Assembly: GCF_011758765.1 (NCBI RefSeq)
Contig: NZ_JAANOU010000001.1
Coordinates: 5,394,001 to 5,458,000, forward strand
Length of the DNA: 64,000 nucleotides
Origin: Amycolatopsis viridis
GTDB taxonomy: Bacteria; Actinomycetota; Actinomycetes; Mycobacteriales; Pseudonocardiaceae
Direction: 5' to 3'
Shown: in pieces, positions 1 to 64,000 of the stretch
Layout of the letters: every line of letters begins with the position of its first letter
Numbering within the stretch: the first letter of the stretch is position 1
The notes under the pieces: generated by a model
The model's database searches: none
What the model saw: only the letters and a program-made list of their open reading frames with translations
What the model was told of the DNA's origin: nothing
Translations under genes and position numbers: made by a program

Positions 1-1
1 C

Positions 2-571
2 AAGCCGATCGGCAAGCAGGACCAGTACGCGGCCGCGTTCGGCGGGTTGTGCGACCTGCGGTTCGGGCCGGGCGACGCGGTCGGCGTCGAGCAGATCGAC
101 CTGGCCCGCGCGGACTGGCGGAAGCTGCAGGACGAGCTGATGTTGTTCTTCACCGGCATCACCCGCAGCGCCGACACGATCCTCGGCGAGCAGAACGCGA
201 ACGTCGGCAGCAGGCTCGCCCAGCTCGGCCAGTTGCGCGACCTCGCCGGGGAGGCCGCGGACGGCCTGCGGCACCGCGACCTGTCCGCGGTCGGCACCGC
301 GCTGCGCAAGAGCTGGGAGGCCAAGCGCGCGCTCGCCTCCGGGGTGTCGAACCGGCAGATCGACGAGGCCGTGGACGCCGCGCTGGCCGCGGGCGCGTCG
401 GGCGCGAAGGTGACCGGCGCGGGCGGCGGCGGGTTCCTGCTGGTCACCTGCCCGCTGGAGCACCAGCGGGAGGTGCGCGACCGGCTGGCCGGGATGACCG
501 AGCTGCCCATCAAGCTGGAGCGCCTCGGGTCCCGGGTCATCCTCAACGTGCACCACGACATCTGGAGCTGA
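2..571 (+). CDS. GHMP-family sugar kinase, heptose-7-phosphate kinase-like (3' part)
   Basis: The gene is already open at the window edge; 189 residues are visible before TGA. The first visible residues carry KPIGKQDQYAAAFGG, a signature of the D-glycero-D-manno-heptose-7-phosphate kinase (HddA) branch of the GHMP superfamily. A glycine-rich GAGGGG stretch near residue 139 is GHMP motif 3, which contributes to the ATP/phosphate site. Family members phosphorylate a sugar phosphate on the way to an NDP-sugar. The next gene starts 3 bp downstream, so the two are probably co-transcribed, and the surrounding genes are glycan genes. The substrate is inferred from the family; other GHMP sugar kinases remain possible because the N-terminal part lies outside the window. 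Confidence 0.82.
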   Translation, partial: KPIGKQDQYAAAFGGLCDLRFGPGDAVGVEQIDLARADWRKLQDELMLFFTGITRSADTILGEQNANVGSRLAQLGQLRDLAGEAADGLRHRDLSAVGTALRKSWEAKRALASGVSNRQIDEAVDAALAAGASGAKVTGAGGGGFLLVTCPLEHQREVRDRLAGMTELPIKLERLGSRVILNVHHDIWS

Positions 572-574
572 CGC

Positions 575-2209
575 GTGACGAAACCGGCCACCGCCCCGCC
601 CGTCGCGGCGGCACCCGCGGTCCGCGGGCACCGGCTGTGGCCGGCGGGCACGCTCGCGGCCGTCCTCGGGCTGGCCGGGCTGTGGTGGTGGTCCGGGCCG
701 GCCCCGATGTCCGCGCCGTGGGACGTGTTCATCCTGCTCGACGGCGGCTACCGGATCACCGAGGGCCAGGTGCCGGGCACCGACTTCGGCAACCCGATCG
801 GGCCGCTGGTGTACGGGCTGGTCAGCGTCGGGATGCGGATGCAGGCGGTGCCGTCGCTGACCGCGGTCGTCTACGCCGGGCTCCTCTTCCTCGCGATCGC
901 CGCACCGCTCGCCTGGTTCGTCGCGCGCCGCCGGCTGCCCGCGGCGGCCGCGGCCGGGTTCACGGTCTTCACCGCGCTGCTGGTGCTCGCCGCCCGGCCG
1001 CTCGGGTACTCGCCGTGGATCACGACGTACGCGATGCTCTACAACCGCTACGGCTGGGTGCTCTACTCCACCCTCCTGCTGCTGGTGCTGATCCGGTCCC
1101 GCGGGCCGCTCACCGCGCGGCGGGCGGTCACCGACGGGCTCGTGCTCGGTCTGCTGCTGGGCCTGATGTTCTTCGGCAAGGCCAACTTCTTCGCGGCCGG
1201 TGTGGTCGCGGTCGTGGCCGGTCTGGTCCTGGGCACCCTGCGGCGCAGCGTCCGGCTCGGCGTCGCGGCGCTCGCGGCGTTCCTCGGTGTGGTGGCGGTG
1301 ATGCGGCTGGCGTTCGGCATCCGGCTCACCGGGTACCTCGCCGACCTGGTGCACGCCGGTGCGTCGCAGGGCGGGCAGCGGCTCGGCATGCTGGTGACCA
1401 GTGCGGCCTACACCGCACCGGTGCTGCTGCTCGCCGCGGCGGTCGTCGGGGTGCTGGCCGTGCGGGCGCGCCGCCGGCAACTGCCCGCGCGCCCGCTCGC
1501 CGAGGTCGCGGTCGCGGCCGGGTTCGTCTGGGTGTCCAGTGTGCTGGTCGCGTCGGCGAACACCGCCGAGCACGGTGATCTGCCCGCGCTCGTGGTGATC
1601 CCGCTCCTGCTCGTCCCGGTCCTGCCCACCGCAGCACCCCGGGCGCTGGGAGCCGCGGGCCTGGCCGTGCTGGTCGCCGCCGCGGCGGGCCCGATCGCGG
1701 GGAAGGACGCGCTGTCGCTGGCGCGGGCCGTCGGCGGGCACGAGTCCGTGGCGAGCCCGCCGGTGAGCCAGCGGATCGACAGCCCGGGTCTGCGTGACTT
1801 CGTGGTCCCCGCCGACGCCCGGTGGCAGACGGCCTACCGCACGGCCGGCGCGGTACCGGCGATGATCGACGACGGCATCGCGGTGCTGCGCCGCCACGCC
1901 GGGCCGGCGGACACCGTGTCGACGCTCGCGCTGGCCAACCCGTTCTCGTTCGCGCTGTCCCTGCCACCGGCCACCGGCGGTCCACTGTGGTGGGACGTGG
2001 GCATCAGCTTCGACACGTCCACGCACCCCACCCCGGAAGAGGCGTTCGGGACGACGAAGTGGGTGATGATCCCCCGGATCGTGGACGGCCAGGGCTGCTG
2101 CACGGAGACCGTCACGGCCCTGCGTCAGATCTACGGCCCCTACCTGGCCCAGCACTTCACGGAGGTCGAGACGACGGCCGACTGGGTCCTGCTCGGGCGG
2201 ACGCGATGA
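575..2209 (+). CDS. Polytopic membrane protein, GT-C glycosyltransferase-like
   Basis: A 544-residue protein with a GTG start 3 bp after the kinase stop. It has about ten hydrophobic segments between residues 25 and 375, followed by a hydrophilic C-terminal domain of about 170 residues. After the first segment there is an acidic loop (D50, D56) with a GQVPGTDFGNPIGPLVYG stretch near residues 64-81. This resembles the first extracytoplasmic loop of GT-C enzymes that transfer sugars from polyprenyl-phosphate donors. The stop overlaps the next ATG (ATGA). The glycosyltransferase assignment is inference from topology and context; a transporter or polymerase cannot be excluded. Confidence 0.75.
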   Translation: MTKPATAPPVAAAPAVRGHRLWPAGTLAAVLGLAGLWWWSGPAPMSAPWDVFILLDGGYRITEGQVPGTDFGNPIGPLVYGLVSVGMRMQAVPSLTAVVYAGLLFLAIAAPLAWFVARRRLPAAAAAGFTVFTALLVLAARPLGYSPWITTYAMLYNRYGWVLYSTLLLLVLIRSRGPLTARRAVTDGLVLGLLLGLMFFGKANFFAAGVVAVVAGLVLGTLRRSVRLGVAALAAFLGVVAVMRLAFGIRLTGYLADLVHAGASQGGQRLGMLVTSAAYTAPVLLLAAAVVGVLAVRARRRQLPARPLAEVAVAAGFVWVSSVLVASANTAEHGDLPALVVIPLLLVPVLPTAAPRALGAAGLAVLVAAAAGPIAGKDALSLARAVGGHESVASPPVSQRIDSPGLRDFVVPADARWQTAYRTAGAVPAMIDDGIAVLRRHAGPADTVSTLALANPFSFALSLPPATGGPLWWDVGISFDTSTHPTPEEAFGTTKWVMIPRIVDGQGCCTETVTALRQIYGPYLAQHFTEVETTADWVLLGRTR

Positions 2210-2883
2210 CCGGCGTGCGAGAACCGGCGGCCAGGCGGCGGAACCAGCCGCTGCTGCCCGCCCCCGCGGCGCGGGTGCTGCACGTGACCGCGGCCGTGGC
2301 GGCGGTGGTCGTCGTGCTGCTGGGCGTGCTCAACGCCGGGCACACCGAACCGGGCTGGTTCGACGCGTGGGTGCAGCCGGCCGCCACCCGCTCGGTCGGC
2401 GCGGCCTGGTCCGCGGCGATCGCGGTGGACTTCCTCGGCGAACCACGGGGATCGGTGACGGTCGTCGTGGTGCTCGCGGTGCTGTTCGCGGTGCTGCGCC
2501 GGTGGCGGGTGCTGGCGCTCGCGCTGGCCGGCCCCGGGTTGACGATCGCCGTGACCGCGCTGGGCAAACCGCTGGCGGACCGGACGATCCACACGGTCTA
2601 CCTGTCCTACCCGAGCGGGCACACGGCCTTCGTCACCGCGGTGACGCTCGCGGTGGCGATGCCACTGGCCGGACGGCTGCGTGCGGGTCCGGTGGTGGTG
2701 CTGGCGTGTGCGCTGGTCACCGGCGCGTACGCGGGCTGGGCGCAGGTCGGGCTCAGCGCGCACTACGCCACCGACGCCATCGGCGGGTTCTGCACCGCGG
2801 TGGCGGTGGTCCCGGCGACCGCGACCCTGATCGACCGGATCTGGCGACGGACCGCGACCGGCCCCCGGCCGGGTCAGGCGTAG
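2206..2883 (+). CDS. PAP2-family membrane phosphatase
   Basis: A 225-residue membrane protein; the ATG overlaps the upstream stop. The three PAP2 motifs are visible: a GKPLADR segment near residue 119 (a shortened KX6RP-like motif), PSGH near 136-139, and an S-x2-HYATDAIGG segment near 183-193 holding the catalytic His and Asp. Family members dephosphorylate lipid (pyro)phosphates such as undecaprenyl or decaprenyl diphosphate at the membrane. Lying behind a GT-C-like gene and facing a glycan operon, it may recycle the polyprenyl carrier. The 3' end overlaps the convergent aminotransferase gene by 10 bp. The RP of motif 1 is not intact, so activity is likely but not proven. Confidence 0.85.
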   Translation: MTGVREPAARRRNQPLLPAPAARVLHVTAAVAAVVVVLLGVLNAGHTEPGWFDAWVQPAATRSVGAAWSAAIAVDFLGEPRGSVTVVVVLAVLFAVLRRWRVLALALAGPGLTIAVTALGKPLADRTIHTVYLSYPSGHTAFVTAVTLAVAMPLAGRLRAGPVVVLACALVTGAYAGWAQVGLSAHYATDAIGGFCTAVAVVPATATLIDRIWRRTATGPRPGQA

Positions 2884-4187
2884 GGCCGGAACACCGGCTT
2901 GACGGCACGGCCGCCGAGCCACGGCGTGGGGTCCGCGACGTCGAGGGCCTTGCGGTAGACCGCGCACGCCTGCGCGACCACGTCCACCGTCCGGTCGATG
3001 TCGGTCTCGGTGAGGGCGCTGCTGACCACGAACGACGGCCCGAGCACGCCGCCGGCCACCAGCTGGCGCAGGAACAGCGTCCGGTACGGCTGCGACGGCC
3101 GCAGCTGCTCGTCGAGCGTGCCGAACACCAGGTTGCTCGCCCGGCCGCGCACGACCACGTGGTCGCCGACGCCCATCGCCGCGGCCACGTCCCGCACCCC
3201 GGCCGCCAACCGCTCGCCCAGCGCGTGCAGCCGCGCGGTGATGCCCTCCGCCACGTAGGTGTCGATCACGGCCATCGCGGCGGCCAGTGAATGCGTTTCC
3301 GCTCCGTGGGTGGTGGACAGCAGGAACACCCGTTCACGCGAGTCGCGCAGGCCGCCCAGCTCCATCAGCTCCCGCCGGCCCGCGAGCGCGGACACCGCGA
3401 ACCCGTTGCCGAGCGCCTTGCCGAACGTCGACAGGTCCGGCGTCACCCCGTAGTAGCCCTGCGCGCCCGCCTCGGACCAGCGGAACCCGGTGATCATCTC
3501 GTCGAAGATCAGCACCACGCCGTAGCGGTCGGCCAGCGCACGCAGCCCGGCGAGGTACCCGGGCGGCGGTTCGACGGCGGTCGCCGCCTCCAGGACCAGG
3601 CAGGCGACGTCGTGCCGCCGCAGCACCTCCTCGGTCGCGGCGAGGTCGCCGTAGGGGAAGCGCACGGTCAGGTCCGCGATCTCGCCCGGGATGCCCGCGG
3701 GCATGCCGGTGGTGCCGATGAACCAGTCGTCGGTGGAGAAGAACGGCTGGTCACCGCAGATCGCCGCCACCCGGCGCCCGGTGGCCGCTCGCGCCAGCCG
3801 CACCGCGGCCGTGGTGACGTCCGACCCGTTCTTGGCGAACTTGACCATGTCCGCGGTCGGCACGGTGGCCAGGAACCGCTCCGCGGCGGCCAGTTCGACG
3901 ATGGACGGGCGCACGAAGTTCGTGCCCCGCTCCAGCTCGCGCCGCACCGCCTCGACCACCCGCGGATGGGCGTGCCCGAGGCTGACCGAGCGCAGCCCGG
4001 AGCCGTACTCGATGTACTCGTGTCCGTCCACGTCCCACACGTGCGCACCCCGCCCGTGCGAGATGACCGGCGCCAAGCCCTCGGGGTACTGGTCCTCGCC
4101 CTTCGCGTAGGTGTGCGCGCCGCCGGGCACGAGCGTGTGCAGCCGCTCGTTGGCTGCCGCGGACCGGGGCAGGAACTGCGGGTCCAT
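2874..4187 (-). CDS. Class III (HemL-fold) PLP aminotransferase of the glycan operon
   Basis: 437 residues related to glutamate-1-semialdehyde aminomutase but clearly different from the true hemL at the other end of the window. The N-terminus has the PGGAHTYAKG stretch seen in HemL-like proteins of exopolysaccharide clusters. DEMITGFR lies near residue 228 and the PLP-binding lysine is about K257 in STFGKALGNG. The likely role is transfer of an amino group to a keto sugar or small carbonyl precursor. The chosen ATG at 4187 has AGG about 9 bases upstream; a GTG at 4196 overlapping the rfbC stop is the alternative. It is the last gene of the operon. Confidence 0.8.
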   Translation of the reverse strand: MDPQFLPRSAAANERLHTLVPGGAHTYAKGEDQYPEGLAPVISHGRGAHVWDVDGHEYIEYGSGLRSVSLGHAHPRVVEAVRRELERGTNFVRPSIVELAAAERFLATVPTADMVKFAKNGSDVTTAAVRLARAATGRRVAAICGDQPFFSTDDWFIGTTGMPAGIPGEIADLTVRFPYGDLAATEEVLRRHDVACLVLEAATAVEPPPGYLAGLRALADRYGVVLIFDEMITGFRWSEAGAQGYYGVTPDLSTFGKALGNGFAVSALAGRRELMELGGLRDSRERVFLLSTTHGAETHSLAAAMAVIDTYVAEGITARLHALGERLAAGVRDVAAAMGVGDHVVVRGRASNLVFGTLDEQLRPSQPYRTLFLRQLVAGGVLGPSFVVSSALTETDIDRTVDVVAQACAVYRKALDVADPTPWLGGRAVKPVFRPYA

Positions 4188-4192
4188 GACGG

Positions 4193-4741
4193 TCACCTCA
4201 GGGTCTTCAGAACTTCGGCGAGCGACGGCGCGCGCCGGTCCCGGTCGGAGGTCAGGGTCACCGGCAGCGGCCACGGGATCGCCAGACCGGGGTCGTCGAA
4301 GGCGATCGTGACGTCCTCCGCCGGGTCGTGCGGCCGGTCGATGCGGTAGGACACGTCGGCGGGGTCGGTCAGCGCCTGGAAGCCGTGGGCGCAGCCCGCC
4401 GGCACGTACACGGTGACCTGGGTGTCGCCGGAGAGCTGGAAGTACTCGCTGTTGCCGAAGGTGGGTGAGTCCGGCCGCAGGTCGACCACCACGTCGAACA
4501 CCTCGCCGTAGGAGCAGCGGACCAGTTTGGCCTCCCCGGCGCCGGAGCGCAGGTGCATCCCGCGGATCACGCCCCGCACCGACCGGGACAGGCTGTCCTG
4601 GGCGAACCCGTCCGGGTCGATGCCCACGGACGCCACGACCTCCCGGTCGAAGGTCCGCGAGAAGAAACCGCGCGCGTCGACGTGCGGCGTCGGTTCGAAC
4701 AGCCAGGCCCCGGCGATGCCGGGCACCGGAACGGCCTTCAT
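4193..4741 (-). CDS. rfbC: dTDP-4-dehydrorhamnose 3,5-epimerase-like cupin
   Basis: 182 residues, full length for the RmlC family. VRGVIRGMHL places the catalytic histidine at H63, the usual RmlC position, and PAGCAHGF near residue 120 is the conserved cupin strand. Family enzymes epimerise C3 and/or C5 of NDP-4-keto-6-deoxyhexoses. The segment after H63 reads LRSG instead of the common YQ, and no rmlA, rmlB or rmlD is visible here. The substrate may therefore be a methylated keto sugar made by the operon rather than the rhamnose intermediate. The start overlaps the pyruvyl transferase stop by 4 bp. Confidence 0.85.
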   Translation of the reverse strand: MKAVPVPGIAGAWLFEPTPHVDARGFFSRTFDREVVASVGIDPDGFAQDSLSRSVRGVIRGMHLRSGAGEAKLVRCSYGEVFDVVVDLRPDSPTFGNSEYFQLSGDTQVTVYVPAGCAHGFQALTDPADVSYRIDRPHDPAEDVTIAFDDPGLAIPWPLPVTLTSDRDRRAPSLAEVLKTLR

Positions 4742-5883
4742 GTCCGGCCCCCTTCCACGACAGATTGGGACAGTGTGGCGAACTGGTGACGAATCCGCTC
4801 GGAAATCACGCGATTTCGGTCCTTGAGGACGGCGATCAGCTCCTCGCGCCGGTCTTCGGCGGCGCGGAACCGGTCGACGAGCCGGTCGAAGTCCGGCTCG
4901 CGCGCGGAGAGGCAGAACTCGCCGAGCCCCATCGCGTCCATGAGCACGTCGTTCTTGCGCGCGTAGCCGAGCGACACCGTCGGCCGCACGGTCTTCAGCG
5001 CGCACAGCACGTTGTGGTAGCGGGTGGCGACGACGACGTCGACCCCGGCCATCCGCTGCATCAGGTCGGCGAGCGAGGTGACCGGCTCGGCGGTGACGCC
5101 GGGTACGGCGGCCGCGATCCGGCGGGCGATCTCCTCGTCGGCGGTGTCGCCGGTGAACAGCCGGACGGGACGGCCCTCGGCGGCGAGCAGGCGCACGAAC
5201 CGGGTCACGGTGGCCAGGTAGGCGCGGTGGATGTCGGCCGCTCGCGCGCGGTCGTCGTTGCCGCCGGTGTAGGCCATGACCCCCACCCCGACCGCACCGG
5301 TCGACGGCCGCGGCTGCGGGTCGGGCAGGCCGAACGCGAGGTCGGGGTGGACGGCGTCGCCGCGCACGTCGACGCCCATCCGCGCCATCGCCTGCCGCGA
5401 GTGTTCGTCGCGGTAGGAGCGGTGGTGCGCGAGCCGGGCCGCCGCCGTGATCACCCAGCGCGTGGCGGGGCGGCGCACGTACTCGGCGCCGGCCGCGACG
5501 AGCGCGACCTTCGTCCCGGTCAGCCGCGCGGTCAGCCCGAGCAGCAGCAGTGAGTAGGGAAATCCCCAGGGGCGCAACGGGAGCGTGGCCTCCAGCACCC
5601 CCATGCCGGGCACGATCACCACGTCGTGCCGGCGGACCCACCGGCCGATCCACAGCGGGTCGGCGAGTTTGCCGAACACCTTGGCGGGCAACGACTCCGT
5701 GCGGAACCAGTGCAGGCGCACCGCGGGCACGCCGAACCGCGTGCGGACCTCGGCGGGGCCGCCGCACAGCGCGTCCACGACCGCGTCCGGGTGTTCCCGG
5801 CGCAGGAACTCCAGCAGGGCCGCCAGGGAGCCGTCGTTGCCGAGGTTCCCCTGTCCCAGCAGGCCGAAGACGCCGATCCGCAT
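4738..5883 (-). CDS. Polysaccharide pyruvyl transferase family protein
   Basis: 381 residues. The N-terminal GVFGLLGQGNLGNDG segment and the C-terminal RYHNVLCALKT segment near residue 310 are hallmarks of polysaccharide pyruvyl transferases. These enzymes transfer pyruvate from phosphoenolpyruvate to form pyruvyl ketals on glycans, or act as glycosyltransferase-like relatives (CsaB, WcaK). The fold is two GT-B-like halves. The ATG at 5883 shares one base with the stop of the GT2 gene (TGATG) and the stop overlaps rfbC, so translation is tightly coupled. The product probably modifies the glycan before export; the exact acceptor cannot be told from sequence. Confidence 0.85.
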   Translation of the reverse strand: MRIGVFGLLGQGNLGNDGSLAALLEFLRREHPDAVVDALCGGPAEVRTRFGVPAVRLHWFRTESLPAKVFGKLADPLWIGRWVRRHDVVIVPGMGVLEATLPLRPWGFPYSLLLLGLTARLTGTKVALVAAGAEYVRRPATRWVITAAARLAHHRSYRDEHSRQAMARMGVDVRGDAVHPDLAFGLPDPQPRPSTGAVGVGVMAYTGGNDDRARAADIHRAYLATVTRFVRLLAAEGRPVRLFTGDTADEEIARRIAAAVPGVTAEPVTSLADLMQRMAGVDVVVATRYHNVLCALKTVRPTVSLGYARKNDVLMDAMGLGEFCLSAREPDFDRLVDRFRAAEDRREELIAVLKDRNRVISERIRHQFATLSQSVVEGGRT

Positions 5884-6818
5884 CACCGGCCCCCGCGCCC
5901 CGCCACCACCGCGTCGACGACCACGTCCAGGTCGTTGTCCACGTGCGCGAACTCCTCGGACGGTTCCCGCCGCAGCGCGCGGCGGCCCAGCCACTCGCCC
6001 AGGTGGCGGTAGCACTCGCGGCGCTCGGCGGGGGTGATCGGCGCGCGCTGGACGATGCGGATCCACCCCCACACGTACCCGCCGAGCAGGCGGGCGGTCG
6101 GGTGCCGCAGCGGGTTCGCGCGTCTGGGGTCGAGGTTGGCGCAGCGGGACCGGATGGTCGGGTTGGCCCGCTCGGCCCGGTCCGGGTGGTCGCGCCGGAA
6201 GTACAGCAGCTCCGGGACCTGGAAGAACGGGCCCTGCAGGGCGATGTCGGCGACGAAGGTGCGGTCGGCGTGGTGGTAGCTGTCGTGCGGTTTCACCCGC
6301 CGCAGCGCCGACGCGCGGATCACGCCGTAGAAGTCGTCGCCGCCGTCGGCGAACAGCAGCGCCCGGAACCGGGTCGGCGGGTGCGGTGAGTCGGTGGCGA
6401 GCCGGTACTCGAACGGCGCGGTCACGCCCCCGGCACCGTCGATGATGGCCGTGCCGGCGTGCGCGAGAACCATTTCCGGGTGCTCGTCGAGCGCCTCCAC
6501 GCAGCGCCGCAACAGGTCGCGCCCGTACAGGTCGTCGTGGGAGGCCCACTTGAACAGCTCGCCACGCGCCTCGCGGAAGACGAGGTTGTGGTTGGGCGCG
6601 GCCCCGATGTTGCGGGGCAGCGGGAGGAACCGGATGCGCCGGTCCTGCCGGGCGTACCGGCGGCAGATGTCCGCGGTGCCGTCGGTCGAGGCGTTGTCGG
6701 CGAGGATGAGCTCGAAGTCCTCGTAGGTCTGGCCGAGCAGAGCCTCGAGGGATTCGGCGAGGTACTCCTCGCCGTTGTGGACGGGCAGTCCGATGCTCAG
6801 CCTGGGAGTGCCGGTCAT
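5883..6818 (-). CDS. Glycosyltransferase family 2
   Basis: 311 residues with a GT-A fold. The nucleotide-binding start SIGLPVHNGEEYL is at residues 8-20, the DNAST turn at 41-45, and the metal-binding DD pair at D95-D96 in SHDDLYG. There is no clear transmembrane segment, so it should act at the inner face of the membrane, adding a sugar from an NDP donor to the growing lipid-linked glycan. The start overlaps the flippase stop by 4 bp and the stop shares one base with the next start. Length and motifs fit family 2 enzymes of capsule and cell-wall glycan clusters; donor and linkage are unknown. Confidence 0.9.
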   Translation of the reverse strand: MTGTPRLSIGLPVHNGEEYLAESLEALLGQTYEDFELILADNASTDGTADICRRYARQDRRIRFLPLPRNIGAAPNHNLVFREARGELFKWASHDDLYGRDLLRRCVEALDEHPEMVLAHAGTAIIDGAGGVTAPFEYRLATDSPHPPTRFRALLFADGGDDFYGVIRASALRRVKPHDSYHHADRTFVADIALQGPFFQVPELLYFRRDHPDRAERANPTIRSRCANLDPRRANPLRHPTARLLGGYVWGWIRIVQRAPITPAERRECYRHLGEWLGRRALRREPSEEFAHVDNDLDVVVDAVVAGRGGR

Positions 6819-8110
6819 GCGGTCCTCATTTCCTCGGAGGTGGGAGCGGATTCGCGGAGGCAGAACTCCAGTTCGAGCCACCGGGCCGCCGCGCCCAGCG
6901 CGCTGCCGGCGGCGGTGCCCCAGCTGGATCCGACGGCGCCGCCCATCGCGGCACCGGCCAGCCCGCCGCCGACGTAGCCCGCGAACGTGACGACCTCGGC
7001 GCGCAGTCCCCGGCCCGCGGCGCCGAGCGCCCGCAACGCCGACGACGACCCGGTGGTGAAGCTCGCAGCGGCGACGGCGAGCGTGGCGGGCAGGATCAGC
7101 GCGGCGGCCGAGGGCCACACGTCGCCCAGCAGGTAGCGCCCGGCGGACTCGGGCAGCAGCACGATCAGCGCCAGGCCCCACACCACCGCCGCGGCCGCCT
7201 GACCGCCGCCGAGCAGCAGCGCGAACAGCCGCAGCCGGTGCGGCCGCTCCCGCACCACCCGCGCCGCCTCGGACACGGTGACCAGCGACAGTCCGATGAG
7301 GACGGCCATGAACGGCCCGAGCAGCAGCTGGGATCCGCGGACCGCGCCGACGTCGGCCAGCCCGGCGATCGCACCCAGCCCGTACATGCGCAGCTGCCCG
7401 GACCCGGCCACCAGCACGTTCTCCGCGAGGAACCGGCTGCCGAGGTCGCGGTGCTCCCGGATCCAGCTGCCCGTCCCGCGCCAGGCCGGGGTCATCCGCG
7501 TCTGCCAGTAGCCGTAGGCCCCGGCGACCGCGGCGGACAGGCCCCACGCGAGCAGGAACGCGACCACGCTGCCGTGCGGCATCGCCAGCAGCAGCGCCGG
7601 CACCAGGGCCACGTTCCACACCATGTCGTTGACGAACGCCTTGCGGCCCTGCCCGGCGGCGAAGAACGCGAACCGCCAGCTGTCCTGCAGCATCAGTCCC
7701 GGCAGCACGACGCCGAGCGCGATGAACGCGGCGCCCACGGTTCCGCCGATCACGAGCCCGGTGAGCGCGCTCACCACCCCGGTGGCGGCACCGACGAGCA
7801 GCGCGGTGCCACTGGACCGGGCCACCGCGCCGCGCCACAGGCCGGTCGCGACGCCGCTGAACCGCACGGACAGCGGATCGGTCGCGAGCCCGCGCGAGAA
7901 GCCCAGCACCACGCCGTAGGTGACCCAGGCGAGCGTGAACACGCCGAAGGCCGCCGCGCCGAGCGAGCGGGCGACGTAGACGCCGACGAAGAAGTTGCTG
8001 ACGCTGGACACGGCCTGGTCGCCGAGGCCCCAGGTGATCCGGCCGGCCATGGCGCGCAGCGGCGAGTCGCGCACCCGGCGGTGCCGTCCGGTCCGGTCCG
8101 TCACGGCCAT
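6815..8110 (-). CDS. Oligosaccharide flippase (Wzx/MATE-like)
   Basis: 431 residues with roughly twelve hydrophobic segments and few charged residues, the profile of Wzx-type polysaccharide flippases of the MOP superfamily. The segment GLGDQAVSSVSNFFVGVYVARSLG after the basic N-terminus (residues 29-52) resembles the first helix of this family. It would flip the lipid-linked oligosaccharide across the cytoplasmic membrane. The ATG at 8110 was chosen because 58 bp separate it from the upstream stop; this is the only real gap inside the operon. A second promoter could lie in that gap, although none is obvious. Confidence 0.85.
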   Translation of the reverse strand: MAVTDRTGRHRRVRDSPLRAMAGRITWGLGDQAVSSVSNFFVGVYVARSLGAAAFGVFTLAWVTYGVVLGFSRGLATDPLSVRFSGVATGLWRGAVARSSGTALLVGAATGVVSALTGLVIGGTVGAAFIALGVVLPGLMLQDSWRFAFFAAGQGRKAFVNDMVWNVALVPALLLAMPHGSVVAFLLAWGLSAAVAGAYGYWQTRMTPAWRGTGSWIREHRDLGSRFLAENVLVAGSGQLRMYGLGAIAGLADVGAVRGSQLLLGPFMAVLIGLSLVTVSEAARVVRERPHRLRLFALLLGGGQAAAAVVWGLALIVLLPESAGRYLLGDVWPSAAALILPATLAVAAASFTTGSSSALRALGAAGRGLRAEVVTFAGYVGGGLAGAAMGGAVGSSWGTAAGSALGAAARWLELEFCLRESAPTSEEMRTA

Positions 8111-8168
8111 GTCCGCACCTCGCCGGCAGACCGCTCGACCAGCGCGTGCATCCCGGCGCCGGTTCGCA

Positions 8169-9191
8169 TCAGGTGAACCGCAGGGAGTCGTCGACCACGC
8201 CGTCCTCGCGGTGCTGCTGGAGCCGGGCCAGCCGGGTGAAGCGCTGCTCGAACGCGCGCTGCGTGAGCCCGTACCGCTGGTACGCCTCGACCAGTTCGAC
8301 CGCGCCGTCCTTGACCAGCCACTCGCAGGTGAAGCCGGGGACCGCCGCCCGGAACCGGGAGAAGTCGACCCGGTAGGACCGCGGGTCGGCCCCGGCCTCA
8401 CCGGTGATCCGCAACCGTGAGCCGGGCACGGCCTCCACGACCTGCCCGGCGATCTCGGCCACGGTCACGTTGTTGCGTTCCGTGCCGATGTTGAACGCCT
8501 GGTCGTGCACCGCCTCCCGGGGCGCCACCAGCGCGGCGGCGAAGGCCCGCGCGATGTCCTGCGCGTGCACGAGCGGCCGCCACGGCGTGCCGTCGGAGAG
8601 CACCAGCACTTCCCCGGACAGGCACGCGTGCCCGACCAGGTTGTTCAGCACGATGTCCGCGCGCAGCCGCGGGGAGAACCCGAACGCGGTCGCGTTGCGC
8701 AGGTAGACCGGCGAGAAGCCGTCGTCGGCCATCGCGTGCAGGTCGTCCTCGACCAGCACCTTCGACTCCGCGTAGGGGGTCACCGGCCGCAGCGGCGCGT
8801 CCTCGGTCACCAGGTCCGCGCCACCGGAGGCGCCGTAGACCGAGCACGTGGAGGCGTACAGGAACCGCGACACCCCGGCGTCCTTCGCCAGCCGGGCCAG
8901 CCGGACCGCCGCCCGGTGGTTGATCTCGTAGGTCAGCTCGGGCGCGAGCGCACCCAGCGGATCGTTCGACAGCGCGGCCAGGTGGATCACCGCGTCCACA
9001 TCGGACACCTGCGCGGGCGTGACGTCCCGCAGGTCGGTCCGGTGCCCGGGCGGGTCCTGCGGCGCCGGGCCGAGCACGCAGTCGTCGAACAGACCGGAGT
9101 CGAGCCCGGTCACCTCGTGACCGGCGGCGGTGAGCACCGGCGCCATCACCGTGCCCAGGTAGCCCTTGTGCCCGGTCAGCAGCACACGCAT
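8169..9191 (-). CDS. NAD-dependent epimerase/dehydratase (extended SDR)
   Basis: 340 residues. The Rossmann motif GHKGYLG is at 7-13, and the extended-SDR catalytic set is visible as STCSVYG (114-120) and Y140-x3-K144 in PYAESK. These enzymes change an NDP-sugar through a 4-keto intermediate by epimerisation, dehydration or reduction. The gene lies between the flippase and the deacetylase, with 3 bp to the upstream stop. It is a good partner for the cytidylyltransferase-like gene and the C-methyltransferase at the head of the operon. The sequence does not settle which reaction it performs. Confidence 0.88.
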   Translation of the reverse strand: MRVLLTGHKGYLGTVMAPVLTAAGHEVTGLDSGLFDDCVLGPAPQDPPGHRTDLRDVTPAQVSDVDAVIHLAALSNDPLGALAPELTYEINHRAAVRLARLAKDAGVSRFLYASTCSVYGASGGADLVTEDAPLRPVTPYAESKVLVEDDLHAMADDGFSPVYLRNATAFGFSPRLRADIVLNNLVGHACLSGEVLVLSDGTPWRPLVHAQDIARAFAAALVAPREAVHDQAFNIGTERNNVTVAEIAGQVVEAVPGSRLRITGEAGADPRSYRVDFSRFRAAVPGFTCEWLVKDGAVELVEAYQRYGLTQRAFEQRFTRLARLQQHREDGVVDDSLRFT

Positions 9192-9194
9192 GGC

Positions 9195-9836
9195 TCAGCC
9201 CTCCAGCTGGAGACGCATCTTCTGCACGTGGAAGCCTTCCGCGTACCGCGCCTGGCATTCGATGCCGCGGATGCGGGCCAGCCCGAGGAACGCTTCCGAG
9301 TCGTACCAAGGACGATGTCGCTGCGAGGCGTAGTGCCGTTGCAGCAGTTCCACTTTTCTCCCGGCGAGTTCGTCCCGCAGCGGCACGTACGCGGTCGGCG
9401 TCTCGAGGTCGCCGTCCCACTTGACGATCTCGTAGCCGAGGGTGAGGTGCCCGCGGAACGCGGTCGGCACGAGTTCCGCCAGGCCGCGGTGGTCCTGGTG
9501 CGCGTCGCCGGTGCGGGGCGCGAGGATCAGGTCCGGATCGGTGCGGGACCGCAGGTCCTCCAGCGCGTTCTTCACCTCGTCCCAGTGCGCGGGCAGCCGC
9601 CCGTCCGGCGTCTTCAGCACCGTCACGTCGAGGTCCGCGCCCGGGCAGAACGCCGCGAGCGCGGACCGTTCCTCCTCCTCGCGCTCCGTGCCGCCGCCGG
9701 AGGAGATCAGGGCGTCCACCCGCAGCCCGGGACGGGCGAGGGTGAGCAGGGTGCCGCCCGCGCCGATCGCGATGTCGTCGCAGTGCGCGCCGAGCACGAC
9801 GATCCGGCGGAGCCGGCCTGGGGTCAGTCCGATCAC
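9195..9836 (-). CDS. PIG-L/LmbE-like zinc deacetylase
   Basis: 213 residues. The zinc motif AHCDD (residues 17-21) and a second histidine cluster HQDHR in the middle of the protein are the signature of the GlcNAc-PI deacetylase family (PIG-L, MshB, BshB). Members remove an acetyl group from N-acetylated sugars or small substrates. The GTG start at 9836 overlaps the stop of the nucleotidyltransferase gene (GTGA). In this operon a sugar N-deacetylase is the natural guess; it is not MshB by context. Confidence 0.87.
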   Translation of the reverse strand: MIGLTPGRLRRIVVLGAHCDDIAIGAGGTLLTLARPGLRVDALISSGGGTEREEEERSALAAFCPGADLDVTVLKTPDGRLPAHWDEVKNALEDLRSRTDPDLILAPRTGDAHQDHRGLAELVPTAFRGHLTLGYEIVKWDGDLETPTAYVPLRDELAGRKVELLQRHYASQRHRPWYDSEAFLGLARIRGIECQARYAEGFHVQKMRLQLEG

Positions 9837-10621
9837 GCCGGCACTCGGTCCTTCTCCCACAGCGCCCACGGGCGCACCCCGCGCGTGTAGCCCTCGTCCA
9901 GGGCGAAGCGTTCCTTGACGGTGTCCGTCGGCTTCCAGAACCCGCGGTAGGGGTAGGCCAGCAGGCGGCCGCGCTTGGCGAGTTCGGCGCACCCGTCGGC
10001 GACCAGGTCACCGCCGGGCGGGATGTGGTCGAACACCTCCTGGCGCAACACGAAGTACCCGCCGTTCTCCCACAGCGGCATCTCGCTCACCGCGGTGATC
10101 GAGCCGACCAGGCCGCCCTCGTCCATCTCCACGCAGTGGAACGACGACTGCGGTGGCACGACCATCATCGACGCCCCCGCGTCGGTGGCGGCGAACCGCT
10201 CGATCATCGCCGGCAGCGGTGCGTCGGTGAGCACGTCGGCGTAGTTGGCGAGGAACATCTCGTCGCCGTCGAGGTGCTCGCGCACCCGGCGCAGCCGTTC
10301 CCCGATCGGCGATTCGATGCCGGTCTGCACGAACGAGATCGTCCAGTCCGCGATGTCGGTGGACAGCAGTTCCGCCCGGCCGCCGCGCAGCACGAAGTCG
10401 TTGGACGTGGTCTCGGAGTAGTTGAGGAAGAAGTCCTTGATGTGGTGGGCACCGTAGCCGAGGCAGAGGATGAACTCGGTGTGCCCGAAGTGCGCGTAGT
10501 AGCGCATGACGTGCCAGATCAGCGGCCGGGGACCGACCATGGCCATCGGCTTGGGCACGTCGGAGGCGGTGCCGCCGCGCATCCGCATTCCGTACCCGCC
10601 GCAGAACAGGACGACCTTCAC
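9833..10621 (-). CDS. Sugar-phosphate nucleotidyltransferase (glucose-1-phosphate cytidylyltransferase-like)
   Basis: 262 residues. The N-terminal FCGGYGMRMR is the nucleotide-binding loop in the variant form used by RfbF-type cytidylyltransferases (others have LAGGxGTRL). KPM near residue 24 and the FWKPTDTVKE stretch near the C-terminus also fit RfbF, whose product would be a CDP-hexose. The GTG start at 10621 overlaps the methyltransferase stop (GTGA). It probably makes the activated sugar that the C-methyltransferase, NAD-dependent enzyme and 3,5-epimerase then modify. The family match is strong; CTP against dTTP use is inferred. Confidence 0.87.
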   Translation of the reverse strand: MKVVLFCGGYGMRMRGGTASDVPKPMAMVGPRPLIWHVMRYYAHFGHTEFILCLGYGAHHIKDFFLNYSETTSNDFVLRGGRAELLSTDIADWTISFVQTGIESPIGERLRRVREHLDGDEMFLANYADVLTDAPLPAMIERFAATDAGASMMVVPPQSSFHCVEMDEGGLVGSITAVSEMPLWENGGYFVLRQEVFDHIPPGGDLVADGCAELAKRGRLLAYPYRGFWKPTDTVKERFALDEGYTRGVRPWALWEKDRVPA

Positions 10622-11856
10622 GATGGGTTCACCTCGACGATTTCCAGGTGGGGTATGGGGAAGACCAGCCGCCCGCCCCACTCCCCGACGTAGGACAGTT
10701 GCCGGACCAGTTCGTCCCGGAGGTTCCAGGGCAGGACGAGGACGTAGTCGGGCCGGTCCGCGGCGATGCGGTCCGGCGGCAGGATGGGAATGCGCGTGCC
10801 GGGTGTGTACCGGCCGTGCTTGTACGGGTTGCGGTCGACGGTGTAGGCGAGCAGGTCCGGCCGGATGCCGCAGTGGTTGAGCAGGGTGTTGCCCTTGCCC
10901 GGTGCCCCGTACCCGGCCACCGTCGCGCCGTCGTCGGCCGCGTCGACGAGGAACCGCAACAGGTCGCGGCGCACCTTCGCCACCCGGGCGGCGAACTCGG
11001 TGTAGCCGGACAGCTCGTGCAGCCCGGCGGCCTTTTCCTGGGCCAGCACGTCGAGCACGCGCCGGCTCGGCTCCCCCGCGGCCTCCGCCGGCCGCGCCCA
11101 CAACCGGATCGAGCCCCCGTGCGTCGGCAGCAGCTCGACGTCCACAAGGGACAATCCGCCGGAGGCGAGGGCGCGTTGCGCGGAAGCCACCGTGTAGTAC
11201 TGGAAGTGCTCGTGGTAGATCGTGTCGTACTGGGTCTTCTCGATCAGCGTGAGCAGGTGCTGCACCTCGATCGACACCCAGCCGTCGTCGGCGGTCAGCG
11301 CCCGCAGGCCCTTCGTGAAGCCGACGACGTCCGGGATGTGCGCGTAGACGTTGTTGGCCACCACCAGATCCGCCGGGCCGTGCTCGTCGCGCACCCGCGC
11401 ACCCGTTTCCGGGCCCAGGAACGCGGTGAGCGTGGGCACGCCGGCCGCGCGCGCGGCCTGGCCGACGTTCACCGACGGCTCCACGCCGAGACACCGGATC
11501 CCTTGCGCCACAACGTGCTTGAGCAGGTACCCGTCGTTGCTCGCGACCTCGACGACGAACGAGTCACCGTCCAGGCCCAGCCGGTCGACCGCGCCGGTGA
11601 CGAACTTCCCCGCGTGGTCCACCCAGGACCGCGAATACGACGAGAAATACGCGTATTCGGTGAATGTTTCCTCCGGCGTGATCAACGGCGGAATCTGCGC
11701 GAGCCAGCAATCCGTGCACACCCGCAGGTGCAAGGGAAAGGTATTTTCCGACTCGTCCAGCTGTTGCGCGGTCAGGAACTTCTCGCACGGTGGCGTCGCG
11801 CCGAGATCAACGACGCTGGCCAGGTGGGTGGAACCGCAGAGCCGGCAAGAGGTCAT
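10618..11856 (-). CDS. NDP-sugar C-methyltransferase (TylC3/NovU-like)
   Basis: 412 residues in three parts. An N-terminal zinc site has C4, C7, C47 and C50; the central SAM-binding motif reads VVEVASNDGYLL near residue 101; and a C-terminal Rossmann-like domain contains GYGAPGKGNTLLN. This architecture belongs to the 3-C-methyltransferases of branched sugars (TylC3, NovU, EvaC types), which methylate C3 of NDP-4-keto sugars. It is the first gene of the operon. Codons around 11620-11760 use A/T in third position more often than neighbouring genes (for example AAATACGCGTATTCG), a possible sign of different ancestry. Substrate identity is inference. Confidence 0.88.
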   Translation of the reverse strand: MTSCRLCGSTHLASVVDLGATPPCEKFLTAQQLDESENTFPLHLRVCTDCWLAQIPPLITPEETFTEYAYFSSYSRSWVDHAGKFVTGAVDRLGLDGDSFVVEVASNDGYLLKHVVAQGIRCLGVEPSVNVGQAARAAGVPTLTAFLGPETGARVRDEHGPADLVVANNVYAHIPDVVGFTKGLRALTADDGWVSIEVQHLLTLIEKTQYDTIYHEHFQYYTVASAQRALASGGLSLVDVELLPTHGGSIRLWARPAEAAGEPSRRVLDVLAQEKAAGLHELSGYTEFAARVAKVRRDLLRFLVDAADDGATVAGYGAPGKGNTLLNHCGIRPDLLAYTVDRNPYKHGRYTPGTRIPILPPDRIAADRPDYVLVLPWNLRDELVRQLSYVGEWGGRLVFPIPHLEIVEVNPS

Positions 11857-11938
11857 GCCCCTGATTCGGGAGACACCGCGGAGCTGTTACAAATCCCGGA
11901 CACATTTCCGGCGCCGAGCTCGAAATGAGACGCCGGAA

Positions 11939-12769
11939 CTACTTGCGGATCTCCATGGTGCAGCACTTCGGGCCGCCACCGGCCTTGCGCAGTTCGGAGA
12001 TGTCCACGTACACCGGTTCGTAGCCGTGCGCGGCGAGCCGCTCGCCCAGGCCGGTTGCTTCCCGCGGCAGGACGACGTTGCGGCCGTCGGACACCCCGTT
12101 GAGGCCGAAGCACTCGGCGTCGGCCGCGGTGGCGAGCACGGCGTCCGGGAACAGGCGCGCCAGGACGCGGCGCGACCCGTCGGAGAACGCTTCCGGGTAG
12201 TACGCGATCTGCGCCGGCGTGGTGTCGGTGGCCTCGCTGAGCACGAACAGCGCGGTGTCCAGGTGGTAGTAGCGCGGATCGATGAGCCGCAGGGACAGCA
12301 CCGGCACACCGAGCACCTCCTGCGCCTCGGCGTGCGCGGCCGGGTCGGTGCGGAAGCCGGTGCCGGCCAGCAGCACGCGACCGGTCCAGGCGAAGTCGCC
12401 CTCGGCCTCGTTGACGTAGGAGGGCATAACGACGTCGCGGTAGCCGTGCTCGGCGAACCAGCGGCGGAAGTGGCCGGCCTCGGCGGCGCGCTGCGGTGCC
12501 CGGAACTTCGCGCCGAGCACCCGCCCGTCGACGACGGTGCCGGAGTTGGCGGCGAACACCATGTCCGGCAGGCCCGGCTGCGGCTCGATCTCCTCGACCG
12601 TGTGACCGAGGCGGCGGTAGGTGTCGCGCAGCTCCCGCCACTGCCGCATCGCGCACTCGGCGCTGACCGGCTGTGCCGGGTCCATCCAGGGGTTGATGGC
12701 GTAGTCGACCGCGAAGTACCGCGGCGGGCACATGAGGTAGCGGCGGGTGGTCGGTACCCGGGTCGTCAT
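11939..12769 (-). CDS. ddaH: Dimethylarginine dimethylaminohydrolase-family hydrolase
   Basis: 276 residues of the guanidino-group-modifying (amidinotransferase/DDAH) superfamily. MVFAANSG near residue 70, a YHLDTAL histidine segment in the middle, and the nucleophilic cysteine in GGPKCCT close to the C-terminus are all present. Members hydrolyse methylated arginines to citrulline plus an amine; related forms act on arginine or ornithine. The gene is divergent from an Lrp-family regulator 73 bp away, an arrangement common for amino-acid catabolic enzymes. An inverted repeat lies in that gap. The substrate could be arginine itself, so the symbol is a family-level call. Confidence 0.82.
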   Translation of the reverse strand: MTTRVPTTRRYLMCPPRYFAVDYAINPWMDPAQPVSAECAMRQWRELRDTYRRLGHTVEEIEPQPGLPDMVFAANSGTVVDGRVLGAKFRAPQRAAEAGHFRRWFAEHGYRDVVMPSYVNEAEGDFAWTGRVLLAGTGFRTDPAAHAEAQEVLGVPVLSLRLIDPRYYHLDTALFVLSEATDTTPAQIAYYPEAFSDGSRRVLARLFPDAVLATAADAECFGLNGVSDGRNVVLPREATGLGERLAAHGYEPVYVDISELRKAGGGPKCCTMEIRK

Positions 12770-12794
12770 GTCTCAACGGTATGGCTCGATTCAG

Positions 12795-12813
12795 GGACAA
12801 TCAATCGCTGTCC
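12795..12813. promoter_or_regulatory. Candidate Lrp operator between ddaH and lrp
   Basis: Perfect 5-bp arms GGACA and TGTCC flank a 9-bp A/T-rich centre. The 19-bp site sits midway between the divergent ddaH-like and Lrp genes. Lrp/AsnC proteins bind short dyad sites and usually control their own gene and the neighbour. Position and symmetry support an operator; binding is inference. Confidence 0.4.
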
Positions 12814-12842
12814 TTTGCTCACCGACCTGCTAAACATTGCGT

Positions 12843-13289
12843 GTGAACACCCTCGATCAGCAGATCGTTTCGTGCCTGGTGACGAATGCGCGCGCCAGCT
12901 ACGCCGAGATCGGCAAGGTGGTCGGACTGTCCGCACCGGCGGTGAAACGCCGGGTGGACCGGCTGCTGGAGACCGGCGTGCTGCGTGGTTTCACGGCGGT
13001 GGTCGATCCGGAGGCGCTGGGCTGGGGCACCGAGGCGTTCGTCGAGGTGCACTGCCGGGGCAACGTCTCCCCGGCCCGCATCCGGGCGCGGCTGGAACCG
13101 CTGCCCGAGGTGGTCGCGGCCTACACCGTCACCGGGGCGGCGGACGCCATCGTGCACCTGCGGGCGGCCGACATCCACCAGCTGGAGATGGCCCTGGAGC
13201 GGGTGCGCGGGCTGGAGATCATCGACCGCACGGTGTCCACGGTGGTGCTGTCCCGGCTCCTTGAGCGCCCGCCCAACCCCGCGACATGA
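12843..13289 (+). CDS. Lrp/AsnC-family transcriptional regulator
   Basis: 148 residues from GTG at 12843 (a TTG at 12837 would add two residues). The N-terminal helix-turn-helix spans about residues 3-60 (NTLDQQIVSCL, then IGKVVGLSAPAVKRRVDRL). The C-terminal part is a RAM-type ligand-binding domain. A TAAACAT element lies 6 bases before GTG with no ribosome-binding site, which suggests a leaderless message. It probably senses an amino acid and controls the adjacent ddaH-like gene. Confidence 0.9.
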   Translation: MNTLDQQIVSCLVTNARASYAEIGKVVGLSAPAVKRRVDRLLETGVLRGFTAVVDPEALGWGTEAFVEVHCRGNVSPARIRARLEPLPEVVAAYTVTGAADAIVHLRAADIHQLEMALERVRGLEIIDRTVSTVVLSRLLERPPNPAT

Positions 13290-13296
13290 TGGCTGG

Positions 13297-14061
13297 ATGA
13301 CCGAACGGATTGTGACCGAGCGGCACGGCGGGGTCGCCGTCGTCACCGTCGACGCCCCGGCGCGGCGGAACTCGCTCACGGTGGCGCTGTCCACCGAGCT
13401 CGCCCGGGCGGTCGGCGAGGCGGAACGGGACACGAAGGTGCACGCGCTGGTCGTCACCGGGACGCCGCCGGCGTTCTGCGCCGGTGCCGATCTCACCACG
13501 CTGGGCAGTGCGCGGGAGGAGGGCCTGCGGGCGGTCTACGCGGGCTTCCTGGCGGTGGCCCGGTCCACGCTGCCGACGATCGCGGCGGTGGGCGGCGCGG
13601 CGGTCGGCGCCGGTCTGAACCTCGCGCTCGCCGCGGACGTCCGGCTGGCCGGGCCGCAAGCGAAGTTCGTCCCGCGGTTCCTCGAACTCGGCCTGCACCC
13701 GGGCGGTGGGTTCACCTGGATGTTGCAACGCGCGGCGGGCATCCAGCGGGCGCGGGCGATGACGTTGTTCGGCCAGTCCCTCGACGCGGCCGCGGCCGAG
13801 GCGGCCGGCCTGACCCTGGGTACCGTGGACGGCGGCCACGACGACCTGCTGGCGGCGGCGCTGGAGCTGGCGGCACCGGCGGCGGAGGCGCCCCGGGACG
13901 TCGTGCTCGCCACGAAGTCCTCCCTGCGGCAGACCTCGACCATGGCCGAGCATTCCCGTGCCGTGGACACCGAGATCGAACCGCAGCTGAAGTCCCTGGA
14001 TTCGCCCGCGTTCGCGGACCGGCTCGCCGCGATGCGGGCAGCGATCAGCCCGGCGAAGTAA
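13297..14061 (+). CDS. Enoyl-CoA hydratase/isomerase family protein
   Basis: 254 residues with the crotonase fold. CAGADL near residue 66 and GAAVGAGLNLALAAD near 104 form the two halves of the oxyanion hole that stabilises CoA-thioester enolates. By eye alignment, the two glutamates of classical hydratases are not at their usual places: the segment before HPGGG reads FLELGL, and the later position is alanine. It may therefore be an isomerase or hydrolase variant. The gene starts 7 bp after the Lrp regulator and may share its message. Substrate unknown. Confidence 0.85.
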   Translation: MTERIVTERHGGVAVVTVDAPARRNSLTVALSTELARAVGEAERDTKVHALVVTGTPPAFCAGADLTTLGSAREEGLRAVYAGFLAVARSTLPTIAAVGGAAVGAGLNLALAADVRLAGPQAKFVPRFLELGLHPGGGFTWMLQRAAGIQRARAMTLFGQSLDAAAAEAAGLTLGTVDGGHDDLLAAALELAAPAAEAPRDVVLATKSSLRQTSTMAEHSRAVDTEIEPQLKSLDSPAFADRLAAMRAAISPAK

Positions 14062-14062
14062 C

Positions 14063-14079
14063 TGTTACCATCGGTAGCA
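14063..14079. promoter_or_regulatory. TetR-type operator-like palindrome upstream of korAB
   Basis: TGTTACC-ATC-GGTAGCA has 7-bp arms matching at 6 of 7 positions, immediately after the crotonase stop and 141 bp before korA. An overlapping wider pair, GTTACC (14064-14069) and GGTAAC (14080-14085), also exists. The form TTACCnnnGGTA is typical of TetR-family sites; no TetR gene is adjacent. Confidence 0.35.
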
Positions 14080-14174
14080 GGTAACCGGGATCACACCGCC
14101 GATCCACGACCGGAAATCGCTGCGCACAAACAACAAGTAAGGTGGAGGTATCGGCGAAAGTGTGCCCACGGCCA

Positions 14175-14189
14175 CGTGTCGACGACACG
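14175..14189. promoter_or_regulatory. 15-bp perfect palindrome in the korA leader
   Basis: CGTGTCG-A-CGACACG is a perfect inverted repeat around a single base. It lies 31 bp upstream of the korA ATG, just before a purine-rich ribosome-binding region (GGGAGAGAGGG). In this position it could be a repressor site or a small leader hairpin. Only the symmetry and location are observed. Confidence 0.4.
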
Positions 14190-14219
14190 ACCGATCGGGA
14201 GAGAGGGATTCTCTGACCC

Positions 14220-16121
14220 ATGAGCACGAGCACGAACGGCAACGGTGTGCTGTCGGCCAGCAGGCCCACTGAAGTCGCCAAACTGGACCGCGTCGTCATC
14301 CGGTTCGCGGGCGACTCCGGCGACGGCATGCAGCTGACCGGTGACCGGTTCACCTCCGAGGCCGCGGCGTTCGGCAACGACCTGGCCACCCTGCCGAACT
14401 TCCCCGCCGAGATCCGGGCACCACAGGGCACCATCCCGGGCGTCTCGTCGTTCCAGGTCCACTTCGCCGACTACGACATCCTCACCCCCGGCGACCGGCC
14501 GGACGTCCTCGTGGTGATGAACCCGGCCGCGCTCAAGGCGAACCTGCGGGACGTGCCCGCGGGCGGCACGATCATCGTCAACACCGACGAGTTCACCAAG
14601 CGCAACCTGACCAAGGTCGGCTACGGCTCCGACCCGCTCGAGGACGACACCCTGTCGGCGTTCCAGGTCCACAAGGTCGCCATGTCGACCCTGACCCAGG
14701 GCGCTCTGGAGGGCACCGGGCTGGGCAAGAAGGACGCCGAGCGCTGCAAGAACATGTTCGCGCTGGGCCTGCTTTCCTGGATGTACCACCGGCCGACCGA
14801 GGGCACCGAGGCGTTCCTGCGGGAGAAGTTCGCCAAGAAGCCGGACATCGCCGAGGCCAACATCCTCGCCTTCCGGGCGGGCTGGAACTACGGCGAGACC
14901 ACCGAGTCGTTCGCCACGACCTACGAGGTGGCGCCGGCCAAGCTGGACAAGGGCACCTACCGGCAGATCACCGGCAACACGGCACTGGCCTACGGCATCG
15001 TCGCCGCCGGGCAGCGCGCCGGGCTGCCGGTGCTGCTGGGCACGTACCCGATCACCCCGGCCTCGGACATCCTGCACGAGCTGTCCCGGCACAAGAACTT
15101 CGGCGTGATCACCTTCCAGGCGGAGGACGAGATCGCCGGCATCGGCGCCGCACTGGGCGCCTCCTACGGCGGGGCGCTGGGCGTGACCTCGACGTCCGGG
15201 CCGGGCATCGCCCTGAAGTCGGAGACCATCGGTCTCGGCGTGATGCTCGAACTGCCGCTGGTCGTGATCGACGTGCAGCGCGGCGGCCCGTCCACCGGCC
15301 TGCCGACCAAGACCGAACAGGCCGACCTGTTGCAGGCGATGTTCGGCCGCAACAGCGAGTCGCCGCTGCCGGTCATCGCGCCGCAGTCCCCCGGGGACTG
15401 CTTCGCCGCGGCCCTCGAGGCCGCCCGGATCGCGCTGAAGTACCGGACGCCGGTGATGATCCTGTCCGACGGCGCCAACGCCAACGGCTCCGAACCGTGG
15501 ATGATCCCGGACGTCGACCAGCTGCCCGACCTGTCGGTCGAGTTCGCCACCCGGCCCAACGCGGCCGACGGCTCGGGTGAGTTCTGGCCGTACGTGCGTG
15601 ACCCGGAGACGCTGGCCCGCGCCTGGGCCGTGCCCGGCACGCCCGGTCTGGAGCACCGCATCGGTGGCCTGGAGAAGGCCGACGGCAAGGGCAACATCTC
15701 CTACGACCCGGACAACCACGACCACATGGTCCGGCTCCGCCAGGCCAAGATCGCCGGCATCGACGTGCCGGACCTGGAGGTCGACGACCCCTCCGGGGAG
15801 GCGCGGGTGCTGGCGCTGGGCTGGGGCTCGACCTACGGCCCGATCGGCGCCGCCGCCCGCCGGGTGCGCAAGCAGGGCATCCCGATCGCGCAGGCGCACC
15901 TGCGGCACCTCAACCCGTTCCCGCGCAACCTGGGCGAGGTCCTGGCGCGCTACGACAAGGTCGTGGTGCCCGAGATGAACCTCGGACAGCTCGCGATGCT
16001 GCTGCGCGCCAAGTACCTCGTGGACGTGCAGTCCTACACCAAGGTCGCCGGCCTGCCGTTCAAGGCCGAGGAACTGCAGCACGTCTTCACCGACATCATC
16101 GAAGGAGCGCTGACCCGATGA
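14220..16121 (+). CDS. korA: 2-oxoacid:ferredoxin oxidoreductase, alpha/gamma fusion subunit
   Basis: 633 residues: an N-terminal gamma domain (about 20-200, IRFAGDSGDGMQLTGDRF at 25-42) is fused to the alpha domain (from about 250, GTYPITPASDILHEL and TSTSGPGIALKSE). Together with KorB it would oxidatively decarboxylate 2-oxoglutarate (or a related 2-oxoacid) to the acyl-CoA, passing electrons to ferredoxin; the complex is cytoplasmic. This fused layout is the one found in mycobacterial KorA. The ATG has a GA-rich ribosome-binding site and the stop overlaps korB by 4 bp. No dedicated ferredoxin gene is next to it. Confidence 0.93.
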   Translation: MSTSTNGNGVLSASRPTEVAKLDRVVIRFAGDSGDGMQLTGDRFTSEAAAFGNDLATLPNFPAEIRAPQGTIPGVSSFQVHFADYDILTPGDRPDVLVVMNPAALKANLRDVPAGGTIIVNTDEFTKRNLTKVGYGSDPLEDDTLSAFQVHKVAMSTLTQGALEGTGLGKKDAERCKNMFALGLLSWMYHRPTEGTEAFLREKFAKKPDIAEANILAFRAGWNYGETTESFATTYEVAPAKLDKGTYRQITGNTALAYGIVAAGQRAGLPVLLGTYPITPASDILHELSRHKNFGVITFQAEDEIAGIGAALGASYGGALGVTSTSGPGIALKSETIGLGVMLELPLVVIDVQRGGPSTGLPTKTEQADLLQAMFGRNSESPLPVIAPQSPGDCFAAALEAARIALKYRTPVMILSDGANANGSEPWMIPDVDQLPDLSVEFATRPNAADGSGEFWPYVRDPETLARAWAVPGTPGLEHRIGGLEKADGKGNISYDPDNHDHMVRLRQAKIAGIDVPDLEVDDPSGEARVLALGWGSTYGPIGAAARRVRKQGIPIAQAHLRHLNPFPRNLGEVLARYDKVVVPEMNLGQLAMLLRAKYLVDVQSYTKVAGLPFKAEELQHVFTDIIEGALTR

Positions 16122-17182
16122 CCGCCACCGACTTGGGCCTGCCCACCCTGGGCGGTCTGGACCTGGTGCCGACCACGGACGAGACCCAGAAGGCGAAGGA
16201 CTTCAAGTCCGACCAGGAGGTGCGCTGGTGCCCGGGCTGCGGCGACTACGTCGTGCTCAACACGGTCCAGTCGTTCCTGCCCACGCTCGGGTTGAAGCGC
16301 GAGAACATCGTGTTCATCTCCGGCATCGGCTGCTCGTCGCGGTTCCCGTACTACCTCAACACCTACGGGATGCACTCGATCCACGGCCGCGCCCCGGCCA
16401 TCGCGACGGGCCTCGCGACCACGCGGCCGGACCTGTCGGTGTGGGTGGTGACCGGTGACGGCGACGCGCTGTCCATCGGCGGCAACCACCTGATCCACGC
16501 GCTGCGGCGCAACGTCAACCTGAAGATCCTGCTGTTCAACAACCGGATCTACGGACTGACGAAGGGCCAGTACTCGCCGACGTCCGGGCAGGGCATGGTC
16601 ACCAAGTCCACCCCGATGGGCTCGGTGGACACCCCGTTCAACCCGGTGTCGCTGGCGCTGGGCGCGGAGGCCACGTTCGTCGGGCGGGCGCTGGACAGCG
16701 ACCGGAAAGGCCTGAGCGAGGTGCTCACCGCGGCGGCGCAGCACCGCGGATCCGCGGTCGTGGAGATCTACCAGAACTGCCCGATCTTCAACGACGGCGC
16801 GTTCGACGTGCTGAAGGACAAGGACGAGGCCGCGCACCGGCTCATCCCGTTGCGCGCCGGGGAGCCGATCCGGTTCGGCCCGGAAGCGGAGTACGGCGTG
16901 GTGCCGACCCGCTGGGGTGGGTTCGAGATCGCCAAGGTGGCCGAGGTGGGCGAGGAGAACGTGGTGGTCCACGACCCGTCGATCCAGGACACCTCGTACG
17001 CCTTCGCGCTGTCCCGGATCGGTGACCAGAACCTCAACCACACCCCGACCGGCATCTTCCGCCAGGTCAGCCGCCCCACCTACGACGACCAGGCCCGTGC
17101 CCAGGTCGAGCAGGCCCGCTCCGCGAAACCGGCGGACCTGCAGGCGCTGCTGACGGGCCGGGACACCTGGACGGTCGACTGA
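16118..17182 (+). CDS. korB: 2-oxoacid:ferredoxin oxidoreductase, beta subunit
   Basis: 354 residues, the thiamine-diphosphate subunit partnering KorA. WCPGCGDY at about residues 37-44 carries cysteines of the iron-sulfur site. GDGDALSIGGNH with the later NNRIYGLTKGQ forms the ThDP/Mg binding motif (GDG...NN). The ATG overlaps the korA stop. The gene ends just before a strong hairpin shared with the convergent ArfC-like gene. Length matches actinobacterial KorB; preference for 2-oxoglutarate is inferred from that clade. Confidence 0.93.
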   Translation: MTATDLGLPTLGGLDLVPTTDETQKAKDFKSDQEVRWCPGCGDYVVLNTVQSFLPTLGLKRENIVFISGIGCSSRFPYYLNTYGMHSIHGRAPAIATGLATTRPDLSVWVVTGDGDALSIGGNHLIHALRRNVNLKILLFNNRIYGLTKGQYSPTSGQGMVTKSTPMGSVDTPFNPVSLALGAEATFVGRALDSDRKGLSEVLTAAAQHRGSAVVEIYQNCPIFNDGAFDVLKDKDEAAHRLIPLRAGEPIRFGPEAEYGVVPTRWGGFEIAKVAEVGEENVVVHDPSIQDTSYAFALSRIGDQNLNHTPTGIFRQVSRPTYDDQARAQVEQARSAKPADLQALLTGRDTWTVD

Positions 17183-17195
17183 GGAACCCGCTGAC

Positions 17196-17224
17196 GGCCC
17201 CGCGCGGATCCGCCGCGCGGGGCC
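17196..17224. terminator. Strong bidirectional hairpin terminator
   Basis: A perfect 12-bp GC stem (GGCCCCGCGCGG / CCGCGCGGGGCC) with a 5-base loop lies between the convergent korB and ArfC-like genes. No T-run follows, as is usual in high-GC actinomycetes. Confidence 0.75.
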
Positions 17225-17254
17225 CGGCGGTACCCGGCGGGCACGGCTGTCACC

Positions 17255-18760
17255 TCACAGCGGCCGGAACCCGACGCGCTCCGCGTCCTCGGCCGACCGG
17301 AACCACACCTCGGCCACCATCCGGCCGAACTGCGGCGACTCCTCCGTGCAGTACCGCAGGGCCGTCACGCTCGCCTTGACGGTGTACTCCTCGGACGGCT
17401 TCCCGCCGCCGGGCCGTGGCATCGCCGATCCGGGACCGAACGGCCCGGGCGGCACGGTGGACCCGGCGGTGTCGCCGTGGCTCCGGGCCCGCACAGCGGG
17501 GGCGCCGGCCGCCCGCGGGGTCGGCTCGAACAGGGAGCCGCTGCGGCCGCCCTCCTCCGGCTGCACCGGTTCGCGCCGCTCCACGGTCCGCATCGAGGGT
17601 CGCGGCGGCTCGACGGTGTGCGCCGGGCGCCGCGGTTGCCGCCGCGGGAGGACCTGGGTGGTCTCGGTGGCCGTCTCCTCGTCGGCGGGCCGCTCCGGCT
17701 CGTCACCGCCGAAGGCGTAGGCCGGCGGTTCCGGCGCGGCGAACGGCGTGAACCCGGACTCCTGGCCCCGCGCCGGCTCGGGCGCGGCGAACGGTGTGAA
17801 CGCGCCCGGCTCCGCCTCGCGGGAGGGCTCCGGCGTGTGCCCGGGGTCGAACAGGGATCCCGGCTCCGGCTCCGGCGCCTCGTCCCGGCCGAACAGCGCC
17901 CCGCGGCCGGTTCCCGGCTCGTGCGCGCCACCCGGCTCGAACAGGGACCCGGCGGCCGGCTCCGCGGCTTCGTCCGGCTGGAACAGCGACCCGGCATCCG
18001 CGGCCTCATCGCGGTCGCCCCACCGCCCGGCCTCCCGGGTGTCCTCCCGGTCGAACAGCGGCCCGCTCCCGTCCTCGGACCGTGCCGCCGCGTCCGGCTC
18101 GGTGTCCGGCCGCGCGTGCGCCCCCCGCCGCGGCTGGGCGGCCTCGGCCTGGTCGCGCTCGAAGAGCGATCCGTGGCCCCGCTCGGCACCCGGCTGCCCG
18201 GAGGCCGCCTCGAATCCGGCCGGCCGGTCGAACAGCGAGCCGCCGAGCCCCTGGTCGGCCGCCTCCCGGCCCTGCTCGAACAGGGCACCCCGCTCGGCTG
18301 TCTCGTCCCGCGGCTCACCGGCCTGCTCGTGGCCGCCGGCGAACCGCGCGCCGCGCCGAGCGGACTCGTCGTCCCGCCCGAACGCGTCGAACACCGTCGT
18401 CGCGTCGACGCGGGGTTCGGGGTCGAACAGCGAGTCGTCGTCGATTTCGGAACCCGGCTGGTACCCGGGACGCCCGGCGAGGCTGTCGCGCTCCAGCCAG
18501 GACGTCCGGGGGTGGTGCGGCTCCTCCGGTGCGGGCTCCTCCGCGCCGACCGGCTTCTTCCGCGCAGCCGGTGCCGACACCGGGTCGCGGTCCACGGCTC
18601 GCGCCGGTTGCGCGGCACGCGCGTTCTGCGCGTCGAGCAGGCGGCGCTCCAGGTGCCGGCTTCTCGCCTGGGCCGGCCGGGCCAGGAACAACCAGGTCAG
18701 CAGCACCCCGACCACGAATGCCGCCGCGCTCCAGAGCCAGACCTGTCCGAAGAGGGACAT
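17255..18760 (-). CDS. ArfC-like membrane protein, 'sunset' domain variant, with SLF repeats
   Basis: 501 residues. One N-terminal transmembrane helix (about residues 5-28, VWLWSAAAFVVGVLLTWLF) is followed by a basic region. A roughly 350-residue acidic, low-complexity tract follows, with more than ten copies of a G-S/A/P-LF-D/E/G core. A short conserved C-terminal domain (about 445-501, KASVTALRYCTEESPQFGRM) is the 'sunset' domain of channel-accessory ArfC variants. The protein is probably membrane-anchored with a long flexible tail. The repeat number probably varies between strains. Function is not established; the ArfC name is by similarity only. Confidence 0.8.
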   Translation of the reverse strand: MSLFGQVWLWSAAAFVVGVLLTWLFLARPAQARSRHLERRLLDAQNARAAQPARAVDRDPVSAPAARKKPVGAEEPAPEEPHHPRTSWLERDSLAGRPGYQPGSEIDDDSLFDPEPRVDATTVFDAFGRDDESARRGARFAGGHEQAGEPRDETAERGALFEQGREAADQGLGGSLFDRPAGFEAASGQPGAERGHGSLFERDQAEAAQPRRGAHARPDTEPDAAARSEDGSGPLFDREDTREAGRWGDRDEAADAGSLFQPDEAAEPAAGSLFEPGGAHEPGTGRGALFGRDEAPEPEPGSLFDPGHTPEPSREAEPGAFTPFAAPEPARGQESGFTPFAAPEPPAYAFGGDEPERPADEETATETTQVLPRRQPRRPAHTVEPPRPSMRTVERREPVQPEEGGRSGSLFEPTPRAAGAPAVRARSHGDTAGSTVPPGPFGPGSAMPRPGGGKPSEEYTVKASVTALRYCTEESPQFGRMVAEVWFRSAEDAERVGFRPL

Positions 18761-18873
18761 CCGTGCTGCCCTTCCTTTCCTACCGCGCGGTTACCACTCT
18801 CAGTGACGCCGCACCGGCTCGAGCATGACGCGGCCGGCCCGCCCGTCGTCAACCGCGGCCGGTCCGGCGATCG

Positions 18874-19899
18874 TCACCGGGTCCGCGCGACCAGGTAGTT
18901 CGCGACGGACTCGCACGCGTCCCGCGCGGGCCCGGCGGGCAGGGAGGCCAGCTCGGTCCTCGCCTGCTGAGCGTAGTCCGACAGGGTGCCCATGGCGCGG
19001 TCCAGGCCGCTGGAGGACCGCAGCAGCGTCAGGGCCTCCTCGACCAGGTCGTCGTCGGTGACGGGGCCGTCCAGCAGCTCGACCAGGCGCGGGTCGGTGT
19101 CCGGGTCGGCCAGCGCGTACAGCATCGGCAGGGTCCGCACGCCTTCCCGCAGATCGGTGCCCGGCGTCTTGCCGGACTCGTGGGACGGCGAGGCGATGTC
19201 GATGATGTCGTCGGAGATCTGGAACGCGGTGCCGACGATCTCGCCGAACCGCTGCATCGCCCCGATCGCCTCGGGCTTCGCACCGGACATCATCGCCCCG
19301 AAGCGGCCGGACGTGGCGATCAGCGAACCCGTCTTCTGGGCGATGACGCTGAGGTAGTGCTCGACCGGGTCGTCGCCCTCGCCCGGGCCCACGGTCTCCC
19401 GCATCTGGCCGGTGACCAGCTCGCTGAAGGTCTCGGCGAGGATGCGCGCGGCGTCGGTGCCCAGGTCGGACACCAGCCGCGAGGCGTGCGCGAACAGGAA
19501 GTCGCCGGTCAGGATGGCGATGCTGTTGGTCCAGCGGGCGTTGACGCTGGGCGCGCCCCGGCGCATCGTCGCCTCGTCCATGACGTCGTCGTGGTACAGG
19601 GTGGCCAGGTGCACCAGTTCGACGGCGGCCGCGGCGATCACGACGTCTTCGTGGTTGCCCTCGCCGAACTCCGCGGCGAGCAGGGTCATCAGCGGACGGA
19701 AGCGTTTGCCCCCCGCCTCGACCAGGTGCGACGCGGCGTCGTGGACGGCGCGCACCTCGCTGCGGGCGGTCTCGCGCAGCAGCTTCTCGACGTCCTCGAG
19801 GCCGGCGGCCAGCGTGCGCAGCAGCTGCTCATCGGCGATCCGCAGGCCCACGCTCCCGCGCAGCTCCTCGATCGTGCTACCCCGGTGCCGCACTGACAC
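18874..19899 (-). CDS. Long-chain polyprenyl diphosphate synthase (menaquinone side chain)
   Basis: 341 residues. Both aspartate-rich motifs of trans-prenyltransferases are intact: DDVMD at D104-D108 and DDIID in QISDDIIDIA near residue 228. The residue five places before the first motif is Ala (A99), a small residue that permits long chains. It condenses isopentenyl diphosphate units into the polyprenyl tail used by MenA. The GTG at 19899 was chosen because a GA-rich site (GGAGAGGGCGG) lies just upstream; GTG at 19893 is the alternative. The M. tuberculosis equivalent (grcC1) also sits near menJ and menG. Chain length is not predictable with certainty. Confidence 0.9.
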   Translation of the reverse strand: MSVRHRGSTIEELRGSVGLRIADEQLLRTLAAGLEDVEKLLRETARSEVRAVHDAASHLVEAGGKRFRPLMTLLAAEFGEGNHEDVVIAAAAVELVHLATLYHDDVMDEATMRRGAPSVNARWTNSIAILTGDFLFAHASRLVSDLGTDAARILAETFSELVTGQMRETVGPGEGDDPVEHYLSVIAQKTGSLIATSGRFGAMMSGAKPEAIGAMQRFGEIVGTAFQISDDIIDIASPSHESGKTPGTDLREGVRTLPMLYALADPDTDPRLVELLDGPVTDDDLVEEALTLLRSSSGLDRAMGTLSDYAQQARTELASLPAGPARDACESVANYLVARTR

Positions 19900-20028
19900 G
19901 TTGTCCGCCCTCTCCGCACTTGCATGACCGGTCCTCACCAGCGTAATGGCTGGCCCCGGGGCGTTCGTGGGCCCATTGCGAACCGTCCCGGTGATGCCGG
20001 TGACAACCGGCCCCACACCATTGGGTGA

Positions 20029-21981
<1,953 letters not shown>

Positions 21982-22051
21982 CACGCTGGTCCGACAGAAT
22001 CGGCCGCACGCGGGGAAACTCCCCGGCTTCGTCCACATGCCGCTCAACCAT

Positions 22052-22071
22052 CCACAGAATGTGGTTCTTTT
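22052..22071 (+). terminator. Possible intrinsic terminator after the DHA2 transporter
   Basis: A short CCACA-GAA-TGTGG stem is followed by TTCTTTTT, one of the few T-runs after a hairpin in this window. The stem is only 5 bp, so the call is weak. Confidence 0.35.
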
Positions 22072-22106
22072 TCCCGCTCCGCGACTTCACCGGGCATGCT
22101 CGAGAC

Positions 22107-22310
22107 ATGACCGGACGAACCGTTTCCCACCGCCGCACCAGCAACCGGGCCACCCGGCCGGCCTTCGACGAGGCCCGCGAGCACGGCCTCGCCCGCCGGC
22201 ACCTCCGCAAGCTGATCCGGCTGGCGCAGAACAACCCCTGCCGTTGCCGCGGAGTCCACCGGCACGCCTGTTCCTCCGTCGACGTGGTGCACGCGCTGGA
22301 CTCCGCTTGA
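22107..22310 (+). CDS. Small basic cysteine-containing protein, unknown function
   Basis: 67 residues from ATG at 22107. The sequence is strongly basic in its first half (several RR/HR pairs), then has PCRCRGVHRHACSS, three cysteines with neighbouring histidines that could bind a metal. There is no signal peptide and no recognisable family. The frame ends just before a very strong terminator shared with nuoN, consistent with a real transcription unit. No good ribosome-binding site is visible. It could be a false gene; the cysteine/histidine pattern and terminator make it worth keeping. Confidence 0.4.
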   Translation: MTGRTVSHRRTSNRATRPAFDEAREHGLARRHLRKLIRLAQNNPCRCRGVHRHACSSVDVVHALDSA

Positions 22311-22320
22311 CCGCGGACAC

Positions 22321-22359
22321 GGAAGTGCCCTCCGGCCCGGACGGGCGGAGGGCACTTCC
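22321..22359. terminator. Strong bidirectional terminator between the nuo operon and convergent gene
   Basis: 14-bp perfect arms (GGAAGTGCCCTCCG / CGGAGGGCACTTCC) enclose an 11-base loop that can itself fold (CCCG-GA-CGGG). It lies 12 bp beyond the nuoN stop and 10 bp after the small plus-strand gene, so it can serve both strands. Confidence 0.85.
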
Positions 22360-22371
22360 GGAGGCCCTGCG

Positions 22372-23934
22372 TCAGAAGGCGAAGGCCCCTGCCCCCGCCC
22401 AGTCGAGCGCGAACGCGGGGGCGACACCGAGCAGCAGGGTGATGATCACGCCGAGCGTGATCGCCGCGGTGGTGAACGCGCCCGGCACCGTCACCGTGGG
22501 TCCGTCGGGAGCCGGTTTGGAGAAGTACATGAGCACGACCACCCGCAGGTAGAAGAACGCCGCAACGGCGCTGAACACCAGCGCGATCACCACCAGCGGC
22601 GCCATGCCGTCCCGCAGCGCCGCCGAGAACACGACGAACTTGCCGACGAACCCGCTGGTGAGCGGGATCCCGGCCAGAGCGAGCAGGAGGAAGGTGAACA
22701 CCCCGGCCAGCACGGGCGACCGCTTGGCCAGGCCGGCCCACGCGGACAGGTGCGTGGCCTCGCCCTTGGCGTCGCGCACGAGGGAGACCACCCCGAAGGC
22801 GGCGAGCGTGGTGAAGCCGTAGGCCAGCAGGTAGAACAGGGTTCCGGACAGGCCCTGGCCGGTCATCGCGAGCACGCCGACGAGCAGGAAGCCGGCGTGC
22901 GCGATGGACGAGTAGGCGATCATGCGCTTGACGTCGGTCTGGGTCAGGCCGAGCACGGCGCCGACCGCCATCGAGATGATCGCGACCGCCCACAGCACGC
23001 CGCGCCACTCCCAGCTGGTCGACTCGAACCCGACGGTGAGCACCCGCAGGATGCCGCCGAACGCGGCGACCTTCGTGCAGGCCGCCATGAAGGCGGTGAC
23101 CGGGGTCGGCGCGCCCTGGTAGACGTCCGGCGTCCACGTGTGGAACGGGCCGACCGAGCCCTTGAACAACAACCCGACCACGAGGAGACCCATGCCCGCG
23201 AACAGCAGCAAGTCCGAACGATCCGAGCCCGCCGCCGCGCCGGCGATGTCGGCCAGCTTCACCGAACCCGCGTAGCCGTACAGCAATGCGAGCCCATAGA
23301 GGAAGAACGCCGACGAGAACGCCCCGAGGAGGAAGTACTTGACCGCCGCCTCTTGCGACAGCAGGCGCCGGCGCCGGGCCAGGCCGCACATCAGGTACAG
23401 CGGCAGGCTCAGCACCTCGAGCGCGATGAACATGGTGAGCAGGTCGTTGGCCGCGCAGAACGTCATCATCCCGCCCAGCGCGAACAGCGCCAGCGGGAAG
23501 ACCTCGGTCTGCATCCCCGTGGAGCCGACCTGGGCCCGGTCCTGCACAGTGCCCGGCCGGATGGCGGCCTGCGCGACGAACGCCCCGCCGGGCTCGACCG
23601 AACGGTCCGCGATCAGCAGGATCGCGGGCAGCGCGAGCGCGAGCAGCGTGCCCCACAGGAACAGCGCCGGCTTGTCGACCGACACGGCACCGCTGAGCGT
23701 GGTGAGACCCCGAACGGGCGAGCCGCTGACGTACACCGCGAGCGCGATCCCGGCGGCGGCGAGCCCGGCGAGGCTGAGCAGCACCTGCGACGGCCACCGC
23801 ATGTGCCGGGGCAGGAACGCCTCGAACAGCACGCTGACGCACGCCGCGCCGAGCACGATCAGCACGGGCAGGATCGCGCCGTAGTCGATGTGGGGTGCGG
23901 AGATGTGCCCCTGCTGGGCCAGAATCCCGGGCAT
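22372..23934 (-). CDS. nuoN: NADH-quinone oxidoreductase subunit N
   Basis: 520 residues, about 14 transmembrane helices, an antiporter-like proton-pumping subunit of the membrane arm of complex I. KYFLLGAFSSAFFLYG and the GLLFKGSVGPFHTWTPDVYQG segment carry the lysines and histidine conserved in this family. It is the last gene of the nuo operon. Its ATG is 1 bp after the nuoM stop, and a strong terminator follows the stop. Length is normal for actinobacterial NuoN. Confidence 0.96.
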   Translation of the reverse strand: MPGILAQQGHISAPHIDYGAILPVLIVLGAACVSVLFEAFLPRHMRWPSQVLLSLAGLAAAGIALAVYVSGSPVRGLTTLSGAVSVDKPALFLWGTLLALALPAILLIADRSVEPGGAFVAQAAIRPGTVQDRAQVGSTGMQTEVFPLALFALGGMMTFCAANDLLTMFIALEVLSLPLYLMCGLARRRRLLSQEAAVKYFLLGAFSSAFFLYGLALLYGYAGSVKLADIAGAAAGSDRSDLLLFAGMGLLVVGLLFKGSVGPFHTWTPDVYQGAPTPVTAFMAACTKVAAFGGILRVLTVGFESTSWEWRGVLWAVAIISMAVGAVLGLTQTDVKRMIAYSSIAHAGFLLVGVLAMTGQGLSGTLFYLLAYGFTTLAAFGVVSLVRDAKGEATHLSAWAGLAKRSPVLAGVFTFLLLALAGIPLTSGFVGKFVVFSAALRDGMAPLVVIALVFSAVAAFFYLRVVVLMYFSKPAPDGPTVTVPGAFTTAAITLGVIITLLLGVAPAFALDWAGAGAFAF

Positions 23935-23935
23935 T

Positions 23936-25486
23936 TCACTGGCCTCCGTTGAGTGCGGAAAGCGTCGCGTCGACCGACGGGGTCACCGTGTCCAGCACGG
24001 GTTGGGGGTAGAAGCCGAGGCCGATGACCAGCACGACCATCGGCACCAGGATCGCCAGCTCCCGGCCGCCGAGGTCCCGGATGGTCCGCCGGGCGCCCAG
24101 TTCCGGGGCGATGGCGGCGCCCGGGCCGCCTCCGGCGCCGACCAGCGCGGTCCCCCGCACCGGGCCGTTCATCAGGCGCTGGTACAGCCAGAGCACGTAC
24201 GCCGCGGCGAGCACCATGCCGACGGTGGCGAGGATCGAGTACACCGGCTGGGTCTCGAACGCGCCCAGCAGCACCAGGAACTCACTGACGAACGAGTTGG
24301 TACCGGGGAGGGACAAGGTGGACAGACCGGCGACGAGCAGCATGCCGCCCAGCAACGGGGTGAGCTTGTACATCCCGCCGTAGTCGGAGATCCGGGTGGA
24401 GCCGCCGCGGGCGATCACCAGGCCCAGCACCACGATCAGCATGCCGGTCGCGAGGCTGTGGTTGAGCATGTAGGTGACCGCACCGACGGTCGCCTGCTGG
24501 GTGAAGGCGAAGATGCCCAGGGCGATGAACCCGAAGTGGGCGATGGACACGTAGGCGACGAAGCGCTTCATGTCCTGCTGCCCGGCGGCGAGGATCGAGC
24601 CGTAGAGCACCCCGATCACGGCGAGCACCAGCACCAGCGGCGCCAGGTCCTTGCTGGCCTGCGGGAACATCGGCAGGCAGTAGCGCAGGAACCCGAACGT
24701 GCCCACCTTGTCCAGCACACCGACCAGCAGCACGGCCACGCCGATGGGCGCCTCACCCGCCGCGTCGGGGAGCCAGGTGTGGAACGGCACGAGCGGCGCC
24801 TTGATCGCGAACGCCAGGAAGAACCCGAGGAACAACCAGATCTGGGTGCTCGCCGGCGCGTCCCGGACCACCGTGACCAGCGTGGCCCAGTCGAAGGTGC
24901 CGTGCCCCAGCTTGTCGGCGGCGAGCGAGTAGGCCCCGATCGCCGAGGCCAGCATGATCAGACCGCCGAGGAAGGAGTACAGGAAGAACTTGACCGCCGC
25001 GTACTGCCGGTTCGCGCCGCCGTAACCGCCGATGAGGAAGTACATCGGGATCAGCATGATCTCGAACAGGACGTAGAACAGGAACACGTCGGTCGCGGCG
25101 AACACCGCGATGGTGATGGCTTCCTGCACCAGGATCAACGCGAGGAAGCCACCCGCGCTGCGGTCCTGCGGCAGCTTGTCCGCCGTGCCGAGGGCGCCGA
25201 TGACGATCGGCACCAGGAAGGCGATCACGGCGATCATCACCAGGGCGATGCCGTCGATCCCGAAGGAGATGTGCACGCCGAAGCTCGGGATCCAGTCCAT
25301 CGAGCTGGTGTGCTGCAGGCGGGCGCCGCCGGGGTGGTACGTCGCCCAGGTCGGGATGATCATCGCCAGCTCGACGAGGGAGAACACCACCGCGGTGACG
25401 GTGGCGAGCCGGTCGTTGCGGCGCAGCCCGGTGACCACGCACGCGCCGACCAGCGGCCAGAGGATGAGGGCCAGTACCCAGGTCAT
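23936..25486 (-). CDS. nuoM: NADH-quinone oxidoreductase subunit M
   Basis: 516 residues and about 14 transmembrane helices; second antiporter-like subunit. The key Glu lies in [19 protein letters not shown], and [19 protein letters not shown] is the family's best-known stretch with the channel lysine. The ATG overlaps the nuoL stop by 4 bp. Quinone-coupled conformational change in the peripheral arm is thought to drive proton movement through this subunit. No truncation or frameshift is seen. Confidence 0.96.
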
Positions 25487-27378
25487 GAGAACCTCACCAT
25501 CAGCAGTGCGGCGACGAGGACGAACGAGCCGGCCAGCATCGACAGGGCGTAGGAGCGGACGAACCCGGTCTGGAGCCTGCGCAGCCGCCCGGATCCGCCG
25601 CCGAGCGCGGCGGCGAGGCCGTTGACCGCACCGTCGACGCCCCGGCTGTCGAGGTACACCGAGAACCGGGTGAGCCACATGCCCGGGGTCGCCACCAGTG
25701 CCTCGTTCAGCGCGTTGCCGTACAGGTCCTTGCGGGCCGCCTTGACGACGGCCGAGACGTTCTCGGGCCGCTCGACCGGGGTGTCGCGGCGACCGACGAC
25801 GAGCCACGCGACCAGCACGCCGAGCGCGGACAGGGCGACCGTGATCCACGGGATGAGCGAGTGCGGGATCGCGGTGTGCCCGGCCTCGCCGAGCTCGCCC
25901 AGCGCGGGGGCGAGCCAGTTCGACAGCCGGTCGCCGAGGGCGAAGAACGCGCCCGCGCCGACCGAGCCGATGGCCAGCACGATCATCGGCGCGGTCATCA
26001 CCGGCGGCGACTCGTGCGGGTGGTACTCCTCGCCCTCGGCGGTGCGCAGGTCGCGCCAGCGTTCCTTGCCGAAGAAAGTGAGCAGCATCAGCCGGGTCAT
26101 GTAGAAGGCGGTGAGCGCGGCGCCGAGCATCGCGGCGAGACCGAAGACCCAGCCGCGCCAGCCCTCCTGGCCGAACGCGGCCTCGATGATCGCGTCCTTG
26201 GAGAAGTAGCCCGACAGGAAGGGGAACCCGATGAGCGCCAGGTAACCGAGCCCGAAGGTGACGAACGTGATCGGCATGTGCCGGTACAGGCCACCGAACT
26301 TGCGCATGTCGACCTCGTCGCGCATGCCGTGCATGACCGAGCCGGCGCCGAGGAACAGCCCGGCCTTGAAGAAACCGTGCGTGAGCAGGTGCATGATGCC
26401 CAGCGCGTAGCCGAACGGCCCGAGTCCGACGGCGAGCATCATGTAGCCGATCTGGCTGACGGTCGAGTACGCGAGCACCTTCTTGATGTCGTCGTAGGCG
26501 CAGCCGATGACGCACCCGATCAGCAGGGTGACCGCGCCGACGAGCGTGACGATCAGGCGTCCCGCCTCGGTCTCGTTGTAGATCGGGTTGGCCCGCGCGA
26601 CCAGGTACACACCGGCGGTGACCATCGTGGCGGCGTGGATCAGGGCCGACACCGGGGTGGGGCCCTCCATCGCGTCCGGGAGCCACGCCTGGAGCGGGAA
26701 CTGGCCGGACTTGCCGCACGCACCGAGCAGCAGCAGGATCGCGATCGCGGTGATCACCGCGGGCGGTGCGTCGCCGATGCGGGCGAACACGCCGGCGTAG
26801 GTGACCGTGCCGAGGTACTTGAACATCAGGAAGATCGCCAGCGCGAGCCCGACGTCACCGACGCGGTTCATCAGGAACGCCTTCTTCGCCGCGGTCGCGG
26901 CGGACGGGCGGTCCGAGTACCAGCCGATCAGCAGGTAGGACGCCAGGCCGACACCCTCCCAGCCGAGGTAGAGCGTCACGAAGTTGTTGCCCAGCACCAG
27001 AACCAGCATGGAAGCCACGAACAGGTTCAGGTAGCCGAAAAAGCGACGGCGGTCGCGGTCCTCCCTCATGTAGCCGATCGAGTAGATGTGGATCAGCGCG
27101 CCGACCCCGGTGATCAGCAGGACGAAGACGAGCGACAGCGCGTCGATCCGCAGTCCGAAGTCGATCTGCAGGGAGCCGACCCCGATCCAGGTGAACATCC
27201 GGGTGTCGGTCACGTGCCCGTCGCTGCCGAAGAACAGCACCAGGCCGTACACGAACGACGCGATGACGGTCGCGCAGCCGAGCAGGTGTCCCCATCCGTC
27301 GGTGCGCCTGCCCCCGGCCAGCAGGACGAGCGCGCCGAGGGCCGGGAACGCGACCAGCAGCCACGATGATGCGATCAC
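25483..27378 (-). CDS. nuoL: NADH-quinone oxidoreductase subunit L
   Basis: 631 residues, the largest membrane subunit. Antiporter-like helices fill residues 1-500, and the C-terminal part should form the long lateral helix that runs along the membrane arm. [16 protein letters not shown] carries the conserved Glu, and [20 protein letters not shown] the Lys/Asp channel residues. Twelve bases separate it from nuoK and it overlaps nuoM by 4 bp. Confidence 0.96.
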
Positions 27379-27390
27379 TGAGTAGCCCTC

Positions 27391-27690
27391 TCAGTACTTG
27401 AGCAGGTTGGTGTCGTCGACCGACGCCGACCGGCGGGTGCGGAAGATGGCCATAATGATCGCCAGGCCGACGACGACCTCGGCGGCGGCGACGACCATCA
27501 CGAAGAACGCCATCACCTGGCCGTGCAGCCCACCGTTGATGCGGGAGAACGTGACCAGGGACAGGTTCACGGCGTTGAGCATCAGCTCGATGCACATGAA
27601 CACGACGATGGCGTTGCGCCGCACCAGCACGCCGACCGCGCCGATGGCGAACAACAGGGCTGACAGGAGCAGGTAGTAGGTGGGGGTCAT
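27391..27690 (-). CDS. nuoK: NADH-quinone oxidoreductase subunit K
   Basis: 99 residues, three transmembrane helices, standard length. The two buried glutamates of NuoK are present in [12 protein letters not shown] (middle helix) and in [12 protein letters not shown] (third helix). It connects the antiporter-like subunits to the quinone module. The ATG overlaps the nuoJ stop by 4 bp. Confidence 0.96.
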
Positions 27691-28484
27691 TCCTCGTCAC
27701 CCTTCCCGACCAGTGCGCGGGCGCCGGGCTCCGGTTCGGTGCCCTCGACCTGCTTGCGCTCGGCTTCGAGCCGCGCGGTGGGTGTGGACTCGATGATCGT
27801 GGACAGCGACTCGGGCGCGACCGAGCCGTCCGGCAGGATCGCGGGCGTCGTGACCGAGTGGGAGGTGGCGAACACGCCCGGCCCGGGTTTGGGCGAGATG
27901 CGTTCGTACTCGCCGCGGAACCGGGCCTCGACGAGTTCCTTCTGCGTCCGGTGGCCGCGCTTCTCGGTGAAGGCCAGCACCATCGCCCCCAGCGCGGCGG
28001 TGATCAGCAGCGCCGAGGTGAGCTCGAACGGGAACAGGAAGTCGGTGAAGATCAGCCGGCCGAGCCCGCCCGGCGTGCCGTTCGGCGCGGGGGCCGGGGT
28101 GACGTTGGCGAACGCCCGGGTGAGCGCGGTGGCCAGCAGCCCGGCGATGCCGATGCCGAGGATGCCGCCCCACAGCCGCTGCCCGCGCAGCACCTCGACG
28201 ACCGAGTCGGAACTCTCCCGCCCGACGAGCATCAGCACGAACAGGAACAGCATCATGATCGCGCCGGTGTAGACGATGATCTGGGTGAACCCGAGGAACG
28301 GCGCCTGCTGGACCATGTAGAGGATGCCCAGCGAGAACATCGTGAGGGCCAGGAACAGCGCCGAGTGCACCGCGTTGCGCGCGAAGATCAGCCCGAGCGC
28401 GCCCAGGAGCGCGATCGGACCGAGGATCCAGAACGCGACGGCCTCGCCGGTGGAGACCGTCTCCGCGGCCTGTGCCAGCACCAT
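27687..28484 (-). CDS. nuoJ: NADH-quinone oxidoreductase subunit J
   Basis: 265 residues from the ATG at 28484. A GGAGG site lies 7 bases before it; the GTG at 28487 would add one residue and sit too close. Five transmembrane helices fill residues 12-175, with the conserved [18 protein letters not shown] segment of helix 3. A hydrophilic tail of about 95 residues follows, much longer than in E. coli NuoJ but usual for actinobacteria. A gap of about 70 bp separates it from nuoI, the widest inside the operon. Confidence 0.94.
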
Positions 28485-28557
28485 CACCGCACCTCCTCGG
28501 GAACGGCTCGCGCGGCGGCCCAGCGCGAGGGCTGGGGTGCCCGGGGTGTCGGTGTCC

Positions 28558-29124
28558 TCATTGGATCGCCTCCTCGCGGGAGGTTTCCACGGTCTCGCCG
28601 GGCGGGACGCCGCGGCCGCGGGCCAGTTCCGGGCCGTGCACGTAGTAGTCCTGCTCGTCGTCCCCCAGGCGCATCGGGTGCGGCGGTTGCTCCATGCCCG
28701 GCAGGAGCGGCGCCAGCAGGTCCTCCTTGGTCCAGATCAGCTTCTGGCGGTCGTCGTCGGCCAGCTCGTAGAAGTTGATCATCGTCAGGCTGCGCGTCGG
28801 GCAGGCTTCGATGCACAGGCCGCAGCCGATGCACCGCAGGTAGTTGATCTGGTAGTCCTTGCCGTACCGCTCGCCGGGCGAGTAGCGCTCGTCCTCGGTG
28901 TTGTCGCCGCCCTCGACGAAGATCGCGTCCGCCGGGCACGCCCACGCGCACAACTCGCAGCCGACGCACTTCTCCAGCCCGTCCGGATGCCGGTTGAGCT
29001 GGTGCCGGCCGTGGTAGCGCGGGGCGGCCGGGGCACCGATCTCCGGGTACTCCTCCGTCGCCACCTTCTTGAACATCGTGCCGAAGGTGACGCCGAAACC
29101 CTTGATGGGGTCAAACAGTCCCAT
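28558..29124 (-). CDS. nuoI: NADH-quinone oxidoreductase subunit I
   Basis: 188 residues. Two ferredoxin-type motifs, [12 protein letters not shown] and [12 protein letters not shown], bind the two [4Fe-4S] clusters N6a and N6b that pass electrons towards NuoB. The ATG at 29124 lies inside the 3' end of nuoH (14-bp overlap) and has a GGAGGG site upstream. The C-terminal 70 residues are acidic and poorly conserved, as in other actinobacteria. Confidence 0.95.
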
Positions 29125-30448
29125 CGGAACCCTCCTTCCCGGCGCCCACCTGCGCGGGCTCCGAAGTCCGGCCGGCGACCCGGCGCCTGCGTTTCCCCGT
29201 GCCCCGTTCGGGCACGTCGGGCACGCGCAGGTCCAGCGGCGGCAACGGGAAACCACCGCCGGTGACCGGCACCGAATCGCCACCGGCCTGCTTCTTCTCC
29301 GGCACCAGCAGCGCGATCGCGACCGCGACGACCACGACGATCGCGCCACCGATCAGGATCTGGGCGGTCGTCAGGCCACCGTTGTTCCGGATGGCGCGGA
29401 TCGTCGTGATGATCAGGATCCACACCAGGTTCGCCGGCACCAGGACCTTCCAGCCCAGCTTCATGAACTGGTCGTACCGGAACCGCGGCAGCGTGCCGCG
29501 CAGCCAGATGAACCCGAACAGCAGCGCGAACAGCTTGATCGTGAACCAGATCAACGGCAGCCAGCCCCGGTTCAGCGGTGAGTCGAGCCCGACGAACGGG
29601 AACATCCAGCCGCCCAGGAACAGCGTCGTCGCGAACGCCGACACGATCACCATGTTCACGTACTCGGCGAGGAAGAACATCGCGAACTTCATCGACGAGT
29701 ACTCCGTGTGGAACCCGCCGACCAGCTCAGACTCCGCCTCCGGCAGGTCGAACGGCGCGCGGTTCGTCTCGCCGACCATCGAGATCAGGTAGATCGCGAA
29801 ACTCGGCAGCAGCAGGTAGAAGTACCAGCCCCCGGCCTGCGCGTGCACGATGTCGCCGGTCGACATCGACTGCGAGTACAGCACCACGCCGACGATCGAC
29901 AGACCCATCGCGATCTCGTAGGAGATCACCTGCGCCGCCGACCGCAGCCCGCCGAGCAGCGGGTACGGCGACCCGGACGACCACCCGGCCAGCACGATCC
30001 CGTACACCCCGACCGACGAGCAGGCCAGGATGACCAGCACCCCGACCGGCAGGTCGACCAGCTGCAGCACGGTCTGCTCGCCGAAGATCGACACCTGCGG
30101 GCCGAACGGGATGGCCGCCAGCGCAATCAGCGCCGGTACCGCGGACAGCACCGGGGCGAGGAAGTAGACCTTGCGGTCGGCGCCGTCCGGGATGATCTGT
30201 TCCTTGAACGGCAGTTTGATCGCGTCCGCGAGGGACTGGAAGTAGCCGCCGGGGCCGACGCGGTTCGGGCCGGGCCGGTTCTGCATCCGGCCGATCGCCT
30301 TGCGCTCCCACACGATCAGGAACACCGTCAGGAGCGGACCGATCAGCAGGATCACGACCGTTTTGAGCAGGACCAGCCACCACGGGTCGTCCGCCAGCAG
30401 CTGCGCCCGGGTCATCTGCTCGGGCACCTGGGCCAGTAACGGAGACAT
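29111..30448 (-). CDS. nuoH: NADH-quinone oxidoreductase subunit H
   Basis: 445 residues. Eight or so transmembrane helices form the quinone-access channel. [11 protein letters not shown] and [25 protein letters not shown] (in two blocks, near 58 and 220) are the diagnostic NuoH segments. Compared with about 325 residues in E. coli, there is an additional predicted helix and a charged tail rich in Arg/Lys at the C-terminus. That tail overlaps the start of nuoI. The start shares one base with the nuoG stop. Confidence 0.95.
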
Positions 30449-32913
30449 CAGCGCGCTCCCTCGATGTTCACGACCGACCCGTGCCCGGCGCCGAGCGTCT
30501 TGCGCACCCGCGAGCCCTCCGAGTTGCCCGGCAGCCACACGACGTCGTCGGGCAGGTCGGCGATTTCGACGGGCAGCGTGATCGCGCCGCGGTCGGTGGA
30601 GACGGTCACCTCGTCGCCGAGGCGCGCCGCGGTGCGGGCCGACACGCGGGCAACCACGGCGCGGGCGGTCCCGGCCAGGTTCGGCTCCTCCGCCTGCAGC
30701 GAACCCTCGTCCAGCAGCTGCCGCCAGCTCGCCAGCCGCGCCTGCCCGGGACCGGCGTGCCCGGCGGCGCGCGGCGCGCCGGACTCCCAGAACTTGCCGT
30801 GCACGGCGTTCGACGAGCCCAGCCGGGCGAAGTCGCCGCGTGCGGCCGCCGGGGTCTGGGTGAACAGGTCGGCGTCCATCTCGACGGCGAGGGTGTCCAG
30901 CACCCGGCAGTCCGGCAGGGCGCCGGTGCCTTCGAGGGTCGTGTCGAACTCGCGGCGGCGGCCCTCCCAGTTGACGAAGGTGCCGGACTTCTCGACGACC
31001 GGCGCGATGGGCAGGACCACGTCGGCGTGCTCGGTGACCGTGCTCGCCCGCATCTCCAGGCTCACCACGAACTCCGCTCTCCCCAGCGCCTGCCGGGCCA
31101 GTGCCGGGTGCGGCAGGTCGTCCAGGTCGACCCCGCCGACGACCACACCGGACAGGTAACCGCCGGCGAGCGCGCCGATGATGTCGTTCGTGTCGCGGCC
31201 CGGTTCGGCCGGCACGGGCACCCCCCAGGCCGCCTCGACCTCGGCCCGCGCGGCCTCGTCGGTCACCGGACGGCCGCCGGGCAGCAGCGTCGGCGCCGCA
31301 CCCGCTTCGAGCGCGCCGCGTTCACCGGCCCGGCGCGGGATCCAGGCGACCTTCGCACCGGTCCGCGCGGCCAGCCGGCGCACCGCGGCGAACAAGCCGG
31401 GCACCTCGGCCGCCCGTTCCCCGACCAGCACGACCGCGCCATCCGCGCTCAGCGCCGACTCGACGTCGGGTGCGTGCTCGGGGATCCCGTCCAGCGCCGC
31501 CGCCTCGGAGCCGGGCACGCAGGCCAGCAGCTCACCGGAGGTCTTGCGCACCGAGGGCGTGGTCCACTGTCCCAAGTGGACGACTCGAGTGCGCTTCTTG
31601 CGGGCGGCCTTGCGCAGCCGGAGGAAGACGATCGGCGCCTCCTCCTCGGGTTCGAACGCCACGCACAGCACAGTCGGCGCGTTCTCGATCGCACCGAACG
31701 TGACGCCGTCCTCCGGCGTCGTGCCGACCACCTCGGCGGCGAGGAACTCCAGCTCCTCCGGCGAATGCGCCCGCGCCCGGAAGTCGATGTCGTTGGTGCG
31801 CAGGGCGACCCGCGCGAACTTCGCGTACGCGTAGGCGTCCTCCAGCGTCAGGCGGCCACCCGCGAGCACCGCGGCACCGCGGCTGTCCCGGGCCCTGGCC
31901 AGCCCCTCCGCGGCGATCCGCAGCGCCTCGGTCCACGGCGCCTCCCGCAGCTCACCGGAGGCGTCCCGCACCAGCGGCCGACGGATCCGGTCGGCCGCCG
32001 TGGCGTACCGGAAGGCGAACCGGCCCTTGTCGCAGATCCACTCCTCGTTGACGTCCGGGTCGTTGGCTGCCAGCTTGCGCATCACCTTGCCGCGCCGGTA
32101 GTCGGTGCGCTCGGCGCAGCCGGACGAGCAGTGCTCACACACGCTCGGCGCCGACACCAGGTCGAACGGCCGGGACCGGAAGCGGTACTGCGCACTGGTC
32201 AGCGCCCCCACCGGGCAGATCTGGATGGTGTTGCCGGAGAAGTACGACTGGAACGGCGTACCCGACGAGGTCCGCGACGCCAGGTCGAGCACGTCCGCCG
32301 TTTCCGCCGTGCCGATCTGCTGGTGCGCGCCGCGCTCCAGCAGGTCGATGAACGGGTCGCCGGCGATCTGCGCGGAAAACCGCGTGCACCGCTGGCACAG
32401 CACGCACCGCTCGCGGTCGAGCAGCACCTGCGTGGAGATCGGCAGCGGTTTCGGGAACGTCCGCTTCGTGTCGCGGAACCGGGAGTCGGCCCGGCCGTGT
32501 GCCATCGCCTGGTTCTGCAGCGGGCACTCGCCGCCCTTGTCGCACACCGGGCAGTCCAGCGGGTGGTTGATGAGCAGCAGCTCCATCACGCCCTGCTGGG
32601 CCTTGTCCGCGACCGGGGAGGTCAGCTGGGTCTTGACGACCATCCCGTCGGCGACCGTCATCGTGCACGACGCCTGCGGTTTCGGCATCGGCCGGCCGCC
32701 CATCTCCACCTCGACGAGGCACTGGCGGCAGGCGCCGGCCGGGTCGAGCAGCGGGTGGTCGCAGAACCGCGGGATGACCGTGCCGAGCCGCTCGGCGGTG
32801 CGGATGAGCAGTTCGCCCTTCGGCGCGATGACCTCCTCGCCGTCGATCGTCAGCTTGACGTGACCTTCGGGGACGGGCGTCTCGGTCCCGGGGTTTTCCG
32901 GCGCGATCGTCAT
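30448..32913 (-). CDS. nuoG: NADH-quinone oxidoreductase subunit G
   Basis: 821 residues. The N-terminal 2Fe-2S domain has cysteines in RFCDHP, GACRQC and ASCT. The His/Cys-ligated cluster is in [16 protein letters not shown], a further 4Fe-4S set in [10 protein letters not shown], and a molybdopterin-oxidoreductase-like domain begins at CEHCSSGC near residue 275. It carries electrons from NuoEF towards NuoI. The long C-terminal domain is structural. The start overlaps the nuoF stop (TCATG). Length is typical of actinobacteria. Confidence 0.95.
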
Positions 32914-34190
32914 GCCTGTGCTCCCACCAACTCGCGCTTGTTGCTCTCGCACAGGGCGAGGAACTCGTCGCGGAAGTACTTGATGCCGCTGGTGATCGGG
33001 CTGACCGCGCCGTCACCGAGGGCGCAGAACGAGCGGCCGAGGATGTTGTCGCAGACGTCCAGCAGCGTGTCGATGTCCTCGGCGGTGCCCCGCCCGTCGA
33101 CCATCCGCTCCAGGATCTGCGCCAGCCAGTACGTGCCCTCGCGGCAGGGCGTGCACTTGCCACACGACTCGTGTTCGTAGAACTGGGTCCACTTCATCAC
33201 CGCCCACGGCACGGACACCGTCTCGTTGAACACCTGCACCGCGGTGGTGCCCAGCATCGACCCGGCCTCCGCGGCGCCCTCGAAGTCGAGCGGGATGTCC
33301 AGGTGCTCGGCGGTGAACATCGGGGTGGACGAGCCGCCCGGCGTCCAGAACTTGAGCGGGATGCCGTCCTTCATGCCGCCGGCGAGCTCCAGCAGCTGCC
33401 GCAGCGTGGTGCCGAGCGGCGCCTCGTACTGCCCCGGGTTCTCGACGTGCCCGGAGATCGAGTAGATCTTCGGGCCCGGCGACTTCTCCCGGCCCATCTT
33501 GCGGAACCAGTCGGCACCGCCGTTGACGATGAACGGGACGCTCGCGATGGTCTCGACGTTGTTCACCGTGGTCGGCGCCGCGTAAAGACCGGCCGCCGCG
33601 GGGAACGGCGGCTTGAGCCGCGGCTGGCCGCGGCGGCCCTCGAGCGAGTCGAGCAGCGCGGTCTCCTCACCGCAGATGTAGGCGCCCGCACCGGCGTGCA
33701 CGGTGATGTCCAGGTGGAACCCGGACCCGAGGATGTCCGTGCCCAGGTACCCGGCCCGGTACGCCTCGCGCACGGCCGCGTTGAGCCGCCGGTACGGGTG
33801 CAGCGCCTCGCCGCGCACGTAGATGAAGCAGTGGTGCGAGCGCATCGCGTAGGCGGCGATGATGCAGCCCTCGACCAGCGAGTGCGGATCGGCCATCATC
33901 AGCGGGATGTCCTTGCAGGTACCCGGCTCGCCCTCGTCGGCGTTGATGACCAGGTAATGCGGCTTGTCCTCGTTCGGTGGCATGAACGACCACTTCACGC
34001 CCGCCGGGAAGCCCGCACCGCCGCGGCCACGCAGGCCGGAGTCCTTGATCAGCTGCACGAGCTGCTCGGGCGTGCCGCGCAGCGCCTTGCGCAGCGCGGT
34101 GTAGCCCTCCAGCTGTTCGTAGGTGGACAGGCGCCAGGAGTTGGGCGAGAGCCAGCGCTTGGTCAGCACCGGCGTCAGCGGGTCGGTCAT
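32910..34190 (-). CDS. nuoF: NADH-quinone oxidoreductase subunit F
   Basis: 426 residues; the NADH-oxidising, FMN-binding subunit. [11 protein letters not shown] (near residue 52) binds [26 protein letters not shown] is the FMN loop, and [13 protein letters not shown] with a later Cys ligates the N3 [4Fe-4S] cluster. The ATG at 34190 was chosen because [10 protein letters not shown] matches actinobacterial N-termini. It overlaps the nuoE stop by 4 bp. Confidence 0.96.
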
Positions 34191-34930
34191 TTCGCCTCCA
34201 CCTCCGGCAACGGCACGTCGTCCGCCATGACCGGGGCGGTCCAGCCCCGTTCCTGCGCGATCCGCGCGCCCCTCAGGGTTTCCGGCGCCTGGGACGGTCC
34301 GTCCACCTGCGACCGGTAGATCTCCTCGTCCTCCGGGAAGAAACCGGCAAGCTGGAGCTCCGCGCTCTTGAAGTCGCCGAGCGGGGCGCCGCGCGAGGGC
34401 TGCGGCTTCTCCCCGCGCCGCAACGCGTCCACGAGTTCGACCGCGCTGTCCGGGGTCTGCTTGTCGTAGTACTCGTAGTTGACCTGCAGCACGGGCGCGA
34501 GGTCGCAGGCGGCCAGGCACTCGGCGTGCTCCAGCGTGATCGACCCCGGCTCACCCGGGGTGCCCGCGGTTTCCTCGTGCCCCAGCGGTTTCCCGTCCGC
34601 GCCCAGGTGTTCCTGCAGGGTGCGGTAGATCGCGTCGCCGCCCAGCGCGGCGCACAACGTGTTGGTGCACACGCTCACCAGGTGCTCGCCGCACGGCCTG
34701 CGCTTGTACATCGTGTAGAAGGTGACGACCGCGCTGACCTCGGCCTCGGACAGACCCAGCTGCTGCGCGCAGAACGTCACGCCCTCCTGGCTGACGAACC
34801 CCTGCACCGACTGGACCAGGTGCAGCATCGGCAGCAGCGCCGACCGGGACTGCGGGTACCGGGACATCAGCTCCCGCGCCCTGGCCACCGTGTCCGCGTC
34901 GAAAACCGGTGCTGTGGGCTGTGTCTTCAA
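34187..34930 (-). CDS. nuoE: NADH-quinone oxidoreductase subunit E
   Basis: 247 residues. The thioredoxin-like domain binds the N1a [2Fe-2S] cluster through CTNTLC and CLAAC. The only start that fits the conserved N-terminus is a TTG at 34930, which overlaps the nuoD stop. It is supported by a GGGAGGA ribosome-binding site at 34939-34945, eight bases away. The C-terminal 80 residues extend beyond the E. coli protein, as in other actinobacteria. NuoE works with NuoF in the NADH dehydrogenase module. Confidence 0.92.
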
Positions 34931-36318
34931 CGGTCCACTCCTCCCATGACCGGGTCCACGGACGCGACCGCCGCGATCACGTCCGCCACCAGGCCGCCCT
35001 CTGACATCGCCGGCAGGGACTGCAGGTTGACGAAACTCGGTTCCCGGACGTGCACGCGCACCGGGCGCGTACCGCCGTCGGAGACCAGGTGGAAGCCCAG
35101 CTCGCCGCGCGGCGACTCGATCGGCGAGTACACCTGCCCCGGCGGCACCTTGAAGCCCTCGGTGACGAGCTTGAAGTGGTGGATCAGCGACTCCATCGAC
35201 TGGCCCATGATCTTGCGGACGTGTTCCAGCGAGTTGCCCATGCCGTCGCTGGAGATCGACAGCTGCGCCGGCCACGCGATCTTGCGGTCCTCCACCATCA
35301 CCGGGCCCGGCTCGATCTTCTTCAGGCACTGCCGGATGATCCGCAGCGACTGGTGCATCTCCTCGACCCGGCACAGGTAACGGCCCCAGCAGTCGGCGTC
35401 CGTCGAGGTCGGCACGTCGAACTCGAACTCGTCGTAGCGCGAGTACGGCTCGATCTTGCGCAGGTCCCACGGCAGGCCCGCGGACCGCAGCACCGGGCCG
35501 GTGACACCGAGCGCGAGGCACGCGTCGACCGGCAGGTAGCCGACGCCCTTGAGGCGGTTGCGCCAGATCGGCTGGCCGGTGAACAGCTTGTCGTACTGGG
35601 GCAGGCGCTCGTCCATCACCTTGACGAACTCGCCGACCTTCTCCTGCCAGTCGGCCGGCAGGTCCTGCGCGATCCCGCCGGGGCGGATGAACGCGTGGTT
35701 CATGCGCAGCCCGGTCAGGTATTCCAGTAGGTGCAGCACTTCCTCACGCTCGCGGAACCCGAACGTCATCGCGGTGGTGGCGCCCAGCTCCATGCCGCCG
35801 GTGGCGATGTAGACCAGGTGCGAGCCGATGCGGTTGATCTCGCACAGCAGGACGCGGATCAGCTCGGCCCGCCGCGGCGCCCGGATGCCGAGCAGCTTCT
35901 CCACACCCAGGCAGTAGCCCAGCTCGTTGAACAGCGGGGACAGGTAGTCCATGCGGGTCACGAACGTGACGCCCTGGGTCCAGGTCCGGTACTCGCAGTT
36001 CTTCTCGATGCCGGTGTGCAGGTAGCCGATGACCGAGCGCAGCTGGGTGACGGTCTCACCCTCCAGCTCGAGCACGAGCCGGAGCACGCCGTGGGTCGAC
36101 GGGTGCTGCGGGCCCATGTTGATGACGATCCGCTCGTCGTGCTGGGCGTCCTCCAGCACGTCGTCCCAGTCGCCGCCGCTGACGTGGTAGATGCGGCCTT
36201 CGGTGGTGTCCCGGGATTCGGCGTACCCGGTGGTGCTGTCCGTGCTGTCCGTGCTGTCGCTGCCCGGCACGGACGTGTCCGTGCCGGTGCTGACGTCCGA
36301 GAGCCGTTCCGTGGTCAT
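34927..36318 (-). CDS. nuoD: NADH-quinone oxidoreductase subunit D
   Basis: 463 residues of the 49-kDa family. The core begins near residue 65 with [22 protein letters not shown] (in the quinone site), preceded by an N-terminal tail rich in Ser/Asp/Thr repeats ([10 protein letters not shown]). The tail is specific to this lineage and probably disordered. The ATG has a GGGGAGGTG ribosome-binding site. Together with NuoB it forms the quinone-reduction cavity. Forty-three bases separate it from nuoC. Confidence 0.95.
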
Positions 36319-36361
36319 GCCTGGACACCTCCCCGTTGTGCTCGCTGTGGCCTTCGGGTGG

Positions 36362-37114
36362 TCACGAGTACGACCTCCGCTGATCGGGGGGCGGGATCTC
36401 CGCGCCCTTGTACTCCACCGGGATCCCGCCGAGCGGGTAGTCCTTGCGCTGCGGGTGACCGTCCCAGTCGTCCGGCATCAGGATCCGGGTCAGGGCCGGG
36501 TGACCGTCGTAGACGATGCCGAACAGGTCGTAGGCCTCGCGCTCCTGCCAGTCGGCCGTCGGGTAGACCTCCACGATGGACGGCACGTGCGGATCGTCCA
36601 CGTCCACCGCGACCTCCAGCCGGATGCGCCGCCGGTAGGTCATCGACGTCAGGTGGTAGACCGAGTGCAGCCGCTGCGGCACGTCCGGCCCGTAGTCCAC
36701 GCCGGACACCGAACTGCACAGTTCGAACCGCAGCCCGGCGTCGTCCCGCAGGATGCGGCACATCGCGACGAGGTGCTCGCGGTCCACGTAGAGCGTGATC
36801 TCGCCGCGGTCGACGGTCACCTGGTGCACCGCCTCGGCCGGCACGTCGTTCTCGGCCAGCGCGGCGAAGAACTGGTCGGCGAACTCGTCGAACCAGCCAC
36901 CGTAGGGCCGTTCCGCGGGCGCCGGCAGGTAGGCCGGCAGCCGCAGGCCGCCGTAGCCGGAGGTGTCACCGCTGTCGCGGACACCGAACATGCCCCGGCG
37001 CTCGCGCCCGGCGACGATCGGCTGCGCCGGGCGCGGCCCGCGCGGTTCCAGTCCGGTGTCCGGTCGCTGGGCGCTGGACTGCTCGCCGCCGGACTCGGGG
37101 GTTTCTTCAGCCAT
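36362..37114 (-). CDS. nuoC: NADH-quinone oxidoreductase subunit C
   Basis: 250 residues, the 30-kDa subunit (not fused to NuoD). The first 75 residues are low-complexity and polar. The core has the [12 protein letters not shown] segment and the family signature [23 protein letters not shown] near the C-terminus, seen here as [10 protein letters not shown]. The start is 6 bp after the nuoB stop. Confidence 0.95.
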
Positions 37115-37120
37115 GCCGCA

Positions 37121-37663
37121 TCACTTCTTCGCGTACTTGATCGACGAGGGGATCAGCTCGGTCTGCTGCCCGGCCTTGAGCGCGGCGCGGCGCGGCCCTA
37201 GCGGCTCGTCGGCGATCTTGGCGTGCAGCTTGAGGATCGCGTCGAGCAGCATCTCCGGCCGCGGCGGGCAGCCGGGCAGGTACATGTCGACCGGGACGAT
37301 GTGGTCGACGCCCTGCACGACCGCGTAGTTGTTGAACATGCCGCCCGAGGAGGCGCACACGCCCATGGCCAGCACCCACTTCGGCTCGGCCATCTGGTCG
37401 TAGATCTGCCGCAGGACCGGCGCCATCTTCTGCGTGACGCGACCGGCGACGATCATCAGGTCGGCCTGCCGCGGGGTCGCGCTGAACCGCTCCATGCCGA
37501 ACCGGGCGATGTCGTAGCGCGAGCCACCGACGGTCATCATCTCGATCGCGCAGCAGGCGAGCCCGAAGGTGGCCGGCCACAGCGAGTTCTTGCGCGCCCA
37601 GTTGACCAGCTTCTCCAGGCTGGCCAGCAGGATGCCGTTGGGGAGCTGCTCTTCGAGTCCCAT
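37121..37663 (-). CDS. nuoB: NADH-quinone oxidoreductase subunit B
   Basis: 180 residues, full length. The N2 [4Fe-4S] cluster ligands are the paired cysteines in [10 protein letters not shown], one in [11 protein letters not shown] and one in PGCPPRPE. N2 is the last cluster before menaquinone. Twelve bases separate the ATG from the nuoA stop. Confidence 0.96.
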
Positions 37664-37675
37664 GACGTCCCTCCC

Positions 37676-38092
37676 CTAGTTCCAGTCGAGCCCGCCGCGC
37701 CGCCACACGTAGGCGTAGGCGAAGCCGACGGTCGCGATGAACAAGACGATCTCCACCACGCCGAACAGGCCGAGCGCGTCGGCCGAGACGGCGAACGGGT
37801 AGAGGAAGACCATTTCGATGTCGAACAGGATGAACAACATCGCGGTGATGTAGTAGGCGACCGGCATCCGGCCGCCGCCCACCAGCGGTTGCGGTGACGG
37901 CTCGATCCCGCACTCGTAGGCCATCTGCTTCGCCCGGTTGTACCGGCGCGGGCCCACCAGCGGGCCGAGCAGCACGGAGAACACCGCGAAGCCCGCGGCG
38001 AGGACGAACAACAGGACCAGTGGCAGGTACATCTCGAGCCCCGGGGACGAGGCGGCCTGCGCGAGGGGACTCGGGGACTGCGACATCAGCAC
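37676..38092 (-). CDS. nuoA: NADH-quinone oxidoreductase subunit A
   Basis: 138 residues, three transmembrane helices. YECGIEPSPQP is the conserved loop whose cysteine faces the quinone channel, and FDIEMVFLYPF is the helix-2 signature. The GTG at 38092 is placed 11 bases after AAAGGA; ATG at 38086 is the alternative, two codons in. It is the first gene of the 14-gene operon, about 15.7 kb. Its upstream region has two CRP-type palindromes. Confidence 0.93.
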   Translation of the reverse strand: MLMSQSPSPLAQAASSPGLEMYLPLVLLFVLAAGFAVFSVLLGPLVGPRRYNRAKQMAYECGIEPSPQPLVGGGRMPVAYYITAMLFILFDIEMVFLYPFAVSADALGLFGVVEIVLFIATVGFAYAYVWRRGGLDWN

Positions 38093-38132
38093 GGTGCTTG
38101 CCGTCCTTTCCGCGCCGTTGCGAACGTGTCGC

Positions 38133-38150
38133 TTGTGAAACTGTTCACAA
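38133..38150. promoter_or_regulatory. CRP/GlxR-type operator, site 1 (nuoA upstream)
   Basis: TTGTGAAACTGTTCACAA contains the full CRP consensus TGTGA-N6-TCACA with 7-bp perfect arms. It begins 41 bp upstream of the nuoA GTG. cAMP-responsive CRP/GlxR regulators of actinobacteria use this motif. Binding is inferred from the exact match. Confidence 0.65.
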
Positions 38151-38164
38151 TCTGTCCTGCGACG

Positions 38165-38182
38165 TTGTGAACCGGTTCACAA
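38165..38182. promoter_or_regulatory. CRP/GlxR-type operator, site 2 (nuoA upstream)
   Basis: TTGTGAACCGGTTCACAA is a perfect 18-bp palindrome with the TGTGA-N6-TCACA consensus. Its centre is 32 bp from site 1, about three helical turns, so both would face the same side of the DNA. Confidence 0.7.
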
Positions 38183-38193
38183 AGCATAGGGGC

Positions 38194-38223
38194 AGTGTAG
38201 GACGTGGCTCACATTGTTGTCGC
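38194..38223 (-). promoter_or_regulatory. Candidate nuo promoter
   Basis: On the minus strand, GCGACA (38218-38223) and TACACT (38194-38199) are separated by 18 bp. They resemble a sigma-70-type -35 and a TANNNT -10. Transcription would begin near 38187, placing both CRP-type sites just downstream, which would suit repression. Other promoters are possible. Confidence 0.35.
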
Positions 38224-38231
38224 GGGGTGTT

Positions 38232-38250
38232 TCGGGTAAGGCGAACCTAA
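38232..38250. promoter_or_regulatory. DtxR/IdeR-like iron box
   Basis: TCGGGTAAGGCGAACCTAA matches the 19-bp iron-box consensus TTAGGTTAGGCTAACCTAA at 15 positions by eye. It lies just upstream of the candidate -35 of nuo. NuoB, E, F, G and I carry many Fe-S clusters, so iron control is plausible but untested. Confidence 0.35.
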
Positions 38251-38425
38251 CCAAAAGACGCCCTGGTGGGGCGCCACAACCGCGAGACCAGCACGAAAAG
38301 GATCTTCACGATCACGCAACGCACAAACAGTGTGACGTAACCCACGGAACCTGACCGAGATGCGGCCCAGATCACGTCCGCGGGGAGCGCCCTCGTGCCG
38401 CTCGCGGCGGCAGCCGGACCGCCCG

Positions 38426-39697
38426 TCAGGCGCTCGGCGTGAGCCGGGCGGCCAACGCGATCAGCCGGTCCACGGTGTCGCCGCCCTTCGCGTCGTAGCA
38501 GCCGGACAGGCCCTTGTAGATCAGCGGGATCAGCGAGTTGATCCGCAACCCGTACTTCGTCGCCGCACGCATGACCTTCGGATTGCCGATGGCCTTCGCG
38601 AAGACGTTGCCCAGCCGGTAGTAGCCGCCCATCAGCTCCTTGAGCGCGAGCGGGTACCCGTGCAGCGCACGCTCCCGCGACGAACCCGCGGGCCGGGCCA
38701 GCGCCTGCACCACGAACTCGGCCGCGAGCTGCGCCGACTCCATCGCCGCCGAGATGCCCTCGCCGTTGAACGGGCTCACCATGCCGCCCGCGTCGCCGAG
38801 CAGGAGCAGCCCGTCGCGGTAGTGCGGGGTGCGGTTGAACCCCATCGGCAGACCGGCGCCGCCGATCCGGCCGATCGCGTTCTCCTCGCGGTAGCCCCAC
38901 TCCTCCGGAGTCGAGTCCAGCCATTGCCGCATCAGGGCGCGGTAGTCGGTGTTGCGGAAGGACTTCGACGTGGACAACATGCCGAGCCCGACGTTCACCG
39001 TGCCGTCACCGAGCGGGAAGGCCCAGCCGTACCCGGGCAGCAGCCGCGGATTACGCGGATCCTTGCGGTCCCACAGCTCCAGGTGCCCCTCGATGAACGG
39101 GTCGTCGTGGCGCGGGCTCCGGTAGTAACGCCGTACCGCGACGCCCATCGGGCGTTTGTCGTCCGTCTCGATACCGACCGACCGGGCCAGCCGCGCGGAC
39201 ACGCCGTCGCACGCCAGCACGAGCGGGGCGTGGTAGCGGACGGGCGTCTTGTCCGGCCCCTGCCTGCCCTCGACCCCGATCACCCGGCCGCTGCGCTCGT
39301 CGGTGATCGCGCCGGTGACCGTGGTGCGCTCCAGCAGCCGGGCGCCCGCCTTGACCGCGGTCCTGGCCAGCAGGTCGTCGAAGTCCTGCCGGGTGCGCGA
39401 GACGCCGTAGGGCGGGTAGCTGGTCAGCTCCGGCCAGTCCATCTCCAGCGTCAGCTCGGCGGTGCGGATCCGCAGGCCGCGGCTGTGCACCCAGCCCGCC
39501 TCACGGCTCGTGTCGATGCCCAGATCGATCAGCTGCTTGACGCCGCGCGGGGTCAGGCCGTCGCCGCACACCTTCTCGCGCGGGAACTCCGTCTTCTCGC
39601 AGACCAGGACGTCCAGCCCGGCGCGCGCCAGGTACGTCGCGACGGTGGATCCGGCCGGGCCCGCGCCGACGACGATTACCTGAGCGTCCTGGGTCAT
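38426..39697 (-). CDS. menJ: Geranylgeranyl-reductase-family flavoprotein (menaquinone side-chain reductase)
   Basis: 423 residues. FAD-binding GxGxxG is at VVGAGPAGSTVA near residue 9, a second FAD motif is GLLLLGDAGGMVSPFNGEGI near 285-305, and a KVCGDGLTPRG segment is typical of the GGR family. In mycobacteria the homologue MenJ saturates one isoprene double bond of menaquinone. Here it overlaps menG by 4 bp, the same partnership. The upstream ATG at 39826 was rejected because the Rossmann motif would then lie too far inside. Confidence 0.88.
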   Translation of the reverse strand: MTQDAQVIVVGAGPAGSTVATYLARAGLDVLVCEKTEFPREKVCGDGLTPRGVKQLIDLGIDTSREAGWVHSRGLRIRTAELTLEMDWPELTSYPPYGVSRTRQDFDDLLARTAVKAGARLLERTTVTGAITDERSGRVIGVEGRQGPDKTPVRYHAPLVLACDGVSARLARSVGIETDDKRPMGVAVRRYYRSPRHDDPFIEGHLELWDRKDPRNPRLLPGYGWAFPLGDGTVNVGLGMLSTSKSFRNTDYRALMRQWLDSTPEEWGYREENAIGRIGGAGLPMGFNRTPHYRDGLLLLGDAGGMVSPFNGEGISAAMESAQLAAEFVVQALARPAGSSRERALHGYPLALKELMGGYYRLGNVFAKAIGNPKVMRAATKYGLRINSLIPLIYKGLSGCYDAKGGDTVDRLIALAARLTPSA

Positions 39698-40398
39698 GCC
39701 CCGGAGTTTACGGAAGGCTTCGTGGCCCGGTGGATGGCGACGACGCCGAACGTCAGGTTCAGCCACTCCACCTTCGTCCAGCCCGCGTCGGCGATGATCC
39801 GCGCCAGTGCGCGCTGGTCGTGCCACGCGGCCATGGATTCGGCCAGGTAGGAGTACGCCTGCGGGTTGGTCGAGGAGAACCGGCCGAGCAGGGTCATCAC
39901 CCGCAGGATGAAGCGCCGGTAGACGAACCGGATCGGCGGGAACGTGGGCGTCGACACCTCGCAGATCACCAGGCGCCCGCCGGGCTTGACCACCCGCGCG
40001 ATCTCCTCGAGCGCGGCCCTGGTGTCGACGAAGTTGCGGATGCCGAAGGTGATCGTGGCGGCGTCGAAGCTGTCGTCGGCGAAGGGCAGGTGCAGCGCGT
40101 CGGCGGCGACCATCGGGACGTCACGGTGCTTGCCGCTGCGGAGCATGCCGAGCGAGAAGTCGGCGGCCAGGCACCACGCGCCGCCGCGCGCGTACTCGGC
40201 GGTGGACACCCCGGTACCGGCGGCGAGGTCGAGCACCTTCTCCCCGCGGCGCGCGTCGAGCACGCGGGATGTCATCGTGCGCCACCGCCGGTCGAACCCG
40301 AACGTCATGACCGAGTTCGCCCGGTCGTAGCCGGCCGAGACGCCGTCGAACATCGCGGCGACCTCGTGCGGATCTTTGTCGAGGCTCGCACGGGACAT
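39694..40398 (-). CDS. menG: Demethylmenaquinone methyltransferase
   Basis: 234 residues of the UbiE/MenG family. FDGVSAGYDRANSVMTFG near residue 17 and the SAM motif VLDLAAGTGVSTAEYA near 55 are diagnostic; FGIRNFVDTRAALEEIARVVKPGG follows. It adds the ring methyl that converts demethylmenaquinone to menaquinone, the last common step. It overlaps menJ by 4 bp. Ubiquinone genes are absent, so the menaquinone role is clear. Confidence 0.93.
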   Translation of the reverse strand: MSRASLDKDPHEVAAMFDGVSAGYDRANSVMTFGFDRRWRTMTSRVLDARRGEKVLDLAAGTGVSTAEYARGGAWCLAADFSLGMLRSGKHRDVPMVAADALHLPFADDSFDAATITFGIRNFVDTRAALEEIARVVKPGGRLVICEVSTPTFPPIRFVYRRFILRVMTLLGRFSSTNPQAYSYLAESMAAWHDQRALARIIADAGWTKVEWLNLTFGVVAIHRATKPSVNSGA

Positions 40399-40432
40399 GC
40401 CTGAAGCCTAACCGCGATGCCCCCGGCCCGGG

Positions 40433-41544
40433 TCAGGGTGGCGGGGACAGCGCGGACAACATGCCCCGCACGCTCGCCGGCCAGGCGAACTCCTCCGCCC
40501 GGGCCCGGGAAGCCGCACGCCGCAGGTCCTCCGGCCGGTCCAGCAGTCCGGTGACGGCGGTCGCGAACGCCCGTGGCAGGTCCGGCACCGCGGCCCCGCA
40601 CCCGGGCCGGACGATCTCCCGCAGCGCCGACGACCGCGACACCACCACCGGCGTCCCGGACGCGAGCGCCTCCAGCGCGGCGAGCCCGAACGTCTCGTGC
40701 GGACCGGGCGCGAGCGAGACGTCCGCGCTGGCCAGCAGCCGCGCCACGGCGGTCCGGTCGGACACGAACCCGAGGAACGTCACCGGCAGCCCGCGTGCCC
40801 GCCGCTCCAGCGCCCGCCGCCGCGGCCCGTCCCCGGCGATCACCAGCCGCACCCGGGCGCCGGACCCGGTCAGCTCGGCGACCGTGTCCACGCTGCGTTC
40901 CACGTGCTTCTCCGGCGACAGCCGGCCACAGTGGACGAGCAGGGCATCCGCGCCGGACGCCAGTTCACCGCGCAGCGCGGCATCGCGGTGAGCGGGCCGG
41001 AAGGTGGCGAGGTCGACGCCGAGCGGGACCTGCCGGACGTTGCCGGCGCCGATCCGGTCGAACTCCTCACGCGCGAACGAGGTGGTGCACACGACGGTGT
41101 CGTAGTTGCCCGCCATGCGGCGGTTGGCGACGTCGGCGACCCGGCGTGCCAGCGGCCCCGGCACCAGGAACTGCTCCAGCAGCCGGTCCAGCCGCTCGTG
41201 CGAGATCACCACGCTCGGCACGTCGTGACGCCGCGCCCACACCCCCATCCCGCGCAGCGTCAGCCGGTCGGACACCTCCAGCCGGTCCGGCCGCAACGCC
41301 GACAGCAGCGCGCGCACCCGGAACGGGTCCACCGCCCGGTAGCCACCGGTGCCGGGGATCCGCGGCGCGGGCAGGGAGATCCGGCTTACCCCGGTCGGCA
41401 GCCGCTCCTCGGCGTGCCGCGGTCCCGGCACCACGAGCGTCACCCGGTGGCCGCTCGCCACGTACCCGGCGCCGAGGTGGTGCAGCGCGGTGCGCAGGCC
41501 ACCGGAGCGGGCCCGTAGAAGTTCGCCAGCTGGACGATGTGCAC
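40433..41544 (-). CDS. GT4 glycosyltransferase with apparent 1-nt frameshift near its start
   Basis: From 41461 down to 40433 an intact frame of 342 residues encodes a GT-B glycosyltransferase (VHCGRLSPEKHVE, then PHETFGLAALEA with the E-x7-E motif). The expected GT4 N-terminus, VHIVQLANFYGP, lies in another frame starting at GTG 41544, four bases after the upstream gene's stop. Switching frame at GGGCCC (41510-41514) continues into SGGLRTALHHLGAGYVASGH. One missing base, real or a sequencing error, explains this. If real, the enzyme loses its acceptor-side first strand, or is translated from GTG 41461 and is probably inactive. Donor and acceptor are unknown. Confidence 0.7.
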
Positions 41545-41548
41545 GGCC

Positions 41549-42670
41549 TCACGCGGCCCGCGCCACCCGGCCGGTGACCACCTCGTAGTGGTGCACCAGC
41601 TCCGCGCACACCACCGGCCAGGTGCGGCCCAGGACGACCTTGCGCGCCTTGCCGCCCAGCCGCTCGCGCAGCGCCGGATCCCGCAGGTCGTGCACCCGCC
41701 GCACCAGCTCCCCGGCGAACCCGTCCGGATCCGGCGGCAGCAGGTAGCCGGTGCGGCCGGGCAGCACGAGGTCGCGCGGTCCGCCCGAGTCCGGCGCCAG
41801 CACCGGCAGACCGGAGGCCATCGCCTCCTGCACCGCCTGGCAGAACGTCTCGTGCGGTCCGGTGTGGACGAACACGTCCAGGCTGGCGTAGGCGGCGGAC
41901 AGCTCGTCTCCGTAACGGGCGCCGAGGAAGGCCGCGCCGGGCAGGCGGGCCTGCAGGTCCTCGCGGTCCGGGCCGTCACCGACGACCACCAGCCGCACCC
42001 CGGGCATCCCGGCCAGCGCCGCGAGCCTGCCCACCTCCTTCTCCGGCGCGAGCCGCCCGACGAACCCGACCAGCAGCTCCCCGCCCGGGGCCAGCCGGGC
42101 ACGCAGCTCCGGATCGGCGTGCGCGGGCGAGAACCGGTCGACGTCCACCCCCCGCCCCCAGCGGTGCACGCGCGGCACGCCGTGCGCCCGCAGGTCCTCG
42201 ACCGACTGCGTGGACGGCGCGAGCGTCCGGTCGGCCTTCGCGTGCAGCCGCCGCACCCACCGCCACGCCGCCCGCGCACCCAGGCCGAGCCCGTAGGCGG
42301 TGGCGAACCCGGCGATGTCGGTCTGGAACACCGCGACCGAGGGCACCCGCAGGCGGCGGGCCGCGGCGAGCCCCCGCGCGCCGACCACGAACGGCGAGGC
42401 CAGGTGCACCACGTCCGGGCCGAACGCGGCGAGCGCGGTCAGCACCGTCCGGGTGGGCAGGCCGATCGGCAGCGAGTTGACCACCGGCAGGTCCAGCGCC
42501 GGGGTCCGCACCACGGGCACGCCCCGGTAGTGCACGGGCCCGGCCAGGCCGGGGGCGACCACCAGCACGTCGTGGCCGGTGTCCCGCAGGTGCTCGACGA
42601 CCCGCAGCACCGAGTTGGTCACGCCGTTCACCTGCGGGAGGAAGCTTTCGGTGACGATGGCGACGCGCAC
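41549..42670 (-). CDS. GDP-mannose-dependent mannosyltransferase-like GT4 (MgtA-like)
   Basis: 373 residues. [19 protein letters not shown] at the N-terminus (GTG 42670) is the acceptor-binding start of the MgtA/PimB-like GT4 clade. [10 protein letters not shown] near residue 202 and [13 protein letters not shown] with the E-x7-E pair bind the nucleotide sugar. The mycobacterial homologue beside menG (Rv0557) transfers mannose to a glucuronosyl diacylglycerol. Conserved position next to menG supports orthology. Product and acceptor here are inferred from that. Confidence 0.85.
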
Positions 42671-42812
42671 CGTCCCACGGTGACAGCCGGTCCGGTTCGG
42701 GCGGAAAAGCGTGCGTGACGAGGCAGCCAACGGTGCCCGAACTTCACGAAGCTTTCTCCCCTTCACCTGGGTGTTGCCACCCGGACACCCGGCGCCGCCA
42801 CACTCGGCTGGC

Positions 42813-43658
42813 GTGACCCTCCTCTCCGCCCGCCCGCCCCACCCGGTCGAGCCGGGCCTGCTGTCGCGGGCGCTCGAGGTCGCCGGACGGCTGGCCAACG
42901 ACGCCACCGACGTGATCACCGCGACCGCCGGCCGCGGCGCCCACCCGGACGTGGCGGACTCGCCGTTCGACTGGGTCACCGACACCGACCGCATCCTGGA
43001 GCGGCACACCCGCCGCGTGCTGACCGCCGAGTTCCCCGGCATCCCGGTCGTCGGCGGCGAGTTCGGCGCCGACACCGGCGCGGACTCCGCGGCCTACCGC
43101 TGGGTGGTGGACCCGGTCGACGGCACCGCCAACTACGTGGCCGGCGTGCCCTGGTGCGCCTACAGCCTGGCACTGGTCGATGCGTCCGGCCCGGTCGTCG
43201 GCGTGGTCGCCGACCCCTACCGCGCCCAGATCTACGCCGCCGCCCGCGGTCGCGGCACCCGCGCGAACGGCAAGCCGGTCCGGCTGACCGGACGGGACCG
43301 GATCGCCGGGGCGATCGTGTGCACCGAGCTGGCCCGCAAGGGGCCGTGGCCGGGCATGGGCTCGTTCATCGAGCACGCCGCGGCCGCGCGCGCCGGGGTC
43401 CGTGTGCTCGGCTCGGCGGCGTTGTCGATCGCGCAGGTCGCGCTGGGACACGCGATCGCCGCGGTGCTGCACAGCTACCACGAATGGGACGTCGCCGGAT
43501 CCGTGGCGCTGGCCATCGAGGCGGGCGCCGTCGTGCTGGACCGCCGCGGCGACGACAGTCCGCTGCCCACCGACGGCCTGCTCGTCGCCGCGCCGGGCGT
43601 CGCCGGGGAGGTCCTGTCGTGGTGGCAGGAAACCGAACGCGGGATTCGTGCGTCCTAG
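42813..43658 (+). CDS. Inositol monophosphatase-family phosphatase
   Basis: 281 residues from GTG 42813. The metal-binding motifs are in order: GGEFGAD (near 77), [15 protein letters not shown] (near 99) and [15 protein letters not shown] (near 226). Family members hydrolyse inositol-1-phosphate, histidinol phosphate or 3'-phosphoadenosine 5'-phosphate. The start was placed after 34 codons of unconserved upstream sequence because the family begins with [10 protein letters not shown]. It is divergent from the MgtA-like gene with a 142-bp gap. Exact substrate is undecided. Confidence 0.88.
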
Positions 43659-43692
43659 ATCCGACGAGAATCCGGAACCGGGAGCGACACGA

Positions 43693-44100
43693 ATGATCAT
43701 CTACGGCTGGCGCAAGAGCGTCCAGGACCTGGCCACCGCGACCTACCTGTGCGGGAACTGCCAGAACCCCAGCGCGCACGCCCTGCGCCGGGCGGTCACG
43801 AAGTTCACGCTGTTCTTCATCCCGCTGTTCCCGATCAGCTCGAGGTACTTCACCGTCTGCACCTTCTGCGGCATGACCAACAAGCTGACCAAGCAGGAGG
43901 CGCAGCAGGTCCAGGCCATGCAGCAGGCGCAGCCGCCGGCCGGCTACCCGCAGCAGGCCTATCCGCAGCAGGCCTATCCGCAGCAGGCCTATCCGCAGCC
44001 CGGGTATCCGCAGCAGCAGCCACAGCCCGGCTACGTGCCGCAACCGCAGGTGCAGCAGTACCCGCAGCAGCAGATCCAGCCGCCGCGGCAGGGCTTCTAG
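43693..44100 (+). CDS. Zinc-ribbon protein with YPQQA repeat tail
   Basis: 135 residues. The first 75 form a zinc ribbon (CGNCQN ... CTFCGM) around a hydrophobic stretch (TKFTLFFIPLFPI), resembling the zinc-ribbon family found widely in actinobacteria. The tail is Pro/Gln/Tyr-rich with tandem YPQQA units encoded by 15-bp repeats. The tail may mediate protein contacts. It overlaps the convergent gene by 4 bp. Function unknown. Confidence 0.82.
   Translation: MIIYGWRKSVQDLATATYLCGNCQNPSAHALRRAVTKFTLFFIPLFPISSRYFTVCTFCGMTNKLTKQEAQQVQAMQQAQPPAGYPQQAYPQQAYPQQAYPQPGYPQQQPQPGYVPQPQVQQYPQQQIQPPRQGF
43948..44007 (+). repeat. 15-bp tandem repeats inside the zinc-ribbon gene
   Basis: Three near-identical copies of TATCCGCAGCAGGCC (the first with TACCCG) and a degenerate fourth lie in frame and encode YPQQA. 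Because the unit is a multiple of three, copy-number change would lengthen or shorten the tail without frameshift. Confidence 0.8.
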
Positions 44101-44660
44101 CGCGCCACGCGGTAGCGGAGGTAGACCACGTCCGAGCTGACGGTGCGGGTCTCGACGAGGTCGAGATCCGCCCGGCGCCCGTGCTGCGGGAAGAACGGGA
44201 TGCCGCCGCCCACCAGCACCGGGTAGACCCTGGCCCGGTACTCGTCGATCAGGCCCGCCGCGGCCACCTCGGCGGCGAGGGTCGCGCCGCCGATCGCGAT
44301 GTCCCCGTCCCCCGGCTCGGCCCGCAGCCGCTCGATCTCCTCCGCCACGCCGCCGGTGGCCAGGCGCGCGTTGCCCCGCACCTCCCGCAGCGTGGTGGAG
44401 AAGACGACCTTGGGGAGCGCGTTCCAGACCCCGGCGAACTCGAGCTCCGCGTCGTCGAGGGACTGCTCCTGCTCGGCGGTCTCCCAGTACAGCATCGTCT
44501 CGTACAGCCGCCGTCCCATCAGGTGCACGCCGACCCCGCGCACCTCGTCGAGGGCGAGACGGAAGACCTCCTCGGTCGGGACGCTCCAGTCGAAGGAGCC
44601 GTCCGGCCCGACGATGTAGCCGTCCAGTGAGATGGCCATCGAGTAGGTCACGCTGCGCAT
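44097..44660 (-). CDS. Dihydrofolate reductase-like (RibD C-terminal fold) protein
   Basis: 187 residues. YSMAISLDGYI at the N-terminus and GGATLAAEVAAAGLIDEY near residue 123 are hallmarks of the RibD_C/YyaP-type reductases; LMGRRLYETM follows the pattern of the NADPH-binding strand. The protein probably binds NADPH, but no substrate is known for most family members. It overlaps the convergent zinc-ribbon gene. Confidence 0.87.
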   Translation of the reverse strand: MRSVTYSMAISLDGYIVGPDGSFDWSVPTEEVFRLALDEVRGVGVHLMGRRLYETMLYWETAEQEQSLDDAELEFAGVWNALPKVVFSTTLREVRGNARLATGGVAEEIERLRAEPGDGDIAIGGATLAAEVAAAGLIDEYRARVYPVLVGGGIPFFPQHGRRADLDLVETRTVSSDVVYLRYRVAR

Positions 44661-44681
44661 CGGGCCCCCGGGTGGTCGGAT

Positions 44682-45176
44682 TCAGCCGGATTTGACCGGG
44701 GCGTCGTCGTCCACAACGGCGACCTCCGGTTCCGCCGGTACGGCGCGGCGCAAGCGGTGCCGCATGCCCCAGGACGCGGCGCCCGCGACCAGCCAGGTGA
44801 CCAGCACCGTCAGGCCCAGCGGCAGCAGGGTGAGCGTCGCGGTGCGGCCGGCCACCCGCGCCAGATCCGGATCCGTCGCGTCGTATTCGATGCGCACCAG
44901 ATCACCCGCGACCAGCCCGCTCGGGTAGAGCACCCCGTTCGACGGGATGTGCACGATGCCGTCCGGGGTTTCGAAGCGGATGATCGTCCGGTCCCACGTC
45001 ACCGCGTCGACCTCGGCCGTCGCCGTGCCCAGGTGGCCGGTGATCGCCTCGTCGTTGCGGATCGCGGCCAGCAGCAGCCCGGCGCACAGCACGGTGATCA
45101 CGACGGCGACGGCGAGCACGCAGCGACGGCCGATCTTCAGCCACCACAGACTCCTCGCCGTCACCCGTCCGAGCAT
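44682..45176 (-). CDS. DUF3592-type membrane protein
   Basis: 164 residues with two transmembrane helices (about 18-38 and 117-138). Between them is a beta-rich extracytoplasmic segment (IRFETPDGIVHIPSNGVLYPSGL region, near 68-90) of DUF3592 type. The equivalent position near menD and mgtA in M. tuberculosis also holds a small membrane gene (Rv0556). Function is not known. The next gene upstream starts 12 bp away and may be co-transcribed. Confidence 0.82.
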   Translation of the reverse strand: MLGRVTARSLWWLKIGRRCVLAVAVVITVLCAGLLLAAIRNDEAITGHLGTATAEVDAVTWDRTIIRFETPDGIVHIPSNGVLYPSGLVAGDLVRIEYDATDPDLARVAGRTATLTLLPLGLTVLVTWLVAGAASWGMRHRLRRAVPAEPEVAVVDDDAPVKSG

Positions 45177-45188
45177 AGAAGGTGCGGG

Positions 45189-46688
45189 TTAACGGCTTCC
45201 CCCGGCCGCCAGGAGCCGGTGCGTCCGCTCGATCGACGGGTACGACTCCGGCTGCGCGGCGCTGCGCAGCGTGACCGTCCCGTTCGGCCCGGTGGCCGGT
45301 TTGCCCGCGGTGAACAGCCACGTCTGGAACAGCTGGCGCAGCGGTTTGCCGGAGACCTGCTCGGCCAGCGCGACGAAGTCGCTGATCCGGGCGTCGCCGC
45401 CCCGGTGCTGCGCGACCCACCCGCGCAGGATGGCGAAGAACGCCTCGTCCCCCACCGCGGTGCGCAGCGCCTGCACCGCCATCGCGCCGCGGTCGTACAC
45501 CGCGTCGTCGAACTGCGCGGCCACGCCCGGGTCACCCGGCAGGACCTGCCAGAACGGCGCGTCCGCCGGGTGGGAGTCGTAGGCGTACTGGGCGAGCTCG
45601 GCGGCGGTGCCCTCGCCCTGGTGCTCCGACCACAGGTACTCGGCGTAGCTGGCGAAGCCCTCGTTGAGCCAGATGTCGCTCCACCGGCCCAGCGATACGG
45701 AGTCGCCGAACCACTGGTGGGCGTTCTCGTGCGCGACGACCGAGGTGTTCGCGCCCGAGACGAAGAACTTGGTGCTGTACACCGGCCGCGTCTGCGCCTC
45801 GAGCGCGAAGGTCAGGCCGGTGCTGACCACGCCGCCCTCCGCCTCGAACGGGTACGGGCCGAACTGGCTCGCCAGGAACCCGACGATCTCCGGCGTGCGC
45901 TCGACACTCGCCTTCGCCGCGGCCAGCGACTCACCCGCGGACGGGTCGTACGCGGTGGTGAACGGCTTGCCGTCCGGGGTCGCGGACTGGTTCACCTCGA
46001 ACTTGCCCACCTCGAGCGTGGTGGCGTAGGTGTTCTGCGGCTGCGTGCTGCGCCAGTTCCAGCGCGTCCAGCCGGCCCGCTGCTTGGTCTTGCGGACGAG
46101 CGTGCCGGTGGACAGGGCAGCGACGTCGTCGGGCACCTCGACGGACACGTCGTAGGTGGCCTTGTCCGTGGGGTGGTCGTCGGACGGGTACCACCATTGG
46201 GCGTTCTGCGGCTCGTCGACGGCGAGGGCACCGTCCGGGGTCTTCTTCCAGGCCGTGTAGCCGTCGATGACGACCTTGGACGGCGTGTCGGCGTAGGTCA
46301 CGACGACGGTGATGGGCTGGTGCTTCGCCAGCGGCCGGACCGGGGTGACCTCCAGCTCGCCCGGCCGGGTCACGCGGAAGGCGGCGGGTGCGTTGTTCAC
46401 CCGGATGGAGCTGACTTGCAGGCCGAAGTCCAGGTCGAAGCTGGTGAGCTCCTGCGTGGTGGTGGCGAGGATGGTCGTGGTGCCGGCGAGCTGGTCGGTG
46501 GCGGGCTGGTAGGTCAGGCGGATGTCGTAGTGCGCGACGTCGTAGCCGCCGTTGCCGGCGTACGGGTAGTAGGGGTCGCCGGCGCCGGGCGCGCCGGGCG
46601 CGGGCGCGGCACTGGCGGTCGAGGCGAGCAGAACGGTCGCCAGTCCGGTCGTCACGGCCCCCAGGCCGGCGCGAGTTCGCAAACGCAT
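45189..46688 (-). CDS. Secreted M1-family zinc metallopeptidase
   Basis: 499 residues. The first 27 form a Sec signal peptide ending ASTASAAPAPG. The zinc motif HENAH is at about residue 318 with the third ligand Glu in NEGFASYAEYLW. An aminopeptidase-type exopeptidase motif (a GxMEN element) is not obvious, although the region before the zinc site is GGVVSTGLTF. It is shorter than aminopeptidase N, containing only the N-terminal beta domain and catalytic domain. It acts outside the cell. The 357-bp region upstream holds the repeat array. Confidence 0.9.
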   Translation of the reverse strand: MRLRTRAGLGAVTTGLATVLLASTASAAPAPGAPGAGDPYYPYAGNGGYDVAHYDIRLTYQPATDQLAGTTTILATTTQELTSFDLDFGLQVSSIRVNNAPAAFRVTRPGELEVTPVRPLAKHQPITVVVTYADTPSKVVIDGYTAWKKTPDGALAVDEPQNAQWWYPSDDHPTDKATYDVSVEVPDDVAALSTGTLVRKTKQRAGWTRWNWRSTQPQNTYATTLEVGKFEVNQSATPDGKPFTTAYDPSAGESLAAAKASVERTPEIVGFLASQFGPYPFEAEGGVVSTGLTFALEAQTRPVYSTKFFVSGANTSVVAHENAHQWFGDSVSLGRWSDIWLNEGFASYAEYLWSEHQGEGTAAELAQYAYDSHPADAPFWQVLPGDPGVAAQFDDAVYDRGAMAVQALRTAVGDEAFFAILRGWVAQHRGGDARISDFVALAEQVSGKPLRQLFQTWLFTAGKPATGPNGTVTLRSAAQPESYPSIERTHRLLAAGGSR

Positions 46689-46785
46689 GCGGCGACGCTA
46701 GCCGGAAAACTCCGCACCGGACACGGCCGAAAGATGGTTCCTCCCCACTGGAAACGGCTGGCCGCCGCAACCGCGTCGCCGACCA

Positions 46786-47038
46786 GCCAACTCACCGCCC
46801 GCAAGAGCCAACGCGCCACCCGGAAGGGCAAACACGCCGCCCCAATTAGCAAACACGCGCGCACCCGGCGTGTTGGCCACTCCCGGCGCCGTGTTTGCCA
46901 CTCCCGGCGGCGTGTTCGCCCCTCGCGGCGCCGTGTTCACCACTCCCGGCGCCGTGTTGGCCACTCCCGGCGCCGTGTGCACCGCTCGCGGCGGCGTGTC
47001 GGCTGCGCCGGGGCGGCGTGTTGGCTGCGCCGGGGCGG
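46786..47038. repeat. Intergenic 21-bp-phased convergent repeat array, copy 1
   Basis: Four units starting GCCAAC or GCAAAC (46786-46869) are followed by eight units starting CGTGTTGGCC or variants (46869-47038). The period is exactly 21 bp, becoming 22 in the last two. The second set is the reverse-complement orientation of the first (GCCAACACG against CGTGTTGGC). The core of each unit is conserved and the rest varies. It fills most of the gap between the M1 peptidase start and the menD stop. No frame across it looks like a gene. Confidence 0.85.
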
Positions 47039-47045
47039 CTGCGGG

Positions 47046-48710
47046 TCAGGAGAGGGCGGTGGAGACCGCGGTGCGGATGCGGGCGTGCAGGTCGCGGTGG
47101 CGCGAGCGGTCCACCTGCACCTCGACGACCCGCAGCCCGGGCGCGGGCCGGAGAGCAGCGCGGAACTCGTCGATCGTGCCGGCGAGCACGTGCGGGACAT
47201 CGAAGCCGCTGCACAACGCTGCCAGGTCTGCGCCGTGCGGGGTGCCGAACACGTGCTCGAACGAGTCGCGGTGCTCGGGCGCGCCCTGCTCCAGCAGCGA
47301 GAAGATCCCGCCGCCGTCGTCGTTGAGCACCACGATCGTCAGGTCCGGCCGGGTGCTCGCCGGGCCGGCCAGCAGACCGTTGATGTCGTGCAGGAACGTC
47401 AGGTCGCCGAGCAGGGCGTAGGAGGGGCCGCGGTGCACCGTCGCCGCGCCGATCGCCGTGGACACCGTGCCGTCGATGCCCGCCACCCCGCGGTTGCGGT
47501 GCACCAGCACGTCCGGGCGCATGCGGCCGGCCAGCGCCACGTCCCGCGCCGGGTTCGACGAACCCACCACCAGCAGCGCGTCCGGCGGGAGCGCGTCGAC
47601 CAGCTCGGACGCCAGCCGCAACCCACTGGGCCACTGTTCCTGCCGCAACGCCCGGTCCACCGCCGCGTTCGCCAGGCCGTCCGCACGCTGCCACGCGGCC
47701 AGCCAGTCCGGGTCGGCCGGTTTGGTCGGCGAGTCGAACCACTGCCCGACCTGCCGCACGTTGTGCGCCGGTGCCGGCCAGTCCGAATCGGGCCGGACCA
47801 GCAGCACCTCGACGTCGGCGTCGGACAGCAGCTGCTGGATCTGGCGGAACACCGTCGGCCGGCCCAGGCACAGCACCTGCTCCGGCTTGTGCCGCCGGAT
47901 GAACTCCTCGGCGCCGAGCAGCCACACCCCGGACGAGATCGCCGACGACCCGAGCAGGCCCAGTCCCCCGGTCTCCGAGATCACCGGCCAGCCGTGCTGC
48001 TCACCCCATTCGCTCGCCGCGCGGACCCCGCTGTCGCACGCCACGACCAGGCCACAGCGCGCCGACGGCACCACGAACGACGGCAGCGCACCGAAGTCGG
48101 GCAGCTCGGTCCACCGCTCCCCGCCGGGCCTGCCTTCCAGCGACTCGTACCACTCGTCGTCGCCGTCGGGCACCAGCGGTTCACGGAACGGCACGTTCAG
48201 GTGCACCGGGCCGCAGCGCCACTCGCCGTAGGCGGCGTTCCACGCCCGGCAGATCTGGCTGCGCCAGTACGCGTTCTGGCCGCCGCGCCGCTCGGCGACG
48301 GCCAGCTCGTCGAAGTAGCGGACCGCGTTGCCGTACAGCCGCTGCTGGTCGATGACCTGGTTGGCGCCCGCGGCGCGCAGCTCGGGCGGGCGGTCGGCGG
48401 TGAGCACGATCAGCGGGACCCCGGCCCGGTCCGCTTCCAGCACGGCAGGGTGGAAGTTCGCCGCCGCGGTGCCGCTCGTGCACACGACGGCGACCGGGCG
48501 TCCGGTGCGCGCGGCGATGCCGAGCGCGAGGAAACCGGCGCCCCGCTCGTCGATGCGGACGTGCAGCTGGAGCCGCCCGGCCGCGGCAGCGTCGTGCAGC
48601 GCCAGCGACAGCGGCGCGTTGCGGGAGCCGGGGCACAGCACGACGTGCGAGACGGTGTTGCGGACGAGTTCGTCCACGATGACCTTGGCCTGCGCGGTCG
48701 ACGGATTCAC
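47046..48710 (-). CDS. menD: 2-succinyl-5-enolpyruvyl-6-hydroxy-3-cyclohexene-1-carboxylate synthase
   Basis: 554 residues. CPGSRNAPLSLAL (near residue 26) and DERGAGFLALG (near 54, with the catalytic Glu) are the MenD thiamine-diphosphate signatures. NDDGGGIFSLL near residue 460 is the ThDP/Mg site. It joins isochorismate and 2-oxoglutarate-derived succinic semialdehyde in menaquinone synthesis. It starts with GTG and is divergent from menB, with 57 bp between start codons. No menF, menC or menH is visible in this window. Confidence 0.93.
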   Translation of the reverse strand: MNPSTAQAKVIVDELVRNTVSHVVLCPGSRNAPLSLALHDAAAAGRLQLHVRIDERGAGFLALGIAARTGRPVAVVCTSGTAAANFHPAVLEADRAGVPLIVLTADRPPELRAAGANQVIDQQRLYGNAVRYFDELAVAERRGGQNAYWRSQICRAWNAAYGEWRCGPVHLNVPFREPLVPDGDDEWYESLEGRPGGERWTELPDFGALPSFVVPSARCGLVVACDSGVRAASEWGEQHGWPVISETGGLGLLGSSAISSGVWLLGAEEFIRRHKPEQVLCLGRPTVFRQIQQLLSDADVEVLLVRPDSDWPAPAHNVRQVGQWFDSPTKPADPDWLAAWQRADGLANAAVDRALRQEQWPSGLRLASELVDALPPDALLVVGSSNPARDVALAGRMRPDVLVHRNRGVAGIDGTVSTAIGAATVHRGPSYALLGDLTFLHDINGLLAGPASTRPDLTIVVLNDDGGGIFSLLEQGAPEHRDSFEHVFGTPHGADLAALCSGFDVPHVLAGTIDEFRAALRPAPGLRVVEVQVDRSRHRDLHARIRTAVSTALS

Positions 48711-48754
48711 CGGGCACCGCCCGGCGTGTCACCCGTCACCACAGTCACACGGCC

Positions 48755-48760
48755 TATTCT
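48755..48760 (+). promoter_or_regulatory. -10 element for leaderless menB mRNA
   Basis: TATTCT (TANNNT pattern, close to TATAAT) ends 7 bases before the menB GTG at 48768. There is no ribosome-binding site. Transcription probably starts at the GTG. Confidence 0.5.
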
Positions 48761-48767
48761 CCCAAAC

Positions 48768-49691
48768 GTGCATGACGCCCGCGTTTCCGAGCTGTTCGAC
48801 CCGTCCGCCTGGACCGAAATCGAGGGTTTCGGTTTCACCGACATCACCTATCACCGTTCCGTCGAGGCTCGCTCCGGCAAACGCGTCGTCCGCGTCGCGT
48901 TCGATCGCCCCGAGGTTCGTAACGCCTTCCGCCCGCACACCGTCGACGAGCTGTACCGCGCTCTCGACCACGCGCGGATGAGCTCGGATGTCGGCTGTGT
49001 CCTCCTGACGGGGAACGGTCCCTCGCCGAAGGACGGTGGGTGGGCGTTCTGTTCCGGTGGTGACCAGCGTATTCGCGGTCGGTCCGGGTATCAGTACGCG
49101 AGCGGCGAGACCTCCGACACCATCGACCCGGCGCGGGCCGGGCGCCTGCACATCCTCGAGGTCCAGCGGCTGATCAGGTTCATGCCGAAGGTGGTGATCG
49201 CGGTGGTCCCGGGCTGGGCCGCGGGTGGCGGGCACTCGCTGCACGTGGTGTGTGACCTGACGCTCGCCTCCGCCGAGCACGCCCGGTTCAAGCAGACCGA
49301 CGCCGACGTGGGCTCGTTCGACGGCGGGTTCGGCTCGGCCTACCTGGCGCGCGAGGTGGGCCAGAAGTTCGCGCGGGAGGTTTTCTTCCTGGGCCGTGAG
49401 TACGACGCCGAGCAGATGCACCGGATGGGCGCGGTGAACGCGGTGGTGCCGCACGCCGAGCTGGAGGCCGAGGCGCTGCGGTGGGGCTGGGAGGTCCTCG
49501 GCAAGTCGCCGACGGCGCAGCGGATGCTGAAGTACGCGTTCAACCTCATCGACGACGGGCTCGTCGGCCAGCAGGTCTTCGCGGGGGAGAGCACCCGGCT
49601 GGCGTACATGCAGGACGAGGCCGTCGAGGGCCGGGACGCGTTCCTGCAGAAACGCGACCCCGACTGGTCGGCCTTCCCCTACTACTACTGA
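48768..49691 (+). CDS. menB: 1,4-dihydroxy-2-naphthoyl-CoA synthase
   Basis: 307 residues, crotonase family. FCSGGDQRIRG near residue 88 and PGWAAGGGHSLHVVCDL near 146 form the oxyanion hole. The MenB-specific DADVGSFDGGFG segment and the C-terminal WSAFPYYY end are present. It cyclises O-succinylbenzoyl-CoA to the naphthoate ring. GTG at 48768 begins the natural N-terminus HDARVSELFD; the frame stays open far upstream but without coding character. menE follows after 7 bp. Confidence 0.94.
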   Translation: MHDARVSELFDPSAWTEIEGFGFTDITYHRSVEARSGKRVVRVAFDRPEVRNAFRPHTVDELYRALDHARMSSDVGCVLLTGNGPSPKDGGWAFCSGGDQRIRGRSGYQYASGETSDTIDPARAGRLHILEVQRLIRFMPKVVIAVVPGWAAGGGHSLHVVCDLTLASAEHARFKQTDADVGSFDGGFGSAYLAREVGQKFAREVFFLGREYDAEQMHRMGAVNAVVPHAELEAEALRWGWEVLGKSPTAQRMLKYAFNLIDDGLVGQQVFAGESTRLAYMQDEAVEGRDAFLQKRDPDWSAFPYYY

Positions 49692-49698
49692 GGTCACC

Positions 49699-50847
49699 GT
49701 GCGCGAGGTCTGGCTGCGGGGTCCGGAGTCGATCGACGAGCTGGCCGGGGCGGTGGCCGCGGCCCTGGACGGGGGCGAGCCGGTGCTCCCCCTGGACGGC
49801 CGCGATCCGCAGGCCGCCGGGCTGCTCGCCGCGATGCGACCGGACCAGCCGGTCGAGGACGGCACGGCGGTGCTCATCGCGACCTCGGGATCCACCGGTG
49901 AGCCCAAGGGCGTCCTGCTCTCCGCCGACGCGTTGCGGGCGTCCGCCACGGCCACCCACGCCCGGCTCGGGGGTGCCGGGCGGTGGCTGCTCTCGACCCC
50001 GGCGAACTACATCGGCGGGCTGCAGGTGCTGGTGCGGTCGATGCTCGCCGGGCAGCCGTTCGCGGTCCTGCCGCCCGGCCCGTTCCGCGCGGACCGCTTC
50101 GCCGAGGCCGCCCGGCCGGTGCTCGTCGCGGACGGGCCGCGGTACACCGCGATGGTGCCGACCCAGCTGACCCGCCTGCTCGACGCCGGTGGCCCGGGGC
50201 TGGCGGCGGCGAAGGCGTTCGACGCGATCATCCTCGGCGCCGCCGCGACCACCCCGGCCCTGCGTGCCCGCGCGGCCGAGGCCGGGGTGCGGATCATCCC
50301 GTCCTACGGGATGAGCGAGACCGCCAGCGGGTGCGTCTACGACGGCGTACCGCTCGACGGGGTCGGGGTGCGGATCGCCGCCGACGGGCGCGTCCTGATC
50401 GCCGGGCCGGTCCTGACCCACGGTTACCGGCTGCGGCCCGACCTGACCGCGGAGTCGTTCGACGGCGAGTGGTTCCGGACCGGGGACCGCGGACAGCTGC
50501 GCGACGGTCGTCTCGAAGTGCTCGGCCGCCTCGACGACGTGATCAACACCGGTGGGGTGAAGGTGTCCGCGGCAGCGGTGGAACGCCTGATCACGGCTCT
50601 GCCCGGGGTGCGGGAGACGTGTGTGGTCGGGCTGCCGGACCCGGAGTGGGGCCAGATCGTGGCCGCCGCGGTGGTACCCGAGGGCGAGGCGCCGGGCGTG
50701 GCCGAGCTGCGGGCCGCGGTCCGCGCCGAGGCGGGCGCCGCGGCCGTGCCGAAGCGGGTCGAGTTCGTTACCACACTCCCGCTCCGCGGACCGGGCAAAG
50801 TCGACCGGACGGCAGTCGTCGACCAGATTTTTCCCCCGGTTGGTTGA
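49699..50847 (+). CDS. menE: o-succinylbenzoate-CoA ligase
   Basis: 382 residues, short for the acyl-CoA ligase superfamily but normal for actinobacterial MenE. The P-loop ATSGSTGEPKG is near residue 56, SYGMSETASGC near 200, FRTGDRG near 259, and the C-terminal GPGKVDR carries the adenylating lysine. It activates O-succinylbenzoate with ATP and CoA for MenB just upstream. The GTG start is 7 bp after menB. Confidence 0.93.
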   Translation: MREVWLRGPESIDELAGAVAAALDGGEPVLPLDGRDPQAAGLLAAMRPDQPVEDGTAVLIATSGSTGEPKGVLLSADALRASATATHARLGGAGRWLLSTPANYIGGLQVLVRSMLAGQPFAVLPPGPFRADRFAEAARPVLVADGPRYTAMVPTQLTRLLDAGGPGLAAAKAFDAIILGAAATTPALRARAAEAGVRIIPSYGMSETASGCVYDGVPLDGVGVRIAADGRVLIAGPVLTHGYRLRPDLTAESFDGEWFRTGDRGQLRDGRLEVLGRLDDVINTGGVKVSAAAVERLITALPGVRETCVVGLPDPEWGQIVAAAVVPEGEAPGVAELRAAVRAEAGAAAVPKRVEFVTTLPLRGPGKVDRTAVVDQIFPPVG

Positions 50848-50872
50848 CATCTGGCGCGGTCCGCCTTTGAGT
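50844..50872 (+). promoter_or_regulatory. Promoter for the small secreted protein gene
   Basis: A perfect TTGACA (50844-50849) and TTGAGT (50867-50872) are 17 bp apart, and the ATG at 50879 is 6 bases further. It is the best -35/-10 pair in the window and predicts a leaderless message. The -35 overlaps the menE stop. Confidence 0.55.
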
Positions 50873-50878
50873 TACCCA

Positions 50879-51019
50879 ATGAGATCGCTGCAACGTTTCC
50901 TCGTCGCGGCCATCGGCGCCGTGCTCGCCGTCTTCGCGGTCGCCGGCACGGCGACGGCCGTTCCGCCCCGGCCCGACTCCGGCACACTCACCTGGTCCGT
51001 CCCGGTCACCGGGGAGTAG
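50879..51019 (+). CDS. Small secreted protein (46 residues)
   Basis: A basic N-terminus (MRSLQR) is followed by a hydrophobic core (FLVAAIGAVLAVFAVAG) and TATAVPP, a good Sec signal peptide with cleavage after ATA. The mature peptide would be only about 19 residues, Pro/Thr/Ser-rich with no cysteine. A consensus promoter sits directly upstream. No family is recognised. It may instead be a leader peptide of menA, whose ATG is 24 bp downstream. Confidence 0.5.
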   Translation: MRSLQRFLVAAIGAVLAVFAVAGTATAVPPRPDSGTLTWSVPVTGE

Positions 51020-51043
51020 ACGGTTTCCGCTTGAATTGCAGTC

Positions 51044-51916
51044 ATGGCGACTGTGACGGAATGGATCGAGGGGGCCCGCCCCCGGACGCTGCCGAACGCG
51101 GTGGCGCCGGTGGTGGCGGGCGTGGGGGCGACGATCCAGCTGGGGGCCTTTTCGTGGTGGCAGTCCCTGCTCGCCCTCCTGGTGGCGCTGGCGCTGATCA
51201 TCGGCGTCAACTTCGCCAACGACTACTCCGACGGCATCCGCGGCACGGACACCGACCGGGTCGGTCCGCTGCGCCTGGTCGGCTCCGGTGCCGCGGCACC
51301 GAAACTCGTGCTCGCGGCGGCCCTGACCTCCTTCGGCGTGGCCGGCGTGGTCGGGCTGGTGCTGGTCGCGGCCACCGGCCGGTGGTGGCTGATCGCGGTG
51401 GGCGCGGCGTGCATCCTCGGCGCCTGGTTCTACACCGGCGGCCGCAAGCCCTACGGGTACGCCGGGCTCGGCGAGGTCGCGGTGTTCATCTTCTTCGGGC
51501 TGGCCGCGGTGCTCGGGACGGTGTACGTGCAGGCCGGCCGGATCAGCTGGGAGGCGCTGGGGGCCGCGGTGGCCGTGGGGTGCTTCTCGATGGGCGTGCT
51601 GGTGGCCAACAACCTGCGGGACATCCCGACCGACCGGGTGGCCGGCAAGGTGACGCTGGCCGTCCGCCTGGGCGACGCCGGCACGCGGCGCTTCTACCTG
51701 GCGCTGATCGCGGTGCCGTACGTGGTGACGCTGCTGCTGGCGATCGGGCACCCGCTGCCGTTGATCGCCCTGGTGACCGCGCCGCTGCTGCGGACCCCGG
51801 TGCGGGCCATCACCAGCGGCGGCACCGGCCCGCGGCTGATCCCGGTGCTGAAGGACACCGGGCTGGCGATGCTGGGGTGGTCGTTGCTGACGGCGATCGG
51901 GCTCGCGGTCAGCTGA
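51044..51916 (+). CDS. menA: 1,4-dihydroxy-2-naphthoate polyprenyltransferase
   Basis: 290 residues, eight to nine transmembrane helices. [17 protein letters not shown] (near residue 57) is the UbiA-family aspartate-rich motif; a second, [14 protein letters not shown], is near residue 188. It attaches the polyprenyl tail (probably from the diphosphate synthase at 18874-19899) to dihydroxynaphthoate in the membrane. The start codon follows the small secreted gene by 24 bp. The 3' end overlaps the convergent PLP-enzyme gene by 8 bp. Confidence 0.94.
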
Positions 51917-52988
51917 CCCACTTGCCGGTGGCCAGGAACTCCTCCATCCGCGCGGTGTGCGGGGCCAGGTCGAAGCCCTGCTCGGCGATCCACTCGTCGT
52001 TGTAGTAGGTGTGCGCGTACCGCTCGCCACCGTCGCAGATGAGGGTCACCACACTGCCCACCTGACCCGCTTCGAGCATGCCGGCGATGATCTCGAACGC
52101 CGCGTACAGGCTCGTGCCGGTCGAGCCGCCCGCCCAGTGCCCGGTGCGTTCCCGCAGCAGCCGGATCGCCGCCATGGACGCGGCGTCCGGCACCCGGATC
52201 ATGTGGTCGATGACCGTCGGCACGAAGGACGGCTCCACGCGCGGCCGGCCAATGCCCTCGATCCGCGACGGCATGCCGGTCGTGTAGTCCAGCGCGCCGG
52301 TTTCCCACGCGCCGTAGAACGACGAGTTCTCCGGATCGGCCACCGCGACCTTCGTGGTGTGCCTGCGGTACCGCACGTACCGGCCGAAGGTCGCGCTCGT
52401 CCCGCCGGTGCCCGCGCCCACCACGATCCACGACGGCACCGGGTGCCGTTCGGCACGCATCTGGGCGAACACGGACTCCGCGATGTTGTTGTTGCCGCGC
52501 CAGTCGGTGGCCCGCTCGGCGTAGGTGAACTGGTCGAGGTAGTGGCCGCCGCACTCGGCGGCGAGCCGTTCCGCCTCGCTGTACATCGCGGACGGGATGT
52601 CGACGAAGTGGCACCGGCCGCCGTAGAACTCGATCAGTTCGATCTTCTCGCGGCTGGTCTTGCGCGGCACCACGGTCACGAAGTCGAGCCCGAGCATGCG
52701 CGCGAAGTACGCCTCGGACACAGCGGTCGAGCCGCTGGACGCCTCGATCAGCGTGGTGTCCGGCCCGATCTGGCCGTTGACCAGCCCGTACAGCAGCAGC
52801 GACCGGGCCAGGCGGTGCTTGAGCGAGCCGGTCGGGTGCACCGACTCGTCCTTGAGGTAGAGGTCCACGCCCCATTCCGGCGGGAGCGGGAAGCAGTGCA
52901 GGTGGGTGTCGGCGCTGCGGTTCGCGTCGGCCTCCAGAAGCCGGATCGCCTCGCGCACCCACGCCCTACTCGCCGGCGGCATCTTCAC
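51909..52988 (-). CDS. PLP-dependent cysteine synthase-fold enzyme (Cds1-like)
   Basis: 359 residues of PLP fold type II. The Schiff-base lysine is K57 in [20 protein letters not shown] binds the substrate carboxylate, and [14 protein letters not shown] is the phosphate loop. The close actinobacterial relative in M. tuberculosis (Rv3684, Cds1) is an L-cysteine desulfhydrase that releases H2S, and this protein has the same overall layout. A cysteine-synthase role is the alternative. The GTG at 52988 overlaps the DUF4229 stop by 23 bp; ATG at 52982 is also possible. Confidence 0.85.
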
Positions 52989-53247
52989 CCCGCAGCTGGG
53001 CGCGCAGCTTGGCCCGCTCCCGCGCGCGGTGCTCGTTGCGCGCCGCGAGGCCGGCGGTGACCCGCGCGTTCAGCTTGCGGAAGACGAGCAGGCCGACCGG
53101 CAGCCCGACCACGACGCCGACGGCCACGGCGACCAGCAACGGCACCTTCACCAGCACGAGCACGGCCGCCACGACGACGATCAGCCCGAACCGCGCGAGC
53201 AGGTAAAGCGTCAGGTCGCGGCCCAGATGGGTACGGGTCTCGCTCAC
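52966..53247 (-). CDS. DUF4229 small membrane protein
   Basis: 93 residues. Two adjacent hydrophobic helices (about 14-36 and 38-57) are followed by a highly charged Arg/Glu/Ala-rich tail predicted to be helical. This is the DUF4229 pattern, found near menA and ccs genes in many actinobacteria. Function unknown. GTG start; co-transcription with the PLP enzyme is likely given the overlap. Confidence 0.83.
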
Positions 53248-53258
53248 GTCTGAGGAGC

Positions 53259-53732
53259 CTACGCGCCGGACCGCGGCGGATCTTCGAGCACCGTGTTGTT
53301 CGGCCGTCCCTCGAACCGGGTCGACAGCACCACGGTGGTGCGGGTGCGGGCCACCCCGCCGATGCGGCGCAGCCGGCCGAGGGTGTGCTCCAGCTCGTCG
53401 ACCGTGGGCACGCGGACCTTGACCACGAACGCCTCGTCGCCGGCGACCGCGTAGCAGCTCTCCACCTCGGGCAGCGCGCCCAGCTCCTCGGCGACCTCGT
53501 TGTCGTCCGCGGTGTCGGTCGGCTGGATGCCGACCAGTGCGGTGACGCCGAGGCCGACGGTGCTCGGGTTGACGGTCGCGTGGTAGCCGGTGATCACCCC
53601 GGCCGCCTCGAGCTTGCCGACCCGCTCGTGCACGGACGAGGCGGCCAGCCCCACGGTGCGGCCCAGCTCCGCGTAGGTGGCCCGGCCGTTCAGGCGCAAC
53701 GCGGCGATGATCTTGCGGTCCAGCGCATCCAC
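53259..53732 (-). CDS. Lrp/AsnC-family transcriptional regulator
   Basis: 157 residues. An N-terminal HTH (MDALDRKIIAALRLNGRAT, then LGRTVGLAASSVHERVGKL) is followed by the RAM ligand domain (VGIQPTDTADDNEV region). The GTG at 53732 gives the standard start. Its upstream DNA contains the second repeat array, so array and promoter are close or overlapping. It is distinct from the first Lrp at 12843. Targets are unknown. Confidence 0.9.
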   Translation of the reverse strand: MDALDRKIIAALRLNGRATYAELGRTVGLAASSVHERVGKLEAAGVITGYHATVNPSTVGLGVTALVGIQPTDTADDNEVAEELGALPEVESCYAVAGDEAFVVKVRVPTVDELEHTLGRLRRIGGVARTRTTVVLSTRFEGRPNNTVLEDPPRSGA

Positions 53733-53766
53733 GCGGTTCAGACTAGGCGGCGCCCGCCCGGCACCG

Positions 53767-53994
53767 CCGGAACGGCCAACTCACCACCCGGAACGCCCAA
53801 CTCACCCCCGGGAACGGCCAACACGGTGCCCGGAGCGACCAACACGCCGCCGCGAGCGCCGGCCCCGCCGTGTTTGCCGCTGGGCGCGCCGTGTTTGCTC
53901 GGGTGGGCGGCGTGTTTGCCGCTGCGGGCGGCGTGTTTGCTCGGGTGGGCGGCGTGTTTGCCGCTGCGGGCGGCGTGTTTGCCGGTGTCCGGGC
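53767..53994. repeat. Intergenic 21-bp-phased convergent repeat array, copy 2
   Basis: Four or five units with the core AACGGCCAAC (53767-53868) are followed by six units beginning CGTGTTTGC (53869-53994), all at exactly 21 bp. Units three and five of the second set are identical (CGTGTTTGCCGCTGCGGG...), as are units two and four (CGTGTTTGCTCGGGTGGG...), giving an ABAB pattern. As in copy 1 the orientation flips once in the middle. It lies between the divergent Lrp and bldC genes. Confidence 0.85.
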
Positions 53995-54350
53995 CGGCTC
54001 GGGTGGGCAGGGGTCACGGCGTGCGCAGCGGGACATCACGCACGTATCAGTCGTGCAGGACGCCGCCCTCGATCTCGCGCGCCTGCACGAGCTCAGCCAG
54101 GTGGTGTCCGTCGCCCAGTACTCGTTGGGCGCCCCGTTCGTGCACCCCATCCGGTTGGCGCGCGGGGTGGTTTCCGGTGCGCACCGGGGTGGCAGCGGGC
54201 GCGCGCGGCGTGGGCGTTTTGTCCCTTACTACCTCTTTACCTATCGACAACCGTTCGAGTACCTGGCGGGTGAAGTGCCACGATTGCCGCGTTGATGAGA
54301 CCGGGGCTCCGGCCTCCGGTTTAGCAGTGTGGTCGTGAAGGAGGCGGAAA
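53995..54350. other. Non-coding stretch upstream of bldC
   Basis: About 356 bp after the repeat array. The open frames across it show no protein family or plausible start. Its AT-richer part (54215-54260) holds a promoter-like pair. A long bldC leader or an unrecognised small RNA is possible, but nothing more can be supported. Confidence 0.5.
54219..54247 (+). promoter_or_regulatory. Candidate bldC promoter
   Basis: TTGTCC (54219-54224) and TATCGA (54242-54247) are separated by 17 bp, in the only AT-rich part of the region. A start here would give a leader of about 97 bases before bldC. Confidence 0.3.
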
Positions 54351-54560
54351 ATGACCGCGAGCACGGGAGGGCGCCTGCTGACGCCCGGCGAAGTCGCCGC
54401 GTTGTTCCGGGTGGACCCGAAGACCGTGACCCGCTGGGCGACCGCGGGCCGCATCGGCTCGATCCGCACCCCCGGTGGGCACCGGCGGTTCCGGGAGTCC
54501 GAGGTCAACGCCCTGCTGGCCGAGCTCACCACGGACGCCAGCGAGCCGACACGGGTCTGA
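54351..54560 (+). CDS. bldC: BldC-type MerR-like DNA-binding protein
   Basis: 69 residues, nearly a single winged helix-turn-helix. LLTPGEVAALFRVDPKTVTRWA, then GRIGSIRTPGGHRRF are the BldC core. In Streptomyces BldC binds DNA as head-to-tail oligomers on phased direct repeats and times entry into development. Pseudonocardiaceae homologues are the same length. The ribosome-binding site GAAGGAGG is strong. Its own upstream DNA holds the 21-bp-phased array, which is suggestive but unproven as a BldC target. Confidence 0.9.
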   Translation: MTASTGGRLLTPGEVAALFRVDPKTVTRWATAGRIGSIRTPGGHRRFRESEVNALLAELTTDASEPTRV

Positions 54561-54696
54561 ATCGCGTGGCGCGTCCCCGCGGACCGGCTCGGACAGCCGG
54601 ATCCCGCGGGGCCCGAGCGCGTCAAGGAGAACTCACGCCCCAGGGGTTACCCTCGGGGCAGCAGTTCCGCGCCAACGCACTCGGAAGGGAGCGGGG

Positions 54697-54870
54697 ATGA
54701 TCTACCTGCTCGCAGCGATCGGAGCGCTCACCATCGCTGTCCTGTTGTGGCGAGCGTTCGGCCCCGAGCACGTCGGGGTGTCCTCGCGAGCGACGGTCCC
54801 ACCGGACGACGACCCCGAGTTCCTCCGCAAGCTGGGCCAGCAGAAGCCACCGAAGTCCGACGAGGATTGA
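54697..54870 (+). CDS. Small single-pass membrane protein
   Basis: 57 residues. One N-terminal helix (LLAAIGALTIAVLLWRAFG) is followed by an acidic/basic tail ending KPPKSDED. GGAAGGGAGCGGGG provides a ribosome-binding site. Small proteins of this shape occur beside bldC and ccs genes in related genomes. No function known. Confidence 0.7.
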   Translation: MIYLLAAIGALTIAVLLWRAFGPEHVGVSSRATVPPDDDPEFLRKLGQQKPPKSDED

Positions 54871-54897
54871 TCACCTCCGGTCACGCGCCCGCGGGCG

Positions 54898-55998
54898 TCA
54901 CCGCTTCCCGGGGAACGCGTCGGCCATGGTCGCGGCGAGTTCCAGGAGCGCCATGCGCGTCTCCGGCGTCAGGCGCTCCAGCTCGATCTCCGCGCCCTCC
55001 TCCAGGTGCGGGTCGAACGGGATCCGGCACACCGCCCTGGTCCGCGCCGCGAAGTGCGCCGCCAGCTTGTCCAGGTCGACCGAACCGGCCTTCGGTCGCA
55101 CCGAATTGATCACGGTCACCGACCGTTTCACCAGGTCACCGTAGCCGTGCGCGTCCAGCCAGTCGAGCGTGGCCGACGCGCTGCGGGAACCGTCCGCCGA
55201 CGCCGACGACACCACGACCAGCGAGTCGGCCGCGTCCAGCACGCCCTTCATCGCCGAGTGCATCAGACCGGTGCCGCAGTCGGTGAGCACGATGTTGTAG
55301 AAGTGCTCCAGCAGCGCGATCGTGCGCAGGTAGTCGCTTTCCGAAAACGCCTCCGACACCGCCGGGTCCTGCTCGCTGGCGAGGATCTCCAGCCGGCTCG
55401 TCCCCTGCGAGGTGTAGGCCCGCACGTCGCTGTAACGGGTGATCCGGTCCGCGTCCCGCAGCAGGTGCCGCACCGTGGCGGTGGTCTCGATCGGGATCTT
55501 CTGCGACAGCGTCCCGCGGTCCGGGTTGGCGTCCACCGCGATCACCCGGTCGCCGCGCAGCGCCGCGAACGTCGAACCCAGGGTCGTGGTGACGGTGGTC
55601 TTGCCGACCCCGCCCTTGAGGCTCAGCATCGCGATCCGGAAGCACCCGCGCAGCGGCTGGTTCACCCGCGCCACCAGCTCGCGCTGGCGCTGCTCCTGCG
55701 GGCTCTCCCCCGGGTTGATCAACTTGCCGGAGGCGACGTAGACCACCTTGCGCCAGCCCGACTGGGGCACCCGTTTCGGCGGCCGCACGCCCTGCTCGGG
55801 CGCGGCGTGACGCGGCCGGGAGGGCTGCGGCAGGGGCGGGTACTGGTACTGCGGCTGCCCGTACTGCTGCTGCAACGGGGGTAGGTTGGGGTCGTAGCCG
55901 GGCTGCGGGAGCGGCCGCGGCGGAGGAGGAGCCGGGTGCGAGGCGGAGTCGGTTCGTTCGTCGGAGAAGTAGGACCCGGGTTCGCGCGGCTCGGTCAT
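54898..55998 (-). CDS. MinD/ParA-like ATPase with Pro/Gln-rich N-terminus
   Basis: 366 residues. Residues 15-80 are Pro/Gln/Tyr-rich and likely disordered. The deviant Walker A motif SLKGGVGKTT is at about 126-135, and a Walker B-like DCGT near 225 with VDANPDRGTLSQKI complete the SIMIBI ATPase. Similar MinD-like proteins occur with ESX secretion (EspI-like) and, in mycobacteria, at the end of the ccs cluster (Rv0530). The ATG shares one base with the ccsB stop. Its role in cytochrome maturation, if any, is unknown. Confidence 0.87.
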   Translation of the reverse strand: MTEPREPGSYFSDERTDSASHPAPPPPRPLPQPGYDPNLPPLQQQYGQPQYQYPPLPQPSRPRHAAPEQGVRPPKRVPQSGWRKVVYVASGKLINPGESPQEQRQRELVARVNQPLRGCFRIAMLSLKGGVGKTTVTTTLGSTFAALRGDRVIAVDANPDRGTLSQKIPIETTATVRHLLRDADRITRYSDVRAYTSQGTSRLEILASEQDPAVSEAFSESDYLRTIALLEHFYNIVLTDCGTGLMHSAMKGVLDAADSLVVVSSASADGSRSASATLDWLDAHGYGDLVKRSVTVINSVRPKAGSVDLDKLAAHFAARTRAVCRIPFDPHLEEGAEIELERLTPETRMALLELAATMADAFPGKR

Positions 55999-56996
55999 CA
56001 GCCGACCCCGGCGTAGGAATGCAGGCCGGTCGTGACGAGGTTGACGAAGAACAGGTTGAACACCGTCACCGCGAACCCGAGGGTGTTGATGACCGCGGCG
56101 CGGGTTCCGCGCCAGCCGGCCGTCGCCCGCGAGTGCAGGTAGGCGGCGTAGACGACCCAGGCGATGAACGCCGTGGTCTCCTTGGGGTCCCAGCCCCAGA
56201 ACCGGCCCCACGCGGCCTCGGCCCACACGGCGCCGCACAGCACGCCGAAGGTGAACAGCGGGAACGCGAACACCGTGGTGCGGTAGGCGATGCGGTCGAG
56301 CACGTCGGCGGCGGGCAGGCGCGAGGCGAACCGGGCGAAGCGCTTCGGGTCGCGCTCGTGGGCGGTGCGGACCAGGTAGAGGATGCTGGCCACGCCGGGC
56401 ACCAGGAAGATGCCGGACGAGGTGGCGGCCGCGGATACGTGGATGACCAGCCAGTACGACTGCAACGCGGGCTGCACCGGCGCGGCCACGGTGTAGAGCA
56501 TCGTGCCGCCGACGAACATCAGGATGACGACCGGCAGCAGCAGGAATCCGGACAGGTGCCGCGCCGGGAACTTGCGGATCACCACGAGCCAGGTCACCAC
56601 GGCGATGAGCGTCACCGCCATGATGTATTCGTACATGTTCCCCCACGGCACGCGGTGGGTCGCCACGCCGCGCAACACCAGTGCGGCCACGTGCAGCAGC
56701 GCGCCCAGGACCGTGAGGGACACGCCCATCCGGCCGATGCGCTCGGCGCGGCCACGGCTCGCGCGGGCCGCTGGAGGTTCAGCCGGAGGGGTGACGGTCT
56801 CGGTGCTGCCCGGACCGCCGGCGCCGACCAGTTCGCGCGCTCGCTCCCGGGAGCGCTCGGCCGCACGGCGCCCCTTGGCACCGAAGGACTGTTCGATGAG
56901 GAAGAAGACCAGCGCCAGTACGTAGACGGCGGTCGCGGTGGTGTAGGACCAGTCGCTGTACTGGGACAACGTTGCATCAACAGCAGCGCCCGGCAT
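55998..56996 (-). CDS. ccsB: Cytochrome c biogenesis protein CcsB (CcsA family, heme lyase component)
   Basis: 332 residues, eight or more transmembrane helices. The tryptophan-rich heme-handling motif WGRFWGWDPKE is near residue 265, and conserved histidines flank it (VIHVSAAATSSG, LHSRAT). With ResB it forms the System II synthetase that delivers heme to apocytochrome c outside the membrane. The ATG at 56996 is just downstream of resB (5-bp gap). It is named CcsB/CcsA by different authors. Confidence 0.93.
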   Translation of the reverse strand: MPGAAVDATLSQYSDWSYTTATAVYVLALVFFLIEQSFGAKGRRAAERSRERARELVGAGGPGSTETVTPPAEPPAARASRGRAERIGRMGVSLTVLGALLHVAALVLRGVATHRVPWGNMYEYIMAVTLIAVVTWLVVIRKFPARHLSGFLLLPVVILMFVGGTMLYTVAAPVQPALQSYWLVIHVSAAATSSGIFLVPGVASILYLVRTAHERDPKRFARFASRLPAADVLDRIAYRTTVFAFPLFTFGVLCGAVWAEAAWGRFWGWDPKETTAFIAWVVYAAYLHSRATAGWRGTRAAVINTLGFAVTVFNLFFVNLVTTGLHSYAGVG

Positions 56997-57001
56997 TTCG
57001 G

Positions 57002-58606
57002 TTACCTCGTCTTCCTGGTGCCTGTGAGCAGCTCTTCCGCGATCCGGGTGAACTCCTCGCCGTAGCCCGCCTGGTCGGTGCGGGCGAGCCCGCCCACCTC
57101 GACCACGGTACCTGTCCCGGCCTCGCCGTCCGGGACGACCCGCACCCACAGCCTGCGCCGTTTGATCACCAACGACAACCCGAGGCCCAGCAGCATGGCG
57201 ATCGCGAACCCGAGGACGTAGGTCTGGGTGGGGTCGTGCGAGATCTGGAGCGACACGTAGCGCTGGGCCCCGTCGAACCGGACCACGGTGCCGTCGTCGA
57301 GGGTGATCGACTGGCCGACGGCCAGGTTTTGCCGGGCCACCCGGGTGAGCCGTCCGTCGTCCACCATGGACTGGTCGATGGAGAAGATCGACTGGCTCTT
57401 GCCCGAGTCGAGGCCGAGGTCACCGCGCATCACGTCGACCGCGGCCATCGGGTCGGTCATCCGCGGGCCACCGCCGGTGAGCACGCCGCCGTGCAGCACG
57501 CCGTCGGGCGCGAACAGGCCGGTGATCGCGAGCTGCTTGGTGCGCCGCGCGAACGGGTCGGTGATGTTCGGCGGGTCGAACTTGGTGGCGCCCTCGCTCA
57601 GGGTGGCGGTGCCGTCGGTCGGGCGCCACTGGACCGCCCTGGTGCGGGTGGTGCCGTCGGGCCAGGTCACCGTGAAGATCGGCGAGTAGCCGTTGCCCAG
57701 CAGGTAGACGCGGTCGCCGGCGAGCCGCAGCGGCGAGTTCACCTCGAGCAGGTAGTTGTGCCAGGTGCCGGTCTGCAGGTCCGTCCCCGACTGGTACTGG
57801 ACGTTCGACCGGTACTGGACGGGCTGGCCGGCCGGGGTGAAGTCGGCGGTGAAGTCGTTCACCTTCACGCAGAACGGCTCGAGCTCGGTGCCGTCCACGC
57901 GCAGGCCCGGGGTGAACGAGTCGTAGGCGTAGATGCCGGAGTTGCAGAACTGGGACCCGTTGGCCTGGACGATCACCTGGCCCTCGTAGGTGTACATCTT
58001 GCCGAGCGCGAAGGCGATGATCAGGCCGAGCATCGCGAAGTGGAAGACGAGGTTGCCGGTCTCACGCAGGAAGCCGCGCTCCGCGCTCAGCGTGCGGACG
58101 CCGCCGTCCTCCGCGCGCTCGACGCTGCGCCAGCCCTTCAGCCGGGCGCGGGCGGCGGCCATCACCTCGTCGGCGTCGCGCGGCGTGGTCGCGGTGGCGA
58201 AGTGCGGCAGCCGGGACAGGTTGCGCGGGGTGAGCACCGGCTGGGCGCGCATCGCCTTGAGGTACTCGACGCTGCGCGGCAGGAGGCAGCCCACCAGCGA
58301 GACCATCAGCAGCAGGTAGATCGCCGAGAACCAGACGCTCGAGTAGACGTCGAAGAACTGCAGGCGGTCCAGCAGCGTGCCCCACCAGCCGTGGGCGGCG
58401 ATGTACTGCTCGGTCTTCGGCGCGTTGAGCGTGCGCTGCGGCAGCAGGGCACCGGGCAGCGCGGCGAGCGCGAGCAGGAACAGCAGGATCAGCGCGGTGC
58501 GCATCGCGGTGAGCCCGCGCCAGGTGTTGCGCAGGAACGCCAGGATCCGCTTGGCCGGTGAGTTGCGGTACGGCTTGGGGTGCGGGGGCGCTTCGGTGGC
58601 GGTCAC
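57002..58606 (-). CDS. resB: ResB-family cytochrome c biogenesis protein
   Basis: 534 residues. Three N-terminal transmembrane helices, a large extracytoplasmic domain (about 190-450) and a C-terminal helix (YVLGFAIAMLLGLGLSLVI) fit ResB/Ccs1. The partner CcsB follows. The GTG at 58606 overlaps the ccdA stop (GTGA). The extracytoplasmic part has cysteines near residue 240 (SQFCNSG) that could take part in redox control. Together they attach heme to c-type cytochromes of the bc1-aa3 supercomplex. Confidence 0.93.
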   Translation of the reverse strand: MTATEAPPHPKPYRNSPAKRILAFLRNTWRGLTAMRTALILLFLLALAALPGALLPQRTLNAPKTEQYIAAHGWWGTLLDRLQFFDVYSSVWFSAIYLLLMVSLVGCLLPRSVEYLKAMRAQPVLTPRNLSRLPHFATATTPRDADEVMAAARARLKGWRSVERAEDGGVRTLSAERGFLRETGNLVFHFAMLGLIIAFALGKMYTYEGQVIVQANGSQFCNSGIYAYDSFTPGLRVDGTELEPFCVKVNDFTADFTPAGQPVQYRSNVQYQSGTDLQTGTWHNYLLEVNSPLRLAGDRVYLLGNGYSPIFTVTWPDGTTRTRAVQWRPTDGTATLSEGATKFDPPNITDPFARRTKQLAITGLFAPDGVLHGGVLTGGGPRMTDPMAAVDVMRGDLGLDSGKSQSIFSIDQSMVDDGRLTRVARQNLAVGQSITLDDGTVVRFDGAQRYVSLQISHDPTQTYVLGFAIAMLLGLGLSLVIKRRRLWVRVVPDGEAGTGTVVEVGGLARTDQAGYGEEFTRIAEELLTGTRKTR

Positions 58607-59376
58607 AGCGGCAGCACCGTGTCCGTGACGAAGGCGTCGCGCAGCCAGCCGACCAGCTCGCCCCACAGGCCGGTGACCAGCAGGACCCCGACGACGAGCA
58701 GCAGCCCGCCGCCGACGAGCTGGACGCGCCGGCCGTTGCGGCGCACCCAGTCGGTGGCGCGCACGGCCCAGCGGGCGCCGAACGCGATGAGCAGGAACGG
58801 CAGGCCCAGCCCGACGCAGTAGACCAGGACCAGCAGGTACCCGCGGACACCGCTGGAGCCGGTGCCGGCGGCGAGGGCGAGGACGCCGGACAGCGTGGGA
58901 CCGATGCACGGTGTCCAGCCGAGTCCGAAGACCGCGCCGAGCAGCGGAGCGCCGAGCAGCCCCCCGCGTGGCACGCGGTGCGAGCGGATGTCGCGCTGCA
59001 ACGCCGGGACGAGCCCGAGGAAGACCAGGCCCATGGCGATGGTCACCACGCCGCCGACGCGTTGCAGCAGGTCCTGGTTGGCCAGCAGGGCGTCGGCGAG
59101 CCACACCAGGCTGCCCACGCCCGCGGCGAACACGACGGTGAAGCCGAGCACGAACAACGCGGCCGCACCGACGACCGCGTACCGGCCCTTCTTGCGCTCC
59201 TCGCCGGCGGTCACGGCCGGCGCGTCGGCGCCGACCAGCGCCGCGAGGTAGGCGAGGTAACCCGGCACGAGCGGGACGACGCACGGCGAGGCGAACGAGA
59301 TGGCACCGGCGAGCAGGGCGACCCCGGCGGCGAGCAGCAGCGGCCCGGAGGTCGCCAGCTCGGTCACGGAGTTCAC
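58603..59376 (-). CDS. ccdA: CcdA-type thiol-disulfide transporter
   Basis: 257 residues, six transmembrane helices. The redox cysteines are in SFASPCVVPLVPGY (residue about 32) and GWTPCIGPTLSG (near 158). It carries reducing equivalents across the membrane to keep apocytochrome cysteines reduced, through the TlpA-like thioredoxin encoded upstream. GTG start. Overlaps resB by 4 bp. Confidence 0.93.
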   Translation of the reverse strand: MNSVTELATSGPLLLAAGVALLAGAISFASPCVVPLVPGYLAYLAALVGADAPAVTAGEERKKGRYAVVGAAALFVLGFTVVFAAGVGSLVWLADALLANQDLLQRVGGVVTIAMGLVFLGLVPALQRDIRSHRVPRGGLLGAPLLGAVFGLGWTPCIGPTLSGVLALAAGTGSSGVRGYLLVLVYCVGLGLPFLLIAFGARWAVRATDWVRRNGRRVQLVGGGLLLVVGVLLVTGLWGELVGWLRDAFVTDTVLPL

Positions 59377-59419
59377 GGTTCGAGGGTAAGCAGTGAGGTC
59401 GGTGTGAGTTCACCGGGAT

Positions 59420-59443
59420 GGCCTCGGCCGATCGGCCGAGGCC
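59420..59443. promoter_or_regulatory. 24-bp perfect palindrome between divergent genes
   Basis: GGCCTCGGCCGA joined directly to its reverse complement makes a loopless 24-bp palindrome. It lies 44 bp upstream of the ccdA start and 54 bp upstream of the divergent membrane gene. It could be an operator or cruciform-forming sequence. Terminator use is unlikely between divergent starts. Confidence 0.45.
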
Positions 59444-59484
59444 GGCGGGCCCATCGACCGAAGCCGTCACCGTGGCCCGCACCA

Positions 59485-59490
59485 TACCTT
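59485..59490 (+). promoter_or_regulatory. -10 element for a leaderless membrane protein gene
   Basis: TACCTT (TANNNT pattern) ends 7 bases before the ATG at 59498, with no ribosome-binding site. It resembles the layout before menB and the DHA2 transporter. Confidence 0.4.
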
Positions 59491-59497
59491 TTCGGCC

Positions 59498-60025
59498 ATG
59501 ACCGTTCCGCTGCGTGTGCACGTGTTGCTGTCCGTGCTGGTCGGAGCGCCGCTGGTGTGGGAAATCACGCGCGTCGACCTGAGCCGTCCCGCCGCGTACG
59601 CGTTCCTGCTCTGCTCCGCCCTCGTCGCCGCCGCGCCGTGGCTGGCGCTGCGGTTCCGCTGGTGGGCGGGGGTGCTACCCGCCGTGGCCGGGGTGCTCGG
59701 CCCGGCCGGGCTCGTGTTCCTGCTGGACTGGTTGCCGGCCCGGCCCGAGGTGGCGAACCTGCCGCTGGTCCAGGTGATCGGTGTGCTCACGGTGCTGGTG
59801 ATCGTGCTGCGCGACGCCGGGCGGTGGGGCGCGGCGCTGGGCGCGACCGCCCTCACGCTGTCCGCCGCGGCCGCCGCGGTGGCGATCCAGCAGTGGGCGC
59901 GGGTGTCGCCCCACCTCGCGACGCCGCACCCGCCGACGGTCGCGGGCACGGCGCTGCTGGTGTTCGGCTTGGCGCTGGCCGTCGGCGTCTACCTGCGTTC
60001 CGGCGACTCGGCCGCGAGCCGCTGA
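59498..60025 (+). CDS. Integral membrane protein, unknown function
   Basis: 175 residues with five hydrophobic segments (about 8-24, 33-51, 55-80, 88-103, 110-128, the last region followed by 145-167). Conserved-looking features are a WEITRVDLSRPAAYAF segment and charged ends. No family is recognised. The 3' end overlaps the convergent thioredoxin gene by 37 bp. Membership in the maturation pathway is suggested only by position. Confidence 0.7.
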   Translation: MTVPLRVHVLLSVLVGAPLVWEITRVDLSRPAAYAFLLCSALVAAAPWLALRFRWWAGVLPAVAGVLGPAGLVFLLDWLPARPEVANLPLVQVIGVLTVLVIVLRDAGRWGAALGATALTLSAAAAAVAIQQWARVSPHLATPHPPTVAGTALLVFGLALAVGVYLRSGDSAASR

Positions 60026-60579
60026 ACCACCGGCTCGATGTCGCTCGCCAGGATCGACCGCAGGTAGACGGCGGCCACGCGCTGCTGCTTGTCCAGGATG
60101 ATCGTCGACGGCACCGCGTTGCGCGGGTAGCCGGACAGCTGCAACAGGCTGCGGCCGGGCGGGTCGAAGATCGACGGGTAGGTCAGCTGCCGGTCGCGCA
60201 CGAAGTCCTGCGGCGCCGACCGGTCGTCGTCGCGGACGTCCAGCCCCAGCACCTGCACGCCGTGGGCCTGGGTCTGCGTGTACAGCTTCTCCAGTTCCGG
60301 CGCCTCGGTGCGGCACGGTGCGCACCACTGGCCCCAGATGTTGATCACCACGACCTTGCCGGTGTAGTCGGCGACCGAGACCGTCCTGCCTTCGGACATG
60401 AGGTCCTCGCCGGACAGCTTCGGGATCGGCTGCCGGTCCGCGGTCTCGTAGAAGATGTCCGTCTTGCCGCCGGGCGCGACGAACTGGAAGCTGCTGCCCT
60501 GCGACACCGCGTCGCTGCCCGTGCTGCACCCGGCGAGCACGAACACGCCCGCCAGGACCGCCGCCAGGACCCGCCTCAT
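59989..60579 (-). CDS. TlpA/ResA-like thioredoxin lipoprotein
   Basis: 196 residues. A lipobox LAGC puts the lipidated cysteine at C18, so the protein is anchored outside the membrane. The thioredoxin active site is WCAPC near residue 85, with the cis-proline in NAVPSTI. It should take electrons from CcdA and reduce apocytochrome c, as ResA/CcsX does. The mycobacterial Rv0526 sits at the same place. The start overlaps the phosphatase stop by 4 bp. Confidence 0.92.
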   Translation of the reverse strand: MRRVLAAVLAGVFVLAGCSTGSDAVSQGSSFQFVAPGGKTDIFYETADRQPIPKLSGEDLMSEGRTVSVADYTGKVVVINIWGQWCAPCRTEAPELEKLYTQTQAHGVQVLGLDVRDDDRSAPQDFVRDRQLTYPSIFDPPGRSLLQLSGYPRNAVPSTIILDKQQRVAAVYLRSILASDIEPVVQRLAAESPERR

Positions 60580-61205
60580 GCTCCGGTGACCTTCGGGTCG
60601 GTCGCGCCCGCGGGCTCGCTGTACACGATCTTCACCAGCTCCTCACCGTGGAACACCAGGCTGGTCAGCGACGCGAGGGAACACTGGCGGCGGCGCGGGT
60701 CGTGCCACAGCGGCTTCGCCTCGAGGAACCGGCGCAGCGTCCAGATCGGCAACTGGTGGGACACGCACAGCGCCTCGTGGCCCTCGGCCTTGCCCCGGGC
60801 CCGCTGCACCGCGGCGAGCATCCGGTGCGCGATCTCGCGGTACGGCTCGCCCCACGACGGCTGGAACGGGTTGCGCAGCTTCGACCAGTGCCGGGGCTGC
60901 CGCAGCGCGCCGTCACCGACCGACACCCGCTGGCCCTCGAACGCGTTGCCCGCCTCGATCAGCCGCTCGTCGGTCTGCACGTCCAGCCGGTGGGCCGCGG
61001 CGATCGGCGCCGCCGTCTCCTGCGCCCGCTGCAGCGGCGAGGAGACCACGTAGGTGATGTCGTGGGCCGCGACCGCCTCGGCGACGGTCAGCGCCTGACG
61101 GCGGCCGCGCTCGGACAGGTGGAACCCGGGCAGCCGCCCGTACAGGATGCCGTCCGGGTTGTGCACTTCGCCGTGCCGCAGCAGGTGCACGATCGTCGTC
61201 GTCAC
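60576..61205 (-). CDS. Histidine phosphatase (phosphoglycerate-mutase-like) family protein
   Basis: 209 residues. HLLRHGEV at the N-terminus carries the catalytic [15 protein letters not shown] near residue 54 and the later VSHQLP supply the second arginine and histidine of the superfamily. The substrate is unknown; most members are phosphatases rather than mutases. The GTG start at 61205 overlaps the hemL stop (GTGA). The same gene lies between hemL and the thioredoxin in M. tuberculosis (Rv0525). Confidence 0.9.
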
Positions 61206-62512
61206 GGGCGGGCCGCCTCTGCGCTCAGTGCCGCCTGCGCGGCCGCGGGCAGCGCGGCCTCGATGGTCTCGAAGGCGGCATCGTCCATCGCGGCGTTGAC
61301 GAACCACGCCTCGAAGGGGCTCGGTGGCCCGTACACGCCGCGCTCCAGCAGGGCGTGGAAGAACGGCGGGAAGCGCCAGATGTCGGAGCTGGTCGCGTCG
61401 TGGTAGTTGCGCACCGGCTCCTCGCGGAAGAACACGCTGAGCAGGTTCCCCGCGTAGGCGACGTGGTGCGGCACGCCCGCCTTGGTCAGGGCCTCGGTGA
61501 ACAGCGCGCCCAGGCGCTGTGAGTTGGCGTCCAGGCGGCGGTACACGTCGTCGTCGGCCGCGCGCAGCGTCGCCAGGCCGGTGGCCACCGCCACCGGGTT
61601 CCCGGACAACGTGCCGGCCTGGTAGACCGGGCCGGTCGGCGCGAGCCGCGCCATCACGTCGGACCGGCCGCCGAAGGCCGCGGCGGGCAGCCCGCCGGAC
61701 ATGACCTTGCCGAACGTGTAGAGGTCGCCGGGCACGCCTTCCACACCGAACCAGCCGGACCGGGAGACCCGGAAGCCGGTCATCACCTCGTCCATGATCA
61801 GCAGCGCACCGTGCTCGTGGGCGAGGTCCCGCAGCCGGGCGTTGAAGTCCCCGTGCGGCGCGACCGCGCCCATGTTGCCCGCGGCGGCCTCGGTGATGAT
61901 CGCGGCGATCGCGTCCGGGTTCTCCGCGAAGGACCGCCGGACCGCCTCGATGTCGTTGTAGGGCAGCACGATCGTGTCCGCGGCCTGCGCCCCGGTCACG
62001 CCGGGCGAGGTGGGCAGGCCCAGCGTCGCGACGCCGGACCCGGCCTGCGCGAGCAGCGCGTCGACGTGCCCGTGGTAGCAGCCCGCGAACTTGATGATCT
62101 TGGTGCGCCCGGTGAACCCGCGGGCCAGGCGGATCGCGCTCATGGTCGCCTCGGTGCCCGAGTTGACCAGGCGCACCTGGTGCACCGGGTCGACCCGGCC
62201 GATGATCTCCTCGGCCAGCTCGACCTCGCCGATCGTCGGCGTGCCGAACGACAAGCCCGAGCTCGCGGCTTCCCGCGCCGCCTCGACGACCGCCGGGTGC
62301 GCGTGCCCGAGGATCATCGGCCCCCACGAGGACACCAGGTCCACGTAGCGGTTGCCGTCCGCGTCCCACAGGTGGGCACCCTCGCCGCGCACCATGAACC
62401 GCGGGGTGCCGCCCACCGAGTTGAACGCCCGCACCGGAGAGTTCACGCCGCCGGGGGTCACGGCGGCGGCACGGTCGAACCACGCCCTGGACTTGTCGAC
62501 TGCTTGCGTCAC
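61202..62512 (-). CDS. hemL: Glutamate-1-semialdehyde 2,1-aminomutase
   Basis: 436 residues, standard length. [11 protein letters not shown] near residue 20 and the PLP lysine about K269 in [10 protein letters not shown] are the HemL signatures, and DEVMTGFR lies about 28 residues before it. It converts glutamate-1-semialdehyde to 5-aminolevulinate, the C5 heme route. Placement at the head of the cytochrome c maturation genes links heme supply to its use. GTG start. This is the real hemL; the related gene at 2874-4187 belongs to the glycan operon. Confidence 0.95.
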
Positions 62513-62537
62513 GGACCCCAGTCTTGCAAAGGTCCCG

Positions 62538-62870
62538 TCAGGCCCGGTTCAGGTGTCCGGCGAAGTAGCCGAAGTCCTCGGTGTCCCGGCTCTTGCGGCG
62601 ACGCTTGACCCGCGTCGCCAGCAGGACCTCGCGCACCGCGTCGGCCAGCAGGATCCCGGCGACCATGCCGAGTCCGATCGCCGCCGCCATCCAGCTGCCG
62701 ACCCACCGGGTGCTGGTCAGCACGGTGCCGTCGGTGAGCCGCACCACGACTGTGTGCACCCCGGCGCCCCACACCACGAACGCGCCCCACACCGCGGCGG
62801 CCGCCAGCAGCACCTCGACCAGCGCCACCACCGCGCGCACGGGCTGGTTCAGCCGGGCCTGTTCAGTCAC
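62538..62870 (-). CDS. Small membrane protein, unknown function
   Basis: 110 residues with two transmembrane helices (about 12-33 and 58-80). Between them is a short beta-like segment ([16 protein letters not shown]). The C-terminus is basic then acidic ([22 protein letters not shown]). No named family was recognised with confidence. It lies 25 bp upstream of hemL and 12 bp after the DUF3093 stop, so it may share their message. Confidence 0.75.
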
Positions 62871-62882
62871 GTGAGAAGCCTC

Positions 62883-63305
62883 TCATGCCGTCTCCGGCGC
62901 GCGCAGCGCGGTCCGCAGCGCCTCGACGTCCTTCGCCCAGGCCAGCACGACGGTGCCGTCGGTGAGCCGCACCGGCAGCGTGCCGAACTTGTTCGGGGTG
63001 GTCCAGCCACCGCCGAGCACCCGGGCCCCGGCGGGGGCGCCGACGTCGTCGACCTCGGCGATGTCGGCCAGCGGCAGCCGTTCCCGGCCCTGCCACAGGG
63101 CGTCGTCGGTGACGCGGACGCCGAGGAACCGCCGCCGCGCGTGGATCCACGGCGCGGTGATCACCGCCAGTCCGAGGCCGACGATGATCCAGGCGACGGT
63201 GTGCGGGGTGCCGGTGGCCAGCTCGGCCAGGAACCCGAGCAGGGCGAAGCCGGGCCCGTAGGCGAGGGCCGCCCAGCTCGCGCCGCGCTCGGAGTACCGG
63301 GTCAC
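62883..63305 (-). CDS. DUF3093 membrane protein
   Basis: 140 residues. RYSERGASWAALAYGPGFA at the N-terminus and LADIAEVDDVGAPAGARVLG (about 80-100) are the DUF3093 pattern, with two helices near 10-55 and a PH-like soluble end. Function is unknown; the family is restricted to actinobacteria. The GTG start overlaps the upstream stop (GTGA). Confidence 0.85.
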   Translation of the reverse strand: MTRYSERGASWAALAYGPGFALLGFLAELATGTPHTVAWIIVGLGLAVITAPWIHARRRFLGVRVTDDALWQGRERLPLADIAEVDDVGAPAGARVLGGGWTTPNKFGTLPVRLTDGTVVLAWAKDVEALRTALRAPETA

Positions 63306-63826
63306 GGCGACCGGCGGCCGACCTTCGGGAAGTACGGCTGCACCGACGGGATGTACATCAGCGCCAGCGCGACCAGGGCGATCAGCGTCGCGATCAGCGA
63401 GATGCCGGTGTAGGTCCGCAGCAGCACCTGGAACAGCAGGACGATGACGAGCAGGACGGTCAGCACCGTGCGGGCGGAGCGGGTGCCCTGCCGGGCCTTC
63501 CACGCGAACAGCACGAAGAAGGCCCCGAACGACACCGACCCGACCAGCAGCATCGCGAACAGCACCGTGGTGCCCGAGGCGATCCGCTCCGGCGTCAGCT
63601 GTTGGTTCGTGTTGGTCCGGACCAGTTCGTCGACCAGCTGCTGCCGGGTGAGGAACGCCACCAGGTAGGCGGCGGCCAGGACGACGCCCGCGGCGACCCA
63701 CAGCCAGAACGACACCTGCACCGGCCTCGGCGCCTCCGGCCGCTCGGCCTCCGCACCGGCCAGGCTCGGCGCCGGTGGCAGACCCCGGGCGCGGCGCTCG
63801 TCGTCCGATTCGTTCGCTGCGGTCAC
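63302..63826 (-). CDS. Membrane protein, unknown function
   Basis: 174 residues. A polar first 35 residues (acidic and Pro-rich) is followed by four hydrophobic segments (about 38-58, 87-109, 118-136, 141-160). No family is recognised. It overlaps the DUF3093 gene by 4 bp, so both may work together in the membrane. GTG start at 63826. Confidence 0.75.
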   Translation of the reverse strand: MTAANESDDERRARGLPPAPSLAGAEAERPEAPRPVQVSFWLWVAAGVVLAAAYLVAFLTRQQLVDELVRTNTNQQLTPERIASGTTVLFAMLLVGSVSFGAFFVLFAWKARQGTRSARTVLTVLLVIVLLFQVLLRTYTGISLIATLIALVALALMYIPSVQPYFPKVGRRSP

Positions 63827-63865
63827 CCGTCAGAGACTACTGCGCCCGGGTGCGCCGCGAGGAGC

Positions 63866-64000
63866 TCACCCGACCTCGGCGACGCGGTAGGCGATCCCGC
63901 CCTCGACCAGGTAGCCGGAGCCGACGCAGACGATGTCGTTGAGCCAGGCGTGCTGGTGGGCACCGGTCTCGAACAGCGGTGTGGTCCGGAAGTAGTAGCG
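63866..64000 (-). CDS. DUF3237-like protein, 3' part
   Basis: The last 44 residues before TGA at 63866-63868; the rest lies beyond the window. RYYFRTTPLFETGA, then HAWLNDIVCVGSG resembles the C-terminal strands of DUF3237 (a beta-barrel, YchJ-unrelated) proteins. The evidence is one short segment, so the family call is tentative. Confidence 0.6.
   Translation of the reverse strand, partial: RYYFRTTPLFETGAHQHAWLNDIVCVGSGYLVEGGIAYRVAEVG

Follow-up and report, generated by a model that had tools for sequence, protein, structure and literature searches.

The 64,000-nucleotide stretch of DNA analyzed here (the window; positions 5394001 to 5458000) belongs to the single-contig chromosome of Amycolatopsis viridis (5,684,261 bases) and contains two arrays of 21-bp repeat units (Table 1). 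Array 1 lies between menD (the gene name follows a preliminary description of this DNA) and an M1-family peptidase gene, with the menD stop codon 13 bp from the end of its right half. An iterated profile scan recovered the 12 units that had been described at this site, i.e., four "<" units (reading GGCNAACACG on the + strand) followed by eight ">" units (reading CGTGTTNGCC on the + strand), and the period of 21 was also recovered by TRF. From left to right, the steps measure 21, 21, 21, 22 (the flip), 21 (six times), and 22 bp. The exact 21-bp period claimed previously thus holds apart from two 22-bp steps; the order of four and then eight units also stands, but the arrangement, which had been called convergent, is best termed outward (<<<<>>>>>>>>). 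In the printed units of the left half, the tail-type TGAGTTGGCT is outermost and CGTGTTTGCT is innermost. Array 2 is a sister array (<<<<>>>>>>) with a flip step of 33 (core gap, 22) and occupies a divergent gap between genes of the Lrp/AsnC and MerR types, the latter being a small HTH gene. Comparison of array 1 with plasmid and phage collections yielded no blastn match at E 1e-5, and a plasmid or phage origin was rejected on that basis.

Table 1. Arrays and adjoining genes in the window
Feature	Positions	Strand	Basis
M1-family peptidase gene, 5' end adjoins array 1	45189..46688	-	ORF; Pfam Peptidase_M1 (45189-46655)
Array 1, all 12 units	46779..47032		Iterated profile scan; TRF (period)
Array 1, left half: four "<" units	46779..46862	-	Profile scan, unit print-out
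Array 1, flip center AGCAAACACG-N11-CGTGTTGGCC	46848..46878	.	Flip list
Array 1, right half: eight ">" units, 21 bp, final step 22	46864..47032	+	Profile scan
menD, 3' end adjoins array 1	47046..48710	-	ORF; Pfam TPP_enzyme_N
Lrp/AsnC-type regulator gene	53259..53732	-	
Array 2, all units	53768..53989		Profile scan, TRF
Array 2, left half: four units, outer two of TGAGTTGG type	53768..53851	-	Profile scan
Array 2, right half: six units CGTGTTTGC[CT]	53864..53989	+	Profile scan
MerR-type gene	54351..54560	+	

The pattern of array 1 is far beyond chance. The genome-wide search for cores at 21-bp phase that the preliminary description had proposed returned 278 exact CGTGTTNGCC-N11-CGTGTTNGCC pairs in the whole chromosome, while the reversed-pattern control returned 0. 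In a 1.264-Mb sample made up of the window and 60 stretches of 20 kb at near-even spacing, exact same-strand cores were spaced 21 bp apart in 61 cases and 12 and 18 in one case each, and no other distance below 33 occurred. Seventeen arrays (188 units) were detected in this sample with the iterated profile, which extrapolates to approximately 76 arrays per chromosome. Inclusion of 25 further stretches, picked because they hold CGTGTTNGCC pairs and all located within the first 2.83 Mb, raised the A. viridis totals to 45 arrays and 482 units. A subset pattern placed 69 pairs around the chromosome; the region between about 2.83 and 4.45 Mb, with four arrays, is sparser than elsewhere.

The consensus unit (GGCGG-CGTGTTTGCC-GCTCCG) spans two helical turns and consists of a conserved core of 9 to 10 bp and a drifting spacer. 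That only the core is well kept, as stated earlier, is borne out by departures from the consensus of 3.0% in the six most constrained core columns and 29.4% in the 11 spacer columns; the unit-finding profile favors kept core columns, so this conservation is somewhat overstated, a bias that is limited by the near absence of holes. When units at exact spacing are compared with their neighbors, the same columns differ in 5.2% (core) and 28.1% (spacer) of cases. Among 315 interior registers, the core (9 positions) has 0 mismatches in 190, 1 in 86, 2 in 32, and 3 in 7, and the first register beyond the array ends has 2 to 8 (median, 6), with 2 or 3 in 9 of 90 cases. Within halves, 398 of 408 steps measure 21 bp, and the ten exceptions are 12, 15, 18, 19 (three times), 20 (twice), 22, and 41; the 41-bp step is the sole hole. 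These values support the view that both the core and the spacing (for which selection had been suggested previously) bear signs of selection. The core is not a palindrome, and the A content of the unit strand is only 2.5%.

Twenty-six of the 45 arrays are of the "<>" class, 16 are one-way, and 3 are "><", so that runs in A. viridis are most often joined head to head; a gap at 2.277 Mb holds two one-way arrays with opposed directions. The core gaps at "<>" flips (37 flips from three genomes) cluster near helical multiples (i.e., 2 to 3, 9 to 13, and 22 to 23 bp; Rayleigh p ~3.5e-8 at 10.5 bp, with the flips taken as independent). Of 14 positions, units within one half mismatch at 3.91 (adjacent) or 4.33 (nonadjacent); units from opposite halves of an array differ as much as units of separate arrays do (6.59 versus 6.12). 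A CRISPR array was considered and rejected, the spacers within a half being alike rather than unrelated.

Each run is polar, with one core type at its head and another in its last two tail units. The preliminary description had overlooked these unit types, along with the A. thermalba core and the 21-bp pitch in related genera that are described below. Innermost units read CGTGTTTGCC, and outermost units drift to TG[T/G/A]GTTGGC[C/T] with the invariant columns kept. Across 50 halves of at least three units, G occupies column 12 in 7 innermost versus 32 outermost units, column 8 is other than T in 1 versus 19, and column 6 is other than C in 0 versus 26; the composite polarity statistic was 1.62, compared with a maximum of 0.76 among 5000 shuffles. 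Of the 50 outermost and 50 innermost units, 47 and 48, respectively, keep all six of the most constrained core columns intact, a result that the detecting profile favors. An outer-type score reaches 1.94 and 1.42 in the final two units and 0.36 to 0.60 in the next three, and it climbs again 7 to 8 units from the end (1.12, n = 8; 0.8, n = 5), where few halves are so long. The shift tracks distance from the tail and not from the center or the mirror unit: in 15 unequal arrays, the score is 2.20 in the outermost unit of the short half, 0.40 in its mirror in the long half, and 1.53 at the end of the long half, and 15 one-way arrays have the outer type at the tail (1.0, 0.73) and lack it at the head (0.2, 0.07). 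Since the shift follows the tail, and since belonging to the same array makes two halves no more similar than units taken from different arrays, the polar run appears to be the module, rather than a product of hairpin selection.

A home-made codon-based gene caller assigned 88.6% of the sample to coding sequence. All 17 sampled arrays are extragenic, in agreement with the intergenic bias that had been proposed as a check, and 2 of the 45 arrays in the enlarged set overlap a called ORF (L102 over 90% of its length and L107 entirely). Of the 45, 23 lie in convergent, 18 in tandem, and 4 in divergent gaps. The 601 gaps of 50 bp or more that lack arrays comprise 83, 328, and 190, respectively; the excess of arrays in convergent gaps gives p = 2e-8. 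The 17 near-evenly sampled arrays are divided into 6, 8, and 3 (convergent, p = 0.025). Tandem arrays are closer to the 3' end in 15 of 17 cases, one ORF-internal array being left out. Divergent (i.e., promoter) gaps are avoided; array 2 is among the few exceptions, and the placement of array 1 beside menD is typical. One-way arrays between convergent genes point ">" in five cases and "<" in three. At 18154-18226 of L078, an inverted repeat (GCGAAGCCGGG...CCCGGCTTCGC) is located between an array and a gene 3' end and is partly present in genome G092 (L129); it looks like an ordinary terminator that is separate from the array.

A MenD-based search of genome contigs placed the DNA in Amycolatopsis and identified A. 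deserti, A. tucumanensis, and A. thermalba, at 95%, as the nearest relatives. The CGTGTT profile detected no array among 80 MenD loci of relatives. In A. thermalba, the menD-M1 gap contains about seven copies of a different 21-bp unit; inspected by eye, the A. deserti gap has at most one unit-like stretch and the A. tucumanensis gap has none. Exact pairs of the 14-bp A. thermalba core and of CGTGTTNGCC number 62 and 0 in A. thermalba, 0 and 8 in A. deserti, and 0 and 4 in A. tucumanensis. A wider form of the former (CGAGTCNCAC) gives 137 pairs in G130 (taken as A. thermalba) and 0 in A. viridis. The two cores share the position of a free base (CGTGTT-N-GCC and CGAGTC-N-CAC) and were for that reason taken as homologous.

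The A. thermalba set comprises 31 arrays (233 units), nearly all located via the pair pattern. Its core word is different, yet pitch, polarity, and kind of placement are as in A. viridis: 181 of 187 within-half steps measure 21 bp; flips are "<>" at 20 to 22 (10 flips) and "><" at 27 to 106 (5 flips); the contexts are 17 convergent, 10 tandem, 2 divergent, and 2 contig edge; and the median gap between a stop codon and the array behind it is 8 nt. In 16 halves, CGAGTCCCAC stands at the head and mostly [CT]GAGTTC[TC]GC at the tail, a polarity reached by 2 of 3000 permutations. Twelve of the 31 arrays had a flank in the sampled A. viridis sequence (nine had both), and five of the nine comparable A. 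viridis gaps carry a CGTGTT array (the menD-M1 gap and four more), while four do not. A null test was applied to eight gaps, the ninth being dropped for overlapping A. viridis genes. A strict within-stretch null gave 3.18 expected (P = 0.07), a value that reflects the choice of many sampled stretches for their arrays; a rough genome-rate estimate (hand-worked mean, ~1.2; Poisson) gave P = 0.007, or 0.03 without menD. Positional orthology between the two species is suggestive only.

The 21-bp pitch extends to related genera. Within the 80 MenD loci, 642 noncoding 7-mers are repeated at lag 21 (41 loci), compared with 24 to 100 (15 to 31 loci) at ten other lags, and period 21 accounts for 23 of 62 noncoding versus 6 of 56 coding tandem-repeat rows (at least 2.8 copies). 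In the proposed search of the Pseudonocardiaceae, 23 of 297 family genomes have the CGTGTTNGCC pair form and 18 have the CGAGTCNCAC form, some by single matches that are possibly due to chance. Neither exact pair is found in at least 256 of the 297, and presence is patchy between species. Both cores (CGTGTTNGCC and CGAGTCNCAC pairs, respectively) occur in G187 (234 and 20), G146 (17 and 12), and G081 (14 and 24), so the rule of one core word per genome is not strict. Among the 98 genomes of a class-wide sample, only A. viridis has the CGTGTTNGCC form. Haloechinothrix halophila has 12 arrays (60 units) that, by inspection, run from CGAGTCGCAC heads to CGAGTT/TGAGTT-type tails; its three two-ended arrays are "><". 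Seven species of the A. orientalis group carry 21-bp arrays of another spelling (TRF) in a convergent gap that lies some 2 kb past menD; among the 11 printed loci of this group, two more have short arrays by eye and two have none. In this group and in the three two-ended Haloechinothrix arrays, the halves face the opposite way relative to the genes; what is kept is therefore the polar run, and not its direction toward the gene. Arrays in G214 (another genus) are long and more degenerate; one with 34 units (L251, 2803-3535) has a recurring eight-unit block, i.e., a block duplication within an array. Longer inverted repeats were seen by eye in A. regifaucium and A. orientalis (L155 and L200, ~13700-14060) in the gap that bears the array in sister species, which gives the impression that several repeat families share gene-end gaps as hot spots.

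Several explanations of the arrays were weighed. Translation as a heptapeptide repeat (Ala-Asn-Thr frame), a pattern pointed out in the preliminary description, would place the free N at the third base of a GCN Ala codon, and the Ala frame has the highest synonymous share of the six (0.426; others, 0.226 to 0.326). However, GCA makes up 44.7% of the would-be Ala codons versus 3.2% in called genes, third-position GC is 0.765 versus 0.944, 7 of the 10 steps that deviate from 21 bp are not divisible by three, and a 94-amino-acid ORF in the array has no Pfam match; translation was rejected as extremely improbable. Like REP/BIME or REPIN families mobilized by a RAYT transposase, the arrays are numerous, short, extragenic, often in inverted pairs, and patchy between species, and they share the convergent and 3'-end preference given for REPs in the accessible part of PMC3733652. 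Such an identity is nonetheless very unlikely, because the family has neither of two defining REP features (i.e., a hairpin or palindrome unit and a RAYT transposase). A hairpin inside each unit was rejected, the would-be stem having no covarying pair, and among 19 genus genomes, Y1_Tnp (PF01797) was found only in G198, which has neither core pair, and in neither A. viridis nor the array-bearing relatives (positive in 5 of 14 controls). The nearly constant 21-bp pitch and the polar two-word runs also set the arrays apart from REPs. An RNA element (an array transcribed as a 3' UTR and acting as a bidirectional hairpin terminator or stability element) deserves more consideration, although we judge it unlikely. 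It agrees with the location of arrays close behind stop codons and with predicted folding far below that of shuffles in "<>" arrays (mean z, -6.75 and -5.84; 24 arrays) and in "><" arrays (-5.60 and -4.43; 3 arrays), computed for the 40 of 45 arrays of up to 320 nt with 25 shuffles each. The 13 one-way arrays folded gave mean z values of only -1.14 to +1.27; predicted RNA hairpins thus fit two-ended arrays only. Moreover, mirror units are little complementary beyond the shared core, the tail code tracks the array end and not the mirror position, either strand may face the gene, a separate hairpin common to G092 stands beside the array at 4.48 Mb (by eye), and Rfam has no match at gathering score within 44000-56000 of the window. 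The long hairpin between halves that had been offered as one cause of the fixed spacing is unlikely, since a unit resembles its mirror unit scarcely better than it does the remaining units of the opposite half (6.42 versus 6.59 mismatches of 14) and 16 of the 45 arrays have no inverted half; the free base of the innermost pair matches in 19 of 37 flips (47% expected).

The main and strongest rival is a selfish or neutral satellite that is tolerated at gene 3' ends and grows from its head, which gains units while the tail keeps old ones; core and pitch would then persist for the copying process and not for host use. The likeness of units within a half, the difference between halves, and the patchy presence between species are in line with such a satellite, avoidance of promoter gaps would also be expected from passive tolerance, and head growth with tail survival would in part yield the polarity. 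In contrast, tail units carry a recurring word instead of random decay and retain the constrained columns (which the profile favors), spacers diverge across the interior registers without loss of the core, the clustered flip gaps are left unexplained, and array 1 has no plasmid or phage match. We consider a satellite possible but doubtful.

We favor, with a probability of roughly 45%, the reading that the arrays are sites for a putative sequence-specific, cooperatively binding protein of the Pseudonocardiaceae that would act at gene ends. A cooperative DNA-binding protein had been named at the outset, and it is retained as the leading idea only, on the basis of placement in either orientation, the helical phasing of flips, and the end-defined unit code. 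The putative protein would bind one face of the helix, start at strong head sites, extend along the run, and stop at tail sites. The resulting nucleoprotein block would most likely insulate convergent or neighboring transcription at gene ends, in that it would restrain read-through or absorb supercoiling, and the core word would change because the specificity of the protein changes. A fuller scheme, which we put forward tentatively and with less confidence than binding itself, is a dispersed nucleoprotein system of the Pseudonocardiaceae: polar 21-bp arrays at gene ends would be nucleated at the head, capped by two tail sites, and bound by a fast-evolving polymer so as to insulate convergent units, and the word would be switched between close species with pitch, cap, and partly location kept. 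Binding sites, if that is what the arrays are, would reveal a new chromosome-organizing or transcription-insulating factor in a family of major antibiotic producers, and the differing core words of close relatives provide a natural coevolution experiment for finding the protein. Should the arrays prove to be a satellite, the retention of pitch (two turns) and of an end-specific unit type despite sequence change would still be unusual for bacteria.

The arrays are filed among interspersed extragenic repeats that may work like a cooperative site array. Iterons of plasmid and phage origins are direct repeats about two helical turns apart that bind proteins cooperatively. The arrays resemble them as direct repeats at helical pitch with a conserved core but differ in their chromosome-wide number, location at gene ends, head-to-head runs, and distinct tail units, and none of the four genes next to the window arrays is a replication gene. 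Mycobacterial MIRU/VNTR loci are also intergenic tandem repeats of actinomycetes, with variable copy number and larger units; we know of no 21-bp core/spacer organization or polarity in them. As for bacterial satellites, PMC6749651 credits Amycolatopsis mediterranei with 23, its abstract assigns transposed noncoding long-repeat satellite families only to Leptospira interrogans and Methanocella conradii, and its accessible part describes tandem repeats, as found here, and no 21-bp family. Amycolatopsis orientalis NCPC 2-48 is listed with 404 tandem repeats and 325 minisatellites (PMC7852140); some may be 21-bp arrays, the available text giving no unit, pitch, placement, or function. The array family is not described in the accessible portions of these two reports or of PMC3733652, PMC4210621, and PMC4048454, and a search of titles and abstract openings, with most subscription journals outside its scope, returned no publication on it.

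A viral contig (L211, 3380-3500) matches a three-unit pattern, probably by chance; the segment looks like a coding Ala-Asn-Thr-rich repeat, apparently phage structural DNA. The left halves of two G187 arrays (L119, 530005; L120, 594830) are near identical, and the single BLAST match between them (87.9% over 553 bp) takes in the flank too, which points to duplication of a segment rather than transposition of the array alone.
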